A DNA stretch of 64,000 nt from contig NZ_AOHZ01000040.1 in assembly GCF_000337215.1 (NCBI RefSeq), positions 1 to 64,000 of the forward strand, given 5' to 3'. The stretch comes from Natronolimnohabitans innermongolicus JCM 12255. Lineage in GTDB: Archaea; Halobacteriota; Halobacteria; Halobacteriales; Natrialbaceae. A model generated the notes under the pieces. It ran no database searches and was not told the origin of the DNA. It saw only the letters and a list, made by a program, of their open reading frames with translations. A program made the position numbers and the translations under genes. Shown here piece after piece: positions 1 through 64,000 of the stretch (position 1 is its first letter; each line of letters opens with the position of its first letter).

Positions 1-859
1 TCGTCGCGAAGACGTTCAGCGAGGCGAACTCCTCGTCGCCCTGGAGTTTGGCCGCGAAGACGTACGTCGAGACGGCCGTCGGCGTCCCGAGCATGACGAC
101 CGTCGCGGTAAACGTCGCCGCGTCGACCGACAGCGCCGAGAACACCGCCCACGCGAGCGCGGGCATACAGACGATTTTCAACCCGACGACCGACCCCGTC
201 GCGCCGAAATCGATCGACAGGGGGTCGATCTCGAGCGAGGCACCCACACAGGGCAGGGCCAGCGGCAGCGCGAACGAGCCGACGACGTCGAGGCCGACCG
301 CGACGGTGCCGGGAACTGCCACGCCGCTCGAGCCGACTCCGAGGCCGGCGATCAACGCCAGGAGAACCGGATTTTTCGCCAGCCCGCGCAGTTCGTCCCC
401 GATCGCGGCGTCGGCCCCGTTGAGCGTCGAGAGCACGAGGATCGTCAACGGCAACTGCGTCAGCGTGATGACCCCGAGGACGACGCTCGCGATCGCGGTC
501 ACCTCCGGTCCGAACGTCGCCGCGACCAGCGGGAGGCCGAGATAGCCCAGGTTCGAGTGATACGACTGGACGACGGCCACACTCCGCTGTCCGACCGACT
601 CCCGGCGCCGGTGGACCAGCCAGGCCAGCGCCGCCGTCGTAAACAGGACGAACAGCAGGCCGCCGACCAGCGTCACCGACAGCAACTCGCCGATCGCCTG
701 GTCGTACGTCGAGACGAAGATCAGCGCCGGCAACGCGACGTAGTAGGCGACGGCGTTCAGCCGCGCCGTCCGGCCGGCGTCGAGGATTCCCGACGCTCGC
801 AGCCCCGCCCCCGCCAGGAGGACCACGAGCAACGCCAGCAGCCGGCCGAGCACTTCCAT
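1..859 (-). CDS. AEC-family (auxin efflux carrier-like) permease, 3' end outside window
   Basis: Reading from ATG at 859 on the minus strand gives an open frame to the window edge (286 residues visible). It starts MEVLGRLLALLLVVLLAG and is made of hydrophobic spans separated by short charged loops. The small N-terminal helix, the polar stretch QSYHSNLGYLGLP and the later SLEIDPLSIDFGA and LGTPTAVSTYVFA segments fit the AEC family, secondary transporters that export or import organic acids or auxin-like anions. Length to the edge is close to the family's 300 or so residues, so only the last helix is probably missing. The substrate cannot be inferred. A TATA-like box lies 25-31 bases before the start. 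It is divergent from nothing close by; the kinase gene behind it reads the same way. Confidence 0.8.
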   Translation of the reverse strand, partial: MEVLGRLLALLVVLLAGAGLRASGILDAGRTARLNAVAYYVALPALIFVSTYDQAIGELLSVTLVGGLLFVLFTTAALAWLVHRRRESVGQRSVAVVQSYHSNLGYLGLPLVAATFGPEVTAIASVVLGVITLTQLPLTILVLSTLNGADAAIGDELRGLAKNPVLLALIAGLGVGSSGVAVPGTVAVGLDVVGSFALPLALPCVGASLEIDPLSIDFGATGSVVGLKIVCMPALAWAVFSALSVDAATFTATVVMLGTPTAVSTYVFAAKLQGDEEFASLNVFAT

Positions 860-883
860 AGCGGTCTCGAGTCGGTTCGGGCG

Positions 884-890
884 CTTTTAG
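884..890 (-). promoter_or_regulatory. TATA-like box for the AEC permease
   Basis: The minus-strand sequence CTAAAAG lies 25-31 bases before the ATG at 859, the spacing expected for a leaderless haloarchaeal transcript. This is position-based inference only. Confidence 0.4.
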
Positions 891-939
891 CGTTCGGTTG
901 CGGAATGAGATGTGAGGACGTAGCAAGAGCGAGCCGGCA

Positions 940-955
940 GTATGCGAACGCATAC
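940..955. repeat. 16-bp inverted repeat between the permease and kinase genes
   Basis: GTATGCG and CGCATAC form a perfect 7-bp inverted repeat with an AA spacer. It lies 19 bases past the kinase stop codon and upstream of the permease promoter, so it may be a terminator stem or a protein-binding palindrome. Confidence 0.45.
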
Positions 956-973
956 ATAGCAAAATGGATTAAG

Positions 974-3166
974 CTAACACTCGGTCGGAGACGAGCCCCG
1001 TTCACATTCTCCGTTCTGAAGACTGATTTCGAATCGAGCGCCGCCCTCGGCCCCCTCCGTAATCGCAACTGTCCAGTCGTGTGCATCTACAACGCGGGAG
1101 ACGATGTTGAGCCCGAATCCGGTTCCGTTCTCCGCCGTCGTGTAGCCGGCCTCGAAAATCTCGTCGGACGCTGATTCTGGAATCCCCGGACCGTCGTCCT
1201 CGACATAGAATCCGTCGGCTGTTTCGCCGACCGTCACCGTGACGGTCTCGCCGGCGTGTTCGATTGCGTTCCGGAACAGATTCTCGAATAGCTGTTTGAG
1301 TTGGTCCCGGTCGGTCGCAATCGTCCGATCCGTTTCGACGGCGAGTGTTGCGTCTTTTGTCGCCACCGTCCCCCAACACTCGCGAAGAATTTCGTCGAGT
1401 GCCACCGCTTCGATCTCCATTGCAGCAGTCCCGACTCGCGCGAGCGTGAGCAGATCTTCGGTGAGCGCCTCCATGCGGTCGAGCGCGTTCTCGATATCCG
1501 CGATGTGATCGCTGTCACACTCCGCCTGCAGTAACTCGAGTCTCCCCTGTGCGAGTTGGATCGGGTTTCGGAGGTCGTGGCTGACGATGCGCGTAAAGTG
1601 ATCCAGCCGTTCGTTCTGCTCGACGAGTTCCGTCTGTCGCTTTTTCTGTTCGGTGATGTCGCGATCCATCGCCACGAACCGATCTTTGCCGTCTAGCGCG
1701 AGGCGGATAAGGTGAATCTCGACGGGCACAGTCGTTCCGTCCGCTCGTTTGAGTTCCCCTTCGAATCGCTGTGGGACGTTCGTCGGCAAGCTCTCCCAGA
1801 ACGATCGCGCTCGGTCCGGGTCGGCAGCCGCGTCGAGTTCCCAGACGGTTTTCCCGATAATTTCGTCCTCCGTATAGCCGAGTTTGGTGCACATCCGCCC
1901 GTTGACGTCGCAGATGACGCCGTTGGCATCGTGGATCGCGATCATATCCGGCGAGTGTTCGAAGAGTGCCTCGAGTCGTGCAGCCTGTGACCGTAACTGC
2001 TCTTCGTGAGTTTTCTTTTTCGTTACATCATCCTGAAAGCCGACGAAATACTCGATATCGCCGTTGTCGTCGAAGAGCGGGGCGATGCGAACGCGGTTCC
2101 AGAATTCGGTGCCGTCCGCGCGGTAGTTCCGGAGTTCGACGGTGACAGACTCCCTGTTTTCGACCGCGGCCCGAAGGTTGGCGACTGGTTCGTCGCGCGT
2201 TTGCTCGCCCTGGAGAAACCGGCAGTTCCGCCCGAGGACCTCGTCCCTCTCGTAGCCGGAGATGCTGGTGAACTCGTCGTTCGCATAGATGATCGGGTTA
2301 TCCTCGGCGTGCGGGTCGGTGAGGGTGATGCCGACGGGCGCTTCGTTCATCGCTCGCTCTCTCACCGACAGCTCCGTTTCCACGGTGTCGTCGGTGGTCG
2401 GTTTCGAAAGCGTACAGATGAGCGAGCCGTCGTCCGTGTACGAGAGCGTGTGCTCGAGGTCGATCACGGTTCTATCTTTCCGGACGAACGACGTCTGGCC
2501 GTGCCAGCGGCCGTCCCTGGCAGCGGGTAGCAATACGTCGTAGATCTCGTCGACGTCCGCATCACGGTAGAGCGTCTCCCAGTGGGCCCCGACGAGTTCG
2601 TCACGCTCGTAGCCGAGTAGTTCCGCGTACGCCGAGTTCAGATACTCGATCTCCCCATCGTTGCTCAGGATAGCGATCCCGTCGTGAGCGGTTTCGATCG
2701 CTTCGAGGCCGCGGTCGAGGTAGCGTTCGGCCCAGTAGTGTTCGACGGCATTCTGGATGCGGTTCGCGAGTACCTGATACTGTTCGGTGCCGCCCCCCTT
2801 CTGGAGGTACTCCGTGACGCCCGCAGTGATCGCTTCACTCGCTATCTCCTCGGATCCTTTCCCGGTAAAGAGGACAAACGGGAGATCGGGATGGTTCTCT
2901 CGGACGCGTTGGAGGACCTCGAGGCCGTTCGATTCGGGCATGTCGTAGTCGCTTACGATGCAGTCGAACGCGGTGTCACTGTCCCGGAGTGTAGTGAGCG
3001 CGTCTTGCGGATCCGTTTCGGTATGTACGGCAAAGTGGTCACGTTCTCGCTCGAGGTACGTCGCGACGAGATCTGCAAACCGTTGATCGTCCTCGAGGTG
3101 GAGGATATCGATAGTTTTCGAACGAGATAACAGAGACGCAGTAAGAGAGGGGGGATTCGGACTCAT
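974..3166 (-). CDS. Receiver-PAS-LOV-PAS hybrid histidine kinase (putative blue-light sensor)
   Basis: 730 residues. Residues about 18-140 are a receiver domain with acidic pocket D26/D27, phosphoacceptor D73, T101 and K123. A first PAS follows (about 150-260). Residues about 275-385 are a LOV-type PAS: GRNCRFLQG places the photoactive cysteine at C315, and the FMN-contacting positions of LOV domains are present (NYRADG, FWN, GFQ). A third PAS covers about 395-505. The HisKA helix contains H530 (SHDLRNP), and the C-terminal ATPase has N-box NAIEHAG, DDGPGIP and GTGFGLNI. No membrane segment is seen, so it is cytoplasmic. In LOV proteins blue light forms a Cys-flavin adduct; here that would modulate autophosphorylation. 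No partner regulator adjoins it. Family assignment is strong; light sensing is inferred. Confidence 0.93.
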   Translation of the reverse strand: MSPNPPSLTASLLSRSKTIDILHLEDDQRFADLVATYLERERDHFAVHTETDPQDALTTLRDSDTAFDCIVSDYDMPESNGLEVLQRVRENHPDLPFVLFTGKGSEEIASEAITAGVTEYLQKGGGTEQYQVLANRIQNAVEHYWAERYLDRGLEAIETAHDGIAILSNDGEIEYLNSAYAELLGYERDELVGAHWETLYRDADVDEIYDVLLPAARDGRWHGQTSFVRKDRTVIDLEHTLSYTDDGSLICTLSKPTTDDTVETELSVRERAMNEAPVGITLTDPHAEDNPIIYANDEFTSISGYERDEVLGRNCRFLQGEQTRDEPVANLRAAVENRESVTVELRNYRADGTEFWNRVRIAPLFDDNGDIEYFVGFQDDVTKKKTHEEQLRSQAARLEALFEHSPDMIAIHDANGVICDVNGRMCTKLGYTEDEIIGKTVWELDAAADPDRARSFWESLPTNVPQRFEGELKRADGTTVPVEIHLIRLALDGKDRFVAMDRDITEQKKRQTELVEQNERLDHFTRIVSHDLRNPIQLAQGRLELLQAECDSDHIADIENALDRMEALTEDLLTLARVGTAAMEIEAVALDEILRECWGTVATKDATLAVETDRTIATDRDQLKQLFENLFRNAIEHAGETVTVTVGETADGFYVEDDGPGIPESASDEIFEAGYTTAENGTGFGLNIVSRVVDAHDWTVAITEGAEGGARFEISLQNGECERGSSPTEC

Positions 3167-3330
3167 ACTGAACGGCTAGTAGTTGGGAAGTAGAGACTCT
3201 TGAATAGCATGGCCCTTTCCCGACGGTCTGTGGCCTATACTAGTCTTTACAGAAGACCTAGGAGAATGCCCCGAGGCTTGACCCGAGGCGATTCACGAGG
3301 TCGGTGGATTCTTTCGAACGAAATAAGGAG

Positions 3331-3411
3331 TGGGTTGGGACAGATTTGAACCACGCCCGAGAACCTGCTCGCTTCGCTCGCAGAACCTCGGTCTCGTTCA
3401 AATCTGCCCAA
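3331..3411. repeat. Inverted repeat carrying a copy of the tRNA-Val 3' end
   Basis: Positions 3331-3351 match the 3' end of the tRNA-Val at 3455-3475 (acceptor strand plus T arm) in all but one base. A reverse-complement copy of 16 bases lies at 3396-3411, ending one arm of a long hairpin with a single bulged base; the arms share CAGATTTGAAC and its complement. The 44-base interior is itself able to fold (CTGC...GCAG). It looks like a tRNA-derived palindromic repeat or a remnant of integration at the tRNA. Confidence 0.7.
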
Positions 3412-3420
3412 CGTAACGAA

Positions 3421-3449
3421 TTTGCTGCTCGCGGTTTGCTCGCAGCAAA
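3421..3449 (-). terminator. Hairpin just downstream of tRNA-Val
   Basis: TTTGCTGC at 3421-3428 pairs perfectly with GCAGCAAA at 3442-3449 across a 13-base loop. On the minus strand it begins 6 bases after the tRNA 3' end, so it may act in termination or 3' processing. It has no clear T-run. Confidence 0.4.
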
Positions 3450-3454
3450 ATTAG

Positions 3455-3529
3455 TGGGTTGGGGCAGATTTGAACTGCCGACTTCCTCCGTGTGAAGGAG
3501 GTATCATAACCGGACTAGATCACCAACCC
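3455..3529 (-). tRNA. tRNA-Val (anticodon CAC)
   Basis: The 75-base minus-strand sequence folds as a cloverleaf. The acceptor stem is GGGTTGG paired with CCAACCC, and the anticodon stem is CCTCC/GGAGG around loop TTCACAC, giving anticodon CAC. The T arm reads GGCAG-TTCAAAT-CTGCC, and the discriminator base is A at 3455. CCA is not encoded. No intron is needed for this fold. The next gene upstream (3570-3791) is on the same strand but is separated by 40 bases. Confidence 0.95.
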
Positions 3530-3569
3530 GCAGGGGGTTGTATCAGTCCGTCCGACTTAAGACTTCCTT

Positions 3570-3791
3570 TCAGCGGTCGTCGGACGTCCCTCGAGCGAGC
3601 GACGCTCGAGCGCTGCCGGCGACGGATCGGGCGCGGCCACGGACGAGTTCGAGGCGGGTCGGTTCGGGGTTGCGACCGACCAGCGAACGCACGCGAGTCG
3701 CGTAGGGGGCGGCGGTCTCCTCGAGGCCGAGCTTCGCGTGTTCACCGGCGCGTTTCAGGTAGTATCGGGCGTCGTCGAAGTGTTTGTTCAT
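3570..3791 (-). CDS. Small conserved haloarchaeal protein of unknown function
   Basis: 73 residues beginning MNKHFDDARYYLKRAGEHAKLG. The first half is predicted amphipathic helix with alternating charged and small residues; the C-terminal third is rich in Arg, Ser and Ala. There is no signal peptide, membrane helix or metal motif. Proteins with the same MNKHF-DA-YYLKRA opening are, from memory, widespread in haloarchaea as an uncharacterised DUF. A TATA-like TATAATA on the minus strand at 3821-3827 sits 30-36 bases before this ATG, which supports a monocistronic gene reading away from the adenine deaminase gene. Confidence 0.75.
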   Translation of the reverse strand: MNKHFDDARYYLKRAGEHAKLGLEETAAPYATRVRSLVGRNPEPTRLELVRGRARSVAGSARASLARGTSDDR

Positions 3792-3820
3792 GGTGAGACG
3801 TAGGGAGGGTGGCGCCCGGG

Positions 3821-3827
3821 TATTATA
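3821..3827 (-). promoter_or_regulatory. TATA-like box for the small protein at 3570-3791
   Basis: TATAATA on the minus strand, 30-36 bases before the ATG at 3791, inside the divergent gap with the adenine deaminase gene. Confidence 0.45.
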
Positions 3828-3898
3828 GCCCTTTTGTGGGCGACAGAGCCGAATCGAAGACCGGACGACATACGTCCCTGGGGGATCGTCTCACGGGT

Positions 3899-5722
3899 AT
3901 GAACGAGTTGCAGCCGGTCGCCCTCGAGCGAGACGAGGCGACCGCCGATCTGGTCGTTACGGGCGGATCGGTCTACGGGTCGAACAGGCGAGCGGTCCTC
4001 GAGCGAGACGTCGCGGTCGTCGGCGATCGCATCGCAGCGCTGCTCGACGACGCCGACGCCGTCGTCGGCCCCGAGACCACGGTTATCGACGCGAGCGGTC
4101 GGTACGTCCTGCCGGGGTTGATCGACGCCCACACGCACGCGGATCTCAAGGTGACTCCGGAACGCGCCGTTCCGGGGACCCTCGAGAGCGGGACGACGTC
4201 GATCGTCACCGAGACGTCCGGCCTCGGGCTTCACTTCGGCGCCCGCGGCGTCGAGACGACCCTCGAGCGCACCGCCGGGAGTCCCGTAACGACGTATCTC
4301 GCCGTGCCGCCACAGCCGTTCGTCGACACCTTCGAGCCGCCGCGCGGCGACGCGGACGCCCTCGAGGACTGTGCCGACCTGCTCGAGCGCGACCGCGTGA
4401 TCGGCGTCGGCGAGATCGACTGGATCCACGTCGTTGGTCACGAGCCGCCGCTCTCGAAACTCGTCGACGCCGCACACGACAGCGGCGGCGTGGTCGTCGG
4501 CCACGGCGCGGGCTGCCGGGGCGACTCGTTGCGAGCGTTCGCGACGGTGGTGGACAACGACCACGAGGCGATCGCCGCCGAGGGAATGCGCGAGCGGGCC
4601 GCGGCCGGCGTTCACGTCGTCGGCCGCTGCGGGTCGAACCGCGACGACCTCCCGGCGCTCGCGGCGGCCGCGCCCGACCTCGACCCGGCGAGCGTCTCGC
4701 TGTCGACCGACGGCATCGACCCCGACGAACTGCTCGAGGGGGTCGGGATGGCCGACGTCGTCGCTCGAGCGATCGAACTCGGGATCCCGGCACAGGACGC
4801 GATCGACGCCGCGACGCGCAATCCGGCCGAACAGTTCGGCCTCGAGGGCCGAGGGCGGATCGCCGCCGGCGCTTATGCGGATCTGCTGGTCGTCGACGAT
4901 CTCGAGTCGATGGGCGTCGAGACGGTCGTCGCGAACGGCGAGGTCGTCGTCGCCGACGGCTCGGCGACCGTCGCGCCCTCGACCGATCCCTATCCGGACT
5001 ACGTCACCGAGATGGTCTCGATCGACGACGGCGTCGGCGAGGACCGATTTACCGCGCCGGCGTCGGCCGCGCCCGACGGCGTCGTCCGCGCGCTGGCGGT
5101 CGGTTCGGGGCTCGTGACGACGGAAACGGTCGCGGAACCCGCGGTGACGACCGTCGAGGGCGATGCGGTGGCAGGCGGCGCCGCGGGCGATCGACTCGGT
5201 CCCGATCCGAACGCCGACGTGCTCACGGCGACGCTGCTCGATCGGACGCCGGCCACCGACCGCGGCTTCACCGGCTTCCTCACCGGGTTCGGCCTCGAGT
5301 CCGGCGCCGTCGCGACGAGTGCGACCTGGGAGCGAATCGGGCTGACGACCGTCGCCGCCGATCCGGCGGACGCGGTCGTCGCGGCTCGGCGCGTCGCCGA
5401 GCTAAACGGCGGGTTCGCCGTCGCTCGAGACGGTGACGTCGTCGCCGACCTCGAACTGCCGGTCGCCGGCGTCGCCTCCAACGCGCCGCTCGAGGACGTT
5501 GCGGACGGGTACGAGGCCCTCGAGGACGCGCTTCGCAGGGGCGGCGTCGAGATCGACGATCCGCTCGTGACCCTCGAAACGCTGACGTTCCCGGGCGTGC
5601 CGGCGCTGAAGCTCACGCCGTCGGGGTACGCCGACGTGCTCGGGCAGCAGGTCGTCGGCCTCGACCCCGAGACGGAGGCCGGGGCCGCCGATGTCGAGTC
5701 CGACTCCGAGTCGGAGACGTAG
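3899..5722 (+). CDS. ade: Adenine deaminase-family amidohydrolase
   Basis: 607 residues from ATG 3899, chosen because an in-frame ATG at 3809 would add about 30 residues that lie over the divergent promoter. The N-terminal composite-domain strands lead into the amidohydrolase metal motif DAHTHADLK. Later come GEIDWIH, VGHGAGCRGD, the NDHEA region, SLSTDG (catalytic Asp) and NPAEQFGLEGRG. The C-terminal domain has GGFAVARDG and LTFPGVPALKLTPSGYADV, the layout specific to adenine deaminase (adenine to hypoxanthine plus ammonia) rather than other amidohydrolases. The first motif is HTHAD instead of the usual HIESS, so the enzyme is divergent and its substrate is not certain. Hypoxanthine would feed the Hpt encoded near 55 kb. 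Confidence 0.8.
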   Translation: MNELQPVALERDEATADLVVTGGSVYGSNRRAVLERDVAVVGDRIAALLDDADAVVGPETTVIDASGRYVLPGLIDAHTHADLKVTPERAVPGTLESGTTSIVTETSGLGLHFGARGVETTLERTAGSPVTTYLAVPPQPFVDTFEPPRGDADALEDCADLLERDRVIGVGEIDWIHVVGHEPPLSKLVDAAHDSGGVVVGHGAGCRGDSLRAFATVVDNDHEAIAAEGMRERAAAGVHVVGRCGSNRDDLPALAAAAPDLDPASVSLSTDGIDPDELLEGVGMADVVARAIELGIPAQDAIDAATRNPAEQFGLEGRGRIAAGAYADLLVVDDLESMGVETVVANGEVVVADGSATVAPSTDPYPDYVTEMVSIDDGVGEDRFTAPASAAPDGVVRALAVGSGLVTTETVAEPAVTTVEGDAVAGGAAGDRLGPDPNADVLTATLLDRTPATDRGFTGFLTGFGLESGAVATSATWERIGLTTVAADPADAVVAARRVAELNGGFAVARDGDVVADLELPVAGVASNAPLEDVADGYEALEDALRRGGVEIDDPLVTLETLTFPGVPALKLTPSGYADVLGQQVVGLDPETEAGAADVESDSESET

Positions 5723-5755
5723 TCGCGAAAACAGCGCTGCGACCGTAGCCGCCGA

Positions 5756-6289
5756 TCAGTAGCTGGGCGATTCTTCCGGCTCGCCCTCGCGGGCGTTGAC
5801 GACGCGACCGAGCGTGAACAGGCCGTCCGAAAGCCGGTTCAGGTACTGGACGGCGAGTTCGTTGATCTCCTCCTCGCGGGCGAGCGCGACCGCACGCCGT
5901 TCGGCTCGCCGACAGACCGTTCGAGCGTGGTGCAACTGAGCGCCGTGGTCGCTGCCCGTCGGCAGGATAAACGAGGTCAGCGGCTCGAGTTCGTCGTCGT
6001 ACGCGTCGATCCAGTCTTCGATCGTCTCGACGTGCTCGGCGCGGATCGCGGGGTCGTCCTCGTCGGGGTCGGGGTTCGCGAAGTCGGCTTGCACGACGTG
6101 GAGGTGGTTCTGGACCTCGCGCAGTTGTGCGTCGACGTCGTCGTGACCCGTCGGCCGGATCGTCCCGATCAGGGCGTTGAGTTCGTCGACGGTGCCGTAG
6201 GCTTCGATGCGCTCGCTCGTTTTCGAGACGCGGCTCATGTCCCGCAGGTCGGTCTGGCCGTCGTCGCCGCGACCGGTGTAAATCGACAT
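5756..6289 (-). CDS. pduO: PduO-type cob(I)alamin adenosyltransferase
   Basis: 177 residues from ATG 6289 (MSIYTGRGDDGQTDL). The N-terminal TGRGDDGQT loop binds ATP, RIEAYGTVDELNALIG is the second signature, and the C-terminal RRAERRAVAL and LNRLSDGLFTLGRVVN helices match the PduO/MMAB trimer fold. It transfers adenosyl from ATP to reduced cobalamin, making adenosylcobalamin. The in-window consumer is methylmalonyl-CoA mutase at 39-41 kb. A longer open frame extends to 6415, but the extra N-terminal residues have no family counterpart and lie over the promoter of the divergent small gene. Convergent with the adenine deaminase gene, 33 bases apart. Confidence 0.93.
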   Translation of the reverse strand: MSIYTGRGDDGQTDLRDMSRVSKTSERIEAYGTVDELNALIGTIRPTGHDDVDAQLREVQNHLHVVQADFANPDPDEDDPAIRAEHVETIEDWIDAYDDELEPLTSFILPTGSDHGAQLHHARTVCRRAERRAVALAREEEINELAVQYLNRLSDGLFTLGRVVNAREGEPEESPSY

Positions 6290-6413
6290 ACTCGAGTCGA
6301 CGGACGGCGAGTACTTAATCTCTGGCGAGCGTGCGCTCGTCGTCAGTCGGGCTGCACTCGAGGTAGTCGCCGTGATCGGTACGTTAAACACGCGGCCCGC
6401 CCAACACCCGCGC

Positions 6414-6587
6414 ATGACGATGGAACTCGATCACGAGTGTCCGAACTGCGGCGGGGAGAAGACGTTCTACCGCGCTGCGAGCACGACGCTCCACCTCGGC
6501 GAGAAGGTCAAGTGGCACTGCCCGGACTGCGACTACGGCTTCGTTCGAATCGGCGACAACGGAACGGCCGTCGACTCGAGCGCCTGA
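6414..6587 (+). CDS. Small zinc-ribbon protein
   Basis: 57 residues (MTMELDHECPNCGGEKTFYR...). Two CxxC pairs, CPNC near residue 9 and CPDC near residue 37, form a one-knuckle zinc beta-ribbon; the segment between them, ASTTLHLGEKVKWH, resembles ribbon proteins that read nucleic acid or assist other enzymes. There is no other domain. The start at 6414 is chosen over an in-frame codon at 6372 because the shorter form begins just before the first CxxC pair as in other small haloarchaeal ribbon proteins. Divergent from the cobalamin adenosyltransferase gene. Function unknown. Confidence 0.8.
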   Translation: MTMELDHECPNCGGEKTFYRAASTTLHLGEKVKWHCPDCDYGFVRIGDNGTAVDSSA

Positions 6588-6647
6588 TTTTCGCTGCTCG
6601 TCCGTTTCGACCGATTGCCTCGAGTTCTCCACCGGGACCGACCGCGT

Positions 6648-7088
6648 TCAGTAGTCGATCGCGGACTGTTCGTAGGCCGGCGACACCGATCGGATGATGT
6701 TCGCGACCTGCTGGAGTTCCATTCCCAGCAGGACGACGATATCCGACAGCGAGACGATCCCGGCGAGTTCGCCGTCCTCGACGACGGGGACGCGGCGGAC
6801 CCCCCTTTCGGACATTTGTCCGAGCAGTTCGTAGAGGCCCGTCTCGGCGTCGACGGTCACTAGCGGCTCCGAGACGATCGTCTCGACCGGCGTCTCGCTC
6901 GTGACGTCGGTTCCCCCGAGGACCGCAAACGCGAGGTCGCGGTCGGAGACGAGCCCGACTGGTTCCCCGTCCTCGGTAACGACGACGCTTCCGACGCGGT
7001 TCGACTGCATCGTGTCGACGAGTTCGGCGAGTGTCGTCTCCGGATCGGCGGTGACGACCGTTTCGCGCGTGATGTCGATGACTGCCAT
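6648..7088 (-). CDS. Two-CBS-domain protein
   Basis: 146 residues from ATG 7088. Two tandem CBS repeats are visible: residues about 8-62 (TTLAELVDTMQSNRVGSVVV...GLVSDRDLAF) and about 72-128 (GLYELLGQMSERGVRRVPVV...GIVSLSDIVVLL). The last residues form a short tail. Stand-alone CBS pairs bind adenosyl ligands such as AMP, ATP or SAM and act as regulatory modules; the partner is not indicated by the context. It is divergent from the NAD kinase fusion gene, with about 100 bases between starts, which makes an adenylate or NAD(P)-linked role possible but unproven. Confidence 0.9.
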   Translation of the reverse strand: MAVIDITRETVVTADPETTLAELVDTMQSNRVGSVVVTEDGEPVGLVSDRDLAFAVLGGTDVTSETPVETIVSEPLVTVDAETGLYELLGQMSERGVRRVPVVEDGELAGIVSLSDIVVLLGMELQQVANIIRSVSPAYEQSAIDY

Positions 7089-7160
7089 ACGAACCGTCCG
7101 ACCGCCGGGACCATAGTGGCTGTCCTCGAGGTGCGTCGTCGGGTCGCGAGTGTCCAACGA

Positions 7161-7167
7161 TTTATTG
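7161..7167 (+). promoter_or_regulatory. TATA-like box for the NAD kinase-phosphatase gene
   Basis: TTTATTG lies 25-31 bases before ATG 7192. This spacing favours the leaderless ATG over the upstream GTG at 7150. Confidence 0.5.
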
Positions 7168-7191
7168 CTCGATGCGGGAGAGGATGTACGT

Positions 7192-8922
7192 ATGCAAGGG
7201 CGGAGACTGGCGACGACCGACGAGCTCATCGCGATCGTGAGTCCCGACAGCGACGAGACACTCGCCCGACTCGCCGAGTGGACCGACGAGCGGGGGATGG
7301 ATCTCTCGACGGTCGACGTCGGCGACGATATCGGCGACGTCTACGACGAGAACCGGGCGACCCTCGGCGTGACGCTCGGCGGCGACGGGACCTTCCTCGA
7401 GGGGATCAAGACGTTTTCTCCCCGGAACATCCCGCAGCTGGGCGTCAATACGGGCACGCTCGCGTTTCTCGCTCGAGTCGAGCCGGAGGATCTGGCCGAC
7501 GCCCTCGACGAGACGCTGCGCGGACGGGCCGCCGTCGACAGTCGCCAGCAAATCCACGTCGACGCGCCGGGCGTGGACGCGACCGGGATCAACGACGTCA
7601 TGATCCAGCAGGTGCCCCCGGAGAACCCCATCGACCGGAAGGTGACGAGACTCGATGTCTACGCGGACGAGGAGTACGTCGGCGAGTTCGAGGGAACCGG
7701 ACTGGCCGTCTCGACGCCCACCGGCTCGACGGGCATCTCGCTGTCGGCGAGCGGGCCGGTCCACTATCCCGTCAACAACCACACGCTCCAGATCGTCCCG
7801 CTGCACACGCACAAACTCGGTGTCAGGCCGATCGTCGTCTCGCCCGAGACGGAGCTGCGGATCGTCACGCAGGGACAGGCCAGTCTGCTCGTCGACGGGG
7901 GCCGGGCTCACACCATCCTGACGGCGGACGACGAAATCGCCGTTACCGGTGCCGACCAGCTCGCCCACGTCGTCCGGACCAGCTACGACGACCACTTCTT
8001 CACCGCGATCACGAAGAAACTCGGCTGGGACGTCCGCGACGCCGAGGTTCCGGACGAAAAACGCCTCGAGAACCGCTCTCCAACGCGGTCGGGAACGACG
8101 GGAGAGAGTACGGGTTTCGTCGAGCGCGCGCTCACCGTCGCCACCGAGGCGGCGCAAGCCGCCGGCGAGCCGCTGCGAGAGCTTCACGGGCAAGTCGAAT
8201 CGGTCCACCACAAGACCGACAAGTCCGATATCGTCACCGAGGCCGACCACCAGGCTGACCGGATCATCACGACCGTCGTCCGCAACGAGTTCCCCAACCA
8301 CAACCTCTTTTCGGAGGAGAGCACCCGTCAGCGAGGCACCGACAGCGACTACACGTGGGTGATCGATCCGCTGGACGGAACCGGGAACTTCGCCCACGGC
8401 AACCCGAACTACTCGATCTCGATCGCGCTCATCGAAACCGGCGAGCCGGTACTCGGCGTCGTCTACGTTCCGGAAACCGACGAACTGTTCACGGGCATCG
8501 CCGACGGCGGCGCCTGGCGCGACGGCGATCCGATCGAGACGACCGACCGCGACGCCTTAGACGAGAGCATGCTCATCTCCGGCTACGACCCCGACGGCAC
8601 CTTCCTCTCGCACTTCTATCAGGAGTCACGCGGCGTCCGCCGCCTCGGCTCGGCAGCGCTCAACCTCTGTTACCTCGCCAGCGGCAGCGCCGACGCCGTC
8701 TGGGAGCACGACACCTACCCCTGGGACATCGCCGCCGGCCTCGTCATCGCCCGCGAGGCCGGCGCGCGGATCACCGACGAGGCCGGCGAGGCGTTCTGCT
8801 TTTCACTCGAGACGGACGGCCGAACGGCCCTCCTCGGCTCGAACGGCCCGTTACACCCGGCGCTGCTCGAGCACATGGAAGACGGCGTGCCGGCGCTTAC
8901 GCAAAGCGAAGGCGAGGCGTAG
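7192..8922 (+). CDS. NAD kinase fused to an inositol-monophosphatase-family (NADP phosphatase-like) domain
   Basis: 576 residues. The N-terminal half is an NAD kinase: GGDGT at 63-67, the GINDV motif at about 132-136 and the glycine-rich STPTGSTG loop near 178. The C-terminal half is an IMPase-family Mg-dependent phosphatase with KSDIVTEAD, the SEES metal ligands, DPLDGTGNFAHG and the WDIAAGLVIAREAGA signature. The linker is at about 285-310. Archaeal bifunctional NAD kinase/NADP phosphatases are known, so the protein may both make and remove NADP. The phosphatase specificity is inferred; it could also act on fructose bisphosphate or inositol phosphates. The ATG at 7192 is preferred because of the TATA-like box. 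Confidence 0.92.
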   Translation: MQGRRLATTDELIAIVSPDSDETLARLAEWTDERGMDLSTVDVGDDIGDVYDENRATLGVTLGGDGTFLEGIKTFSPRNIPQLGVNTGTLAFLARVEPEDLADALDETLRGRAAVDSRQQIHVDAPGVDATGINDVMIQQVPPENPIDRKVTRLDVYADEEYVGEFEGTGLAVSTPTGSTGISLSASGPVHYPVNNHTLQIVPLHTHKLGVRPIVVSPETELRIVTQGQASLLVDGGRAHTILTADDEIAVTGADQLAHVVRTSYDDHFFTAITKKLGWDVRDAEVPDEKRLENRSPTRSGTTGESTGFVERALTVATEAAQAAGEPLRELHGQVESVHHKTDKSDIVTEADHQADRIITTVVRNEFPNHNLFSEESTRQRGTDSDYTWVIDPLDGTGNFAHGNPNYSISIALIETGEPVLGVVYVPETDELFTGIADGGAWRDGDPIETTDRDALDESMLISGYDPDGTFLSHFYQESRGVRRLGSAALNLCYLASGSADAVWEHDTYPWDIAAGLVIAREAGARITDEAGEAFCFSLETDGRTALLGSNGPLHPALLEHMEDGVPALTQSEGEA

Positions 8923-8967
8923 GGGGCGTAGTTGCGGCGAAAACGAACCGTCGGCGTCGGGATTGGG

Positions 8968-10512
8968 CTACTCGTCGCGGTCCGCGAGCGCGTGCCAGGA
9001 GAGCCGCGGGCTTCGCGCGGCGCTGGTCTGGTCGATCCGCCGCGCCGTGGTCCGATCGGGCGCGGCCTCGAGCGTCTCGTCGTCCTCCTCGGCGACGGCG
9101 TTGAACGCCGCGGCGAGTCGGTCGAGCGTCTCTCGGCTCTCGACCTCGGTGGGTTCGGTCATCAGCGCCTCGGAGACGATCTCGGGCCACTTGGTCGTCG
9201 GCGGGTGGACGCCGTAATCGAGCATCCGCTTTGCGACGTCGGCAGCGTCCTGGTCGCCCGCGCTGGCGACGAACTCGTGGTGGAACGGCTCGTAGGGCAC
9301 CTCGTACTCGATCCGACTCGCGAGGTAGTTCGCGTTGAGCACCGCCTTCGCGCTGGCGTCCGCGAGTCCCTCGTCGCCGAGGCGGGCGATGTAAGCGAAG
9401 GCCTTGATTAGGACGAGCCAGTTGCCCTGGTAGCCGTGGACCGTCCCGATCGTGTGTTCGGGGTCGAACAGTTCGTAGCTCGTCTCCGTCCCGCTCGAGC
9501 CGTCCGCGTCCGTCGCCTCCCGTACGCGAGGCGCCGGCAGGAACGGCGCCAGTTCCTCGACGACGCCGACCGGGCCCGCGCCGGGGCCGCCGCCCCCGTG
9601 GGGCGTCGCGAACGTCTTGTGGACGTTGTAGTGCATCACGTCGAAACCCATGTCGCCGGGCCGGGCGCGGCCGAGCAGGGCGTTCAGGTTCGCCCCGTCG
9701 TAATATAACAGCCCGCCCGCGTCGTGGACCAGTTCGGCGATCTCCTCGATGTCGCGCTCGAAGAGGCCGAGCGTGTTCGGGTTCGTCAGCATGAGTGCGG
9801 CCGTGTTCTCGGAGAGGGCGGCCTCGAGCGCCTCGAGATCGACCCGGCCGTCGTCGTCGCTCGGCAGCGAGACGACGTCGTAGCCGCCGAGCGCGGCCGT
9901 CGCGAAGTTGGTTCCGTGGGCGCTCTCGGGGACGATAACCTCGTCGCGGTGGCCCTCACCTTCGTGTTCGTGGTAGGCCGCGGCGACGCGAATGCCGACG
10001 AACTCGCCGGCCGCACCGGCAGGGGGCTGGAGCGTGACGGCGTCCATGCCGCCGATCCGCCCGAGGTAGTCCTGCAGTCGATAGAGGAGTTCGAGGGTGC
10101 CCTGAACCGACCGCTCGGAGCGGTCGGGGTGGACGGCCGCCGACGAGAGCGCGGCCACGTCCTCGGTGAACTTGGGATTGTACTTCATCGTACACGAGCC
10201 AAGCGGGTAGGGGCCACTGTCGATTCCGTAGATCATCTGGGAGAGGCGCGTGTAGTGGCGGGCCAGTTCGGGCTCCGAAAGTTCGGGTAACTCGAGGGCG
10301 TCCCGCGTGAGGTCGTCGGGAAGCGGGGAGTCGGTCGCGGCATCGTCCGCGTCGCCGCTCGACTCGCCGTCGCGTCCGCCGATCTCGACCCGCGTCAGGT
10401 CCTTCTCCGACAGCAGCGGCTCGTACTGGCCGTCCTCGACGTAGCGCGCCTGATCGTAACGGACCTGCTCGTCGTCGCGTGCGTCCTCGAGGTCCTCTCG
10501 GTCGTCGCTCAT
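8968..10512 (-). CDS. gcvPB: Glycine dehydrogenase (decarboxylating) subunit 2
   Basis: 514 residues. This is the PLP-bearing half of the split P protein of the glycine cleavage system. The PLP lysine lies in [18 protein letters not shown], about residue 304; upstream are [11 protein letters not shown] and [12 protein letters not shown], which contact the cofactor. The first 75 residues form a charged extension before [18 protein letters not shown]. It pairs with GcvPA to decarboxylate glycine and load the aminomethyl group onto GcvH-lipoate. The ATG overlaps the end of gcvPA by 4 bases (ATGA), showing translational coupling. The C-terminal tail ([15 protein letters not shown]) looks poorly conserved. 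Confidence 0.95.
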
Positions 10513-11846
10513 CGGACCACCTCCTCGAGCGCGGCGACGAACGCGTCGATTCGGTCGTCGCTCACGCCGGCCACGCAGAGTTGAATCTGGTGCTCGCCGA
10601 CGACGTGGACCGCGAAGCCGCGCCGCTCGAGGTCGTCAGCGATCGCCCGTGCGGGCTGGTCGACGCGGACGACGAACTCCCGAAGGTGGTGTCGGTCGTG
10701 GACCGGCGCTGTGACGCCGACGAGGTCGTCGACCCGCTCGGCGAGGTCGCGGGCGCGGGTGACGCCGCGGTTCGCGAGGTCGACCATCCCGCTCGGCCCC
10801 AGGGAGGCCGCGTGCATCGCGGTCCGCAGGGCGACCCAGGCCTGATTCGTACAGATGTTACTCGTCGCTCGTTCGCGGCGGATGTGTTGCTCGCGGGTCT
10901 GTAAGGTGAGGGTGTACGCCCGCCGGTCGGTCGCGTCCTCGCTGGCGCCGACGAGACGGCCGGGCACCTGTCGGAGGTAGTCCTCGCGACAGGCGAACAG
11001 CCCGAGGCCCATCCCGTAGCTCGTCGGCAGCCCCAGGACGCTCGCGTCGCCGACGACGACGTCGGCGCCGACGTCCGCGGGCCGCTGGAGCACGGAGAGC
11101 GCGATCGGGTCCGAGCCGAGAACGAACAGCGCCTCGTGGTCGGCCGCGAGGTCACCGACCGACTCGAGGCCCTCCTCGACCGTTCCTCGAACCGTCGGGT
11201 TCTCCGCGTAGACCATGACGACGTCCTCGTCGACCCGTTCCTCGAGCGCCGCGAGGTCGACGTTGGCGTCGTCGGTCGGGTACGTTTCGACCGCGAGGTC
11301 GGTGCCGGCGACGTAGTTTTCGAGCGTCGAGCGCCGGCCCTCGAGTACGAGGTCCGGGACGAGCACGCGGTGGCCGCTCGTATCGCGGACGCGTTCGGCC
11401 AGCGTGGCGGCCTCGCCGAGCGCCGTCGCAGCGTCGTACATCGAGCAGTTGGCGACCTCGAGACCCGTCAGTTCGACCAGCAGCGACTGGTACTCGAACA
11501 GCGCCTGCAGGAAGCCCTGTGACACCTCGGGCTGGTACTGCGTGTAGGAGGTGAGAAACTCCGAGCGGTCGGCGAGGTGGTCGACCAGCGAGGGCACGTA
11601 GTAGCCGTAGTGACCGCGGCCGAGCAGTTCCGTCAGGTCGTCGTTGCGACCCAGCACCGATCGGACGAGTCGCCGCGTCTCCCGCTCCGATCGGGCGTCG
11701 ATACCGAACTCCCCGTCGAACTCGACGGCGTCGGGAATGTCGAACAGCGCCTCGACCGACTCGGCGCCGATCGACTCGAGCATCCGCGACTGTTCTGCGT
11801 CCGTGTGGGGAGCGTACGGACTCCCCGTGGCGTCTGACCCGTTCAT
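10509..11846 (-). CDS. gcvPA: Glycine dehydrogenase (decarboxylating) subunit 1
   Basis: 445 residues from ATG 11846. The open frame goes on to 11942, but residues before [19 protein letters not shown] do not fit the family, which begins close to the YxPHT-D motif. Typical stretches are [37 protein letters not shown] and the [12 protein letters not shown] loop. It forms the heterodimeric P protein with GcvPB and lacks the PLP lysine itself. No gcvT, gcvH or lipoate gene is beside it: the upstream neighbour is an AI-2E permease. The other components must be encoded elsewhere. Confidence 0.94.
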
Positions 11847-11984
11847 TGGTAGTCGTGGTCCCGACCGAACCGTACCGTCCATCTCCTCCCGCGCGAACGG
11901 CGGGAATCGATCCGAGACATGATATCCGGCTATAACGGTCACGGACTAATGAACGCACCCCTTCCGGGCCGGCCGGTAACTCGG

Positions 11985-12015
11985 TACAGCGGACCGTCTC
12001 ATACGGACTGCTGTA
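11985..12015. repeat. 31-bp imperfect palindrome, variant of the stop-codon-associated repeat
   Basis: TACAGC at 11985-11990 pairs with GCTGTA at 12010-12015, and five of the next seven bases also pair, around a CTCAT loop. The minus strand contains GAGACGG followed by GCTGTA, which relates it to the repeats at 12068-12087, 13598-13617 and 42131-42148. Confidence 0.55.
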
Positions 12016-12024
12016 AGTCATTGA

Positions 12025-12058
12025 CGGAGCGACCGCAGGAGGGCGCGTGGTCGCTCCG
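12025..12058 (-). terminator. Hairpin downstream of the AI-2E permease
   Basis: CGGAGCGACC and GGTCGCTCCG form a perfect 10-bp stem around a 14-base loop. It begins 23 bases beyond the permease stop and precedes the gcvPA promoter region, so termination is plausible. Confidence 0.5.
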
Positions 12059-12067
12059 GTAAATCGT

Positions 12068-12087
12068 TACAGCAGACCGTCTCAGTC
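12068..12087 (-). repeat. Dispersed repeat spanning the AI-2E permease stop codon
   Basis: The minus strand reads GACTGAGACGGTCTGCTGTA. The TGA inside it is the stop codon of the permease gene. The same sequence, with two changed bases, spans the P-type ATPase stop at 13598-13617. Confidence 0.6.
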
Positions 12088-13419
12088 GTCGCGGCCGTCG
12101 GACTCGGTGTCGGTGCTGGCATCGGCATCGGATTCGGTACCGGCATCGGAACTGGAATCCGTATCCGTCTCGCTGCCGGCGTCGCTTCCCGACTCGAGGT
12201 CGGCGTCGGTCGCTCGATCCGGGCCCGCCGTCCGATTCGAGTCAGCCGCCCGCGTCCGTTCGGCGTCGGAGTCGGCCGGCGCGTCTCGAGCACCATCGCT
12301 CGAGTCCGCCGTCGAGGGCTCCGCGTCCTCACGAACGCCGGTTTCGGAATCGGTGTCGACGGCCGGCTCTTCGGCGTCTTCGCCGGGCTCGATCGCTCCG
12401 TTTCGCTCCCGAGCGAAGGCGTCGAGCGTGACCTTCGCCCCGCCGAGGATAACCGGGCCGATAAAGAGGCCGACGGCGCCGAAGACGACGAGGCCGCCGA
12501 AGATACCGACGACGATGATCGCGGAGTTGAAGGCGCTCGTTCGGCCGATGAGCGCCGGTCGGAGGTAGGTGTCCGAGGCGCTGACGATCGAGCCGTAGGC
12601 GATGAGCGCCGCGGCGGCGATGAAGTCTCCGACGACGAGGAGATAGATCGTGACGGGAACCCAGACGCCGAAGGCGCCGATCAGCGGCAAGAGCGCGAAG
12701 ACGAACGTCAGGACCGTGAGCAAGACGACGGTCGGAACGCCGAGTGCGGCGAGACCGACGCCGAGTGCGATCGCCTGAATAGCCGCGACGGCGACGTTGC
12801 CGACCACGGAGGCCCACATGAGCTGATCCAGTTCGGCCAGAAGCTCCCGCTGAATCTCGTCGTCGATGGGTAACACGCGCCGACACCACGCGACGAGTTG
12901 ATCGCCGTCGCGCAACAGCGCAAAGAGCACGAACACCGTCACCGTCAGCCCGATGAGAATCCCCGGAAGCCCGCTTACGATTTCGATCCCGGTCGTCGCC
13001 AGCTCCTGTAAGGTCGTCCCGATCGGCTCCTGATACGCTTCGTAAAGATCGGCGAGTTCGATGTCCGGATCGATCACCTCGAGGCGCGACTCGATGTCGG
13101 CCACGCCGATGGTTCCCTCCTGGACGGCCGTGATCACCTGGAGCGCTTCCCGAAGCGCGACCACGAGGAGGTACGCGACCGGCAACAGGATCGCGAGAAT
13201 CGCGACGCCGACGAGGATGAGCGCCGACACCATCGAGCCGACGACCGGCTCGAGGCGCCGCTGGGCCGGCATGAGAATGTACGCGAGGACGACGCCGAGG
13301 AGGACGTACTGCAAGTACGGCAGGAGGATGAGTGCCGCTAGCGACACGGCGACGACCGCGAGCACCGTCAGCCCGACGCGGTTCGAGAGCCACCCCGGCG
13401 TATCGATTCCATCGGCCAT
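12082..13419 (-). CDS. AI-2E/PerM-family permease with acidic C-terminal tail
   Basis: 445 residues. After a short N-terminus come hydrophobic spans beginning VGLTVLAVVAVSLAALILLPY, a soluble loop at about 85-150, and a C-terminal bundle including the family's LPLIGAFGVWVPVTIYLLV and GRTSAFNSAIIVVGIFGGLVVFGAVGLFIGP segments. This is the UPF0118/AI-2E family; some members export autoinducer-2, others are Na/Li-H antiporters, so the substrate is open. Residues from about 350 onward form a low-complexity Asp/Ser/Thr/Glu tail that is cytoplasmic or surface-exposed and typical of halophilic proteins. Its stop codon lies within the dispersed repeat. Confidence 0.9.
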   Translation of the reverse strand: MADGIDTPGWLSNRVGLTVLAVVAVSLAALILLPYLQYVLLGVVLAYILMPAQRRLEPVVGSMVSALILVGVAILAILLPVAYLLVVALREALQVITAVQEGTIGVADIESRLEVIDPDIELADLYEAYQEPIGTTLQELATTGIEIVSGLPGILIGLTVTVFVLFALLRDGDQLVAWCRRVLPIDDEIQRELLAELDQLMWASVVGNVAVAAIQAIALGVGLAALGVPTVVLLTVLTFVFALLPLIGAFGVWVPVTIYLLVVGDFIAAAALIAYGSIVSASDTYLRPALIGRTSAFNSAIIVVGIFGGLVVFGAVGLFIGPVILGGAKVTLDAFARERNGAIEPGEDAEEPAVDTDSETGVREDAEPSTADSSDGARDAPADSDAERTRAADSNRTAGPDRATDADLESGSDAGSETDTDSSSDAGTESDADASTDTESDGRDD

Positions 13420-13597
13420 CGCGTGTGGGTATGCGGGCCTGACAAATTACTGCGTTGCTAGCACTCACAGACGGAGACGACGCGACGGCAGCGTGGCCCG
13501 CGTTGTCGACCGCTGGCACGTCAGTGTGTCATACGGTTTCCTGTCCGTCAGTTCCGGCGCAACCGCCGCCCGGGTCGCAGTTGCGCCGGGACATCGG

Positions 13598-13617
13598 TAC
13601 AGCAATCCGTCTCAGTC
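13598..13617 (-). repeat. Dispersed repeat spanning the P-type ATPase stop codon
   Basis: The minus strand reads GACTGAGACGGATTGCTGTA; its TGA is the ATPase stop codon. It differs by two bases from the copy at 12068-12087. Confidence 0.6.
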
Positions 13618-16122
13618 CTTGAGCAGCGCCCTCGAGGAGTTGGTGACGACGAGCAGGCTGCTCAGTCCCATCGCGACGGCGGCGAACAGGGGGTTGAGCA
13701 GGCCCGTGACGGCGAGCGGGATCGCGATGCCGTTGTAACAGAACGCCCAGCCGATGTTGCCCTTGACGCGGCGATCGGTCGCGCGGGCGAGTTCGAAGAC
13801 GGTGTCGACCGACGAGAGGTCGTCGTCGACGAGGGCGACGTCGGCCGCGTCGGCGGCCATCGCCGTCCCGCCGCCAAGCGCGATGCCGAGGTCCGCGGCC
13901 GCCAGCGCGGGCGCGTCGTTGGTCCCGTCGCCGATCATAACCGTTCGGCCCGTCTGCCGAAGTCGGTCGACCGTTTCCGCTTTCCCCTCCGGCGGGACGC
14001 CCGCGAAGACTCGGTCGATGGCGTCGTGGTCGCGGAACTGACTCGCCGCGCGGGCGTCGTCGCCGGTGAGGACGACGATCTCGGTGTCGGTCTCGCCGAT
14101 CGCGGTCAGCGTCTCGTCCCACCCCTCGCGGAGGTCGTCGCCGACGACGATCACGCCCGACGCGCGGCCGTCGCGGCCGACGGCGACCGGAACGCGGCCG
14201 GTCTCGCGGTGCTCTCGGACCGTCTCGAGGACGTCCTCGGGGACCGTCCAGCCGCGGTCGCGGAACAGGTCGGGGTGGCCGACGAGAACGTCGTCGCCGT
14301 CGACGACGCCCGAGACGCCGTTTCGGTGACTCTCGAAGTTTTCGACGCGGTCGTCGGCCGCGGGCGCGTCGTCGGCGTCGTCGGCTGCAGTCTCGGCGCC
14401 GGCGTCAACGCCCGCACCGGGACCGGGAACCGCGCCGCCGTCGGTCGCTGGCTGTTCCTGCCCGGTCCCTACTGCGGTTTCGGCCCCGGCAGCCGCGATC
14501 GCTTCGCCGACCGGGTGCGAGGAGCGACGCTCGAGCGTCGCCGCCTGCTCGAGCAGCCCGTCGTCGCAGTCGGCGTCGACGACCGTCATGTCGCCGGTCG
14601 TCAGCGTCCCCGTCTTGTCGAAGACGACGGTGTCGGCGTCGCGGATGCGCTCGAAGACGCTGTCGTCGAAGACGACGATCGATCGCTCGAGGGCGTCGCG
14701 GATCCCGGCGGCGACGGCCAGCGGCGTCGCCAGCCCGAGCGCGCAGGGACAGGAGACGATCAGGACGGTCAGCCCGATGAGCAACGACTCGCCGAGGCCG
14801 GTTCCGACGACGAGATAGAGGAACGTGACGACGGTCGCGAGCACGAGCACGAGCGGGACGAAGATCGTCGCCAGCTTGTCCGCGAGCTTCTGGATGCCGT
14901 GGGTCCCGCTCTGGAGGTCCCAGACGAGTTCGCTGATGCGGTCGAGCGTGCTCGTGGCGTCCTCGCCGACACGGATCGTCAGCGCGCCGTCGGAGACCGT
15001 CGAACCGCCGACGACGTCGTCGCCGTCGACTTTGGTGACCGGCAGGGACTCGCCGGTGACGACCGCCTCGTCGACCGCGGCCTCGCCATCGACGACCGTG
15101 CCGTCGATGGGGATGCGCTCGCCGGTCCGGACCGCGACGCGGTCGCCGGCCTCGAGGTCGTCGACGGCAACGTCCTCGGTGTCGCCGCTCGGTCCGAGTC
15201 GGCGCGCCTCGTCGACCTGTACGGCCGTCAGGTCCGAGAGCCGCTCGGTCGCCTTGCGCTTGATCTCGGACTCGTAGTAGCCGCCGACGGAGACGATGAC
15301 GATGATCGCGACGGTGACGTCGTAGTAGAGGTGGGGCTCGTCGGCGACGGCGATCGCGAGCGTGCTGTAGAGCCACGCGCTGACGGCCGCGATCGTCACC
15401 AGCAGGTCCATGTTCGGCGACCGCGTCTTTACCGCGACGTAGGCGCCTTGCAGGATTGGCTTGCCGGTGACGCCCAGGATGATCGTCGTGAGCGCGCCGA
15501 TCCCGAGGAAGAAAGGCGTCGCGATGTCGCTCGCGAGGGCCTCCGAGAAGAACTCCGCCGTTCGCTCGTCGTAGAACGCGCCGTCGAAGTAGGTCGGGTA
15601 GATGATGACGACGTACTGGAGCATCACCATCATCCCCATGAGCACGCCGACCGCGATCCGTCCGGTCTCCCAGTTGTCGGCTCGACGACGGCTGATCGCG
15701 TCCTCGCGGTCGTAGGCGCTGTATCCGAGCTGGCTGATCTCGCCTTTCAGATCCTCGATCGACGCGACGTCTGGATCGTGATCGATTCGAACCGTATCCG
15801 TGACGTAGCTCGAGCTCACGTGGCTCACGCCGTTGGCCTCGCCCGCGACCGACTCGATGAACGCCTCGCAGGTGGCACAGTACATGCCGTCGACCTCGAG
15901 GAACGTCGTCTCGTGACCGTCGGGAACGGTTCGGTCCTCGTCGACGTCCCCGGTCGACCGGTCGCGGGCCTCGCGGACGTCGTCGGCGTCGACGGACTCG
16001 ATGTCGCCGAGTGCGTCGTACACCTCGCGACAGCCCGTACAGCAGAAGGCCTCGCCGTCGGCCGTGACGCCGCTCTCTTCGACGGGCAGTTCACACAGCG
16101 TGCAGGTGGAGTGACTCGACAT
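13612..16122 (-). CDS. Copper-type heavy-metal P-ATPase (CcoI/FixI-like)
   Basis: 836 residues. The N-terminus has a Cys cluster (C7, C10, C27, C28, C31) typical of the metal-binding region of CcoI/FixI ATPases, then a heavy-metal-associated domain with MYCATC (C82, C85). Membrane segments flank the actuator TGES (356-359), the transmembrane ion site CPC (458-460) and the phosphorylation motif DKTGTLT (D502). A poly-Ala/Asp insert interrupts the nucleotide domain at about 540-590. MIGDGTNDAPAL and paired C-terminal helices complete it. CPC with this N-terminus indicates Cu(I) transport, in bacteria linked to cytochrome oxidase assembly. The SafE-like gene ends 10 bases before its start, so the two are an operon. 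Confidence 0.94.
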   Translation of the reverse strand: MSSHSTCTLCELPVEESGVTADGEAFCCTGCREVYDALGDIESVDADDVREARDRSTGDVDEDRTVPDGHETTFLEVDGMYCATCEAFIESVAGEANGVSHVSSSYVTDTVRIDHDPDVASIEDLKGEISQLGYSAYDREDAISRRRADNWETGRIAVGVLMGMMVMLQYVVIIYPTYFDGAFYDERTAEFFSEALASDIATPFFLGIGALTTIILGVTGKPILQGAYVAVKTRSPNMDLLVTIAAVSAWLYSTLAIAVADEPHLYYDVTVAIIVIVSVGGYYESEIKRKATERLSDLTAVQVDEARRLGPSGDTEDVAVDDLEAGDRVAVRTGERIPIDGTVVDGEAAVDEAVVTGESLPVTKVDGDDVVGGSTVSDGALTIRVGEDATSTLDRISELVWDLQSGTHGIQKLADKLATIFVPLVLVLATVVTFLYLVVGTGLGESLLIGLTVLIVSCPCALGLATPLAVAAGIRDALERSIVVFDDSVFERIRDADTVVFDKTGTLTTGDMTVVDADCDDGLLEQAATLERRSSHPVGEAIAAAGAETAVGTGQEQPATDGGAVPGPGAGVDAGAETAADDADDAPAADDRVENFESHRNGVSGVVDGDDVLVGHPDLFRDRGWTVPEDVLETVREHRETGRVPVAVGRDGRASGVIVVGDDLREGWDETLTAIGETDTEIVVLTGDDARAASQFRDHDAIDRVFAGVPPEGKAETVDRLRQTGRTVMIGDGTNDAPALAAADLGIALGGGTAMAADAADVALVDDDLSSVDTVFELARATDRRVKGNIGWAFCYNGIAIPLAVTGLLNPLFAAVAMGLSSLLVVTNSSRALLKD

Positions 16123-16132
16123 TGGTGATCAG

Positions 16133-16984
16133 TCAGTGATCGTGACCGCCGCCGCCCGGCGCGTCGATGCCGTCGTAGAACGGCAGTTCGGGGTGGGGCA
16201 GATGGATTCCGAAGCTCATGAGTCCGTGGGTGAGCAGGACGTACCCCAGGACGATGAAGGCGACGCCGAGCAGTCGGTGGATCCGCCGCCGGTGGGCGAC
16301 GTCGACCGCGTCGATGACGGTCCCGTAGGCGAAGACAGCGGGCACCGTCCCGATTCCCAGCGCGGCCAGCGCGACGGCGCCGCTGGTCGGCGATCCCGTC
16401 GCAAACGCGTAGAGAAACGCCGGGTAGAGTATCGGGCAGGGAAGCAGGCCGTGTAACGCGCCGAGGCCCATTATTCCCGGCCCGTTCGCGAGCCGGTCGA
16501 CGCGCGCGGTGAGCCAGCCGGTGAGTCGCTCAAGGCCGGGCAGATGAATGCCGCCGGTCGTCCGACCCAGCGCGTAGTAGACGCCTGTCGCGATGACGAA
16601 GGCGCCGATAACGATCCCGATCCCGCCGCGAGCGACGTCGACGAACGAGGTCAGCTGCTCGGTCGTGACGAACAGCAAGCCACCCAGGGCGCCGAAGAAG
16701 GCACCGAGAAGCGTGTAACTCGCCGTCCGCCCGAGGTTGAAGAGCGCGTGCTGGCGCACCTCGTAGGTCGTGAGGTGACTCGAGCGACGGTCGCTCGAGG
16801 CGCGCGTGTCGACGCCGGATTCAGTTTCGGCGCCGCCGTCCGTTCTGGCCCCGCGCCCGTCGGTCATACGACTCGCGTAGACGGTTACCAGCGGGCCGCA
16901 CATGCCGATGCAGTGGGCGCCGGCGAGCAGGCCGATGACCAGGAACAGGGCGACGTCGACGCCGAGGAGTGTGAACAGGTCCAT
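16133..16984 (-). CDS. Sulfite exporter TauE/SafE-like (DsbD-type) membrane protein
   Basis: 283 residues from ATG 16984 (MDLFTLLGVDVALFLVIGLLAG). Six or so membrane helices; the first carries GAHCIGMCGPLV, with a conserved Cys pair, and a matching helix reads LHGLLPCPILYPAF. This internally repeated, Cys-in-helix layout is that of the DsbD_2/SafE family rather than true sulfite exporters. In bacteria such proteins sit beside CcoI-type copper ATPases and help insert copper in oxidases. Here it precedes the P-ATPase by 10 bases. A hydrophilic loop with Arg/Thr/Glu residues lies near 40-75, and the C-terminus ends in a His-rich GGGGHDH tail that could bind metal. Confidence 0.88.
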   Translation of the reverse strand: MDLFTLLGVDVALFLVIGLLAGAHCIGMCGPLVTVYASRMTDGRGARTDGGAETESGVDTRASSDRRSSHLTTYEVRQHALFNLGRTASYTLLGAFFGALGGLLFVTTEQLTSFVDVARGGIGIVIGAFVIATGVYYALGRTTGGIHLPGLERLTGWLTARVDRLANGPGIMGLGALHGLLPCPILYPAFLYAFATGSPTSGAVALAALGIGTVPAVFAYGTVIDAVDVAHRRRIHRLLGVAFIVLGYVLLTHGLMSFGIHLPHPELPFYDGIDAPGGGGHDH

Positions 16985-17186
16985 AGCTTGTAACTGAACT
17001 GGTACGCGAGCGCCGGATGACGCGTCCGTTACTCGACGTAGCAATCGAACAAGGTAGTGCGTTTCGCTCGCGGTCCACCATTCGAGGGTCGTACACACTC
17101 GATCGGGGCGGTACGGGTGATACTCCCCGATGATGTTCGTTTCTTCTCGAGGACGGCGAGTGGTCTGCTAACCGACCGCAACCGTG

Positions 17187-17202
17187 CTGACTGACCAGTC
17201 AG
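17187..17202. promoter_or_regulatory. Palindromic operator-like site before the 17238 gene
   Basis: CTGACTG and CAGTCAG form a perfect 7-bp inverted repeat with a 2-base AC spacer. It directly abuts a TATA-like TTTAATAG (17203-17210) placed 28-35 bases before ATG 17238. Palindromes of the form TGACTG-N2-CAGTCA are typical TetR-family operators; the regulator is not seen nearby. Confidence 0.6.
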
Positions 17203-17237
17203 TTTAATAGCGTCGACTGCCAACCCTCGAGCGAACG

Positions 17238-17513
17238 ATGGCAAACCAAACGCGGACGCTGATGGAAGACATCAACCAGGCCCACGATACCCACGCGATC
17301 CACCTGTGGTCGGCGATCATCACGACGGTGCTCTCGCTGTTCGTGCTCCCCGTCCTCGGTCTCGTGGCGGCCTACAGCGGATTCAAGCTGAAAAACGTGA
17401 TGCAGCGGTCGTGGTTCGGCCTGCTCTTTGCCGGCCTGGGGCTCGTGAGCGTTATCTCGTGGCTGTTGCTACTCGCGGCCTGGCAACTCGGCTACGTCGA
17501 CCTCGCGGTGTGA
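17238..17513 (+). CDS. Small two-helix membrane protein
   Basis: 91 residues. A polar N-terminus (MANQTRTLMEDINQAHDTHA) precedes a first helix at about 23-47 (LWSAIITTVLSLFVLPVLGLVAAY), a short basic loop SGFKLKNVMQRS and a second helix at about 61-83. No catalytic motif is seen. The short basic loop between helices suggests a hairpin topology. It stands alone between the SafE/ATPase unit (divergent) and the UbiA gene (convergent) and carries its own promoter with a palindromic operator, so it is probably inducible. Function unknown. Confidence 0.8.
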   Translation: MANQTRTLMEDINQAHDTHAIHLWSAIITTVLSLFVLPVLGLVAAYSGFKLKNVMQRSWFGLLFAGLGLVSVISWLLLLAAWQLGYVDLAV

Positions 17514-17580
17514 CGAGCCGGACGGTGAACGCGAACGCGAACGCGAACTCGAACTGCTTCTCGGTTTCCGTCTTCCCGTC

Positions 17581-18441
17581 TCAACTGAGCGCTGCCAGCG
17601 GTTCGAACCAGACCGCGAAGACGAGCACGGCCAGGAAGACGTAGGAGCCGCGAACGAGTAACATCGTCGCGATTTCGGGACCCGCACGGCGCGCGAGCGC
17701 CGCCACGACGGCGAACGCGAGCGCCGCGAGCACCGTCGTCGGGGGAAAGACTCGAGCGGCGGCGAAGCCGACGACGACGAGCAGCGCGGTGACCATGAGC
17801 CCGTAGGCGACGGCGTGCGCCCGCCGCGGCCCCAGCGCGACGGCGACGGTTCGCTTGTCGATCGAGCGGTCGTAGTCGTAGTCCTGTGCGTCGTCGATGA
17901 CCTTGATGCCCGAGAGGAGCACGAGGAAGACGAGGGCGAACCCGAGCGCGACGGGGGCGATGGTTCCCGCCTGGACGTAGAACCCGCCGAGGAGCGAGAG
18001 CGCGATGCCGAGCGGATAGCCCGTCGTCGCCGTGATCGGGTTCGTATCGAGCTGTGGCGCGTGGTGGTAGGCGATCACCCACGTCGGCGCGGTGAGCGCG
18101 GCAGCGACCCAGTCGACGAGCAACCACAGCAGGAGGGTACACAGCGCGAACGCGGCCGTCGAGAGCGCGAGCCCGAGCCGACACCCCCGCTCGGTCAACG
18201 GGTGGGCGTCGTCCTCGCCGCGGACGTGGAAGTCGACGTAGCCGTCCTTGAGGTGGGCGGTGTACACCGCGGCGAAGATCGCGACGAGGTGGAGCGCGGC
18301 GAGCGAGACGGCGACGGAGTCGGCGAGGATCGCCCCGAACAGGCCGGCGGCCAGCGGCGGCGTCATAAAGACCGGATGGACCTGCGACCAGTACGCTCGT
18401 AGCGTCGCTCCACGACCCGTCTCCCCGCTCGCGAGAGCCAT
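17581..18441 (-). CDS. UbiA-family prenyltransferase-like membrane protein
   Basis: 286 residues from ATG 18441; an upstream ATG at 18468 would lie inside a TATA-like TATTAT located about 27 bases before 18441. The protein has seven to nine hydrophobic helices. Acidic motifs expected for UbiA enzymes are visible as HLKDGYVDFHVRGEDD (first, at about 60-80) and IKVIDDAQDYDYDRSIDKRTV (second, at about 180-200), which bind Mg-diphosphate. UbiA members attach prenyl chains to aromatic or glycerol acceptors, for example in menaquinone or archaeal lipid synthesis. The first motif is less regular than NDxxDxxxD, so the substrate is uncertain. Divergent from the ThDP enzyme gene. Confidence 0.85.
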   Translation of the reverse strand: MALASGETGRGATLRAYWSQVHPVFMTPPLAAGLFGAILADSVAVSLAALHLVAIFAAVYTAHLKDGYVDFHVRGEDDAHPLTERGCRLGLALSTAAFALCTLLLWLLVDWVAAALTAPTWVIAYHHAPQLDTNPITATTGYPLGIALSLLGGFYVQAGTIAPVALGFALVFLVLLSGIKVIDDAQDYDYDRSIDKRTVAVALGPRRAHAVAYGLMVTALLVVVGFAAARVFPPTTVLAALAFAVVAALARRAGPEIATMLLVRGSYVFLAVLVFAVWFEPLAALS

Positions 18442-18566
18442 GGCTCGAGCGACAACGAACGACGGCATAATACCCGTGCCGGCACGTCGCTCGCCGGCGC
18501 GGCCTCAACGACTCGCGAACCGCCGAAACACACAGTTTGATGTATCATCCCGTGCCACGAGCGACC

Positions 18567-20258
18567 ATGGCAGACGGCTACACTGGGGCGGATCTCTTTA
18601 CGGACGCACTCGAGAGCTACGGCGTCGACTACGTCTTCGGCAACCCGGGGACGACCGAACTCCCGATCATGGAAGCGATCGGCGAGAGCGACCTCGAGTA
18701 CGTGCTCGGACTCCACGAGGACATCGCGGTGGGGATGGCTTCGGGCTACGCCCAGACGCGACGGTATCACTCGCACCACGACGATTCGATCACCCCCGTC
18801 GGCGTGGCGAACCTCCACATCGCGCCGGGGCTGGCCCACGGCCTCGGAAACCTCTACGCGGCCAAGATCACCGGCGCGCCGCTGGTCGTCACCGCGGGCA
18901 ACCACAGCACCGACTTCCGCCACGAGGAGCCCATCCTGTCGGGCGACCTCGTCGAGATGGCCGACCAGTTCTGCAAGTGGTCCGACGAGGTGTTAGACGT
19001 CGAGGCCCTCCCGACGATGCTCCGGCGAGCGTTCCGCGTCGCGATGACGCCGCCGACCGGCCCCGTCTTCCTCGGGTTGCCGCTCGACGTCATGCTGGAG
19101 GAGACCGACGCCGAACCCGAGCGGCTGGGATCGATTCCGAACGCCGGCAGCGGTGATCCCGCACAGCTCGAGCACGCAGCGAACCTGCTCGCCGAGGCCG
19201 ACAGCCCGGTGCTCGTCGTCGGCGACCACGTCTCGCGCTCGGGCGTCGACGCCGTCACCGCGGCCGTCGAACTGGCGGAGGCGACCGGCGCGCGCGTCCA
19301 CGGCGAGATCCTCTCGAGCGAGATCAACTTCCCGACGGACCACGACCAGTGGGTCTCCTACATCCCGCCGAACGAGAACCTGGCGTCGATGCTCATGGAC
19401 ACCGACACGGTCGCCTTTATCGGCTGTTCGACCAACACGACGCTGACTCGCCACGAGGAGGCGCTGGTCGACCCCGACACGACCTGCATCCACGTCAGCG
19501 ACGACGACTGGCAGGTCGGGAAGAACCAGCCCGCGGACGCGGCAATCGTCGGCGACCCCGGGCTCGTGCTCCAGGAGCTCCTCGAGCGCGTTCAGGGCGC
19601 CGTCTCGTCGGAGACCGTCGAGGGGCGACTCGAGGACGTCGCCGCGATCAAGGAGATGGTCGACGCCAGGATGGCCGGCATGGGCGAGGGCGACGCCGAG
19701 GACGATCCGCGCTCTTCGAAGGCCGAACTGGTCGACGCGATGGAGCGGGTGGCCGGCGACGCCTACATCGTCGACGAGGGAATCACCTCGAAGTACGCCA
19801 TGCTGACCCGCTGGAACTTGGCGCCCGAACAGTACATCTCGAACAAGGGCGGCGGCCTCGGCTACGGCCTCCCGGCGTCGGTCGGCGCAGCGGTCGCCGA
19901 AGGCCAGCGCGACGACCCGCGCGACGTCGTCGGCTTCATCGGCGACGGCTCCTACCTCTACTACCCCCACTCCATCTACAGCGCGGCCCGCCACGACGTC
20001 GACCTGACGGTCGTCATCTCGGACAACCGCAACTACCGCATCCTGAAGAACAACACCCTCGACCTCCTCGGCGGCGAGGAGGCCGACCACGAGTTCGTCG
20101 GCATGGACTTCGAGCCCGCCGTCGACCTCGTCAAAAACGCCGAGAGCCACGGCGCGCGCGGCCACCTCGTCGAGACGCCCGACGAGATCGAGGGGACGCT
20201 CGAGGAGGCGCTCGCCACGGAGGGCACGGACGTACTGGACGTGTTAGTACACGACTGA
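18567..20258 (+). CDS. Thiamine diphosphate-dependent enzyme (benzoylformate decarboxylase/acetolactate synthase family)
   Basis: 563 residues. The N-terminal pyrimidine-binding domain has VFGNPGTTELP and the catalytic Glu in LGLHEDIAVGMASGYA; the middle domain follows at about 190-330; the C-terminal domain binds ThDP-Mg through FIGDGSYLYYPHS...SDNRNYRIL. The layout fits decarboxylases or ligases acting on 2-oxoacids, closer to benzoylformate decarboxylase than to acetolactate synthase because no FAD segment is evident. An unusual polar insert, TRRYHSHHDDS, follows the Glu motif. The start at 18567 (MADGYTGADLF) is preferred to 18537, whose extra residues cover the divergent promoter. The substrate is not determined. 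Confidence 0.87.
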   Translation: MADGYTGADLFTDALESYGVDYVFGNPGTTELPIMEAIGESDLEYVLGLHEDIAVGMASGYAQTRRYHSHHDDSITPVGVANLHIAPGLAHGLGNLYAAKITGAPLVVTAGNHSTDFRHEEPILSGDLVEMADQFCKWSDEVLDVEALPTMLRRAFRVAMTPPTGPVFLGLPLDVMLEETDAEPERLGSIPNAGSGDPAQLEHAANLLAEADSPVLVVGDHVSRSGVDAVTAAVELAEATGARVHGEILSSEINFPTDHDQWVSYIPPNENLASMLMDTDTVAFIGCSTNTTLTRHEEALVDPDTTCIHVSDDDWQVGKNQPADAAIVGDPGLVLQELLERVQGAVSSETVEGRLEDVAAIKEMVDARMAGMGEGDAEDDPRSSKAELVDAMERVAGDAYIVDEGITSKYAMLTRWNLAPEQYISNKGGGLGYGLPASVGAAVAEGQRDDPRDVVGFIGDGSYLYYPHSIYSAARHDVDLTVVISDNRNYRILKNNTLDLLGGEEADHEFVGMDFEPAVDLVKNAESHGARGHLVETPDEIEGTLEEALATEGTDVLDVLVHD

Positions 20259-20305
20259 GGCGGGGTCGCTCGAGGCGGTTCAGGGCCGCGGCCGTCGACT
20301 CCCAG

Positions 20306-20740
20306 TTAGCACTCGATGTTTCCGTCGCTCGATTCCAGGAACACGATCGAATCGTCACCGGTGACGAGCGCGGTCGCAGCCACCGGATCGGACCGAATCT
20401 TCGTCATGTCCATCTCGTGCCACCCTGCGCCGTTCAGTCGAACTTCGAAGGTGAACGCGCCCTCGGCCGGATCCACGTCGGCCGCTTCCACCGTTAGCCA
20501 CTCGTGTGGCTCGAGGTCTGCTTCCTCGTCGTACAGTTGGTCGTCGCCCTCGCGAAGCCGCAGTCGAACGTGGTGCGTCTCGGTCTCGTCGTCGTTGAAA
20601 ACCATCGCCTGACACAGTCGGACCGAGTCCGCTGCCTCGTCGTCCGTTTCGCGGACTCGGTCGAGGCAGCCACCTGATGTCAAGAGCACGCCCCCGGAAA
20701 GTATTTGGAGGGCAGTTCGGCGGGATACTTCGTCCATCAT
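20306..20740 (-). CDS. Putative Tat-exported lipoprotein
   Basis: 144 residues. The N-terminus MMDEVSRRTALQILSGGVLLTSGGCLDRV has a twin-arginine pair and a lipobox ending in Cys, as in haloarchaeal Tat lipoproteins. The mature part is acidic, with alternating strand-like segments (TETHHVRLRLREGD, GAFTFEVRLNGAGWHE) suggesting a small beta-sandwich. No known domain is recognised. TATTTAT on the minus strand (about 20762-20768) lies near 25 bases before the start. It reads away from the AT-rich island and is itself of normal GC. Confidence 0.8.
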   Translation of the reverse strand: MMDEVSRRTALQILSGGVLLTSGGCLDRVRETDDEAADSVRLCQAMVFNDDETETHHVRLRLREGDDQLYDEEADLEPHEWLTVEAADVDPAEGAFTFEVRLNGAGWHEMDMTKIRSDPVAATALVTGDDSIVFLESSDGNIEC

Positions 20741-20847
20741 ATTATAGTTACAGACCCATAAATAAATACTTTATCGCTTGTTTGGAAAGTTAAATCACAT
20801 ATAAAGTTAACAATGTTAAATGCTATATGCCTAGTTATATTAGATGA

Positions 20848-20856
20848 TTATAAATA
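20848..20856 (+). promoter_or_regulatory. TATA box of the AT-rich island gene
   Basis: TTATAAATA is centred 27 bases before GTG 20879. It is the strongest TATA match in the window and decides the start of the island gene. Confidence 0.6.
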
Positions 20857-20878
20857 CTTCTATGATTTAGTTAAATTT

Positions 20879-21877
20879 GTGACTCGAAAACATTCCAGGC
20901 GGACGATGCTGCAGAGTGTATCAATTGGCCTTCTCGGTGGGCTATCGGTAATTGGCAAAGGATCTGCTAGTGGAACCGTAATGCCATGTCAGGATAACGC
21001 CCAAATATTATGTGGCGGCGGTAGCGGCCCTGTTTCACCACCAACTTCTGAAGTAGATACATGGGAAGGAACGTGTTACGTCAATCCCTCTCTTTACAGC
21101 TATAAAGGACACCATTGTTGTAATGTTGACCATGTTGTTAGTGAAACTTTCACTGAAGATTTTGCAAGACATGTTTTTGAGATCAGTTCCCGAGCTGAAT
21201 TTGGTCGGTGGAATAAATATCTTGATGATGGGCCAGAAGATGCTGGTCACGCACCATATATCGAGGGTTTAGGAGTCAATATATCTAATTTTGACTTTGA
21301 TGGTGTTGGTCGTGTGTTACTTCCAAGTGCAGGGAATAGTAATAATGAAGAGACGTGGCTCGGTACTTCATTCGTAGAGAATGAGGATGCAGACGATATT
21401 GATGCAGACGAAGAGAAAGTTGCGGAAGTTTTGCAAGCGGCATTTGGCGCTGCGCCTGTGATTGGAGATGCACTAGACTACTATGAAATAGTTGACGCAC
21501 TCTTAGAAGATCATAGTAGCAGTGCAGGTTATGATTTCCGCTGGGCCCCTGCAGAGGGGGGAACTATGGGTAGCGGAGGCTCTAAGGCAGACTGTACAGT
21601 TAGGTTTGTCATTGAAGATGAAGATCCTGGACAATTAATCTCAGGAACTACCCAATCAACAGTCTGGACAGAAACACCCCATGATGATGATGACTGGGAT
21701 GACAACTCTCACACTCATGAGTTTGATCTCTCAATTGTTGCACCACCTTCTTCATCAAGTCTTTCAAGGGATGAACTAACATCATATCATGTTGAGGAAG
21801 TTGATAGAACAGTAGATATTAACGGTGAAGAACTCAATATGACTCGGCGTTATGTCCCAAAAACCCGAACTTATTAG
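20879..21877 (+). CDS. Tat-secreted Cys-containing protein in an AT-rich island
   Basis: 332 residues from GTG 20879; the in-frame ATG at 20813 would place 22 AT-encoded residues before the signal. The signal peptide reads TRKHSRRTMLQSVSIGLLGG, a twin-arginine motif followed by a hydrophobic core and an ASG cleavage region. No lipobox is present, so the protein should be released or wall-associated. Cysteines in PCQDNAQILCGG, TCYVN, HHCCN and ADCTV could form disulfides. Downstream are acidic repeats DADDIDADEE and HDDDDWDDNSH. No family is recognised. Codon use is strongly A/T-ended, unlike every neighbour, which points to recent transfer. Confidence 0.85.
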   Translation: MTRKHSRRTMLQSVSIGLLGGLSVIGKGSASGTVMPCQDNAQILCGGGSGPVSPPTSEVDTWEGTCYVNPSLYSYKGHHCCNVDHVVSETFTEDFARHVFEISSRAEFGRWNKYLDDGPEDAGHAPYIEGLGVNISNFDFDGVGRVLLPSAGNSNNEETWLGTSFVENEDADDIDADEEKVAEVLQAAFGAAPVIGDALDYYEIVDALLEDHSSSAGYDFRWAPAEGGTMGSGGSKADCTVRFVIEDEDPGQLISGTTQSTVWTETPHDDDDWDDNSHTHEFDLSIVAPPSSSSLSRDELTSYHVEEVDRTVDINGEELNMTRRYVPKTRTY

Positions 21878-21910
21878 ATCATATACTTAAATATATTATT
21901 TATATTATCT

Positions 21911-23299
21911 CTATTCGAGGAAAATCTTCCCCGGATTCAGCGTCCCCGTCGGATCCAGCGCCCGCTTGATCCGTCGCATCGCGTCGACCGCGCCCGGACC
22001 GTGCTCGGCCTCGAGATACTCCCGTTTCCCCTGTCCGATCCCGTGCTCGCCCGTCGAGGTGCCGCCGATCGCCATCGCCCGCTCGACGATTTCCTTGTAC
22101 AGTGCTTCGCCGCGCTCGACGTGGTCCGGATCGTCCGGATCGACGAGCACGCTGTAGTGGAGGTTGCCGTCACCGGCGTGGCCGAAACAGGGGACGAGCA
22201 CGTCGTGTTCGTCCTCGAGTCGCTTTGCCTCGTGGACGATCTCCGGATAGTTGCTGATCGGGACCGTCACGTCGCCGGGCTGGAGGGGCTCGAGGCCGGG
22301 ATCGTAGTTCGTGACCGCGTAGGCCAACTCTCGACGGGCCCGCCAGAGCGATTCCATCTCGTCGTCGTCGGCGCTCATCTCGAACCGGAGCACGTCGTGG
22401 TCCTCGAAGATGGTTCGACAGAGGTCGATCTCCTCGTCGACGCCGTGGTTGGCGTGAAACTCGAGAAAGACCATCGGCGCGTCTGGCAGGTCGCTGCCCG
22501 TGTACGCGTTCGCCATCCGGGCGCTCAGCCCGTCGACGACCTCGATCTTGGCGACGTCGAGGTCCGTCCGCACGGCGTCGAAGACGGCTTCGGTCGCGTC
22601 GTCCAGCGTCTCGAAGATGGCCCGTCCGCCGCGGATCTGTTCCGGTCGACCCGCCAACTCGAGCGTCGCCCGGGTGACGACCGCGAGCGTTCCCTCGCTG
22701 CCGATCAGGATCTCGGTCAGGTTGTAGCCGCTCGAGGTCTTGATCGCCCGCGAGCCGGTCTCAATGACGGTCCCGTCGGCGAGGACGGCCTCGAGGCCGA
22801 GCACCCAGTCGGCGATCTCGCCGTACCGAACCGTTCCCATCCCGCTGGCGTCGGTCGCGATCATCCCGCCGATCGTCGAGATGTCGCCCGAGGAGGGCAG
22901 CGGCGGGAAAAAGAGACCGTCGTCGGCCACGTACTCGTCGACGTCGGCGCCGATGATCCCCGGCCCGACGTCGATCTGGAAGTCGTCGGGTCGGTACTCG
23001 AGGACGTCGTCCATCCGCGTCAGGTCCATGCTGATCCCCTTTTCGGCGGGGACGGCGGTCCCCTCGAGCCCCGTGCCGGCCGCGAAGGGCGTCACGGGAA
23101 CGCCGTGGTCGGTCGCGGCCGCGAGCACCGCCGAGACGTCCGCCGTCGATTCGGGCCAGACGACGGCGTCTGGAACGACGCCCCGCCCCTTTCGCTCGGC
23201 TCCCCAGTCGGCGGCGTGTGATTCGCGGCTCCCCGCCGCGAACGAGCGTTGGTCGTCCGCGAGATCGAGGTCCTCGAGAAACGCGCAGTCGTGTGCCAT
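21911..23299 (-). CDS. FAD-linked oxidase, GlcD/D-lactate dehydrogenase type
   Basis: 462 residues. The N-terminal FAD-binding half contains VTPFAAGTGLEGTAVP, PLPSSGDISTIGGMIATDASGMGTVRYG and TSSGYNLTEILIGSEGTLAVVT; the C-terminal half has the substrate-domain histidines in PCFGHAGDGNLHYSV and the closing GGTSTGEHGIGQGKREYL and LDPTGTLNPGKIF. This is the VAO/PCMH family of cytosolic 2-hydroxyacid oxidoreductases. Sequence alone does not choose between D-lactate and glycolate. No iron-sulfur partner subunit is adjacent. It ends 33 bases from the convergent AT-rich island gene and returns at once to the normal GC content. Confidence 0.92.
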   Translation of the reverse strand: MAHDCAFLEDLDLADDQRSFAAGSRESHAADWGAERKGRGVVPDAVVWPESTADVSAVLAAATDHGVPVTPFAAGTGLEGTAVPAEKGISMDLTRMDDVLEYRPDDFQIDVGPGIIGADVDEYVADDGLFFPPLPSSGDISTIGGMIATDASGMGTVRYGEIADWVLGLEAVLADGTVIETGSRAIKTSSGYNLTEILIGSEGTLAVVTRATLELAGRPEQIRGGRAIFETLDDATEAVFDAVRTDLDVAKIEVVDGLSARMANAYTGSDLPDAPMVFLEFHANHGVDEEIDLCRTIFEDHDVLRFEMSADDDEMESLWRARRELAYAVTNYDPGLEPLQPGDVTVPISNYPEIVHEAKRLEDEHDVLVPCFGHAGDGNLHYSVLVDPDDPDHVERGEALYKEIVERAMAIGGTSTGEHGIGQGKREYLEAEHGPGAVDAMRRIKRALDPTGTLNPGKIFLE

Positions 23300-23433
23300 A
23301 CGATCACGTTATTCACGATACGTATCAACGTTTTCCACCGTCTCGGTTTCCGCCTCGGGACGTCCCGTTACGTCGAGGGCGACGTCGCGTTCTGCCAGTA
23401 ACCGTCACGGTTCTCGAGTCCGTAGCACCCTCC

Positions 23434-23718
23434 ATGACCGACGATTCGCTCGAGGCGCGGACCCGGCGGCTTCACGACCACCTCGAGGCAACCGCCGAAC
23501 TCCCGATCGATCGCCAGGCGAACCGCTGGCTCGGCGAAGCCGAGGCCATCGCCCGCGACGCGGCGAGCCACGACCTCGAGCGCGAGGTCGTCGTCGACCG
23601 CGTCCGGAAGGTACAACGGCTGCTCTCGGAGGTCGACGAAACGGGCCACGACGAGGCTGACGACCACCTCGAGGCCGCGAAAGCGTGTTGTGAGGCGATC
23701 CTCGACGGCGACGCGTAG
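23434..23718 (+). CDS. Small acidic helical protein, conserved in haloarchaea
   Basis: 94 residues (MTDDSLEARTRRLHDHLEATAELP...). It is nearly all predicted helix, with heptad-like spacing of Leu, Ala and Val in EAEAIARDAASHDLEREVVVDRVRKVQRLLSEV, suggesting a small helical bundle or dimer. Two His/Asp-rich segments near 70-80 (TGHDEADDHLEAAKACCEAIL) include the only cysteines. There is no membrane or export signal. The ATG at 23434 is the first sensible start after a promoter gap shared with the divergent flavoenzyme gene. Function unknown. Confidence 0.75.
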   Translation: MTDDSLEARTRRLHDHLEATAELPIDRQANRWLGEAEAIARDAASHDLEREVVVDRVRKVQRLLSEVDETGHDEADDHLEAAKACCEAILDGDA

Positions 23719-23844
23719 AACTGGCAGGCCGTCTCCGGCCCCGCCGCCCAGCTATCGGAAACACTGATATTTATATCGGCGGCTATCGCCATGATTGATG
23801 ATGGCAAACGTGCGATCGGTTCGAACGACGTGGAGGGGATCACG

Positions 23845-24852
23845 ATGAACGCCGAACTGGACCTGCTGATCCGGCTCAACGACTACGAGCGGCCACAGGA
23901 CGTCGCCGAGCGCGCCGTCCAGGCCGAGGAACTCGGCTTCGACCGGCTCACAGTCGGCGAGACGACCGGGTGGAACATCGTCCCGCCGCTGACGCTGGCC
24001 GCGGATCGCACCGACGAACTCGGCATCTCGAACGACGTCATCTCGCCGTACGGACGGTCGCCGGCGATGCTCGCCCAGACCGCGCTCACGATGCACGACG
24101 CCTCCGGAGGCCGGTTCCGCTTCGGACTCGGGCCGAGTTCGCCCGCGATCACCGAGCGCTGGCACGGCGAGGAGTTCGACCGCCCGCTGCGGCGGACCCG
24201 CGAGACGATCGAAATCGTTCGCGCCGTCTACGAGGAGGGCACCCCCGCCTACGAGGGCGAGATCTTCGACATCGCCGGGCTCAACTACGAGCGCGAAGTT
24301 CCCGAGAGCCCGCCGCCGATCGACCTCGGCACGCTCGGCCCGAAGGCCACCGAGATGGCCGGCCGCTTCGGCGACGGCTGGGCCCCGCAACTGTTCACGA
24401 ACGACGGCCTCGAGGAACGACTCGAGGATCTCGAGCGCGGCGCGGAACTCGGCGACAAGGACCTCGACGACCTGCGCGTGGCGCCGATCGTCCGCGGGAT
24501 CGCAAGCGAGGACCGCGAGGCCGCACGCGCGAAGGCTCGCGGGACGCTCGCGTTTATGCTCGGCGCCTACGGCCCCTACTACGGGAATTCGGTCGCCGAG
24601 CAGGGCTACGCCGACGTGGTCGAGGACGTCCGCGCCGCCTGGCAGGACCGCGACACGGACGCGATGGCCGCCGCGCTGCCCGACGAACTGCTCGACGAAC
24701 TCGCCCCCGCGGGGACGCCCGAGGAGGTCCGGGAGTGGGTCGAGGAGTACGCGGACACCGAGGGCGTCGACGCGGTCCGTATCGGCTTCGTCAACGAGAT
24801 GACCGAGGACGAAAAGGAGACGACGATGGAAGCGATCGCCGAAATAATCTAG
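23845..24852 (+). CDS. LLM-class F420-dependent oxidoreductase
   Basis: 335 residues. A luciferase-like TIM barrel: the N-terminus (MNAELDLLIRLNDYERPQDVAERAVQ) lacks nothing of the family core, FDRLTVGETTGWN and GRFRFGLGPSSPAITERWHG form the cofactor edge, and PPPIDLGTLGPKATEMAGRFGDGW is the characteristic later loop. Members include methylene-H4MPT reductase and F420-linked dehydrogenases; the exact substrate is not known. The start at 23845 is preferred because GGAGGGG at 23832-23838 is a good Shine-Dalgarno site; an in-frame ATG at 23791 lies only about 15 bases from a TATA-like TTTATAT. This gene is thus probably one of the few with a leader. Confidence 0.88.
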   Translation: MNAELDLLIRLNDYERPQDVAERAVQAEELGFDRLTVGETTGWNIVPPLTLAADRTDELGISNDVISPYGRSPAMLAQTALTMHDASGGRFRFGLGPSSPAITERWHGEEFDRPLRRTRETIEIVRAVYEEGTPAYEGEIFDIAGLNYEREVPESPPPIDLGTLGPKATEMAGRFGDGWAPQLFTNDGLEERLEDLERGAELGDKDLDDLRVAPIVRGIASEDREAARAKARGTLAFMLGAYGPYYGNSVAEQGYADVVEDVRAAWQDRDTDAMAAALPDELLDELAPAGTPEEVREWVEEYADTEGVDAVRIGFVNEMTEDEKETTMEAIAEII

Positions 24853-24911
24853 TAATTGTCAGTAACGGACTGAACACCCGGTGGCACAGCTCTCCCGGAT
24901 ACTAACTGTGG

Positions 24912-24918
24912 CTTATTG
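24912..24918 (+). promoter_or_regulatory. TATA-like box for the Bat-type regulator
   Basis: CTTATTG lies 23-29 bases before ATG 24941, matching a leaderless start. Confidence 0.4.
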
Positions 24919-24940
24919 TGTTCGAACGCCAACTGGCGAT

Positions 24941-25609
24941 ATGAGTATCATCGCCGAGTTTTCCATCAAATCAGATGATTTCGCACTGAATCACGCGCTC
25001 ACAGCGGCGCCGCAGATGATCGTCGAAATCGAACAGGTCGTGGCAACGATGGAAAATCGGGTTATGCCGTACTTCTGGGTGACTGGTGGCGATCACGACG
25101 ATTTTGAATCGGCGTTTCAGGCCGATGCATCCGTCACGAACACCGCCGTTATCGACGAAGTGGAGGAGGCGAGATTGTATCGCGCCGAGTGGACGGAAAA
25201 CGTCGAGACCATCGTCTACGCCTACCTGGAACTCGGGGCGACGCTCCTGCAGGCAATCGGCAAAGCGAGCGACTGGGAGTTGCGAATGCGATTCGACAGT
25301 CATGACTCCCTCTCGGAATTTCAAGATTATTGCAACGGAAACGACATTTCTTTCGAACTCAATCGAACCCAGGAACAGGAACAGCCGATGGCGAGCGCCC
25401 AGTACGATCTCACGCCAACGCAACGGGAGACGCTGGTCGCTGCGCTCGAGGCTGGCTACTACGACGTCCCACGGGCGGTGACGATGCGGGAACTGGCGGA
25501 ACAGATGGGGATCGCCCAACAGACGCTTTCAAATCGGTTTCGCGCTGCATACAAGAATCTCGTGACGAGTACGTTGACACTCAGCCACCCAGACGAGAAC
25601 GAAGACTAG
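24941..25609 (+). CDS. Bat-type (bacterioopsin activator-like) HTH regulator
   Basis: 222 residues. The N-terminal 140 or so residues form the sensor part seen in small Bat-like proteins (MSIIAEFSIKSDDFALNHAL, PYFWVTGGDHDDFE, ARLYRAEWTENVETIVYAYLE). The C-terminal HTH_10 domain runs from about 152 to 215: YDLTPTQRETLVAALEAGYY, then AEQMGIAQQTLSNRFRAAYKNL as the helix-turn-helix. It probably binds DNA and responds to a cytoplasmic signal not visible here. A close paralogue is encoded at 52079-52741. It is followed by a small HTH gene 74 bases downstream. There is no receiver or PAS domain. Confidence 0.9.
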   Translation: MSIIAEFSIKSDDFALNHALTAAPQMIVEIEQVVATMENRVMPYFWVTGGDHDDFESAFQADASVTNTAVIDEVEEARLYRAEWTENVETIVYAYLELGATLLQAIGKASDWELRMRFDSHDSLSEFQDYCNGNDISFELNRTQEQEQPMASAQYDLTPTQRETLVAALEAGYYDVPRAVTMRELAEQMGIAQQTLSNRFRAAYKNLVTSTLTLSHPDENED

Positions 25610-25683
25610 TACACAAACGACGAACTTCCCGATCGCGACTCACCCAGTAGTACTATACAGCCCTCCCCCTCTTCCGCAAGGGG

Positions 25684-26058
25684 ATGTTTTATTTACGTAT
25701 GGTTGGAACTTCTCTCGAGTTCGACACACTTCTCGAACTGTGTCACGAGCAACACCGCCGTATCGTCCTCGCAGTACTCGCAAGTGAGAAGCGGTCGCTA
25801 ACGGTGAGCGACCTCACGAAAGCGATCGTCAAACACAACCATCACACCCCTCTCCTGGAGATTTCCGAAGAGGACGTACGCCCGATTCGTCTCTCTCTGC
25901 ACCACGTTCATATCCCGAAGTTAGCGGATCTGTCGCTCGTTACGTACGATCGGGAACGCCAACTGGTGGAACCAACCGCTCAGTTCGATCAGTTGCAACC
26001 CCAGCTTTCGGCCGTCATCGACGCTGATCCCGAACTCGAGGCCCCAGTTGCGCTGTGA
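25684..26058 (+). CDS. DUF7344-like winged-helix protein (first of three)
   Basis: 124 residues. An N-terminal winged helix is suggested by LELCHEQHRRIVLAVLASEKRSLTVSDLTKAI, followed by the family signature LSLHHVHIPKLADLSLVTYD near 80-97, which also occurs as SLHHVHVPKLAEAD in the 26747 gene and [14 protein letters not shown] in the 55601 gene. Such proteins are common haloarchaeal transcription regulators. Start choice is unsure: ATG 25684 fits a TATA-like TACTATACAG at 25651-25660 (24-33 bases upstream), while ATG 25699 (MVGTSLEFDTL) fits typical protein length. Immediate upstream gene is the Bat-like regulator. Confidence 0.8.
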   Translation: MFYLRMVGTSLEFDTLLELCHEQHRRIVLAVLASEKRSLTVSDLTKAIVKHNHHTPLLEISEEDVRPIRLSLHHVHIPKLADLSLVTYDRERQLVEPTAQFDQLQPQLSAVIDADPELEAPVAL

Positions 26059-26085
26059 GATTGGCTCGACCGATTCCTGTTGCGT

Positions 26086-26442
26086 TCAGGGCGCGACTGC
26101 GACGCGGCGGTTCGGGTGAACCCGCGTAACAGACGTCGCGATACAGGCACCAGACCGTACACAGTGTCGCGCTGCAATCCGTTCTTCTCGGTCGCCGTCC
26201 GGATCGCCGGGAAAGACCCGGTTGAGATCCGAGTCGAGGTAGCGTTCGCCGGCCTCGATCGCCTCCGGGTTGGCGAGGACGAACGCAACGCCTCGTTGCA
26301 GGTCGAGGTCGGCCTCGCGCAGGCGGTTCACCGCGCGGATACCGCTCCGTTCGTCGCCATGAACGCCGGCAACGACCACCACCTCGGGCTCCGCTCCTGG
26401 TCCCCGAACGGTCACGTCGAGCGGACCGAAGTCTCCGTCCAT
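26086..26442 (-). pseudogene. Truncated succinylglutamate desuccinylase/aspartoacylase relative
   Basis: From ATG 26442 the frame reads MDGDFGPLDVTVRGPGAEP, then VVVVAGVHGDERSG, which contains the family's zinc-binding HGDE, then NRLREADLDL, FVLANPEAIEAGERY and SDLNRVFPGDP, the next active-site segment. After EERIAARHC the match fades (SGACIATSVTRVHPNRRVAV) and the frame stops at residue 118, where full proteins run to nearly 300. The missing C-terminal two thirds, including the last zinc ligand, are not found before the neighbour at 25684-26058. It is therefore a 5' fragment, presumably inactive. Confidence 0.7.
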
Positions 26443-26718
26443 GTCTCTAGGGGGTACTATCCCGAACACGGGTATGGTTCGTTTGCCGGCAGATACCTGC
26501 CCGAACGGAGCACTCGCGCGTTCGGTCGAGTTCGCGCTGAGAGGGAGATTCAATCGAGCGTCCGATTTCGAGCAGCAACGCGGCGGTATACGGTGTTCGA
26601 CGGGTCGAACGGACGACCTGGCGCGCGTGGCACCGACCGAGGATCGCGATCCGTTCGCTGCCGACCAGCGACGCGACCTGACGCCGCGAGTGATGTTTCG
26701 ATCGAACTCACACGTTCG

Positions 26719-26726
26719 TTAAATAC
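26719..26726 (+). promoter_or_regulatory. TATA-like box for the 26747 regulator
   Basis: TTAAATAC lies 21-28 bases before ATG 26747. Confidence 0.45.
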
Positions 26727-26746
26727 CCAACAGCGCTATCGAGTGT

Positions 26747-27142
26747 ATGACACCGCCCATCAACCTACCGGAACCGACCATCGTCAGCGAGTCCGGTCTC
26801 GAGGCCACCGCCGCGGTGATGGGACTGTTGGCTGCCCAGCGACGACGGGCACTGCTGCGCTACCTCGAGCGCGTCGACGGCGCCGCGACGCTCTCCGAAG
26901 TTGCGGAGGCGATCGCGACTGAGACGCGCCGTTCCGATCCAGCCGTCATCTCGGACCACGCCGACGCGGCGTCACGAGCCGTCCGAGACACCCGTATTTC
27001 GCTTCACCACGTTCACGTCCCCAAGCTAGCAGAGGCGGACGCAATCGACTACGATCCGGAAACAGAGACGCTCACGCTTCTCGAGCGCGGCCGGACGCTT
27101 CTCGAGCGACAGGCGGCCGTCTGCGGCCCCATCCGGGAGTAG
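26747..27142 (+). CDS. DUF7344-like winged-helix protein (second of three)
   Basis: 131 residues. Winged-helix core at about 25-60 (MGLLAAQRRRALLRYLERVDGAATLSEVAEAI) and the signature ISLHHVHVPKLAEADAIDYD at about 84-103, followed by a short strand and helix (TLTLLERGRTLLERQAAV). It resembles the proteins encoded at 25684 and 55601 and is likely a DNA-binding regulator. A TATA-like box 21-28 bases upstream supports the ATG at 26747 as a leaderless start. Between it and the first copy lies only the truncated desuccinylase remnant. Confidence 0.82.
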   Translation: MTPPINLPEPTIVSESGLEATAAVMGLLAAQRRRALLRYLERVDGAATLSEVAEAIATETRRSDPAVISDHADAASRAVRDTRISLHHVHVPKLAEADAIDYDPETETLTLLERGRTLLERQAAVCGPIRE

Positions 27143-27174
27143 CGTTCGACTCGAGGGAGGCCAGATCGGCTCAG

Positions 27175-27410
27175 CCCTCGCCTTCCGACTGAGAAGGTTC
27201 TCGACGGGCTTCGAAGCAGGCGATTGTACACCTCGGATTCGAGGTCGTCCGCCGATTCGAACTCGTCGTCATCGGAATCGTCGATCAGGTCGGCGAGATT
27301 CTGCTCTCCTTCGGCGAGGATCAACGTCACGCCCTCGAGTCGGTCGGCGGCGTCGTCGCAGCGGGTACGACGCGGGACCTCCTTCCTGTGCGTCGTATCT
27401 CACGCCAATA
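27175..27410 (-). pseudogene. Possible remnant of a small acidic protein gene
   Basis: On the minus strand the frame reads YDAQEGGPASYPL, then a run of Arg codons, then LEGVTLILAEGEQNLADLI and DDEFESADDLESEVYNRLLR. The second part has protein-like composition and GC3 bias. The Arg run becomes CDDAAD in the next frame, which suggests an indel has separated the two halves. Beyond about 27190 the frame drifts into non-coding composition and overlaps the end of the 26747 gene. No family is recognised. Confidence 0.25.
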
Positions 27411-27438
27411 GAATCCGATTTTCGAACGAATCAGCGAC

Positions 27439-28404
27439 TCAAGGTTCGACGACCAACTTCCCGAGGAAGCTGTCGCTCATCACGGCGTCTTGGGCCTGGC
27501 CGGCCTCCTCGAGGTCGTACGTTCGCGCGAGTTCGATCGAGAGGGCGCCGCGTTCCATGAGGTACGCGACGCCGCGAAGCGGGACGCGCAGATCCGGCGT
27601 GTTGAACATGCTCATGAACTGGTAGTTGACGTCCTTCGAGCGGGCCGCGCCGTCGTTCGTAAAGCCCGGATCCGGACTGTTCTCGCCGATGCCGACGACG
27701 CGACAGCCCGTGGCGGCGACGTCGGCGTCGAACTGGAGGTAGTCGTCCAGTCGGTGGTCCAGGATCGCGTCGACCCCGCCGTCGCTCGCCTCGAGGACGG
27801 CGTCCGCGAGGTCGTCCCGGGCGTAGTCGAGGACCGTCTCGGCGCCGAGGGATTCGAGGTCGTCGTGGTAGGCCTCCGAGGCGGTCGTGATGGTGCGCGC
27901 GCTGACGGCGTCGGCGATCTGGACGGCCGTGTGGCCGACGCCGCCGGAGCCGCCGTGGACGAGACAGTACTCGGCGGGCACGAGGTCGGCGTGGTCGACC
28001 AGCGCGCGCCAGGCGGTGACGGCGGCGACGCCCGCCGCGCCGGCCTCGGTCAGGTCGGCGTCGTCGGGAAGGCCGACGACGCGGTCCGTCGGCACCGTCG
28101 CGTACTCGGCGTAGGCGCCCTGAAAGGAGCCGTTGCCGATGCCGGTGCCGAAGACGCGATCCCCTTCGGCGAAGCCCTCGACGGCGTCGCCGGTTTCGGT
28201 CACGACGCCCGCGAAGTCGACCCCGGGCGTAAAGGGGAGGCCGACGGGCTCGTAGGAGCCGTCCCGAAAGTAGGTGTCGACGGGGTTCACTCCCGCGGCG
28301 GCTACCTCGACGAGCAGTTCGTCCTCGTCGGGCGACGGTCGATCGACGTCTTCGACGGACAGTACTTCTTCGTCGCCGTGTTCGTGCAGGCGGACAGCTC
28401 TCAT
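27439..28404 (-). CDS. NADPH:quinone reductase-like MDR oxidoreductase
   Basis: 321 residues from ATG 28404. It shows the medium-chain dehydrogenase layout without zinc ligands: GVNPVDTYFRDG, TPGVDFAGVV, EGDRVFGTGIGNGSFQGAYAEY, then the nucleotide-binding loop LVHGGSGGVGHTAVQIA in place of AxGGVG, and a C-terminal LGKLVVEP. This fits zeta-crystallin-type quinone reductases, which move two electrons or one electron from NADPH to quinones or enones. No Cys/His ligands of the alcohol dehydrogenases are seen. An in-frame start at 28443 would add 13 residues with no family match. The partner and true substrate are unknown. Confidence 0.88.
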   Translation of the reverse strand: MRAVRLHEHGDEEVLSVEDVDRPSPDEDELLVEVAAAGVNPVDTYFRDGSYEPVGLPFTPGVDFAGVVTETGDAVEGFAEGDRVFGTGIGNGSFQGAYAEYATVPTDRVVGLPDDADLTEAGAAGVAAVTAWRALVDHADLVPAEYCLVHGGSGGVGHTAVQIADAVSARTITTASEAYHDDLESLGAETVLDYARDDLADAVLEASDGGVDAILDHRLDDYLQFDADVAATGCRVVGIGENSPDPGFTNDGAARSKDVNYQFMSMFNTPDLRVPLRGVAYLMERGALSIELARTYDLEEAGQAQDAVMSDSFLGKLVVEP

Positions 28405-28635
28405 CCCGTCCGAAAGTCGCCGTGAGTCGGTATAAATGTACACCTATCCGATACGCGGCCTCGTCGGACCGAACCGTACGTGAGTATTCACGATGAACCT
28501 ACAGCAGACGGCGAACGGACGAGAGCCGCTCACGCTCGTGCGTTCCAGTAGGTGCTGTCGAACGCTTCGGAGCAAGCGACACCAAACAGGATCGGTTCAA
28601 GTGTTAAGCCCACCAGCGTCGTGAGTGACGCGTCG

Positions 28636-28998
28636 ATGACTCACGTTCCCATCACCGAACTGCTCGAGGAGCTCGAGGCGACGGACGCCCACCACCGAGA
28701 GGCCCTCGAGACGGAGTCGATGACTGTCGAGGTTGGCCGATATCCCTCGGCGTCGGCCGCACCGAAGAACCCCCACAACGAGGACGAACTCTACTACGTA
28801 CTCTCTGGCAGGGGAAAACTCCGCGTCGGCGACGAAACCCACGACATCGAAGGTGGTGACCTCGTTTACGTCGAGCCGGAAATGGAACACGACTTCTTCG
28901 CCATCGAGGAGGAGATCACCGTCCTCATTGTCTTCGGCTCCGCCGTCGATCCGACGTCGTACGGGATTCGAGAGTCGGCCGAGCACACGTCAGAATGA
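28636..28998 (+). CDS. Small cupin protein
   Basis: 120 residues. One conserved cupin barrel: the first motif is read as HNEDELYYVLSGRGKLRVGDE (His, Glu and Glu ligands) and the second as GGDLVYVEPEMEHDFFAI (His ligand). Such single cupins are metal-binding and may be dioxygenases, isomerases or sensors; the sequence gives no specific substrate. The start at 28636 (MTHVPITELLEELEATDAHH) is chosen because the longer frame to 28552 has no cupin counterpart and begins inside the promoter gap. It is divergent from the quinone reductase gene. Confidence 0.85.
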   Translation: MTHVPITELLEELEATDAHHREALETESMTVEVGRYPSASAAPKNPHNEDELYYVLSGRGKLRVGDETHDIEGGDLVYVEPEMEHDFFAIEEEITVLIVFGSAVDPTSYGIRESAEHTSE

Positions 28999-29154
28999 GG
29001 TGAGCAGTGAGCAGGGAGGCGGCGGCAGTTGGTCGGGGCCCGACCGTCGCACTGTCAGACCGACCGGCCGGAAGACGGCTCGCGGTCGCACCCGAGACGA
29101 TCGCGCCCACCACGATCGTAACGTCCGGCTGTTCCCGGGATCGAGTCGACGACG

Positions 29155-30276
29155 CTATCGGACCGCCCGCGTCGCGTCGTCGATGATCTCGAGCGCCTCT
29201 TTCAACTCCTCCGTACTCGTCGCGTACGAGAGGCGAGCGTAGCCCTCGCCGTTTGCGCCGAACGCGTCGCCGGGGACGACGATCACGTCGCGGTCCAGGA
29301 CCTCATCACACCAGCCCTCGGGTACCTTCGGCATCACGTAGAACGCACCCTGTGGCGTCGGCACCTCGAGGCCGGCGTCCTCGAGGCCGTCGAGAACGAC
29401 ATCGCGTCGCCGCTCGAAGGCCTCGACCATCTCCTGTACTGGCTCCTGTGGGCCGGTCAGCGCGGCTTCGGCGGCGTACTGGGCGGGCGCGGAGGCGCAG
29501 GCCTGGCCGTACTGGTGAACTCGCAGCATTCGTTCGATGCGGCGGTTCGAGCCGATGACCCAGCCGAGTCGCCAGCCGGTCATCGAGTACGTCTTCGAGC
29601 AGGCGCTGACGACGACCACGTTGTCGCTCTCGGCGAACTCCATCGGCGAGCGGTGCTCGCCCTCGAAGACGATCTTCTCGTAGACCTCGTCGGAGAGACA
29701 GAGCACGTCGTGTTCGTCGGCGATGCGGGCGAACTCACGCATATCTTCCTCGCTTTGAACCGCACCGGTCGGGTTCGCGGGGCTGTTGACGACGAACGCG
29801 GCCGTCTCGTCGGTGATCGCCTCCTCGACGGTGGCCGGATCGAGCGTCAGATCCTCGCGCAGCGAGACGGGTTTCGGCGTCCCGTCGGCGATGTGGGTCA
29901 GCGCGTCGTAGGAAACGAAGCCGGGATCGGGAAAGATGACCTCTTCGCCCGGATCGACGTGGGCCTGCAACACGAGGTGCAACGCCTCGCTGCCTCCCGA
30001 GGTCGCGATGATATCGGCCGGGTCGATCTCGAGGCCGTAGTCGCGGTCGTACTTCGCGGAAATGGCCTCGCGAAGGCTCACCGTCCCCTTGTTCGACGTG
30101 TATGCGTCCGTCTGCTTGGCTTCGATCGCTTCGATCGCCCCGCGGCGAGCGTGGGCGGGCGTCGGGAAGTCCGGCTGGCCGATCCCGAGGTTGATCGCGT
30201 CCTCGCCTGCAGCCTCGAACACTTCGCGGATACCGCTGATCGACACCTGCTCGACCCGGTTGGCGAACTCGGTCAT
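29155..30276 (-). CDS. Class I PLP aminotransferase (aspartate aminotransferase-like)
   Basis: 373 residues. The fold-type I signatures are present: NLGIGQPDFPTP near the start, TSGGSEALHLVLQ, FVVNSPANPTGAV, the Asp of CLSDEVYEKIVF, and the PLP lysine in VVVSACSKTYSMTGWRLGW (about residue 230). The C-terminal arginine for the substrate carboxylate is in YARLSYATS. Archaeal enzymes of this subgroup accept aspartate, alanine or aromatic amino acids, so the exact donor is uncertain. It stands alone; neighbours are the cupin gene (convergent) and the lipoprotein gene (divergent). Confidence 0.92.
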   Translation of the reverse strand: MTEFANRVEQVSISGIREVFEAAGEDAINLGIGQPDFPTPAHARRGAIEAIEAKQTDAYTSNKGTVSLREAISAKYDRDYGLEIDPADIIATSGGSEALHLVLQAHVDPGEEVIFPDPGFVSYDALTHIADGTPKPVSLREDLTLDPATVEEAITDETAAFVVNSPANPTGAVQSEEDMREFARIADEHDVLCLSDEVYEKIVFEGEHRSPMEFAESDNVVVVSACSKTYSMTGWRLGWVIGSNRRIERMLRVHQYGQACASAPAQYAAEAALTGPQEPVQEMVEAFERRRDVVLDGLEDAGLEVPTPQGAFYVMPKVPEGWCDEVLDRDVIVVPGDAFGANGEGYARLSYATSTEELKEALEIIDDATRAVR

Positions 30277-30440
30277 GCCTAAACCGGTGGTGGCGACCCC
30301 GATAACGCTTGCTGTGTCTCCTCGAGCGGCCCCGCCTCGAGCGTGTCGAGCGACCCCGACAGATCACCAACTGCGATATTCATGTTACAGCGACTGAACG
30401 TGGCGCAAGGAATTTACGGGCGCTGACGAAGGACCCTGTA

Positions 30441-31097
30441 ATGACCACGTCTCGACGAACGTTCCTGGCCGGCGGTGCGGCCGGAGCGCTCGCACTCACG
30501 GCCGGCTGCGTCGACTTCGTAACCGGCAGCGGCCCGCTCGAACTCGAGGCCGAACGCGCCGCGCCGACCGACGCCGCACTCGAGGAAACGGAGTACGCGG
30601 AGTACGAACTCACCCAGGAGACGATCGAGGAGTCCGTCGACGTCGGCGTCGAACGCGACGTCTCGGCGACGGTCTGGCTCTCGTCGTACGCGAAGGAAAT
30701 CGAGTACCGCGGCCGCGTCCACGACGGCTGTTTCTTCGCCGCCGTCTCGATCCCGGACGTCTCGGTCGCGGGCTACTCCGTCAACCCGGTCGAGGAGATG
30801 AGCAACGAGGAACTGCTCGAGGAGTTCCGCGGCGAACTCGACGGCGAGTACGGCGACCTGGACGACCTCTCCCACGAGGACGAGTTCGGCCTCGAAATCC
30901 TCGACGAGGGGCGGACGGTCGACGTCTTCGAAGGCGAGACCGAACTCGAGGGGGCCCCGGTCGAGGTCGAACTGCTCGTCTCGTCGTTCACCCACGAGGA
31001 CGACATCCTCGTCCTGTTCGGGAGCTATCCGGCCCCGTTCGCCGGGGAGTCGGCGAACGTCGAGGAACTACTCGAGTCCGTCGAACACCCGGTCTAA
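30441..31097 (+). CDS. Tat lipoprotein, DUF6517-like
   Basis: 218 residues. The N-terminus MTTSRRTFLAGGAAGALALT followed by AGCVDF is a classic Tat signal with lipobox. The mature part has LELEAERAAPTDAALEETEYAEYEL, VSATVWLSSYAKEIEY and VAGYSVNPVEEMSNEELLEEF, which match, from memory, the haloarchaeal DUF6517 family. It would be an acidic, membrane-anchored extracellular protein of unknown function. The upstream in-frame extension to 30309 is rejected because the RR signal begins at 30441. Divergent from the aminotransferase gene. Confidence 0.87.
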   Translation: MTTSRRTFLAGGAAGALALTAGCVDFVTGSGPLELEAERAAPTDAALEETEYAEYELTQETIEESVDVGVERDVSATVWLSSYAKEIEYRGRVHDGCFFAAVSIPDVSVAGYSVNPVEEMSNEELLEEFRGELDGEYGDLDDLSHEDEFGLEILDEGRTVDVFEGETELEGAPVEVELLVSSFTHEDDILVLFGSYPAPFAGESANVEELLESVEHPV

Positions 31098-31278
31098 CCT
31101 TCGAGTCGCGACGGGTTCGATTTCGCGGGTTCGCAGTGGTGGACGATCGATAGCGGTTGTGTTACAGATCTGAGCGCACAACTACGACGCGCTCCGATTG
31201 CGGTGTGTGCGGGTTACGCGCGACCGGCGATCGCACTCGAGCGCTGCGCGGTCGACGAAAAAACGGGTCGATCGGGCG

Positions 31279-32142
31279 TTAGTAGAACTCGCGGACGAGG
31301 TCCATCGCGTCCTCGGGGGCGCCCTCGGGAATCTCGGACATGTCCTCGGTGACGCCGTGTTTCTCGTTGTACGGGACGGAGTTTTCGTCCTGGTACATGA
31401 CGCCCTGGTACTCCTTTTCGCCGTCGAGGATGACTTCTTTGGCCGCCTCGTAGTCGGACGGGTCGTGGCCCTCCTCGTCTAAGTCGACCAGGCTGTCGCG
31501 GAAGTAGTCGTAGGTGTCGACGTCGTTGAACGTCACGCAGGGGCTGAAGACGTTGACGAAGCCGAAGCCGTCGTGTTCGATGGCCTTCTGGACGATCTCC
31601 TGATGGCGGAGGGCGTCCGAGGCGAACGACTGGGCGATAAAGGACGCGCCGGAGGCGAGCGCCAGTGCGAGCGGATTGACCGGCGGCTGTTTCGTCCCTT
31701 CGGGGGTCGTCGAGGTCTCGAAGTCGGAGCGCGAGGTCGGCGAGGCCTGTCCCTTCGTCAGGCCGTAGATGCGGTTGTCCATGACGACGTAGGTCATGTC
31801 GACGTTCCGGCGAACGGCGTGGACGAAGTGTCCGGCGCCGATCGAGTAGCCGTCACCGTCGCCGCCGGCGACCATCACTTCGATGTCGGGACGGGACATT
31901 TTGACGCCCTGTCCGACCGGGAGCGCACGGCCGTGGACCCCGTGGAGGGCGTAGCTGTGCATGTAGGTCCCGATCTTGCCGGAACAGCCGATGCCGGCCA
32001 CCACGAACGTGTTGTCGGGGTCGTTGCCGGTCTCGGCCAGGGCTTTCATCATGCCGTTCATCGTCCCGAAGTCGCCGCATCCGGGACACCAGGTTGGCTG
32101 CTTGTCGGATTTGAAGTCGGTGAATCGTACGTCGGAGCTCAT
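31279..32142 (-). CDS. korB: 2-oxoacid:ferredoxin oxidoreductase beta subunit
   Basis: 287 residues. CPGCGDFG, GIGCSGKIG and FSPCVTFND supply the four cysteines that bind a [4Fe-4S] cluster in this subunit; the ThDP-Mg segment is VAGGDGDGYSIGAGHF...VVMDNRIYGLTKGQASPTS. The enzyme oxidatively decarboxylates a 2-oxoacid to the acyl-CoA while reducing ferredoxin. The short subunit and the operon order resemble haloarchaeal KorAB (2-oxoglutarate) more than PorAB, but that choice is by resemblance. Its ATG abuts the TAA of korA with no spacer (TAAATG), so the two are co-translated. Confidence 0.93.
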   Translation of the reverse strand: MSSDVRFTDFKSDKQPTWCPGCGDFGTMNGMMKALAETGNDPDNTFVVAGIGCSGKIGTYMHSYALHGVHGRALPVGQGVKMSRPDIEVMVAGGDGDGYSIGAGHFVHAVRRNVDMTYVVMDNRIYGLTKGQASPTSRSDFETSTTPEGTKQPPVNPLALALASGASFIAQSFASDALRHQEIVQKAIEHDGFGFVNVFSPCVTFNDVDTYDYFRDSLVDLDEEGHDPSDYEAAKEVILDGEKEYQGVMYQDENSVPYNEKHGVTEDMSEIPEGAPEDAMDLVREFY

Positions 32143-33897
32143 TTATGCAGGCACCTCCGCGGAGAGTTGGTCGGCGATCTCTTCTGCGAGTTCGTCCGCC
32201 TTGAAGCGGACGCCGGTGTACTTGTTGATGCGCTTGACGCGGGTAAGTGCGTCGTGTTCGAGCAGGTCCGCGAACTGACCAGTCGCGTTGGCCTCGACGA
32301 CGATCACGTCGTCTGCGGCCTCCATCTCCTCGCTCAGGTCCGGCCGCGGGAAGATGTACGGCACCGAGATCACGCGGACGTCGATGTCGTCTTCCTCGAG
32401 GTAGTCGAGAGCTTCGATGAGCGCCCCCTCGTTCGATCCCCAGGAGATGACGAGGTTGTCCGCGTCGGCGTTGCCGAACTCCCGGTACTCCCACTCCTCT
32501 TGTTCCTCGGCGGTCTCGACCTTGCGGTAGCGCTTATCGACCTGCTGGACGCGCGTGTCCTGGTCTTCGGTTCGGCGACCGAGTTCGTCGTGCTCGAGGC
32601 CCGTGCTCATGTGGGCGCCGTCGATCGTGCCGGGGATCGCACGCGGGCTGACGCCGTCGTCGGTGTCGGCGTGGGCGCGGAATCGGCCCTGTTCGTCGAG
32701 CCACTCGTCGACCTCGTCCTGGTCGACGAGCTTGCCGCGGTCGATCTCGACTTCGTCCATGTCGAAGGCCTCGGGTCGGAACGTCTGTTCGGTGACCGAC
32801 ATCGCGAGGTCGGAGACGAGGAACACCGGCGTCTGGTACTTCTCGGCGAGGTTGAACGCCTCGACCGTCTTCCAGAAACACTCGTCGATCGAGGTCGGGG
32901 TGACGACGAACCGCGGCACCTCGCCGTGGCCGCCGTACAGCGCCATGTTGAGATCGCCTTGTTCTTGCTTCGTCGGCATCCCCGTCGAGGGACCCGAGCG
33001 CTGGACGTCGGTGATGACCAGCGGCGTCTCGCTGGTCGCGACGAGACCGAACGTCTCGGTCATGAGGTCGATCCCGGCACCCGACGTCGCCGTCATAGCG
33101 CGTGCGCCGGCGCGTGCGCCGCCGAGCGCCATGTTGATCGCCGAGAGCTCGTCCTCGGCCTGAACCACGTGACCGCCGTAGTCCTCGATACGGCCCGTCA
33201 GGTACTCCATGATCGACGTCGCGGGCGTGATCGGGTAGCCCGCGTAGAAACGACAGCCGGCGGCGATGGCACCCATGCCGATCGCTTCGTTGCCGTTCAG
33301 GAGGACGTAGTCTTCGTCCGTCGTCTCGAGGCTGTATCCGAGGTGATCCAGGTCGTAGTTCTCCTGGACGTACTCCTGCCCGAGACGGGCGGCTTCCTTG
33401 TTGTTCTCGACGATCTTCGAGCCCTTCCCACCGAAGCGCTTCTCGAGGGATTCGTCGAGGTATTCGACGTCGAAGCCGGTGATCTCACAGGCGGCGCCGA
33501 GCGCGACGATGTTGCGCATGATCGCGCCGCCGGCGTCCTCGGCCAGCGACTTCAGCGGCACGTCGACCGCCGTCATCTCGTCGGGAATCTCGGCCTCCCA
33601 GGACCGCTCGCCGTCGTAGATGATGGCGCTGCCGTCGTGGAGTTCGTCGAGATTCTCGTCGATGGTACGCTGGGTCAGCGCGACGAGGATGTCCAGTCGA
33701 TCGACGACGCTCTGGACGCGATCGACCGATGTCCGAATCTTGTACGCGGTGTAGCCACCGCGGATTCGCGACGCGAAGTCTTTCGACGTGAATACGTGTC
33801 GTCCGGCTCGGGATAGTGCCTGAGCAAAGATCTTCCCAGTGGAGTCGATGCCGTCACCGGCCTCGCCACCGATCGCCCAGTTAAGGTCCTCAGCCAT
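32143..33897 (-). CDS. korA: 2-oxoacid:ferredoxin oxidoreductase alpha subunit (gamma-alpha fusion)
   Basis: 584 residues. The N-terminal 190 or so residues are the gamma domain (NWAIGGEAGDGIDSTGKIFAQ, SRIRGGYTAYKIR), fused to the alpha domain with GNEAIGMGAIAAGCRFYAGYPITPATSIMEYL, QAEDELSAINMALGGARAGARAMTATSG and RSGPSTGMPTKQEQGDLNMALYG. A C-terminal domain has VISWGSNEGALIEALDYL and the FPRPDLSEEM segment that sits beside CoA. This gamma-alpha fusion with a separate beta subunit is the haloarchaeal arrangement for pyruvate or 2-oxoglutarate enzymes, which replace the dehydrogenase complexes. It is the first gene of the korA-korB unit. A CATTTAC TATA-like element lies about 27 bases before the start. 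Confidence 0.93.
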   Translation of the reverse strand: MAEDLNWAIGGEAGDGIDSTGKIFAQALSRAGRHVFTSKDFASRIRGGYTAYKIRTSVDRVQSVVDRLDILVALTQRTIDENLDELHDGSAIIYDGERSWEAEIPDEMTAVDVPLKSLAEDAGGAIMRNIVALGAACEITGFDVEYLDESLEKRFGGKGSKIVENNKEAARLGQEYVQENYDLDHLGYSLETTDEDYVLLNGNEAIGMGAIAAGCRFYAGYPITPATSIMEYLTGRIEDYGGHVVQAEDELSAINMALGGARAGARAMTATSGAGIDLMTETFGLVATSETPLVITDVQRSGPSTGMPTKQEQGDLNMALYGGHGEVPRFVVTPTSIDECFWKTVEAFNLAEKYQTPVFLVSDLAMSVTEQTFRPEAFDMDEVEIDRGKLVDQDEVDEWLDEQGRFRAHADTDDGVSPRAIPGTIDGAHMSTGLEHDELGRRTEDQDTRVQQVDKRYRKVETAEEQEEWEYREFGNADADNLVISWGSNEGALIEALDYLEEDDIDVRVISVPYIFPRPDLSEEMEAADDVIVVEANATGQFADLLEHDALTRVKRINKYTGVRFKADELAEEIADQLSAEVPA

Positions 33898-34198
33898 GTT
33901 ATGCCGAACCTTGCTCCCAGTAAATGAAAAGGCTTCTGAAACCCCAACCGGACCACCGTCTTGGCGGTTGATATGTTCGCCCCTCGAGGACAGTTCTTAT
34001 TAATCGTTATAGAATCTGGAGGATACCTATCGCAGTGTGACTCGCGGCGAAAATTACCACCCACCGAAGGGGTAGCAAATCGTGATCGTGCTATTGGTAC
34101 GTCAGCTGTCACGCGAGCCGGCCGAAACGAGCGGCCGAATGGCCGACGGCACGGCGCGGAACGGAACGCCTTTTCGCCCGGCCGCCGAAGCGCCGAAC
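33898..34198. other. Divergent gap between korA and the FNR-type flavoprotein
   Basis: About 300 bases with promoters for both genes. An AT-rich patch at about 33992-34013 (TTCTTATTAATCGTTATAG) is the most likely core promoter or binding region for the plus-strand side, although it is far from ATG 34199. No open frame with coding bias is seen. Confidence 0.4.
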
Positions 34199-34873
34199 AT
34201 GGATATCGAGGGGACGCCAGTCACCGTCGAATCGAGCCGAGACGTCGGAGCCGAGACGATCGCACTCGAACTCGAGACGCCCGAGGGATTCGACGCCCTT
34301 CCGGGACAGTTCGTGTTGCTTCGGGCCGTCCCGTGGGACGTCGACGAAAGCGCGGAAATCGACGACGACGACGTCGTGATGCGCCACTACACGCTCTCTT
34401 CGCCCGGCGTCGACGAGACGTTCGAGATCACGGTCGGCATCGACCCCGACGGCGACCTCTCGCCGTGGCTCGCCGACCTCGAGGGTGGCGAAACCGTCCA
34501 CGTCGAGGGACCGTTCGGAACGATCACCTACGAGGGCGATCGTGACGTCGTCGCCGTCGCGGGCGGCCCCGGCGTCGGGCCCGCCGTCGCCATCGCCGAA
34601 GCGGCCCACGAGGCCGGCCACGACGCGACCGTCATCTACCAGGACGACGCGCCAGCCCACGAGGACCGACTCGAGGCACTCGAGGACGCGGGCGCGGACG
34701 TCGCCGTGCTCGAGGACGACGACGAGGCGGGGCTCGTCGATGCCATCGACTCGCACGTCGACGACGGGCAGCTCTACGCCTTCGGCTTCGAGACGTTCGT
34801 GACCACCGTCGCCGACGCCATCGACGACGCCGGCGGCGACGCCGACGAGGCGCTAATCGAAAACTTCGGCTAA
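34199..34873 (+). CDS. Ferredoxin-reductase-type FAD/NAD-binding oxidoreductase
   Basis: 224 residues from ATG 34199. The FAD domain has LPGQFVLLRAV and RHYTLSSPG, the flavin isoalloxazine motif RxYS/T; the NAD(P) domain has VVAVAGGPGVGPAVAIAE and later GQLYAFGFETFV. Such short FNR modules pass electrons between NAD(P)H and ferredoxin or iron-sulfur partners. No cluster-binding cysteines are seen. Lying next to korA (divergent) it may relate to the ferredoxin pool, but this is only context. Upstream in-frame codons to 34082 lack the FAD-domain strands and are excluded. Confidence 0.85.
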   Translation: MDIEGTPVTVESSRDVGAETIALELETPEGFDALPGQFVLLRAVPWDVDESAEIDDDDVVMRHYTLSSPGVDETFEITVGIDPDGDLSPWLADLEGGETVHVEGPFGTITYEGDRDVVAVAGGPGVGPAVAIAEAAHEAGHDATVIYQDDAPAHEDRLEALEDAGADVAVLEDDDEAGLVDAIDSHVDDGQLYAFGFETFVTTVADAIDDAGGDADEALIENFG

Positions 34874-35000
34874 GAAGTGTAGACGCGCGCGAGGAGGTGC
34901 CGGCGCCGCGTCGAACGCGGCGTCGCAACGAACGACGCGACGTCAGGGACGGGCCGTTGCAAGCATAGTCTCTACGCACGCTCGCGTCCGAGGATCCGGC

Positions 35001-35417
35001 ATGGTCGACGAGGATCTCGAACTCGAGCGCGATCTGGGCGAGGCGACGATCGTCTACGAGGAACCGGACGAGGGAACCGTCAGGAAGACGGTCCCGAACG
35101 AACACATCGCGTACTTCCAGGACCACTGGATCATCAAGACCGACGAGGACGACCAGGGCCACGACATCGTCCGACGGATTCCGTCGAAACGGGTCCACTA
35201 CGTCGAGCGTTCGGTCGAGCAGTTCGAGGAGGAAGTCGAGACGCTCGTCGATCAGGTCCAGTCGTTCGCCAGCGATCTGCGGACGAAGATCCCGGTCGGA
35301 GGCGGCGGCAGAGACGCCGACGAGCGCGAGGAGCTCCCCGAACCCCACCGCATCGACGTCGAGCGCGGCGGCCCCGATTCCGATGCTGATTCTGACCCGG
35401 GCCCAAACGACGAGTAA
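35001..35417 (+). CDS. Conserved haloarchaeal protein of unknown function
   Basis: 138 residues. The N-terminal 75 residues (ELERDLGEATIVYEEPDEGTVRKTVPNEHIAYFQDHWIIKT, then VRRIPSKRVHYVER) form a plausible small beta-domain. Next is a helix, SVEQFEEEVETLVDQVQSFASDLRTKI, that could be a short coiled coil. The last 40 residues are Gly, Asp and Pro rich and likely disordered. There is no signal peptide or enzyme motif. It follows the FNR-type gene by 127 bases on the same strand and faces the methylmalonyl-CoA epimerase gene. Confidence 0.75.
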   Translation: MVDEDLELERDLGEATIVYEEPDEGTVRKTVPNEHIAYFQDHWIIKTDEDDQGHDIVRRIPSKRVHYVERSVEQFEEEVETLVDQVQSFASDLRTKIPVGGGGRDADEREELPEPHRIDVERGGPDSDADSDPGPNDE

Positions 35418-35447
35418 TCCGACGATCCGTCCCGGGACGCTCGCACG

Positions 35448-35831
35448 TCAGTGTTCGACGAGTTCGATCAGGATTCCGCCCGTGTCCTTGGGATGGAGGA
35501 ACGCGACCGTATGTCCCCACGCGCCGCCGCGGGGCTCCTCGTCGATGAGCGTGACGCCGTGTTCGCGTGCGGTCTCGAGAGCGCTCTCGATGTCGTCGGT
35601 TGCGAGCGCCAGATGGTGGATGCCCGCGCCGTTGGTTTCGAGGTAGCTCGCGATCGTCCCGTCCTCGAGGGGCTCGAGCAGTTCGAAGTAGCCCTCGCCG
35701 ACCGTGAGGAAGACGACGCGCATACCGTCGAACTCCTCCTCGTGGGCGATCTCGAGGCCGAACAGATCCTCGTAGCGTGCGGCCAGTTCGCCCGCGTCCT
35801 CCGTTGCGATTCCCGCGTGATCGAAGTGCAT
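35448..35831 (-). CDS. mce: Methylmalonyl-CoA epimerase
   Basis: 127 residues from ATG 35831. A glyoxalase/VOC fold with the metal-binding residues His5 in MHFDHAGIAT, a Gln/His equivalent in GIHHLALATDDI and Glu in GILIELVEH. The DGTIASYLETNGAGIHHLAL stretch is distinctive of the epimerase. It interconverts (R)- and (S)-methylmalonyl-CoA ahead of the cobalamin-dependent mutase, encoded 3.4 kb away at 39283-40965. The extra in-frame residues before 35831 have no family match. The aldo/keto reductase gene follows on the same strand. Confidence 0.92.
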   Translation of the reverse strand: MHFDHAGIATEDAGELAARYEDLFGLEIAHEEEFDGMRVVFLTVGEGYFELLEPLEDGTIASYLETNGAGIHHLALATDDIESALETAREHGVTLIDEEPRGGAWGHTVAFLHPKDTGGILIELVEH

Positions 35832-35976
35832 AGCCGTCCGTTCGGCGGTCCCGAACAAATATTGATGTGGTTTCGTTCGGGACGGAACGACGATGCAGTT
35901 CGGTCGAAGACCGTTATGGCCTGCGGGACCGCGGTCAGACTCCGGTAGTCCCTGCGACCGAAATATCGCACGGCGC

Positions 35977-36816
35977 TCAGCGCAATCCGAGTTTCGCGGC
36001 CACCCGATCCCAGAGTCCGTCGCCGACGTCGGCGACCGCTGCCATCTCGTCGACCGAGAGTTCGAAATCGAACACCTCGGCGTTGGCCTCGATGTGCTCG
36101 CGGGTCGCGGCCTTCGGGATCGCCGCCACGGTGGGCTGCTGGAGCAGCCAGCGCAGCGCGACCTGCGCCGCGGACTTGTCGTAGGGCTCGCCGATCTTCC
36201 GGAGGCGGTCGTCGCCCGCCACGGCCCCCTCCGCCAGCGGGCTGTAGGCCGTCAGACAGATCCCGTGCTGGTAGCAGTACTCGAGCAGGTCGTCCTGGTG
36301 GTGGTAGGGGTGGTACTTTACCTGATTCGCGACGATCGGCGTCTCGGAGTGGTCGCGCGCGGACTCGAGTTGCTCGACCGAGAAGTTGCTCACACCGACG
36401 TGGTCGACGAGCCCCTCCGCCTGCAGGTCGTTCATCGCCCGGACCGTCTCCTCGAGGGGTGCGTGCCGACTCGGCGCGTGCAACAGGAGTAGATCGATAG
36501 TCGACAGTCCGAGTCGCTCGAGGCTCGCGCGCGTCGACTCGAGGGCGTCGTCGTAGGCGGCGTTCTCGCGGTGGATTTTCGTAACGACGAAGACGTCGTC
36601 GCGGTCGACGTCGCTCGCACCGAGCGCTTCACCCACCGCGCGTTCGTTCTCGTACAGTTGGGCGGTGTCGACGTGGCGGTAGCCGACCTCGAGCGCTCGC
36701 TCGACGGCGCGCCGGCAGTCGGGGCCGGTCATGCGAGCGGTGCCGAAACCGAGCGCCGGAATCGACGCGTCCTGTACGTCGACTGTGGCGGTCGAAAGAT
36801 CGCTGGTGGGTGTCAC
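35977..36816 (-). CDS. Aldo/keto reductase
   Basis: 279 residues from GTG 36816; a TTG at 36846 would add ten residues, but TTGAATACC upstream of 36816 is well placed as a TATA-like box. The catalytic tetrad is visible: Asp and Tyr in DTAQLYENE, Lys in VVTKIH, His in LLLHAPSR. The C-terminal PIVANQVKYHPYHHQ and VAAIPKAATREHIEANAEV segments contact the nicotinamide. It reduces aldehydes or ketones with NAD(P)H; no physiological substrate can be read from it. It lies between the epimerase and glycosyltransferase genes on one strand. Confidence 0.9.
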   Translation of the reverse strand: MTPTSDLSTATVDVQDASIPALGFGTARMTGPDCRRAVERALEVGYRHVDTAQLYENERAVGEALGASDVDRDDVFVVTKIHRENAAYDDALESTRASLERLGLSTIDLLLLHAPSRHAPLEETVRAMNDLQAEGLVDHVGVSNFSVEQLESARDHSETPIVANQVKYHPYHHQDDLLEYCYQHGICLTAYSPLAEGAVAGDDRLRKIGEPYDKSAAQVALRWLLQQPTVAAIPKAATREHIEANAEVFDFELSVDEMAAVADVGDGLWDRVAAKLGLR

Positions 36817-37007
36817 ACCCGTCTCTTCATCGGTGACGGTATTCAACCTCGGTGGCGACAGCGGTTTTGCGGTGTTGTCCGCCGCTGACGCCCGTCGAGA
36901 AGACCGACGGACCGTTCGAGGGAATCGATAGTCGCCGATCGTGACGGTTGAAAGCTCGGCGACGGTTGTGAATCATCCGCGCCCGATTATGGAACCCACC
37001 GGGTCGG

Positions 37008-39158
37008 TTACGTCGGGTCGCGCTCTCGCTCGTCGCCGCCGCGGTCCTCGTAGTCCGTACCAGATGCAGACGTCGACTCCGTTTTAGTGACGACCTTGCT
37101 GGTTACGTTCCACACGGCCGGAGCGCCGGCGGCCTGCAGATACAGCGAGTGAAGTTGCACGATCCATCCGAAGAGGATCCACAGGTTCGCGTAGACGACC
37201 GCTTCGACGATGCGGGTCGGCGTTGCAGTTCTGGAAACGATCGGATCCCTGAACGCCGCATACCCGTAGGCGATCGATCGTGCCGGCAGCAAGAACAGGG
37301 CAAGTGCAATCGCGAGGACCAGCGGTAGCGGCGGTGCGAACCCGACGAACCACAGGAGAAACAGAATCGGGAAGATCGTGACGAACGGAGAACTCACCGG
37401 GATGAACAACACCCACGCCAGCCCTAGCGTTCGCCGCCAACCGAGGTCGCGCCAGGAGCGCCAGATGGCGGCGCCGTGGAGTCGGGTTACCTGCGCCCAC
37501 CCTCTCGACCACCGAACCCGCTGCCGGACCAGATCCCAGACCGTTTCCGGCGTCGACTCCCAGACCACCATCTGCGAGTCGTACACTACCTCCCAGTCGG
37601 TCCGGAGATAGAGGCGGATCGTGAGTTCGATGTCTTCGGTGAGAACACCCTCCGTCCAGCCGTCGACCGACGGCGGGACCTCGCGACGGAAGATCGCCGC
37701 CGATCCGGCGAAGTGTCCCGCGTCGAAGACATCGTCGACGAACGGATGATCGACCCACGTGCTGTGCTGACGCTCGATGCTGACGAACCGTGACAGGCGG
37801 CTGTCGTCCGGATTCGCCGCCGCTTTTCGACCCTGAACGACGCCGACGTCGGGGCGTTCGCGGAGCCGTGCCAGTCCGCGAGCCACGAACTCGGTGTCGA
37901 CGAACTCGTCGGCGTCGAGGATGAGGACGTACGGCGTTTCCACGACTTCCCAGGCCCGATTCAGATCGCCTGCTTTCGATCCCGTCGTCCCCTCCACGAC
38001 GCGAACTCGATCGGGATAGTCGGCTTCGAACTGCCGGGCCACGTCGACAGTGTCGTCCGTGGACTTCGTCGCCGGAACGACGACGAACGGCAGGTCGGCG
38101 AGCGTCTCGAGGTTGTGTCGAAGCGTCTCGGGAAGCACCTCGCCCTCGAACGCAGCCGCGACCATCACGGTAACGGGTGCGTCGTCGGGCATCGGCGGCG
38201 GGGACTCTCGCGTTCGTCGGTGTGCGTGCCCGACCTCGAGATACTCGAGTCCGACCCCGAGACAGAGAACGGTGAGGTAGCCACCGAGTACCCACAGAAA
38301 GAGTCCGGGTTCGATCAAGAGGACCGCGAGCACGAGCGCGTTCAACGCGAGGACGATCACGATGGCGTGTTGAAGGATGGTTGCGGTCGTAGTCGAGAGA
38401 AACTCGACGGCCGCAGGTGGAGGGCCGGGAGCTGCAAGCGTCGCGAGGACGATCACCGAGGAAACGCCGACCACGACTGCCGCCGATCGGCCGAGGGTAT
38501 CGGCTGGCACCAGAATCCCTTCTCGAGCGGTGAAACTCGCCGCGATCGAACCGGCGATTGCGACGATCACGACGACGAGTAACACTCCCTCCCAGTATCG
38601 GGCGTCCGTCCCCGGCTGGGGTGGCAACACAGTATCGCTGAGCTGGCGCATCCAGAACTCGTGGACCACCAGTATCGAGAAGCCGACAATGTACGCGATG
38701 ACTGCCACACCAGGTTCGGTGACGATTACCCCGAGGACACGCGCGGTACCGAGGAGGACGAGCGCGTGACCGACCAGCACCAGCGGCCACCGAACGTCCC
38801 GAGGGGCTCTCAGCGGACGGAGTTCGAGAGCGAGGAGGAACAATTGCGCCACGGTCATGTACAGGACCACACGAACGTCGGTCGGCACACGCGGGGAGAG
38901 TGTGGCGACAGCCGTCACCGACAGGATCAGTACGGCGACCGTGCTGAACACGACAGCGAGAATGCCACCGCGGGGGAGCTGTGTGGCTGCTCTCGTTCGG
39001 TCCAATGCGGCGAGGAGCGCAAGGACTGACAGAACACCGCCACCAGCGAACACGAACACTCCACCGATGGCCCCAATATCCAGTCCGAGGTCGATCACGC
39101 CGAGGAGCGCTATTGCTGTCGAGACGGACCAGAGGACGCGATACAGACTGGGTGTCAC
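37008..39158 (-). CDS. Membrane GT2 glycosyltransferase (cellulose/hyaluronan synthase-like)
   Basis: 716 residues from GTG 39158 (MTPSLYRVLWSVS...); a TTG at 39200 would add 14 residues, but a T-rich TATA-like element sits about 27 bases before 39158. The N-terminal 320 residues hold some nine hydrophobic helices, an unusually long membrane region for this group. The cytoplasmic GT2 domain follows, with VMVAAAFEGE, the UDP-sugar Asp motif LILDADEFVDTEF, TEDIELTIRL and QRVRW as the processive QxxRW signature. Four more helices end the protein. Such enzymes extend beta-linked polysaccharide at the membrane. No partner genes for export are adjacent. Confidence 0.88.
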   Translation of the reverse strand: MTPSLYRVLWSVSTAIALLGVIDLGLDIGAIGGVFVFAGGGVLSVLALLAALDRTRAATQLPRGGILAVVFSTVAVLILSVTAVATLSPRVPTDVRVVLYMTVAQLFLLALELRPLRAPRDVRWPLVLVGHALVLLGTARVLGVIVTEPGVAVIAYIVGFSILVVHEFWMRQLSDTVLPPQPGTDARYWEGVLLVVVIVAIAGSIAASFTAREGILVPADTLGRSAAVVVGVSSVIVLATLAAPGPPPAAVEFLSTTTATILQHAIVIVLALNALVLAVLLIEPGLFLWVLGGYLTVLCLGVGLEYLEVGHAHRRTRESPPPMPDDAPVTVMVAAAFEGEVLPETLRHNLETLADLPFVVVPATKSTDDTVDVARQFEADYPDRVRVVEGTTGSKAGDLNRAWEVVETPYVLILDADEFVDTEFVARGLARLRERPDVGVVQGRKAAANPDDSRLSRFVSIERQHSTWVDHPFVDDVFDAGHFAGSAAIFRREVPPSVDGWTEGVLTEDIELTIRLYLRTDWEVVYDSQMVVWESTPETVWDLVRQRVRWSRGWAQVTRLHGAAIWRSWRDLGWRRTLGLAWVLFIPVSSPFVTIFPILFLLWFVGFAPPLPLVLAIALALFLLPARSIAYGYAAFRDPIVSRTATPTRIVEAVVYANLWILFGWIVQLHSLYLQAAGAPAVWNVTSKVVTKTESTSASGTDYEDRGGDERERDPT

Positions 39159-39282
39159 CGATGTCGCTACACCGAGCGCAGAAAAAAAGCCCGGGTGCAA
39201 ACGGTCCGTTTCACAGCGACCGGACGCCGTGACCGCCCCCGAACGACCGTGTTAGTGCATAAAACGCCGGATCGGCCCCGCG

Positions 39283-40965
39283 TTAAACCGCGCTTCCGGG
39301 TTGGTACTCGCCGAACTCGTCGCGCATGACGTTACAGATCTCGCCGACCGTGGCGTACGCCTTCACGGCGTCGATGATGTACGGCAGCAGGTTCTCCTCA
39401 CCCTGTGCGGCCTCTCGCAGGGACTCGAGCGCGGCGTCGACGGCCTCGTCGTCGCGCTCCTCACGGGTCGACTCGAGGCGGTCGATCTGGCGCTGCTGGT
39501 CTTCGGCGGTGACCTCCTCGACGTCCATCTCGGGGTCTTCCTCGACCTCGAACTCGTTGACGCCGACGATGATGCGCTCTTCCTCTTCGATCTCCTTCTG
39601 GCGGTCGAAGGCGGTGTCCTGGATCTGGCGCTGGACCCACTGTTGGTCGACGGCCTCGAGCATCCCGCCGCGGTCCTCGACCTCGTCCAGAATTTCGTAG
39701 GCGTCCTCCTCGACCTCGTCGGTGAGCGATTCGACGTAGTAGCTGCCGGCGAGCGGGTCGATGGTGTCGGCCGCTCCCGATTCGTGTGCCAGAATCTGCT
39801 GGGTGCGCAGCGCCGTCCGGACGGACTCCTCGGTCGGCAGGGCGAGGGCCTCGTCCTTGCCGTTGGTGTGGAGGCTCTGGGTGCCCCCGAGGACGGCGGC
39901 CAGCGCCTGGTAGGCCACGCGGACCACGTTGTTCTCGATCTGCTGGGCGGTCAGCATCGAGCCGGCGGTCTGGGTGTGGAACTTGAGCTGTTTGGACTTC
40001 GGGTCGTCGGGGTCGAACCGCTCGTCCATGATATCGTGCCACATCCGGCGGGCCGCGCGGAACTTGGCGACCTCCTCGAAGATGTTGTTGTGGCCGTTGA
40101 AGAAGAACGAAAGCTGCGGGGCGAAGTCGTCGACGTCCAGTCCGGCCTCGAGGGCGGCCTCGACGTACTGGATGCCGTTGCCGAGCGTAAAGGCGAGCTC
40201 CTGGGCGGCCGTCGAGCCGGCCTCGCGGATGTGATACCCCGAAATCGAGATCGTGTTGAACTTCGGCGTCTCGTCGGCGCAGAACTCGAAGATGTCGGTG
40301 ATGATCCGCATCGACGGCTCCGGCGGGTAGATGTAGGTGTTGCGCGCGATATACTCCTTCAGGAGGTCGTTCTGGATCGTCCCGCGCAGTTCGGCGCGGT
40401 CGACGCCCTGTTTGTCACCGACGGCGATGTACATCGCCAGCAGCACCGACGCGGGCGCGTTGATCGTCATCGATGTCGAGACCTCGTCCAGCGGAATGCC
40501 GTCGAAGACGGTCTCCATGTCTGCCAGCGAGTCGATGGCGACGCCGGCTTTGCCGATCTCGCCGGCGGCCATCTCGTCGTCGGAGTCGTAGCCCATCTGG
40601 GTCGGCAGGTCGAACGCCATCGAGAGCCCCGTCTGGCCCTGATCCAGCAGGTAGTGGTACCGCTCGTTGGTGTCTTCTGGCGTCGAGAAGCCCGCGTACT
40701 GCCGCATCGTCCACAGTCGGCCGCGGTAGCCCGTCGAGTACACCCCGCGCGTGTACGGCGGCTCGCCCGGGTTCCCGAGGTCCTCCTCGTAGTCGAGGCC
40801 GCCGACGTCGTCGGGCGTGTAGAGTCGGTCGACCTCCTGGCCCCCCGTGTCCGTCGTGAACGTTTCCTTTCGCTCGCCGAAACGCTCGATAACCGGCTCA
40901 ACCTCCGTCTCGTGCCACGCTTCCTTTCCGGCACGGATCTCTTCGAGATCGTCAGGATCGAACAT
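39283..40965 (-). CDS. mcmA: Methylmalonyl-CoA mutase large subunit
   Basis: 560 residues from ATG 40965. The substrate-barrel domain is complete: [79 protein letters not shown] and [19 protein letters not shown]. The cobalamin-binding DxHxxG domain is absent, as in archaeal enzymes with a separate small subunit, which is not in the window. With the epimerase (35448-35831) it converts propionyl-CoA-derived methylmalonyl-CoA to succinyl-CoA, using adenosylcobalamin supplied by the 5756-6289 enzyme. The C-terminal acidic region ([17 protein letters not shown]) is typical of halophiles. Additional in-frame codons to 41040 are rejected. Confidence 0.94.
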
Positions 40966-41071
40966 TATCGTTACCGTCGACCGGGTAGGGCTTGAAGGTT
41001 GATGAACGCGGCCAGAATCCGGGCGACCCGCAATCGCCACCGCAGTCGTCGAGAAACGACACGATCGTCGG

Positions 41072-41662
41072 TTAGCGGCCTGTGTCGTACTTGTAGGTCG
41101 CCGACTCAGAATCGATCCCGAAGTCCTCCGCGGTTTCGTCGGTCGAGGGCTCCTCGCGTCCCTCCGGCGCTCGCTTGAACGCCTCTCGGAGCCGCTCGGG
41201 GACCCGGAACCGATCGACCTCGACGGCCAGCGGGACGGCGTCCGGATCGACGCCCTCGCGTTTGGCCTCGAGTCGATCCTGCAGCGATTCGGGAAGTTGC
41301 GACTCGTCGATCCGCCGGAACCCGAACCGGGCGAGGTACGCCCCCTCCCCGGTCAGCGCGTAGACCGTCTCGAAGCCCTCGTCGCCGGCGTACTCGACGA
41401 GGCGCTCGACGACGTGGGCGCCGACGCCCTGCTCGCGCCAGCCCTCGAGGACGCCGATGCTGGTCAGTTCGCAGGCGTCAGCCGCCCCAGCGTCATCGCC
41501 CCTGTGGATTCGAATCCGTCCGAAACCGGCCTTCTCGCCCGAGCGTTCGTCGACCGCGACGACGTAGTCACGCGATCGAAAGGCCGTCTCGTCGAGACCC
41601 ATCGCCTCGATGTGATCGAGCAGCCAGACCTCCTCTCTGTTTTTCGCGTCCCGGACGTACAT
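41072..41662 (-). CDS. GNAT-family N-acetyltransferase
   Basis: 196 residues from ATG 41662. The acetyl-CoA-binding beta-strand and loop are read as [27 protein letters not shown] (motif A, RxxGxG/A), with preceding strands [28 protein letters not shown]. The C-terminal third ([18 protein letters not shown]...) is an extra helical and acidic region. The acceptor is unknown. An in-frame extension to 41782 overlaps the likely promoter, so the shorter frame is used. The gene ends about 100 bases from the mutase start on the same strand, but I see no functional link. Confidence 0.86.
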
Positions 41663-41862
41663 GATTCGAGATAGGGCATCTGCGACCAAAAGTATTTGCG
41701 GGTCTCGGCCTCGAGCGCCACCGGCAACCGTCGCAGTCCGGTTCGCCTCGCTCGAACCGCCCACCTCAACCAGGGCGACCATTCGTCCTCACCAAGCCAC
41801 TATAGAAGGAATATATGGGTTATTCAGGCCAGAATGAGAATGCATGTGGTGGAAAGCGCAGA

Positions 41863-41874
41863 ATATTCGAATAT
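41863..41874. repeat. 12-bp perfect palindrome in an AT-rich upstream patch
   Basis: ATATTCGAATAT is self-complementary throughout. It lies 11 bases before the TATA-like box of the small zinc protein gene and may be a regulator site. Confidence 0.5.
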
Positions 41875-41884
41875 ACGGAGAACA

Positions 41885-41916
41885 TTTATCCGACAGAATG
41901 GTGTGTGTTGACACAC
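41885..41916 (+). promoter_or_regulatory. TATA-like box plus operator-like inverted repeat before the 41918 gene
   Basis: TTTATCC at 41885-41891 is 27-33 bases before ATG 41918. GTGTGT and ACACAC (41903-41908 and 41911-41916) form a perfect 6-bp inverted repeat with a TG spacer, ending 1 base before the ATG. A protein bound here would block a leaderless transcription start. Confidence 0.5.
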
Positions 41917-41917
41917 T

Positions 41918-42106
41918 ATGGCAGAATGCAACCGCTGCGGTGACGAGAACGGTCGACTCTTCGAACACCGAGTGCGGACGGAGGCCATGACACATCGCCG
42001 GACCGAGCGCGTCTGTGCGGCCTGTCATCCCGACGTCCCGGCCGTCCTCGAGACCCCTTCCGAGAGCGCGACCGAGGGCGAACGGCTGGTAACCGACGGC
42101 GGTTGA
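41918..42106 (+). CDS. Small zinc-binding CxxC protein
   Basis: 62 residues. CNRCGDENG at the N-terminus and CAACH near residue 35 give two CxxC pairs, consistent with one zinc site. Between them is a His/Arg-rich stretch (FEHRVRTEAMTHRRTER) that could contact nucleic acid; the last 25 residues are polar and probably flexible. Function unknown. It has a well-placed TATA-like box, two palindromes upstream and a dispersed repeat copy 25 bases after its stop. The following gene is on the opposite strand and converges. Confidence 0.78.
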   Translation: MAECNRCGDENGRLFEHRVRTEAMTHRRTERVCAACHPDVPAVLETPSESATEGERLVTDGG

Positions 42107-42130
42107 TGCGTCGTCGCCCGTGACGACTGT

Positions 42131-42148
42131 GACTGAGACGGTCTGCTG
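42131..42148 (+). repeat. Copy of the stop-associated dispersed repeat
   Basis: GACTGAGACGGTCTGCTG on the plus strand matches the repeats at 12068-12087 and 13598-13617 and is in the same sense relative to the preceding gene, 25 bases past its stop codon. Confidence 0.55.
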
Positions 42149-42380
42149 GACCGAGTTCCCGACCCGGCCGCCGACCGCAGGACAGCTCGCGGCCGAGCCG
42201 GTATCGACGGACAGTCGTCCGTCTGAACCGGCCGCTGACCGATAGTGTCCGCCCCAACCAGTTAGCGTCCACCTCGCAACTCGAGCCCGCGCGGTTCGAC
42301 TCGGGTTCGCAACAGCCGTCCACGAACTGAACGGCGGCTTCTCGTCACTCCTGTCGTTGCAACGGCACTCTCGGCGTCGG

Positions 42381-43340
42381 CTACTGTCGACGTTCGCGAA
42401 ACTGCTCGCGCGCTCGCGTCGACTGCACCATCTCGACCAGCCGGTCGATCCGCTCGTTCGTCGGCGGATGGGTCGAAAACAGCTTCGACCAGTCGTCTTC
42501 GTCCGTGTGAACGTACAGCGGCGAGAGGAGTTCGCGCTCCGGTTCGGCGAGGCGCTGGATCTTCCACAGCGCTCGAGCCAGCGCTATCGGATCGCCGGTG
42601 ACCTCGGCCGCCCGGTCGTCGGCCGCGTACTCCCGGCGGCGTGAGTGTGCGCGAACGACCAGCGTGACCACCACCAGAACGAGCTGGACGCCGCGCTCGA
42701 TCCGGCCGAGGAGCCGGCCGAACGCCGTCTGCGGCCACGTTTTCGGCCGTCCGCGAATCCAGGCAACTGCGCGGGCGACGCCGGCAACCGCGAGCAAGAA
42801 CGGCGTGACGAGCAACAGGACGAGGCCGGCGAGCGTGCGAAAGACGCCGAACGCGAGCGTCTGTACGAACGCGTCGTACCCCTCGAGGTGAGCGAGTTCG
42901 TGTGCGAGTAACGCCTCGAGTTCGTCGCCGGAGAGCGCCCGGAAGAGCGACTGGTCCAGAACGACCGTTCCGTTCCGTCCGGAGCCGATCGCGAACGCGT
43001 TCGGCGTCGGAAGCGCCGCGACGTACAGCGTCGGCGTCGAGACGTCCATCGCGGCCTCGAGGCGGTCGAGGCGGCGGTAGGTCTCGGGCGCCCGGGATCG
43101 GGGGAGTTCGACGGCCTCGATGCGCGATAACAGCGCGTTCGTCCCGAACCGGTAGCTCAGGTAGCCGGCGAGCAGGCCGGTGGCAACGACGGCAAGAACG
43201 GTCGTCGTCGGGTCGGGGGCCGCTCGCCAGAGGATCACGATCGCCAGGTAGCCGGCCGCGGCCAGCCCGAGGTAGGTGACCAGGAGCAGACTGCCGACGG
43301 CGACCATGAGGAGACGAAGCGTCAGCGAGCGCGAACGCAT
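42381..43340 (-). CDS. htpX: HtpX-type M48 membrane protease
   Basis: 319 residues from ATG 43340. Two N-terminal helices (LLMVAVGSLLLVTYLGLAAAGYLAIVIL and TTTVLAVVATGLLAGYLSY) lead to VAALPTPNAFAIGSGRNGTVVLDQSL, the zinc motif HELAH in ALLAHELAHLEGYDA, two more helices, and the third-ligand segment RREYAADDRAAEVTGDP. It is a zinc endopeptidase that degrades misfolded membrane proteins. The open frame continues to 44213 in the database-like reading, but that N-terminal part is the shadow of the PAP2 gene on the same strand in another frame and is excluded. Confidence 0.92.
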   Translation of the reverse strand: MRSRSLTLRLLMVAVGSLLLVTYLGLAAAGYLAIVILWRAAPDPTTTVLAVVATGLLAGYLSYRFGTNALLSRIEAVELPRSRAPETYRRLDRLEAAMDVSTPTLYVAALPTPNAFAIGSGRNGTVVLDQSLFRALSGDELEALLAHELAHLEGYDAFVQTLAFGVFRTLAGLVLLLVTPFLLAVAGVARAVAWIRGRPKTWPQTAFGRLLGRIERGVQLVLVVVTLVVRAHSRRREYAADDRAAEVTGDPIALARALWKIQRLAEPERELLSPLYVHTDEDDWSKLFSTHPPTNERIDRLVEMVQSTRAREQFRERRQ

Positions 43341-43447
43341 GGTATCGATCAGTACGGACGAGCGTCGGAAACGGCTATCGGACGAACGGGGTCGGCCATC
43401 GCGGTCTTCGTAGTGTGATCCTCGAGACGGGGTCGCCGTCGAACGCG

Positions 43448-44368
43448 TTAGCTGCCGTGTTTCCACCCGCGGCGCTTCGCCGACGTCCAGAGGTCGCCGG
43501 TGGGTGCGATCCACGGGACGAGGACGACGGCCGCGACGAGGAACGCGGCGAGTGGCACCATCAGCGCGTAGGTTCCGAGTTCCATCTCGGCGACGTACCA
43601 CGTGACGAGAACGACCGCGAGCCCGGCGACTGGTGCGAGACGTTCCCAGACCGTTCCGCGCATCCGTCGGGCGATCGTCGGCGCGTAGTGCCAGGCGAAC
43701 AGACCGCCGATGGCCCCGCCGAGGACGATGTAGGAGTTGCGGCTCCCGACGTACGCGGCGGCGACCAGGCCGACGACGAGGCCGACGGCGAACGCGGCTC
43801 CCGCCGCGTCGAGCGACGTTCGACGTGTGAGGATGCGCCGCGCCAGGTAGTAGACGGCGAGGAACGCGAGCCCGTAGGCGATCCCGCCGGCGACGTCGCC
43901 GTGGTAGTGGACGCCGAGTCCGACTCGAGTGAACCCGACCCAGCCGACGGCGGCGAGTCCGGCGACGAACCGTTTCGGGAACGTGCTCACGGGGAGGTCG
44001 ACGACCAGCAGTCCGACGATGATCGTCGCCGCGAGCGCGTGGCCGCTCGGGAAACTCGCGGTGGAGATGTGCGCGGCGTGCTCGTAGAGCGGCACGAGCG
44101 CGGACGGGAAGTCCGCGCTGCTGACCGGCGGCTCGACGGTCGGTCGGGTGCCGGAGTGATACGACTTCGTGATGGACATCATGCCGTAACAGCCGACGAT
44201 GCCGCCGATCCACGGCGCGGCGAGGTCCCTGTTCGCCCAGTAGGCGGCGATGAGCCCGGGCGCGATCAGGTAGACGCTGCCGAGGTAGGAGAGCAAGACC
44301 AGGATCACGCCCAGCCAGGTGGGGACGGCATCGCGGACGGCTTCGACGATAGCGGGGTCAAACCACAT
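43448..44368 (-). CDS. PAP2-family membrane phosphatase
   Basis: 306 residues. The three phosphatase motifs are present: KSYHSGTRP near 68-76 (first motif, KxxxxxxRP), ASFPSGHA near 104-111 (PSGH), and GFTRVGLGVHYHGDVAGG near 142-160 (SRxxxxxHxxxD variant with FTRVGLGVHYHGD). Six or more helices carry these in the membrane, with further helices to the C-terminus. Such enzymes dephosphorylate lipid phosphates, including isoprenyl diphosphates. The gene is 107 bases upstream of htpX and on the same strand, so co-transcription is possible. The substrate is unknown. Confidence 0.9.
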   Translation of the reverse strand: MWFDPAIVEAVRDAVPTWLGVILVLLSYLGSVYLIAPGLIAAYWANRDLAAPWIGGIVGCYGMMSITKSYHSGTRPTVEPPVSSADFPSALVPLYEHAAHISTASFPSGHALAATIIVGLLVVDLPVSTFPKRFVAGLAAVGWVGFTRVGLGVHYHGDVAGGIAYGLAFLAVYYLARRILTRRTSLDAAGAAFAVGLVVGLVAAAYVGSRNSYIVLGGAIGGLFAWHYAPTIARRMRGTVWERLAPVAGLAVVLVTWYVAEMELGTYALMVPLAAFLVAAVVLVPWIAPTGDLWTSAKRRGWKHGS

Positions 44369-44458
44369 CGCCGATTAGTTCAGAACGCCAATCAGTATTT
44401 CTTTCGGTTGTGTACGCGACCGATCGATCGGCGTGTCCCACCAAAACAAAACCGGCGA

Positions 44459-45397
44459 CTATCCCGCCGTGAGCGCCTCCTCGAGGCGGTCCTCGATCGC
44501 TTCGAGCTCCTCGGCCAACGCCTCGCCGTCGGCGTCCTCGAGGGCGTCGAGACGGTCGGCCAGGCCACGCAATCGCTCGAACTTCTCGTCCTCGTCGACG
44601 TCGGTCTTCTGGACGTAGACGCTCTCGTCGACGTCGTAGACCGCGTCCTCCTCGAGGTCGGTCACGGAGCAGACGACGTCGAGTTTGTCCGTGTCGACGC
44701 CGAGCACCCACTCGCGGGGGATGCCGCGCTCGTCGAGGGCGGCGAGGATCGTCTCGTCGTCCTTGGGACGGCGGCGTTCGCGGACCGTTCGGCGGACGGT
44801 TCCGAAGCGGCCGTGGAGCTGCTGGTCCGGGCCGAGGCGCTCGAGGAGTTCGTCGCGGGCCGTCGAACGGAGCCCGTCGGCGCCGCGCTGAACGTCCGAC
44901 GCGAGGACGTAGTAGTCGGTCAGCGAACCGGTGTCGAGCGACTCGAGGTCGCGGTGGTCGTCGATCTCGAGGTGCTCGACGAGGTGGGCGAGCAACAGCG
45001 CGTCGTCGTGGACGCGCTCCGGCGGGGTTCGCGCGTCGGCCGCCGGGACGAGAAACGAACTCTCGCCGTCGCCGCCGGTCGCGTCGTCCGTCGCGACAAT
45101 CGCGTCGTCTTCGACGGCGTAGGCGTCGGTGAGCGTGAGCACCGTCGCGTACGGTTCGACGCCCGGCTGGAGGTCTCCGATCGCCATCGCCTGCCCCTCG
45201 AGCTGTTCGTCGAAGACGCCGAACTGCTCGCGCCAGAGGGGTCGTTCCTCGTCGCTGTCGGCGAAGCGGACGACGATCCGATCGGACGCGGTCGCGCCGA
45301 TTCGGAACGGACGGTCGGAAACCGGCGTCAGCAGCTGTGCACCCGGCTCGAGGGCTTCACACTGTTCTCGGAGGTCGGCCCAGTGTTCGTCGTTCAT
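44459..45397 (-). CDS. Conserved acidic haloarchaeal protein, unknown function
   Basis: 312 residues. No signal or membrane helix. A first domain (about 1-110) is suggested by strand-like LLTPVSDRPFRIGATASDRIVVRFADSDEERPLWREQF; a second (about 110-220) includes FLVPAADARTPPERVHDDALLLAHLVEHL; the last 45 residues are a charged coiled coil (KFERLRGLADRLDALEDADGEALAEELEAIEDRLEE). ALDERGIPREWVLGVDTDKLDVVCSVTDLEED near the end has a globular look. No known motif is recognised. It may act as an adaptor or DNA-associated protein because of the coil, but nothing proves this. Confidence 0.72.
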   Translation of the reverse strand: MNDEHWADLREQCEALEPGAQLLTPVSDRPFRIGATASDRIVVRFADSDEERPLWREQFGVFDEQLEGQAMAIGDLQPGVEPYATVLTLTDAYAVEDDAIVATDDATGGDGESSFLVPAADARTPPERVHDDALLLAHLVEHLEIDDHRDLESLDTGSLTDYYVLASDVQRGADGLRSTARDELLERLGPDQQLHGRFGTVRRTVRERRRPKDDETILAALDERGIPREWVLGVDTDKLDVVCSVTDLEEDAVYDVDESVYVQKTDVDEDEKFERLRGLADRLDALEDADGEALAEELEAIEDRLEEALTAG

Positions 45398-45543
45398 ATC
45401 GAGTACTCACACCCTCGAGCGCAAAAAGCGACGCCTGGATTCTGCTGCATCGCAAGCGCCCGCACGACCGAGGTCGCCTCGAGACCCGCGGAACATGCCA
45501 ATTCCTGCCACACAATTAGGGACCGGTTCGATGGACGATCCGT

Positions 45544-45858
45544 ATGGCCCGTACGGACTGCCTGTTCTGCGAGGACGTCGTCCCGTTCACGCAACACGAG
45601 ATGGCGTACTACGTGTTCGAACTGACGGACGTCGAGAACCGGTGGCGACTCTGTCGGAACTGCGCCGAGGTCCGAACCGAGGGCGAGATGTTCACCGGCT
45701 ACGGGCACGCCGGGGCGAGCAGCGACTGTATCGACTGCGACGAGACCGCCGCGTACGGGATCACGCTCCTGAAGGAGACTCCCGCCGGCGATATCGTCCC
45801 CGACGACGACGTCTACCACGTGTTCTGTGAGGAGCACCTCGAGGAGCGGCGGGCATAG
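45544..45858 (+). CDS. Cys-rich zinc-binding protein
   Basis: 104 residues. Three CxxC pairs are visible: CLFCEDVV near residue 6, CRNCAEV near 38 and CIDCDETA near 61, plus a last Cys in HVFCEEHLEER. Together these could bind one or two zinc ions in a treble-clef or ribbon fold. The pattern and the length match small uncharacterised haloarchaeal zinc proteins. The ATG at 45544 is well spaced from the divergent 45397 gene. It could be a regulator or chaperone; no other evidence exists. Confidence 0.82.
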   Translation: MARTDCLFCEDVVPFTQHEMAYYVFELTDVENRWRLCRNCAEVRTEGEMFTGYGHAGASSDCIDCDETAAYGITLLKETPAGDIVPDDDVYHVFCEEHLEERRA

Positions 45859-45894
45859 CGCAGTAACACCCGCGACGGGGGTCCCGGGCGCCGC

Positions 45895-46572
45895 TCACTC
45901 GAGCAGCGCCGGCACCTGCGTGAGCGAGGAGACGCGGTACGTTGGCGACGCCTCGAGGGCGGCGTCGGTGGTCGTCTGGGCGCCGGCCTCGGCTTCGCTC
46001 GAGCGCTCGAGCAGCATCGAGTCGATGCCGGCGTTGTCGGCCGCCTGCACGTCGATCGCTCGGTCGCCGACGTACAGCGCGGAGTCGGCCTCGAGTGAAT
46101 CCATCGCGCGCTCGATGTTGGTCGGGTCGGGCTTGCGGTTGGCGAGTCCCTCCGGCGTGAGCGGACAGCCAAGGACGGTCTCGAACAGCGAGCGCAGCCC
46201 GAACCGGTCGAGCAGTCGCGAGATGACGGTCGGATGGTTGTCGCTGACGATGCCGAGCGGCGCCGACAGCGAGCGGACGGCGCTGACGTCGTCGTACATC
46301 GAGCGCAGACCGCGCTCGACCTCGGCGAGTTGCGTCCGGATCATCTCGCGACCGGCCTGCGTACAGAACGTATCGGCGTCGATCTCGAGCCGCCGGCATC
46401 GATCGGCGATCGATTCGAAGTCGCCGTGCATCAGTTCCTGGAGCATCTCCGGCGACGGTCGGGAGCGACCGAGTTTCTCGTAGACTCGACCGAGCGCGTC
46501 GTACATCCGCTGTGACGAGGGCGTCTCGATCACGACCCCATCGAAGTCGAACAGGACCGCGTCGTACTGCAT
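45895..46572 (-). CDS. HAD-superfamily hydrolase
   Basis: 225 residues. Motif I is FDFDGVVIETP at residues 8-18 (nucleophile and acid-base Asp), motif II is IVSDNHP near 109, the Lys motif is KPDPTN near 146, and motif III/IV is YVGDRAIDVQAADNAG near 167. The alpha-helical cap after motif I places it in subfamily I like phosphoglycolate phosphatase, beta-phosphoglucomutase and related enzymes. No cap residue points to one substrate. It ends 36 bases from the zinc-protein gene (convergent). Confidence 0.89.
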   Translation of the reverse strand: MQYDAVLFDFDGVVIETPSSQRMYDALGRVYEKLGRSRPSPEMLQELMHGDFESIADRCRRLEIDADTFCTQAGREMIRTQLAEVERGLRSMYDDVSAVRSLSAPLGIVSDNHPTVISRLLDRFGLRSLFETVLGCPLTPEGLANRKPDPTNIERAMDSLEADSALYVGDRAIDVQAADNAGIDSMLLERSSEAEAGAQTTTDAALEASPTYRVSSLTQVPALLE

Positions 46573-46763
46573 TACTGGACCGATATATTTCGGACCGAGT
46601 AAAAAGATTCCCGGGAGACTGACTCACACGTAGCATGGGAGTAGGTGTCTATCCCATACAGCAGATTCCTCCCCGCGCAGTTCGCCGTGAGACGTCGCTC
46701 ACCGTCGTCGGTCCCGTCGAACCGGCACACAACGTTAAGACGGCTCCCGGAAACTATGTGAAC

Positions 46764-48440
46764 ATGCTGCACGCAACAGGACCGTTGCTCACCGTCGACG
46801 TCGGTGAGCGGACGGCGACCGAAACCGATATCGTCGACGTACTCGAGCGCACCGTCGGCGGCCGCGCGACGGCGACGGCGCTGGCCCACGACCGAATCCC
46901 GTTCGACGCGGACCCGTTCGGTCCGGAAAACCGCGCCTACCTCTCGACGGGCCCGCTCCAGCAGTCCCAGATGTCGTTTACCGGCCGGATGAACATGACG
47001 GGCCTCTCGCCGCTGACCGACGGTCTGGTCTCGAGTAACGCCGGCGGCTACCTCTCGCGAAACTTCGTCTCGACGGGTTACAGCGTCCTCGAGGTCGCGG
47101 GCGCGAGCGACGAGTTGCTCGCGGTCCACGTCACCGATTCCGGCGTCGAGTTCGAGGACGTACCCGAACTCGAGGGCGCGACGGTGCCGGAGACGTCCGC
47201 GTACCTCGAGCGCGAACGCGACCTCGGCGCCGAACACTGCATCGCCATCGGCCCCGCGGGGGAGAACCTGGTGCGGTTCGCGTCGGTGATGACCTTCGAC
47301 TCGCGGGCGTTCGGCCGCGGCGGCCTCGGGGCCGTGCTTGGCTCGAAGAACGTCAAGTGCGTCACGTTCGACGGCGACGTGGCGTCGCCGCTCGAGATTC
47401 CGAATCCGCCGGAGATGGATATCCACCGCGAGGCGGCCCAGTCGGACGACCTGATGCGACGGCAGGGGACGACGGGGAACACGGAGTTCATCAACGAGAA
47501 CTTCTCGCTGCCGACGCGGTACTTCCGGGAGTACGAGTTCGAAGGCGCGGCCGAAATTGGGGGCAACGCCGTCGAAGCAAAGAAGTACAAGAAGGGCGCC
47601 TGCTCCGCCTGCGCCTACGCCTGTAAGCTTCCGACGCGGGACGAGGAGACGGGCGTCGAGACGGAGGGGCCGGAGTTCGAGACCGTCTACGCCTTCGGCG
47701 CGATGCAGGGGGTCGACGAGATCGTCGACGTCATGCGGGCCAACGAACTCTGTGACACGCTCGGAATGGACACCATCTCGGCCGGCGTCACCGTCGCCGC
47801 CTACCTCGCGAGCGAGGACGCCTTCGGCGACGCGGAACTGGCCCAGGAGCTCACCGAGAAGATCGCGTACCGGGACGGAATCGGCGACACCCTCGCCGAG
47901 GGCGTCGCGCGCTGTCACGACGACCTCGACGTTCCGGATTACACCGTCAAGGGCCTCGAGTTCGCCGCCCACGACGGCCGAACGCTCCACGGGCAGGGGC
48001 TGTCCTACGCCGTCGCGAACCGCGGCGCCGATCACCTGTACGCGAGCATGCTGTCGCTCGAGTACGCCGGTGCACTCGACCCGCAGGGGACGCTCGACAA
48101 GGCCGACGCCCTCGTCGCCCGCGAGAACAACTCCGCGTTTCAGGACTCGGGGATCGTCTGCGTCTTCGGCAGCGACTACGTGACCGACGACCGACTCGAG
48201 GCCCTGTTCGACGCCGACCAGGAGGAGCTGATGGCCGTCGGCGCGCGAACGGTCGAGCGCGAGCGCCACTTCAACAACCGACGCGGCTTCGACCGCGACG
48301 ACGACGCGCTACCGTACGACCTGCCCGACCTCGAAGATGCGATCGGCGAGTACTACGAGACTCGAGGCTGGTCCGACGACGGCGTCGTCCCGTCGGATGC
48401 CGTCGAGTCCGTCTCGTCGGGTGCAAACGCCGACGACTGA
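46764..48440 (+). CDS. aor: Aldehyde ferredoxin oxidoreductase (tungsten-type)
   Basis: 558 residues from ATG 46764. Typical AOR segments are LSTGPLQQSQMSFTGRMNM, SSNAGGYLSRNFVSTGYS and RAFGRGGLGAVLGSKNVK (pterin-phosphate sites), the cluster motif CSACAYAC (C280, C283, C287) and, with the last ligand, Cys in GIVCVFGSD near residue 478. EGPEFETVYAFGAM and CDTLGMDTISAG match the bis-pterin binding DxxGxD region. The family holds W-bispyranopterin and one [4Fe-4S] and oxidises aldehydes to acids, reducing ferredoxin. The alternative start at 46635 adds residues with no family match. It ends 323 bases from a MoaD/SAMP-like gene on the other strand. Confidence 0.91.
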   Translation: MLHATGPLLTVDVGERTATETDIVDVLERTVGGRATATALAHDRIPFDADPFGPENRAYLSTGPLQQSQMSFTGRMNMTGLSPLTDGLVSSNAGGYLSRNFVSTGYSVLEVAGASDELLAVHVTDSGVEFEDVPELEGATVPETSAYLERERDLGAEHCIAIGPAGENLVRFASVMTFDSRAFGRGGLGAVLGSKNVKCVTFDGDVASPLEIPNPPEMDIHREAAQSDDLMRRQGTTGNTEFINENFSLPTRYFREYEFEGAAEIGGNAVEAKKYKKGACSACAYACKLPTRDEETGVETEGPEFETVYAFGAMQGVDEIVDVMRANELCDTLGMDTISAGVTVAAYLASEDAFGDAELAQELTEKIAYRDGIGDTLAEGVARCHDDLDVPDYTVKGLEFAAHDGRTLHGQGLSYAVANRGADHLYASMLSLEYAGALDPQGTLDKADALVARENNSAFQDSGIVCVFGSDYVTDDRLEALFDADQEELMAVGARTVERERHFNNRRGFDRDDDALPYDLPDLEDAIGEYYETRGWSDDGVVPSDAVESVSSGANADD

Positions 48441-48520
48441 TACGGATTCGTGTCATCAATTACCGCCGATCGGCCGGAACGGTTCGCCGATCCGCGGTAA
48501 CTACGGACACGAATCCGTAT
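48440..48520. repeat. 81-bp nested inverted repeat after aor
   Basis: ATACGGATTCGTGTC at 48440-48454 is repeated perfectly inverted at 48506-48520. A second perfect pair, TTACCGC at 48460-48466 and GCGGTAA at 48494-48500, lies inside. The whole can form a long cruciform. It begins at the aor stop codon and its first 14 bases resemble the dispersed stop-associated repeat (GACTGATACGGATT). Confidence 0.75.
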
Positions 48521-48762
48521 GGCGCGGCGGTGGTATCGTCCCGGAAAACAGTAAAACGGCAAAACGGGGCCGCGCGAAAAACCCGACTCGGTGCGCGGCC
48601 CGATATCGTGTTCGCACACGATTCGCCCAGCCGACCGCCGGACTTGCTATCGTCCGACTGTACCCGTAGGTCGAGCGGCCAGGATAATAAATCCCGTGGT
48701 AGACATACTCATGCACGATTCTGGTCGGTCGTGAGACGACACTCTGGCACCCGCTTCGGCCA

Positions 48763-49050
48763 CTACCCGCCGTACACCGACGGAACCAGCCTGATGACGT
48801 CGTCGGCCTCGAGTTCGGTCTCGAGTCCGTCGTCGTGGACGACGTTGCGCTTGTTTTTCGTCACGACGGTGTCGCCCGCGAGCCCGTTCGATTCGTCCTC
48901 GTCGGCCAGGAGTTTTCCCCCGAGGGAAGGGTAGCTCGCCTCGAGGTCGACGAGTAGGTCGCCGATCGTTTCGGCGTCGGTCTCGTGGCGGACGGTCTTC
49001 TCGCCGACGGCGTCTCGAAACGGGCCGAAAAAGACGCACTCGAGTTCCAT
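48763..49050 (-). CDS. MoaD/SAMP-like ubiquitin-fold protein with C-terminal GG
   Basis: 95 residues from ATG 49050 (MELECVFFGPFRDAVGEKTVRHE...). A beta-grasp fold with the DDVIRLVPSVYGG end: the C-terminal Gly-Gly is the site adenylated in MoaD (sulfur carrier for the metal cofactor) and in archaeal small modifier proteins (SAMPs, ubiquitin-like tags). The single-protein sequence cannot choose between the roles. It faces the AOR gene, an enzyme needing a pterin cofactor, which supports a MoaD-type role, but haloarchaeal SAMPs can do both. Codons upstream of 49050 are not family-like. Confidence 0.87.
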   Translation of the reverse strand: MELECVFFGPFRDAVGEKTVRHETDAETIGDLLVDLEASYPSLGGKLLADEDESNGLAGDTVVTKNKRNVVHDDGLETELEADDVIRLVPSVYGG

Positions 49051-49218
49051 ACCTCCGTCTTCGACGGACGGTCTCTTGTAGGCGACGGTCGGGCGTACGG
49101 ACGCGAGCGGTGGCGATCCCGTTAGCGCGGTTCGAAATCGATCCGTCGGTACGGGCGGCCGAACGTGCAGGGCCACCCCTGATAGCCGTCCGCCCTGTAC
49201 GACCGGCCACGTTCGCCT

Positions 49219-50394
49219 ATGGACCCGTGTGAGTTCTACCGGCAGGCGATCGACCGGGCCGCCAGAACGCCGGCGAAACTCGGTCAGGCGCCGCTTCGGA
49301 TGGCCCAGCTCGCGACCGCCGAGCCCGGCGCAACGCCGTACGAGATCGTCTACGAAGAGGGGCCGGTCTCGCTCCGGCGGTACGAGCCTCGCGTCCCCGA
49401 GTCCGAGCGTCGGTCCGTCCCGCTGGTGATCGCCTACCCGTTCATCAACGATCCGTCGATCCTCGACTTCGCGGCAGATCGGAGCGTCGTTCGAGCGTTC
49501 GCGGATCGCGGGTTTCCCGTCTACGTCGTCGAGTGGGGCGATCCGACGCCGCTGGATCGCTCGCTCGGACTCGGCGACTACGTCTGTCGATTCCTGCGCA
49601 ATTGCGTCGACTACGTCCGCGAGGAGACAGGCGCGGACGCGGTCCACCTGCACGGCTACTCGACGAGCGCGCCGCTTTCCGTCGGCTACGCCGGCTGCTT
49701 TCCGGAAGACGTCCGGACGCTGGTGCTCCAGGGACCGCCGCTAGCGTTCGACGCCGAATCGACGCCGCGGGCCGTCGACGGCGACAGGACCCGTAAAGAC
49801 GCCGCGTCACCCGCCGGCCCATCGCTCGAGTCCGGAGCCGCCAACCAGGCCGACGGGATCGATCTCTTCCGGCGACTCGCCGCGGAGCACGACCCAGAAC
49901 AGGTTGCCGACGCGTTCGACGTCGTCCCGACGCCGCTGCTCGAGGTCGCACTCGCGCTTCGCAAACCCGTCGAGTACACCGTGACGAACCCGTTGCGGCT
50001 CTGGGATCAGTTCGACGACGCCGCCGCCGTCGAAGAGTACGGCCGCAAGCTCTCCTGGGCCAGCGGCGGACCGAACCTCCCGGGAACCGCCTACGAAGCG
50101 TTCGTCCGAGAGCTGCTCGTCGAGAACCGCCTGCTGGAGGGAACGTGGGAGCTGTGCGGTCGCCCGGTCGACCTCGACCGAATCGGTATGCCGGTCCTCC
50201 TGATTCTCGGCGCGGAGGACCGATTCGTCCCGCCGCGCGCTGCACTCCCGTTCCTCGAGGAGATTTCGAGCGAGGATACCACCGTCCTCGAGTTTCCGAC
50301 CGGCCACGTTGGCACGTCGGTCGCCGCCGCGGCACACGAAGACGAAGAGTGGTGGCCGCGCGCACTCGAGTGGGTCGCGAAGCGAAGCGACTGA
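49219..50394 (+). CDS. PhaC-like alpha/beta hydrolase with Ser nucleophile
   Basis: 391 residues. Aligned in style with class III PHA synthases: the N-terminal LVIAYPFINDPSILDFAADRSVVRAF and FPVYVVEWGDP, the central YAGCFPEDVRTLVLQGPP, and the C-terminal LILGAEDRFVPP (Asp) and FPTGHVG (His). The nucleophile elbow, which is GxCxG in synthases, reads GYSTS (S148), so the polymerising Cys is missing. An insert with low-complexity residues covers about 170-205. It may be a depolymerase, esterase or inactive accessory of polyhydroxyalkanoate granules rather than a synthase. No phaE-like gene adjoins it. Confidence 0.82.
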   Translation: MDPCEFYRQAIDRAARTPAKLGQAPLRMAQLATAEPGATPYEIVYEEGPVSLRRYEPRVPESERRSVPLVIAYPFINDPSILDFAADRSVVRAFADRGFPVYVVEWGDPTPLDRSLGLGDYVCRFLRNCVDYVREETGADAVHLHGYSTSAPLSVGYAGCFPEDVRTLVLQGPPLAFDAESTPRAVDGDRTRKDAASPAGPSLESGAANQADGIDLFRRLAAEHDPEQVADAFDVVPTPLLEVALALRKPVEYTVTNPLRLWDQFDDAAAVEEYGRKLSWASGGPNLPGTAYEAFVRELLVENRLLEGTWELCGRPVDLDRIGMPVLLILGAEDRFVPPRAALPFLEEISSEDTTVLEFPTGHVGTSVAAAAHEDEEWWPRALEWVAKRSD

Positions 50395-50485
50395 TCGATC
50401 GCGAAGCGGTCGTCCCGTGGCGATGCCCGGTCGGGTCTGCAAAGAGAATAGCGGCTCGAAATCGCTCTCGTGTGCTGGTCGCGAG

Positions 50486-50662
50486 TCAGCCGTCGGTATC
50501 GTCGCGGCCTTCGGTATCGTCGCGGTCTTCGGCTTCCTCGTGGTCGGTCTCTCCGTCTTCGGCTCCCGGTCCGAGACCGCCATCCGGTTCCGATTCGATC
50601 TCCTCTTTTGCCGCCTCGAGTCCGTCCGCGTCGGAACGATCGGCGTTTGATTGGTCGCTCAT
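50486..50662 (-). CDS. Small highly acidic protein
   Basis: 58 residues from ATG 50662: MSDQSNADRSDADGLEAAKE, then EIESEPDGGLGPGAEDGETDHE and a tail with EDRDDTEG followed by RDDTDG. Nearly half the residues are Asp or Glu, with no hydrophobic core, so it is probably disordered. The frame has strong GC3 bias and ends on a proper stop. A direct repeat of TGCCTACAAACG/TGCCTACAGACG lies at 50682-50710 before it. Function unknown. Confidence 0.6.
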   Translation of the reverse strand: MSDQSNADRSDADGLEAAKEEIESEPDGGLGPGAEDGETDHEEAEDRDDTEGRDDTDG

Positions 50663-50969
50663 CGAGCCAAATAGGGACAGGTGCCTACAAACGCTCGATG
50701 CCTACAGACGTTGTGGGAAAACGGTCCGAGCAACAGTGTCGCCGACGAGCGGCCACGAGAGCACTCGTGTGGTTCGTTCCGTCCCGTTTTCGTCCCGTCT
50801 CCGTTCCGTCTCTGTCCCGTCAGACTGCGTTTTGCGCCTCGAGGGAGCGCTTCCACGCTCGCTTGGGGCCGTCCGCACTCGCGAGTCGACCGTCAGCGTT
50901 CGCTCGTGGAAGGCGCCGCGTTTCGTACCCGGGACGAGCGAGGGCCGCCAACAGCGCCGTCAGGGGAGT
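50663..50969. other. Intergenic stretch with short direct repeats
   Basis: About 307 bases without a credible gene. TGCCTACA(A/G)ACG occurs twice at 50682 and 50699. From about 50775 to 50820 CGTCCCGT-like units recur every 11-12 bases in a pyrimidine-rich run on the plus strand. No CRISPR-like spacing or coding bias is present. Confidence 0.5.
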
Positions 50970-51499
50970 CTACGACGGCGTGAGCCGATCCCACAGCGAC
51001 TTCATGTCCGCCGCCGACTCCATCGCCGACAGTTCGCGGTAGGCGGATTGCTCCTCGTCGTAGTTCGACTCGAGCGGTTTGCGAATTTCGTCCGAGTACT
51101 CGAGTTGATTCGCCATCGACGTCAGCCCCTCGTAGGCCGTCATCTCGACGCGCTCGGTCATCATCCCGGCGGTCAGGTACGCCATGTTCAGCATGTCGTC
51201 GTCCTCGATGGCGTCCTTTAGCGTCGCCCGCTCGGCCTCGAGCGCGTCGATGACGGGATCCTCCCGTCGTTCCGCCGGTCGGTCGAGCGCGGCGAAGACC
51301 TCCTCGAGCCGCTGGACCTGCGTGCGGGTTTCGTCGCGGTGGTCGGCGAACCCCTCGCTCATCCGATCGTTGGTCGCGTTGATCGCCATCTCGTCTAGGG
51401 CCTCGACGAGCTCCTGTTCGTATAATACAGCTGGGCGAGCTTGTGGTGGAACAGTTCCTCGAGGTCGTCGATCTGATCGACGCTGGTGGTTGGACTCAT
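50970..51499 (-). pseudogene. Frameshifted DUF892/YciF-type ferritin-like protein gene
   Basis: The minus strand from ATG 51499 reads MSPTTSVDQIDDLEELFHHK then LAQLYYT and runs into a stop within eight codons. The next frame takes over at once as EQELVEALDEMAINATNDR through GFADHRDETRTQ...SLWDRLTPS to the stop at 50970. The two halves join perfectly if one base is added in the TATTATACGAACAG region near 51418. DUF892/YciF members are four-helix proteins of the ferritin-like fold linked to stress response. The E/H metal residues in the second half remain. Real mutation and sequencing error cannot be told apart here. Confidence 0.8.
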
Positions 51500-51728
51500 G
51501 GGTACGCCTCGAACGAGGAGCGAGAAAGTCGTAGCTCCCGAACACGCAGGCGCCTCGGTTCGAACGGTCGCGGCCGCCGTTCGCGCTCTCGAGACGGTCG
51601 CCGACTCGATGGGCAGTGCGCGACGCTATCGGAGAGACACGCAACTGCGGGGCGTGTCGTTTTCCCCCTCGTTCGCGTACGCTCCCACGATCGGGGAAAC
51701 GGCCGCACGATACTTCTCTCGTCCAGTA

Positions 51729-52048
51729 ATGACTCAGCACACACTGCTGCAACGCGGCGGAATCGATTCCACAGCGTTCGTCGCGCCGAGCGGCTGTACC
51801 TGGGAGACCCTCGAGGAAGCCGAAACGAAACCGACGGTCGTGGAGACCGACCCCCTGGTCGACCAGCGCGGACCGTCGAGGAACGGCGGCACGGTCGGGG
51901 ACCGATCCGCGAACTCGAGTTCGTCAGGCTCGGTCGGATCGACACTGCCAGCCCGTCCGGCGTCGGTTTCGTCGCCGGCGGCCTCGCGGCGCTGGTCGAG
52001 GCCGGCTTCGAGGGTGAGAAGGTCGAAGCGTACGGACGCAACGCCTGA
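51729..52048 (+). pseudogene. Frameshifted gene of an unknown conserved protein
   Basis: From ATG 51729 the frame reads MTQHTLLQRGGIDSTAFVAP, SGCTWETLEEAETKPTVVE and TDPLVDQRG with good GC3 bias, then turns to Ser/Arg-rich noise. Another frame carries RTVEERRHGRGPIRELEF, VRLGRIDTASPSGVGFVAGG and LAALVEAGFEGEKVEAYG to a stop at 52048, again with strong coding bias. The switch is near 51873. Neither half is a known domain. Its stop is 30 bases before the Bat-like gene, so the two may have formed one transcript. Confidence 0.5.
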
Positions 52049-52078
52049 ATCGCGTCGGCGTTCAGGTGAGAGCCATCC

Positions 52079-52741
52079 ATGAGTATCGTCGCAGAGTTCA
52101 CCGTTCGATCCGAGGACTTCGCCCTCAATCACTCGCTGACCGCCGCCCCGGAGATGATCGTCGAAATCGAGCGCGTCGTCGCGACGTTCGAGGACCGAGT
52201 CATGCCGTACTTCTGGGTCAGCGGCGGCGATCAGACGACGTTCGAGGACGCGTTCCGCGAGGACGAGTCCGTTACGAACGTCACCGCGATCGACGAGGTC
52301 GAGAACGCGAGGCTGTACCGAGCCGAGTGGACCCAGAACATCGAGACGGTCGTCTACGCCTACGTCGAGATCGGCGCGACGATCCTCCAGGCGATCGGGC
52401 GGAACGAGAACTGGGAACTGCGGATGCGCTTCGACGACCGAAACAAGCTCTCGGCGTTTCAGCGCTACTGCGACGAGAACGACATCGCCTTCGAACTCAC
52501 GCAGCTCAAAGAACAGCAACAGCCGATGGCGAGCGCTCAGTACGATCTGACGCCGAAACAACGCGAGACGTTGGTGACCGCCCTCGAGGAGGGCTACTAC
52601 GACGTCCCACAGTCGGTGACGATGAGCGAACTGGCCGAGGAGATCGGGATCTCCCAGCAGGCGCTCTCGAAGCGTTTTCACCACGGCCACCGGAACCTCA
52701 TCGCCAGCGTCCTGACCGTTAGCCACCCGGACGACGAGTAA
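52079..52741 (+). CDS. Bat-type HTH regulator (paralogue of 24941-25609)
   Basis: 220 residues. Same layout as the first copy: sensor part MSIVAEFTVRSEDFALNHSL, PYFWVSGGDQTTFEDAF, ARLYRAEWTQNIETVVYAYVE, then HTH_10 at about 150-213 with QYDLTPKQRETLVTALEEGYY and EIGISQQALSKRFHHGHRNL. The two copies agree at most positions, and PMASAQYDLTP is identical. The recognition helix differs (QQALSKRFHHGHRNL against QQTLSNRFRAAYKNL), so their targets may differ. It follows a frameshifted gene by 30 bases. A probable transcription regulator; the signal is unknown. Confidence 0.9.
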   Translation: MSIVAEFTVRSEDFALNHSLTAAPEMIVEIERVVATFEDRVMPYFWVSGGDQTTFEDAFREDESVTNVTAIDEVENARLYRAEWTQNIETVVYAYVEIGATILQAIGRNENWELRMRFDDRNKLSAFQRYCDENDIAFELTQLKEQQQPMASAQYDLTPKQRETLVTALEEGYYDVPQSVTMSELAEEIGISQQALSKRFHHGHRNLIASVLTVSHPDDE

Positions 52742-53000
52742 CGCGGCGTCTCGACCTGAACGGTCCGACTTAAATTAGGCGTGAATACAACCCCCCCGTC
52801 CATAGGCATCGCGGCGGTACTGTGAGGTATGCCCGACACACCGAACGGAACGGACGCCCGTCACCGTCGTCGATCCGCCAGTCACACCCTCGAGCGTCGG
52901 GGGAACACGATGGCACTCGGCCCTTCGATCAGGGTCGACCGACGCGAAGCCGGCGCACAGCGCCGCGAAATCGCAGTCGAACGCGCGGTCGGTGGGTGAA

Positions 53001-53201
53001 ATGTCCGTCGACGACGACTGGCTCAAAGTCGCGGCGAGGTGTCGCGAGTGTGGCGCCGTCTATTCGGCGTGGGTCCGGTCGGACGACTCGGTCCAACCGA
53101 TCGGACGGAAAGACGGCTGTCGGTGCGGGGCCACGACGTTCCAGCCGCTCTCGAAACGGAACGACGCCGACGCTCCCGCCGCGCGCAACGGCAGCGACTG
53201 A
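53001..53201 (+). CDS. Small zinc-ribbon protein
   Basis: 66 residues (MSVDDDWLKVAARCRECGAVYSAW...). RCRECGAVYSAW holds one CxxC pair and GCRCGATTFQPL holds a CxC, giving a plausible zinc site with strands between them. The C-terminus is polar. It is preceded by a 258-base gap and followed by a convergent permease gene. The frame from 52992 adds three residues only; ATG 53001 is chosen. Function unknown. Confidence 0.65.
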   Translation: MSVDDDWLKVAARCRECGAVYSAWVRSDDSVQPIGRKDGCRCGATTFQPLSKRNDADAPAARNGSD

Positions 53202-53395
53202 TCGTTACTCGAGGCGGGATTCCGATTGTTGCCCTCGGTACGATCGCTCACTCTCACACGTCCGATCACGTACCGATTCCGACGCCAGCGACCGCGACGG
53301 CCACTCCGACGAGAACTGCCGGGCGGCCTCGGCGCCCGCTCGAGGACGTGTAACCGAAAGTCGACGCGGGGCCACCGCGAGTTACGACGTTTTGA

Positions 53396-54799
53396 TCAGT
53401 CGTCGCTCGGGCCGGCCGCGGGCGCGTCCGATTCGACGGGAGCCGCGCTCGAGCCGGTTTCGGGGGCGTCGAACAGCGGACTCTGCTCGCCGGGAACGAA
53501 CGTGTTGAGAAGCAGCGCCGACAGCGCGGCCATGATAACCGGCTGACTGAAGAACGTCTCGGCGGCGTTTGGCAGTCCGGCCAGCGCCTCCGGCGTCGTC
53601 GCGACGCCGAGGCCGAGACCGAGCGAGACGGCCACGATAACCATGTTGCGCCGCTCGAGTTCCGTGTGGGTCACGATCAGTCGAACGCCGCTGGCCGCGA
53701 CCATCCCGGCCATGAGCAAGACGGCACCGCCGAAAACGGCGCTCGGGATCGTCGTCACGACGGCGCCAACCATCGGGCTAAGGCCAAGAATCGCCAGAAT
53801 AACGCCGCTGATACCGACCACGTGACGGCTCATCACGCCGGTGAAGTTGACGATCCCGACGTTCTGCGAGAACGAGGTGATCGGGAAGGCGGCGAAGACG
53901 GCGCCGAGCGAGCTCAGGATACCGTCGTTGAACAGCCCACCGCGGAACTCGTCGTTCGTGGGGTTTCGCCCCTCAGCAGCCGTGACGCCGGACATGTCGC
54001 CGACGGTTTCCATCGCGGAAACGAGGAAGAGAAACGCGAACGTAACGATCGCGACCGGTTCGAACTCGAAGCCGAATCGGGTGGGTTCGGGAACGGCGAA
54101 CAGGGCGGCGTCACCGACGGGACTGAAGTCGACCAGCCCGAAGGCGATAGCCGCGACGTACCCGACGACGATCGCAGCGAGAACGCTGAGAATTCGGGTA
54201 ATACCTCGAGTGAACATGTTTAGGCTGACGGCGATTCCCAACACGAGGGCAGCCAGTCCGATGTGGTGAAGTGCGCCGAGTTCACCCGCCTCTTCGGCCG
54301 CGGAGCCGCCGGCCGCGTACTCCATCCCGACGGGAATGAGGTAGAGGCCGATGATGACGACGACGAGGCCGGTAACCAGCGGCGGGAAGAAGGGTTTGAC
54401 GCGGGAGAACTGCCAGCCGATGAGGCCCTCGACCACGAAGCCGGTTACGAGAATCGCGCCGAAGACGGCGGCCATCCCGTAGTCGACGCCGATCGATATC
54501 GACGCCCCGACGAACGTGAAACTCGAGCCCATGACGATCGGCAGTCGCGCGCCGACCGGGCCGATCGTGTAGGCCTGAATCATCGTCGCCAGCCCCGAGA
54601 ACAGCAAGACCATCTGTACGATGTACGCGGTGTCGGCGGGACCGAGCCCGACACCGCCCGCGACGACGTACGCCACGGCCGTCGCCGGTACGATCATAAC
54701 TGCGACGTGCTGTAAGCCGAGCAGAATCGACTTCGGCCATGGCGGTTTGTCGTCGAGTTCGTACTCCAGGTCGATGGCCCCATCCGAATTGTTCGGCAT
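53396..54799 (-). CDS. NCS2-family nucleobase permease (uracil/xanthine type)
   Basis: 467 residues from ATG 54799. The first half has LLGLQHVAVMIVPATAVAYVV, FSGLATMIQAYTIGPVGARLPIVMGSSFTFVG and the AVFGAILVTGFVVEGLIG helix. The second half carries SAMETVGDMSGVTAAEGR (family motif with Glu), GGLFNDGILSSLGAVFAAFPITSFSQNVGIVNFTGVMSRHVVG, where SQNVG is the substrate-binding signature, and VPSAVFGGAVLLMAGM-like segments. Twelve to fourteen helices are expected. It takes up xanthine, urate or uracil by proton or sodium symport. The Hpt gene upstream on the same strand suggests purines. The acidic tail (about 440-467) is halophile-like. Confidence 0.91.
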   Translation of the reverse strand: MPNNSDGAIDLEYELDDKPPWPKSILLGLQHVAVMIVPATAVAYVVAGGVGLGPADTAYIVQMVLLFSGLATMIQAYTIGPVGARLPIVMGSSFTFVGASISIGVDYGMAAVFGAILVTGFVVEGLIGWQFSRVKPFFPPLVTGLVVVIIGLYLIPVGMEYAAGGSAAEEAGELGALHHIGLAALVLGIAVSLNMFTRGITRILSVLAAIVVGYVAAIAFGLVDFSPVGDAALFAVPEPTRFGFEFEPVAIVTFAFLFLVSAMETVGDMSGVTAAEGRNPTNDEFRGGLFNDGILSSLGAVFAAFPITSFSQNVGIVNFTGVMSRHVVGISGVILAILGLSPMVGAVVTTIPSAVFGGAVLLMAGMVAASGVRLIVTHTELERRNMVIVAVSLGLGLGVATTPEALAGLPNAAETFFSQPVIMAALSALLLNTFVPGEQSPLFDAPETGSSAAPVESDAPAAGPSDD

Positions 54800-54888
54800 G
54801 CTATACCCGCCTCGTAACGAGTCGGTGTACAAAAAGTCTCGTATGTGAGCTCATTATGGGCCTTCCACAGCCCGAATGTGTTCACGAA

Positions 54889-54916
54889 CGTGCATCAATT
54901 CGTGCACGGACGTGCA
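54889..54916. promoter_or_regulatory. Three helically spaced CGTGCA repeats upstream of the permease
   Basis: CGTGCA occurs at 54889, 54901 and 54911, spaced 12 and 10 bases, about 90-117 bases before the permease ATG at 54799. Spacing near a helical turn suggests a multimeric regulator site. TTCACGAACG lies immediately before and may add a half site. Confidence 0.45.
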
Positions 54917-54984
54917 GTGCAACTGGACGCGACACGACGACCGCGGGTCCCGCCGAGGCGGACTCGAGAACGAAGAGTCGCCGC

Positions 54985-55530
54985 TCAGTGAACGATTACG
55001 TCGCCGTCTTCGACGGTAATGTCCAGCAAGCTGGTCGCCTCGAATTTGGTGTCGTCGAGCGCCGACGGACCCACCTTCCGCATGATCACGACGACGTCGA
55101 CGATGTCGGCGCCGATGTCGTCCAAGGCCTCGCAGATCGCCGCCAGCGTGCCGCCCGTCGAGAGCATGTCGTCGACGATGACGACTCGGTCGCCCTCCTC
55201 GACGTCGTTGATGTACATCTCCGACTCCGAGTAGCCCGTCTCCTGGTGGAGCGACACTTCGCCCTCGAGGCCGTACTCGCGCTTGCGGATCACGACCAGC
55301 GGGATGTCGGTCTGTAAGGACAGCGCCGTCGCGAGGTGGATCCCCATCGCCTCGGGGGCGACGATCTTGTCGACGTTCAGGTCGATCGTCCGCATGACCT
55401 CGACGACGACCTCGCGCAGGAGGTCGGGATCGAGCCGCGGGACGCCGTTGCTGATCGGATGTACCAGATACTCGTAGCCGCCTTTGTCGATGATCGGTGC
55501 CTCGTCGAGCGACTCGATGAGCTTCTCCAT
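54985..55530 (-). CDS. hpt: Hypoxanthine/guanine phosphoribosyltransferase
   Basis: 181 residues. The PRPP-binding motif is [21 protein letters not shown], and the upstream [35 protein letters not shown] segment matches archaeal HGPRT/adenine-like type I PRTases. It condenses hypoxanthine or guanine with PRPP to IMP or GMP. With the NCS2 permease gene 186 bases downstream on the same strand and the adenine deaminase gene at 3.9 kb, it forms a purine salvage set. Archaeal HPRT and the GfcR regulators share this fold, but the absence of an N-terminal helix-turn-helix argues for the enzyme. Confidence 0.87.
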
Positions 55531-55600
55531 ACGGCCGGTTGGTGGAATCCGTGCAAAAGCGAATCGCTCTCGCTTCGACCGGACTGCAGCGCGCGCCCGA

Positions 55601-56002
55601 TCACTCGCCGGTCGGAAACTCGCGTTCCCGCTCGAGTCGCTGACAGCCGACGACCAGGCGGTCCGGAAGCGCGGCCGCGTTCGTATGAAGCGCCTCGAAC
55701 ACCGCCGCGGCGTCCTCGAATCGCGGGCCGCGGGACGCCCGCAAGGGATCTGTCTCCCACTCGACGAACTCCATCGTGGCCAACATCGGAAGGTGGACGT
55801 GCTGTAACTCGAGTCGCAGGCGCTCGGGGTCGGCGGGAACGTTCGGATTCATCGCTTGCGCCGGAAGCGAGACCGACTGCTCGCGCGACGCATCGAGCAG
55901 GGAGATGATTAGCTGTCGCCGCGGTTCGGCCGAGAGCGCTTCGAACACGCGGTCCCACCGATCTATGGCTCGCCGTCCGTTCTCGAACCGCATTTCGGTC
56001 AT
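55601..56002 (-). CDS. DUF7344-like winged-helix protein (third of three)
   Basis: 133 residues. The N-terminal [24 protein letters not shown] is a winged-helix start as in ArsR-type domains; the signature [20 protein letters not shown] occupies about 75-93 and matches the HVHxPKLA box of the 25684 and 26747 proteins. The C-terminus is acidic. Probably a DNA-binding regulator. ATG 56002 follows an AT-rich stretch (TATTGATGATAAAATG on the plus strand, about 56018-56034) that includes the expected TATA region. It is divergent from nothing nearby on its 5' side. Confidence 0.8.
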
Positions 56003-56159
56003 GCAACAATAATTGATATTGATGATAAAATGCTTTCCGGGGAATTCGCCCCGATCCGCGCCGCAAACCGACCCAACAGCTGAATTAACGGTGGAGATGG
56101 CAGACAGAAATCATCGTCCAATATTCTCCGTCGTCTCCGGCGTGTTACGACCGAAGGCC

Positions 56160-56918
56160 CTACGGAAGCGAGACGGCATCCAGTTCGATCCGCGTCGGTT
56201 CCGGGACTGATTCGCTCGAGACGGCGTACTCACCGCGTTCGACCGCCGACTCCTGGCCGTCCGCGCGTTCGTCGCCGGTCAGGACGATCACACCGTCGGC
56301 GAGCAGCGGCGCGAGAACCCCGGCGGCGACGGCTTTCGGATCCGAGAGCGGTTCCCGAACGACGACGCGGTCGCCCTCCTCGAGGCCGTGCGTCTCGACG
56401 ACGTCGCTCGCGGCCGCGAGCGCGTCAGCGTGGCTCACGGTCCGCTCCCCATCCGTCAGGATCGTCGTCTCGGAGTCGATATCGAGCGGCGGAAAGGCCG
56501 GGTTCTCGGTCCAGACGCCGGCGTCGAAGTGGTGGATATCCGGTTGCTCGGGCTTCGTTCCGTACCCGATTCGCTGGGCGCCCCGCGGAAGGTCGTAGGT
56601 TTCGGACTCGAGGTCGCGAACCGGCGCCACGAGCGCCCGGAAATCCTCGACGTCGGTCAGATCCGCCGGTGGATCGAACCTGGTCGTCCCCTCGAGCAGC
56701 GTCGTCCCGAAGAAGGCGAGCAACGAGAGCGGATTCTCGCCGGCGATACCGACGGTGACGCCCTTTCGGACGCCCGAGTGTCGAAGGAAGTTCCCCGACT
56801 TCCAGGCCGTCGTACACAGCCAGTGGTGGTCGAACTCCCGACCCGTCGCGTCGACCAGCGACGGTCGGTCGTTCCGGAGTTCACGCGTGAGCAGCTCGTC
56901 GACTGTCGCGGCGGTCAT
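56160..56918 (-). CDS. Acyl-CoA synthetase-like protein without the catalytic core
   Basis: 252 residues from ATG 56918. Residues about 18-80 (LVDATGREFDHHWLCTTAWKSGNFLRHSGV, then VTVGIAGENPLSLLAFFGTTLLEGTTRF) resemble the N-terminal nucleotide-side subdomain of AMP-forming acyl-CoA ligases. Near 165-225 a weaker repeat, TILTDGERTVSHADALAAASDVV then LEEGDRVVVREPLSDPKAVAAGVLAPLL, looks like the same unit again. The YTSGTTG loop, the Asp/Glu of the adenylate site and the swinging C-terminal domain are all missing. It may be a regulatory or decayed relative; its own function is unknown. The longer frame to 57218 is not supported. Confidence 0.65.
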   Translation of the reverse strand: MTAATVDELLTRELRNDRPSLVDATGREFDHHWLCTTAWKSGNFLRHSGVRKGVTVGIAGENPLSLLAFFGTTLLEGTTRFDPPADLTDVEDFRALVAPVRDLESETYDLPRGAQRIGYGTKPEQPDIHHFDAGVWTENPAFPPLDIDSETTILTDGERTVSHADALAAASDVVETHGLEEGDRVVVREPLSDPKAVAAGVLAPLLADGVIVLTGDERADGQESAVERGEYAVSSESVPEPTRIELDAVSLP

Positions 56919-57076
56919 ACCCGCTACTCGCGGCCGAGTCGAAAAAAGCACGCCGACTCGAGTCGACCGGAGTCGCGATTTCGGCCGTCGCCCGACGGCG
57001 TCTCGCGGCCGGAATCGGTCTGCTCCGACGGAGCCTGCAGTGGGTCGTCCCAGTTTCTGGGAACCGGACGCGACAG

Positions 57077-57084
57077 CTTTTATC
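57077..57084 (+). promoter_or_regulatory. TATA-like box for the HalOD1 gene
   Basis: CTTTTATC lies 21-28 bases before ATG 57105. Confidence 0.45.
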
Positions 57085-57104
57085 ATCCACAGCCAGCATC
57101 CAGT

Positions 57105-57347
57105 ATGGAACACGGGTGCTACCGGTGGGAACACGACGCCGAATCGGTGGCGGTCGCCGTCGCCGACGCGGTGTCGTCGGTGACGAACGTCCCGCACGAC
57201 GAACTGGAGCCGATTCACGACCGCGTAGACGGCGACGCTCTGAACGCGCTCGTCGAACGGAGCGACGACATTCGGATCTGCTTCGAGTACGCCGGCTTCG
57301 ACGTCGAAGTCCGGACGGACGAGATTCGACTGACCGAACGTCCGTGA
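57105..57347 (+). CDS. HalOD1 output-domain protein
   Basis: 80 residues. SVAVAVADAVSSVTNVPHDELEPIHDRVDGDALNALVERSDD then ICFEYAGFDVEVRTDEIRL matches the single HalOD1 domain, which in larger haloarchaeal proteins sits at the end of response regulators. The Pro-x-x-His/Asp-x-x-Asp/Asp-x-x-Leu layout of the family is visible as LEPIHDRVDGDAL. As a stand-alone domain it may bind a small molecule or another regulator. A TATA-like box lies 21-28 bases upstream. It is divergent from the acyl-CoA ligase-like gene and converges on dnaJ. Confidence 0.85.
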   Translation: MEHGCYRWEHDAESVAVAVADAVSSVTNVPHDELEPIHDRVDGDALNALVERSDDIRICFEYAGFDVEVRTDEIRLTERP

Positions 57348-57377
57348 CGTCGCGGCGTCGGTCGCCGAGTCGCAGAT

Positions 57378-58538
57378 CTAGAACGCCCGTTTGATCTTCT
57401 CGAAGAACCCCTCCTTGACCTCGATTTCGTCGCCGCCAGCCTCGGCGAACGCCTCGAGCGCCTCGCGCTGTTCCTCATTTAAACTCTCGGGTGTGACGAC
57501 CTGCACCTGCACGAAGAGGTCGCCGTGGCCCCGGCCCCGGAGACGCGGCATGCCCTTCCCCTCGAGGCGGAAGGTCTCGCCGCTCTGAGTAGCCGTGGGA
57601 ACGTCGAACTCGACGGCGCCGTCGAGCGTCGGTACTTCGACGGTGTCGCCGAAGGTCGCCTGCGGGAACGAAATCGGCAGTCGGTACTGGAGGTCGTCGC
57701 CCTCGCGCTCGAAGTCCTCGTGCTCGCGGACCGAGACGTCGATCAGGAGGTCGCCGCGACGGCCGCCCTCGGGACTCGGCGCGCCCTCGCGTTCCATCCG
57801 AAGCGTCTGGCCCTCCTGAATGCCAGCGGGAACCTCGACGGTGAGCGTCGCCTCGTTGCGGACGTAGCCCTCGCCGCGACAGTCGCCACAGGTTTCGGAG
57901 TAGAGCGTGCCCTCGCCCTCACAGCGCGGACAGGCGGTCGTCTGCTGGACGCGACCGAGCGGTGTCTGCTGGACCTGCGTCACCTGCCCGCGGCCCTGAC
58001 ACTCCGGACACGTCTCCGAGTCGGCCTCCGGCGGATGGCCCTCGCCCTCGCACGTGTCACACTCCTCCGGGCGCTCGACGGTGAACTGCTTCTGGGCGCC
58101 CTCGTAGGCCTCCTCTAGGTCGATCTCGAGTTCGGTTCGGAGGTCGCGGCCCTTGCGCGGGCGTCGGCGCCCGCGGCCGCCGCCACCGCCGAAGACCTGC
58201 TCGAAGATGTCGCCGAGACCGCCGCCGCCCATCCCGCCGCCGCCCATGCCGCCGAACGGGTCGCCGCCCATGCCGCCCATGCCGCCTTCGCTGGCGTCGA
58301 AGCCGTGTTTCTCGGCCTGCTCGTAGCGGTCGTGGCCCATTCGGTCGTAGGCCTGACGTTTCTCCTCGTCAGTGAGGACCTTCTTCGCCTTCTGGATCTT
58401 CTTGAATTTCTCCTCGGCGTCGGGATCGTCGCTGACGTCCGGGTGATACTCCGTGGCCTTCTCCCGATAGGCCTGCTTGATCTCCTCGGCGGAGGCGTCG
58501 GAACTCACGCCGAGTACGTCGTAGAAGTCCTCGCTCAT
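57378..58538 (-). CDS. dnaJ: DnaJ co-chaperone
   Basis: 386 residues. The J domain carries the essential HPD in EYHPDVSDDPDAEEKFKKIQ (about residue 32). A Gly/Phe-rich linker with GMGGDPFGGMGGGGMGG follows. Four zinc-binding repeats are seen: CDTCEGEG, CPECQGRG, CPRCEGEG and CGDCRGEG (about 155-215). The C-terminal substrate domain runs to the end, with GKGMPRLRGRGHGDL as the characteristic loop. It delivers unfolded clients to DnaK and stimulates its ATPase. It is the last of grpE-dnaK-dnaJ, but a 480-base gap after dnaK contains repetitive sequence and a hairpin, so it may have its own promoter. Confidence 0.97.
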   Translation of the reverse strand: MSEDFYDVLGVSSDASAEEIKQAYREKATEYHPDVSDDPDAEEKFKKIQKAKKVLTDEEKRQAYDRMGHDRYEQAEKHGFDASEGGMGGMGGDPFGGMGGGGMGGGGLGDIFEQVFGGGGGRGRRRPRKGRDLRTELEIDLEEAYEGAQKQFTVERPEECDTCEGEGHPPEADSETCPECQGRGQVTQVQQTPLGRVQQTTACPRCEGEGTLYSETCGDCRGEGYVRNEATLTVEVPAGIQEGQTLRMEREGAPSPEGGRRGDLLIDVSVREHEDFEREGDDLQYRLPISFPQATFGDTVEVPTLDGAVEFDVPTATQSGETFRLEGKGMPRLRGRGHGDLFVQVQVVTPESLNEEQREALEAFAEAGGDEIEVKEGFFEKIKRAF

Positions 58539-58984
58539 TCGTTGTGCAACCGATACTCGCTTGCGACACTTGAAACGAACGTTCCAAACGTACCTTTTTT
58601 ACCGGGGTCCTCACGCGCCGTCGGCGCGTTCGAACCCCGCCAAAAAATCTACGCTAAAAAAGGCCGCTCGCTCACTCCGTTCGCTCGCGGTGAGTGGACG
58701 TTCTCGATCCGTGTTCAGCACTCGAGGCCTTCTCGAGTGGTGCGAACGGGCCTTTGTCCCATACGCAGAAATCGGCCGGGGAGAGCGTGGCAACTCCTCG
58801 TTGCCCCGTCTTCGAAAAATTCGCTTCGCTCACTTTTCGAAACTACGATGGACTCGCTTGCTCACGGGTCGGTTCCCTCCCCGTTCGCTCCTCGAAGCGC
58901 TCCGTCGTCGCGCCTCGCACCGCTCGCCCATCGAGCCGACGAAGACGACTCGTCCTTTCAGTTCTCGTCGTCTTCGTCGACGTC
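58539..58984. other. dnaK-dnaJ gap with a haloarchaeal palindromic repeat
   Basis: About 446 bases with no coding bias in any frame. GCGCCGTCGGCGC (about 58613-58625) and CGCTCGCTCACTCCGTTCGCTCGCGG (about 58668-58693) are compact palindromes. The part from about 58605 to 58740 resembles a dispersed intergenic repeat I associate with many haloarchaeal genomes; this attribution is from memory. The dnaJ promoter must also lie at the left end. Confidence 0.5.
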
Positions 58985-59001
58985 GTCAGACTACGTCTGA
59001 C
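58985..59001 (-). terminator. Hairpin after dnaK
   Basis: GTCAGAC and GTCTGAC form a perfect 7-bp stem around TAC, 18 bases past the dnaK stop. No T-run follows on the minus strand, so its role in termination is uncertain. Confidence 0.45.
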
Positions 59002-59018
59002 GGGCTGAAGACGACGAC

Positions 59019-60956
59019 TTACTCGTCGTCGTCTTCAACGTCTTCGAAGTCGGCGTCGACGAACTCCTCGTCCTCGCCGCCAGCGGCACCCTCGGGACCG
59101 GGGTTCGGGCCGCCGCCCATGCCGCCCATGCCGGCTCCCGCAGCGCCGCCAGCCGCACCGCCTGCGGCGCCGCCGGCTGCACCACCAGCACCGCCGGCAC
59201 CTGCGGCACCAGCCTGCTGGTGAATCTGCTTGCCGATCTCCTGCAGTTCCGTGCTCAGGTTCTCGGTCGCGGCTTCGATATCCTCGGCGTCGGCGTCACT
59301 GTCGTCGATCGTCTCCTCGAGATCCTCGATCGCGGCCTCGATGTCGCCGCGCAGGTCGTCGTCGACCTGCTCGTCGTTCTCCTCGAGGAGCGTCTCGGCG
59401 CGCTGGATCGTGGCCTCGGCGGTGTTGCGGGCCTCGATGCGCTCGCGCTTCTTTTTGTCCTCTTCGGCGTGTTTCTCGGCTTCGGCCTGCATCTTGTCGA
59501 TCTCGGCGTCGGAGAGGCCGGCGCCGCCCTCGATGGTGATCTCCTCGGACTCGCCGCTGCCCTTGTCCTCCGCGGAGACGTTGACGATGCCGTTCTCGTC
59601 GATGGAGAACGTGACCTCGATCTGCGGGGTGCCCGCGGGCGCTGGCGGGATGCCGGTCAGGTGGAACTCGCCGAGCATCTCGTTTTTCTCGGCCAGTTCG
59701 CGCTCGCCCTGGAAGACCCGAACCTGCACGGAGGTCTGGTTGTCCGCCGCGGTGGTGAAGATCTTCGACTCCTCGGTCGGAATCGTCGTGTTCTTCTCGA
59801 TGAGGCGCTCGAAGAGGCCGCCCTTGACCTCGATACCGAGCGAGAGGGGCGTGACGTCCAGCAGGACGATGTCGTCGACTTCGCCGCCGAGGACGCCGCC
59901 CTGAATCGCGGCGCCGAGCGCGACGGCCTCGTCGGGGTTGACGTTCTTCTGTGGCTCCTTGCCCGTCAGCTCCTCGACTTTCTCCGCAACCTGTGGCATC
60001 CGCGTGGAGCCGCCCACGAGGAGGACTTCGTCGATCTCGTCCGCTTCGTAGCCCGCGTCCTCGAGCGCCTGCTCGGTCGGCTCGACGGTGCGGTCGATGA
60101 GGTCGCTGGTGAGCGACTCGAACTTGGCACGCGTGAGGGATTCCTCGAGGTGGATCGGACCGTCGTCCGTCGCCGTAATGAACGGCAGGTTAATCTCGGT
60201 CTCCTTGCGCGAGGAGAGTTCGATCTTGGCCTCTTCGGCGGCGTCTTTGAGTCGCTGGAGGGCCTGTCGATCCTCGCGGAGGTCGATGTCGTGTTCGTCC
60301 TCGAACTGCTCGGCGAGCCAGTCGATGACGGCCTCGTCCCAGTCGTCGCCGCCGAGGTCGTTGTCACCGTTGGTGGCGACGACCTCGTAGACGCCGCCGC
60401 CGAGGTCGAGGATCGAAACGTCGAACGTCCCGCCGCCGAGGTCGTAGACGAGGACGGTCTGGTCGGAGTCGTCGTCGAGACCGTAGGCCATCGACGCCGC
60501 GGTGGGCTCGTTGATGATACGCTCGACCTCGAAGCCGGCGATCTCGCCGGCGTCTTTGGTCGCCTGGCGCTGTCGGTCGGAGAAGTACGCAGGCACCGTG
60601 ATGACGGCCTTCTCGATCTCGTCGCCCAGGTAGTCCTCGGCGTCGCGTTTGATCTTCTGGAGGATCATCGCCGAGATCTGCTCGGGCGTGTACTCCTCGT
60701 CTTCGATCTCGACGGTATAATCGTCCTCGCCGATGTGACGCTTGATCGACTGAATCGTCTTCTCGGGGTTCTGTACGGCCTGGTTCTTCGCCGGTTTGCC
60801 GACGAGTCGCTCCTCATCGTCGGTAAAGGCGACGACGGAGGGCGTCGTCCGTTCGCCCTCGGCGTTGACGATGATCTCCGGATCGCCGCCTTCCATCACC
60901 GCGAACGCGCTGTTCGTCGTCCCCAGGTCGATTCCGAGAATTTTGTTGCTCGCCAT
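59019..60956 (-). CDS. dnaK: DnaK (Hsp70) chaperone
   Basis: 645 residues. The ATPase half starts [17 protein letters not shown], with [47 protein letters not shown] and [10 protein letters not shown]. The substrate domain follows after a [14 protein letters not shown] linker, and the lid ends in a Gly/Ala-rich segment plus acidic [16 protein letters not shown]. All nucleotide-contact residues of bacterial-type Hsp70 are present. It folds and protects proteins using DnaJ and GrpE, both encoded beside it. A TATA-like CTTTAAAA is at 27-34 bases before ATG 60956, indicating a separate leaderless promoter in addition to any read-through from grpE. Confidence 0.97.
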
Positions 60957-60982
60957 CGTGACCGGCTATTGTGCGCACTTTG

Positions 60983-60990
60983 TTTTAAAG
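60983..60990 (-). promoter_or_regulatory. TATA-like box for dnaK
   Basis: CTTTAAAA on the minus strand lies 27-34 bases before the dnaK ATG. Confidence 0.5.
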
Positions 60991-61143
60991 GTTACTAGGG
61001 CGATCCAGCGGCCGAATAAAATATCCGGAATGAGCTACAGCGGCGGCGCTCAGCGGCCACAACGCGTAAATACCACGATAGGATGAAAACGTTGTTTCGG
61101 ACGGATCGAACGGAACAGAGCTGTCAGCCGCCCGTCTCGTCGG

Positions 61144-62295
61144 TCAGTTCGATTCGTCGCCGTCAGTCGACGCGTCCGTTTCCTCAAGGTCGTCGTCGCC
61201 CGCGACTTCGCCGCCGAGTTCGATCGCGTCGTCGTCCTCGCTCGCTTCGTCGTCGTCTCCAGTGCCGTCTTCGGAGTCTGCACCGCCAGCCGAGTCGTCG
61301 TCGGCCGCTGAGTCGGACTCGTCGCTTTCGGGAGCCGTCGAGTCGGCGTTCTCGTCGCCGGTTCCGCCGGCGCCGTCGGCATCGGAATCGGCGTCTTCGT
61401 CCTCTCCCTCGAGTTCGCCGTTCGACACCGTCACCTGCGCGTTCTGGATGACTTTATCCCCCATCTCGTAGCCGGGCGTGTAGACGTCGGCGACGGTCCC
61501 CTCGGGCTGGGCGCTGTCGACGCGCATCATGACCTCGTGGCGCTGGGGATCGGTCTCGGTGCCGGGTTCGGGATCGATCTCGGAGACGTTCTCGTCCTCG
61601 AGGATCCGGTCGAACTCCTTCATCGTCATCTCGACGCCCTCGCGCAGGCTCTCGACATCGCCGTGTTCCTCCTCGAGGGCTCGCTTGAGGTTGTCCCGAA
61701 CGCCGAGGAGGCGTTCGACGAGGTCCTCCGTCGCGCGGTCTTTGATCTGATCCTGGCGCTTCTTGGCGCGTTTCTTGTAGTTCTGGAAGTCGGCCTGCTT
61801 GCGCTTGAGCCGGCTCGTGAGGTCCTCGACTTCCGCTTCGTACTCGTCGACCTCCGCCTCGCGAGCCTCGAGTTCGCTTTGCAGTTTGTCGATGGTTTCG
61901 GCCTGTTCCTCGACGCGTTCCGAGAGGTCCTCGAGCTCGGCGCGCTGGTCGGCGACGGTGCCGTTCAGGTCGCGGGCCTCCTCGACGACGGCGTTGACCT
62001 GGTGGGCGAGGTCGTCGTCGTACTCGGTGATCTGGTCGAGCAGGTCCTGAATGTCCTCGCTGGTCTCGGGTGCGGCGCCGTCGCCGGAAGCCGTTGTCGC
62101 GTCGTCGACGGCGGCCTCGCTCTCGTTCGAGTCGTCGGTCGTCGACTCGGTCGCCGCGTCCGTGTCGGACGCGCTCGCACCGTCCGATTCGTCCGCGCCC
62201 GTCGCGGCCTCGACGTCGGCCGGGTCGCCGCCGTCTGAGTGGTCCTCGGACGGGACACCCTGGGCGTCGGCGTTCGTGCCCTCGTCTTCGCTCAT
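61144..62295 (-). CDS. grpE: GrpE nucleotide-exchange factor with long acidic extensions
   Basis: 383 residues. The coiled-coil dimerisation helix is at about 100-190 (QRAELEDLSERVEEQAETIDKLQSELEAREAEVDEYEAEVEDL), followed by the GrpE hinge and beta-domain with LKRKQADFQNYKKRAKKRQ, RDNLKRALEEEHGD, GVEMTMKEFDRILEDENVSEIDP and the signature TVADVYTPGYEMGDKVIQNAQVTVS. The N-terminal 85 and C-terminal 85 residues are low-complexity Asp/Ser/Thr/Gly/Ala. Normal GrpE has about 190-220 residues, so the acidic extensions nearly double it. It releases ADP from DnaK. The dnaK start is 187 bases downstream with its own TATA-like box. Confidence 0.94.
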   Translation of the reverse strand: MSEDEGTNADAQGVPSEDHSDGGDPADVEAATGADESDGASASDTDAATESTTDDSNESEAAVDDATTASGDGAAPETSEDIQDLLDQITEYDDDLAHQVNAVVEEARDLNGTVADQRAELEDLSERVEEQAETIDKLQSELEAREAEVDEYEAEVEDLTSRLKRKQADFQNYKKRAKKRQDQIKDRATEDLVERLLGVRDNLKRALEEEHGDVESLREGVEMTMKEFDRILEDENVSEIDPEPGTETDPQRHEVMMRVDSAQPEGTVADVYTPGYEMGDKVIQNAQVTVSNGELEGEDEDADSDADGAGGTGDENADSTAPESDESDSAADDDSAGGADSEDGTGDDDEASEDDDAIELGGEVAGDDDLEETDASTDGDESN

Positions 62296-62463
62296 GTGGC
62301 TGTCAACGAACAGCGGTAATAAAAGGGTTGAGGTACGGTGGCGGATTGGGGTCCGCGGTCGGTTCTTTCGAATCCGGTCGCCGCGTTACCACCCGTTCTC
62401 ACCTGTCGTCCTTCGAGAGCGAAAGCTTGCGAGGCGGATCCAATCGATCGAGGCGAGTCCGAC

Positions 62464-62471
62464 AGTATTTG
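62464..62471 (+). promoter_or_regulatory. TATA-like box for the XPB-type helicase
   Basis: AGTATTTG lies 25-32 bases before GTG 62496 and fixes GTG as a leaderless start over the out-of-frame ATG 62486. Confidence 0.45.
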
Positions 62472-62495
62472 TCCGTCCCGAACCGATGACGGACC

Positions 62496-63959
62496 GTGAC
62501 GGGGACGGATTCGCAAGACGGGATCGCGGGCTCATCGATCACCCTCCGATACGAGGACGGGACGATCCGGATCGACGGCCTCGAGGATGCCGACGCCGCC
62601 CACTCGACGATCCGCGAGGCGGTTCCCGAACTCGAGTCGGACCACCGAACGGACGGCCAGCGCGTCCCCGGGTTTCGGTACGCGTCTCTCCGGCGCGCCC
62701 TCGCGGGGCTCGACGCGCACGTCGACGACCGCGTGCTCGACCTCGCCCTCGACTCGGTGTCGGACCTTCACTCCGCGTACGAACTCCGCGAGTACCAGCA
62801 GGCGGCCCTCGAGGCCTGGCTCGAGACGGATCGCTGGCGAGACGCTGCGGCCGACCGATCGCCGTCGCGTGCACCCGCGGGCGTCCTCGAACTGCCGACG
62901 GGCAGCGGGAAGACCGTCATCGCGATCGAGGCGATCGAACGCCTCGAGACGCCGACGCTCGTAGTTGTTCCGACGATCGATCTCATGGAGCAGTGGCACC
63001 GCGAACTCGAGCGCGAGTTCCGCTGCGAGGTGGGTCGGTTCGGCGGCGGCGAGCAGCGACTCGAGCCGATCACGGTCTCGACGTACGACTCGGCGTACCT
63101 GAAGGCCGATTCCGTCGGAGACCGGTTCGGCTTCGTCGTCTTCGACGAGGTCCACCACCTCGGCGGCGAGGGCTACCGAGAGATCGCCCGCTTGCTCGCC
63201 GCCCCCGCGAGGATCGGACTGACGGCGACGTTCGAGCGTCCCGACGGCGCCCACGAGGTCGTCGAGTCGATCGTCGGCCCGCTGGTCCACCGCGTCGACG
63301 TCGACGAGTTGGCGGGCGACCATCTGGCGAACTACGACCTGAAGCGCCTCGAGGTCGATCTCACACCCGACGAGCGCGAGGCCTACGACCGAAATCAGGA
63401 GACGTTCACGAACTACCTCGCGCGCTCCGGGATTCAGCTGCAGAGCGGTTCGGACTACCAGGAACTCGTCAAACGCTCCGGCTCCGATCCGAAGGCCCGA
63501 AAGGCCCTGCTTGCCCGCCAGCGGGCTCGCGAGATCATGTACGGTAGCGAGGCGAAACTCGAGGCCCTCGAGGGTATTCTCGACGACCACCGCGGCGAGC
63601 GAACGATCGTCTTCACGGCCCACAACGACCTCGCGTACGACGTCAGCGAGCGGTTCCTGATGCCGACGATCACGCACCAGACGGGGACCGCCGAGCGTCG
63701 AGAGATCCTCGAGCGGTTCCGCGAGGGGACCTACACCCGAATCGCGACCTCGAACGTCCTCGACGAGGGCGTCGACGTCCCCGACGCCGCGGTCGCGGTC
63801 GTCCTCTCGGGCAGCGGCAGCGAACGGGAGTTCGTCCAGCGGCTGGGCCGGATTCTGCGGCCGAAATCGGACGGCACTCGAGCCGTGCTGTACGAGGTGC
63901 TCGCCGCCGACACCGGCGAGGAACGGGTCTCGAGGCGGCGGCGCGACGACGCGTTGTAG
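62496..63959 (+). CDS. XPB/Rad25-type DNA helicase
   Basis: 487 residues from GTG 62496. An N-terminal damage-recognition-like domain (about 1-90) precedes YELREYQQAALEAWL, the Walker A in LELPTGSGKTVIAIEAI, the DEVHH (DExH) box, LTATFERPDG (motif III), and the second RecA domain with TIVFTAHNDLAY, IATSNVLDEGVDVPDAAVAVVLSGSGS and QRLGRILRPKSD (motif VI). This order matches archaeal XPB, a 3'-5' helicase that works with the Bax1 nuclease in excision repair. Bax1 (DUF790) usually follows; the window ends 41 bases after the stop, so its presence cannot be judged. Confidence 0.92.
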   Translation: MTGTDSQDGIAGSSITLRYEDGTIRIDGLEDADAAHSTIREAVPELESDHRTDGQRVPGFRYASLRRALAGLDAHVDDRVLDLALDSVSDLHSAYELREYQQAALEAWLETDRWRDAAADRSPSRAPAGVLELPTGSGKTVIAIEAIERLETPTLVVVPTIDLMEQWHRELEREFRCEVGRFGGGEQRLEPITVSTYDSAYLKADSVGDRFGFVVFDEVHHLGGEGYREIARLLAAPARIGLTATFERPDGAHEVVESIVGPLVHRVDVDELAGDHLANYDLKRLEVDLTPDEREAYDRNQETFTNYLARSGIQLQSGSDYQELVKRSGSDPKARKALLARQRAREIMYGSEAKLEALEGILDDHRGERTIVFTAHNDLAYDVSERFLMPTITHQTGTAERREILERFREGTYTRIATSNVLDEGVDVPDAAVAVVLSGSGSEREFVQRLGRILRPKSDGTRAVLYEVLAADTGEERVSRRRRDDAL

Positions 63960-64000
63960 TCGAATGCGCGAGCGACAAGCGACGCGCGCGAACGCCGGGC

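Follow-up and report, generated by a model that had tools for sequence, protein, structure and literature searches.

What does the most AT-rich gene in a long stretch of haloarchaeal DNA encode, and does the gene beside it belong to the same system? The whole stretch analysed here (the window) is 64 kb long and has an overall GC content of 0.65. Positions 20741-21910 have a GC content of 0.42, the lowest of any 1.1 kb in the window, and the low-GC zone, followed in 50-nt steps, is bounded at ~20700 and ~21930. A single ORF occupies this island. Its GC content is 0.44 and its GC3 is 0.30, compared to GC3 values of 0.92 and 0.88 for the flanking genes, in agreement with the sharply AT-rich island and A/T-ended codons described in the original prediction. 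No flanking repeats of note were found around the island. A second, milder low-GC stretch (~0.55) is present at 24881-26058 of the window and holds two regulator-like ORFs. The features of the locus are:

20879..21877, plus strand: gene for a predicted secreted protein of the HalH4 superfamily, 332 aa, GTG start, Tat signal, GC3 0.30
20879..20971, plus strand: predicted twin-arginine signal peptide, HSRRTMLQ...GSAS, with an approximate cleavage place, from the sequence; the RR is conserved in the family
20848..20856, plus strand: TATA box TTATAAATA of the secreted protein gene, its centre 27 nt upstream of GTG 20879
21410..21508, plus strand: conserved core, a predicted helical hairpin with a P-x-x-G hinge (P193, G196), from the family alignment and from a model of low confidence with helices at 178-190 and 193-210
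21542..21544, plus strand: Trp 222, invariant across the 11-member alignment
20306..20740, minus strand: gene for a Tat lipoprotein of 144 aa with a VSRRTAL...TSGGC lipobox, all-beta in a model of moderate confidence; candidate immunity protein
20759..20768, minus strand: TATA-like TATTTATTTA upstream of the lipoprotein start

The secreted protein most likely starts with MTRKHSRRTMLQ, a Tat signal. With the HSRRTMLQ motif of this signal (MTRKHSRRTMLQSVSIGLLGGLSVIGKGSAS) and a length of 332 aa, the protein has the features by which a HalH4-type precursor is recognised, namely a Tat signal and ~350 residues. The sequence TTATAAATA occurs only once in the whole 64 kb, and a TATA box centred 27 nt before the start is typical of leaderless promoters in haloarchaea. 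Because this spacing fits a leaderless transcript, GTG 20879 is favoured over the mechanical ATG 20813 as the start. One exported protein with a twin-arginine signal, behind the best TATA box of the window, was thus correctly anticipated. The protein had also been called disulfide-type. It does contain six cysteines (37, 45, 66, 80, 81 and 239), with residue 239 the only one after residue 81; the cysteines are unconserved in the family, whose members have 0-6 each and share none of the pattern, so this is not a family trait.

The island had further been described as carrying a single secreted gene. This description needs revision, since a Tat lipoprotein gene lies next door at 20740-20306, divergent from the secreted protein gene and 138 bp apart. 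The TATA-like box upstream of its start suggests that the lipoprotein gene has its own promoter. The search for a nearby immunity gene that had been proposed therefore yields a candidate. In the window, L027 and L067, the lipoprotein gene has a host-like GC3 (0.74-0.79) beside an AT-rich secreted partner (0.30-0.45); in L002, L004 and L023 both genes are AT-rich.

Sequence searches of Pfam, NCBIfam and the PDB revealed no family for the secreted protein. A match to Phage_capsid (E 0.04, below its cut-off, residues 141-204 only) was rejected. Scanning viral contigs with four family members gave no match, nor did scanning the genome contig collection with the window protein and HalH4. Modelled without an alignment, the secreted protein reached a pLDDT of 32, which is useless; the lipoprotein model had a pLDDT of 60, and its Foldseek matches were non-significant and of the beta-sandwich type only.

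The original prediction recognised no relatives of the protein. Profile searches of ~470 haloarchaeal genomes revealed otherwise: scattered and very divergent members exist, mostly reached by profile. L002/L003 (44%), L004 and L005 were found when 391 genomes of the class were searched with one sequence as the query, and L023-L027, then L080-L101, were added by profile searches. Profile matches confined to approximately residues 1-60 represent Tat signals and were discarded. The genome itself has one copy of the secreted gene, and no family member was found in the one same-genus genome examined, even by profile, signal-peptide matches aside. Members are spread over several families of the order, in unrelated neighbourhoods, and L004 sits on a 303-kb replicon. 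In one genus with seven species, an orthologue is common to two species, three have other members that differ strongly, and the remaining two lack the family. Most members are AT-rich relative to their host (GC3 mostly 0.30-0.56), with exceptions that include L026 (0.83) and L086 (0.75). At the orthologous site of the sister species G001, the same thiamine-diphosphate enzyme gene is followed by a methyltransferase gene, and the lipoprotein gene, the secreted gene and an FAD-dependent oxidase gene are missing. The spot is variable, yet there is no clean empty site. Had all relatives carried homologues of like composition at this position, that would have spoken against the original prediction; this is not what is observed.

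Several loci showed further features. In L082 (1417-2031) the ORF of the family member ends early (205 codons) and the lipoprotein neighbour is intact. Low-GC3 ORFs with Tat-like starts, unrelated to the family by profile, lie ~7 kb or less from family cassettes (L013 15331-16227 and L032 12991-14142). AT-rich HTH regulator-like genes with similar starts (RYNIMKSISEG... and INILQVVCEE...) were observed near two different cassettes, at L084 2523-3314 (minus strand) and L031 9275-10036 (plus strand), and these are possibly regulators of the cassettes.

We then compared the family with halocin H4 (HalH4; HFX_5264) of Haloferax mediterranei. The HalH4 sequence used is a working version, which we take to be correct and which was checked through primers and L084 only. 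The four published halH4 primers encode MSKDRDG, ATGSSVT, YTDFAL and DEMVYVA, which match the working sequence bar one D/E difference. L084 was found independently by profile search of genomes and is presumably a close HalH4 homologue, with 54% identity to the working sequence over 307 residues. Against a profile of ten members, the working HalH4 sequence scored 57.5 bits over residues 8-296. Against a profile including the window protein, the mature parts alone scored 41.8 bits (L084) and 34.8 bits (working HalH4 sequence), compared to 6.6 bits for the best of 1000 shuffles. Both proteins match the family profile over nearly their full length, also without the signal. Pairwise, the window protein and the working HalH4 sequence gave a non-significant E of 0.03, and the homology between them is one seen by profiles. 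The link between the window family and L084 is independent of this working sequence; the step from L084 to the name HalH4 depends on it, apart from the primer check. Since the mature part of L084 scores far above the shuffles, the window protein is, as judged by profile, a member of a broad HalH4 superfamily, one that lies outside the coverage of Pfam and NCBIfam. Of the original suggestion of a halocin, toxin or adhesin, the halocin guess gains from this profile-level homology; the words 'single' and 'without relatives', and cysteine pairing as the defining trait, do not stand.

Short Tat lipoprotein genes adjoin 18 of the 27 family members, in divergent, convergent or tandem orientation. They are present beside the window gene, L002/L003, L004, L023, L024, L025, L027, L066, L067, L080, L082, L084, L085, L086, L087, L088, L091 and L097. 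No lipoprotein neighbour was detected for the other nine (L005, L026, L081, L083, L092, L094, L096, L098 and L101), of which L092 and L094 are weak family members. L066 and L067 were reached through their flanking lipoproteins, and their subsequent family matches scored 89 and 54 bits; they are therefore not unbiased, and the count without them is 16/25. The lipoproteins beside L084, L085 and L086 fall outside the window lipoprotein family by profile, or barely within it. The background is about ten short Tat lipoprotein genes per genome, about nine of them non-adjacent matches, and by a rough estimate a given gene would have one of these at a distance of 500 bp or less in <1% of cases. The observed adjacency is far above this density. 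Four tandem lipoprotein-like genes lie beside the member in L066 (1-2016), three of them with GYGHH replacing the lipobox Cys. Pair distances of secreted protein and lipoprotein correlate (Mantel r 0.40, p 0.0015, n 14), which is modest support for cognate pairing, as part of the correlation could reflect shared ancestry of the loci. A small partner gene is thus adjacent across divergent loci, as expected of a toxin-immunity pair.

We propose that the locus probably encodes a secreted HalH4-type halocin together with a dedicated, surface-anchored immunity lipoprotein. The precursor of a divergent halocin would leave the cell by the Tat pathway and would probably be cut outside the cell, as the halolysin HlyR4 cuts HalH4 to release an active C-terminal fragment (PMC12893001). 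The genome encodes a Tat-signal subtilase that could process the secreted precursor. The active part may then act on the envelope of competing haloarchaea; for HalH4 itself, perforation of the cell surface has been suggested (PMC6759562). The Tat lipoprotein, lipid-anchored on the producer's outer face, would serve as the dedicated immunity protein. This proposal draws on the profile homology to L084 and HalH4, the recurrent lipoproteins and the correlated pair distances, on the patchy occurrence, the different members in sister species and the low GC, and on the precedent of HalH4 as a halolysin-activated antimicrobial precursor in combination with the subtilase. It is weakened by the non-significant pairwise match to HalH4 and by the nine members lacking a detected lipoprotein.

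These same nine members, and the many lipoprotein paralogues without a toxin neighbour, would fit a halocin whose neighbour is not its immunity protein and has another role or no related one, Tat lipoproteins being common. That the lipoprotein falls in a larger paralogous set with other roles does weaken the immunity assignment. However, adjacency at 18/27 far above background and the correlated pair distances make this reading quite unlikely. The pairing itself would suit an anchor as well as an immunity protein. Hfx. mediterranei no longer takes up DNA when HalH4 is deleted (PMC6759562), so there is room for a non-killing surface role, in which a surface-active protein would remodel the envelope for DNA uptake or cell contact and the lipoprotein would anchor or activate it. 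We consider this unlikely, since the patchiness, the differing alleles in sister species and the lipoprotein array resemble conflict genes rather than a shared cell function, and the only member that has been studied was first obtained for its antimicrobial action. Foreign composition, a single copy, absence from the sister species and the truncation of L082 could also indicate a gene that was acquired recently, is in decay or silent and has no present function. This is highly improbable given the intact ORF and signal, the conserved core residues and the well-placed promoter-like boxes on both genes.

If the halocin and immunity reading is correct, the locus provides candidate immunity genes for protein halocins, which have been known for four decades. 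In the halocin literature examined, an immunity gene is named for HalC8 only and none for HalH4. HalH4 may, with about equal chance either way, be one of a large, patchy and polymorphic superfamily of haloarchaeal toxins with dedicated Tat-lipoprotein immunity genes. The superfamily shows that HalH4 is no isolated case, and its recurrent lipoprotein partner suggests, in a form that can be tested, how producers survive. The combination of an AT-rich Tat gene with a short Tat lipoprotein gene as its neighbour is also a search handle for new archaeal antimicrobials.

Among known systems, HalH4 is the closest comparison. Both proteins are Tat-exported precursors of similar length, homologous nearly end to end by profile, and have the P-x-x-G hinge and the Trp of the core in common. 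L084, the presumed close HalH4 homologue described above, also adjoins a short Tat lipoprotein gene. In contrast, pairwise similarity is not significant, and the lipoprotein of L084 is not detectably of the window lipoprotein family. The halocin C8/HalI system is likewise a Tat-secreted haloarchaeal antimicrobial, and it brings a self-immunity function. One gene encodes both HalC8 and the immunity protein, whereas a separate gene is proposed here. The Cys-rich C-terminal peptide of HalC8 is absent from the window protein, which has one Cys (239) after residue 81, and membership of the halocin C8 family was rejected. NisI and SpaI are lipoprotein immunity proteins of bacterial bacteriocins, lipid-anchored on the surface and encoded beside the toxin gene. 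The likeness to these lies in the arrangement, a lipid-anchored surface protein beside a toxin gene; the window locus would pair an archaeal Tat lipoprotein with a candidate toxin of protein size.
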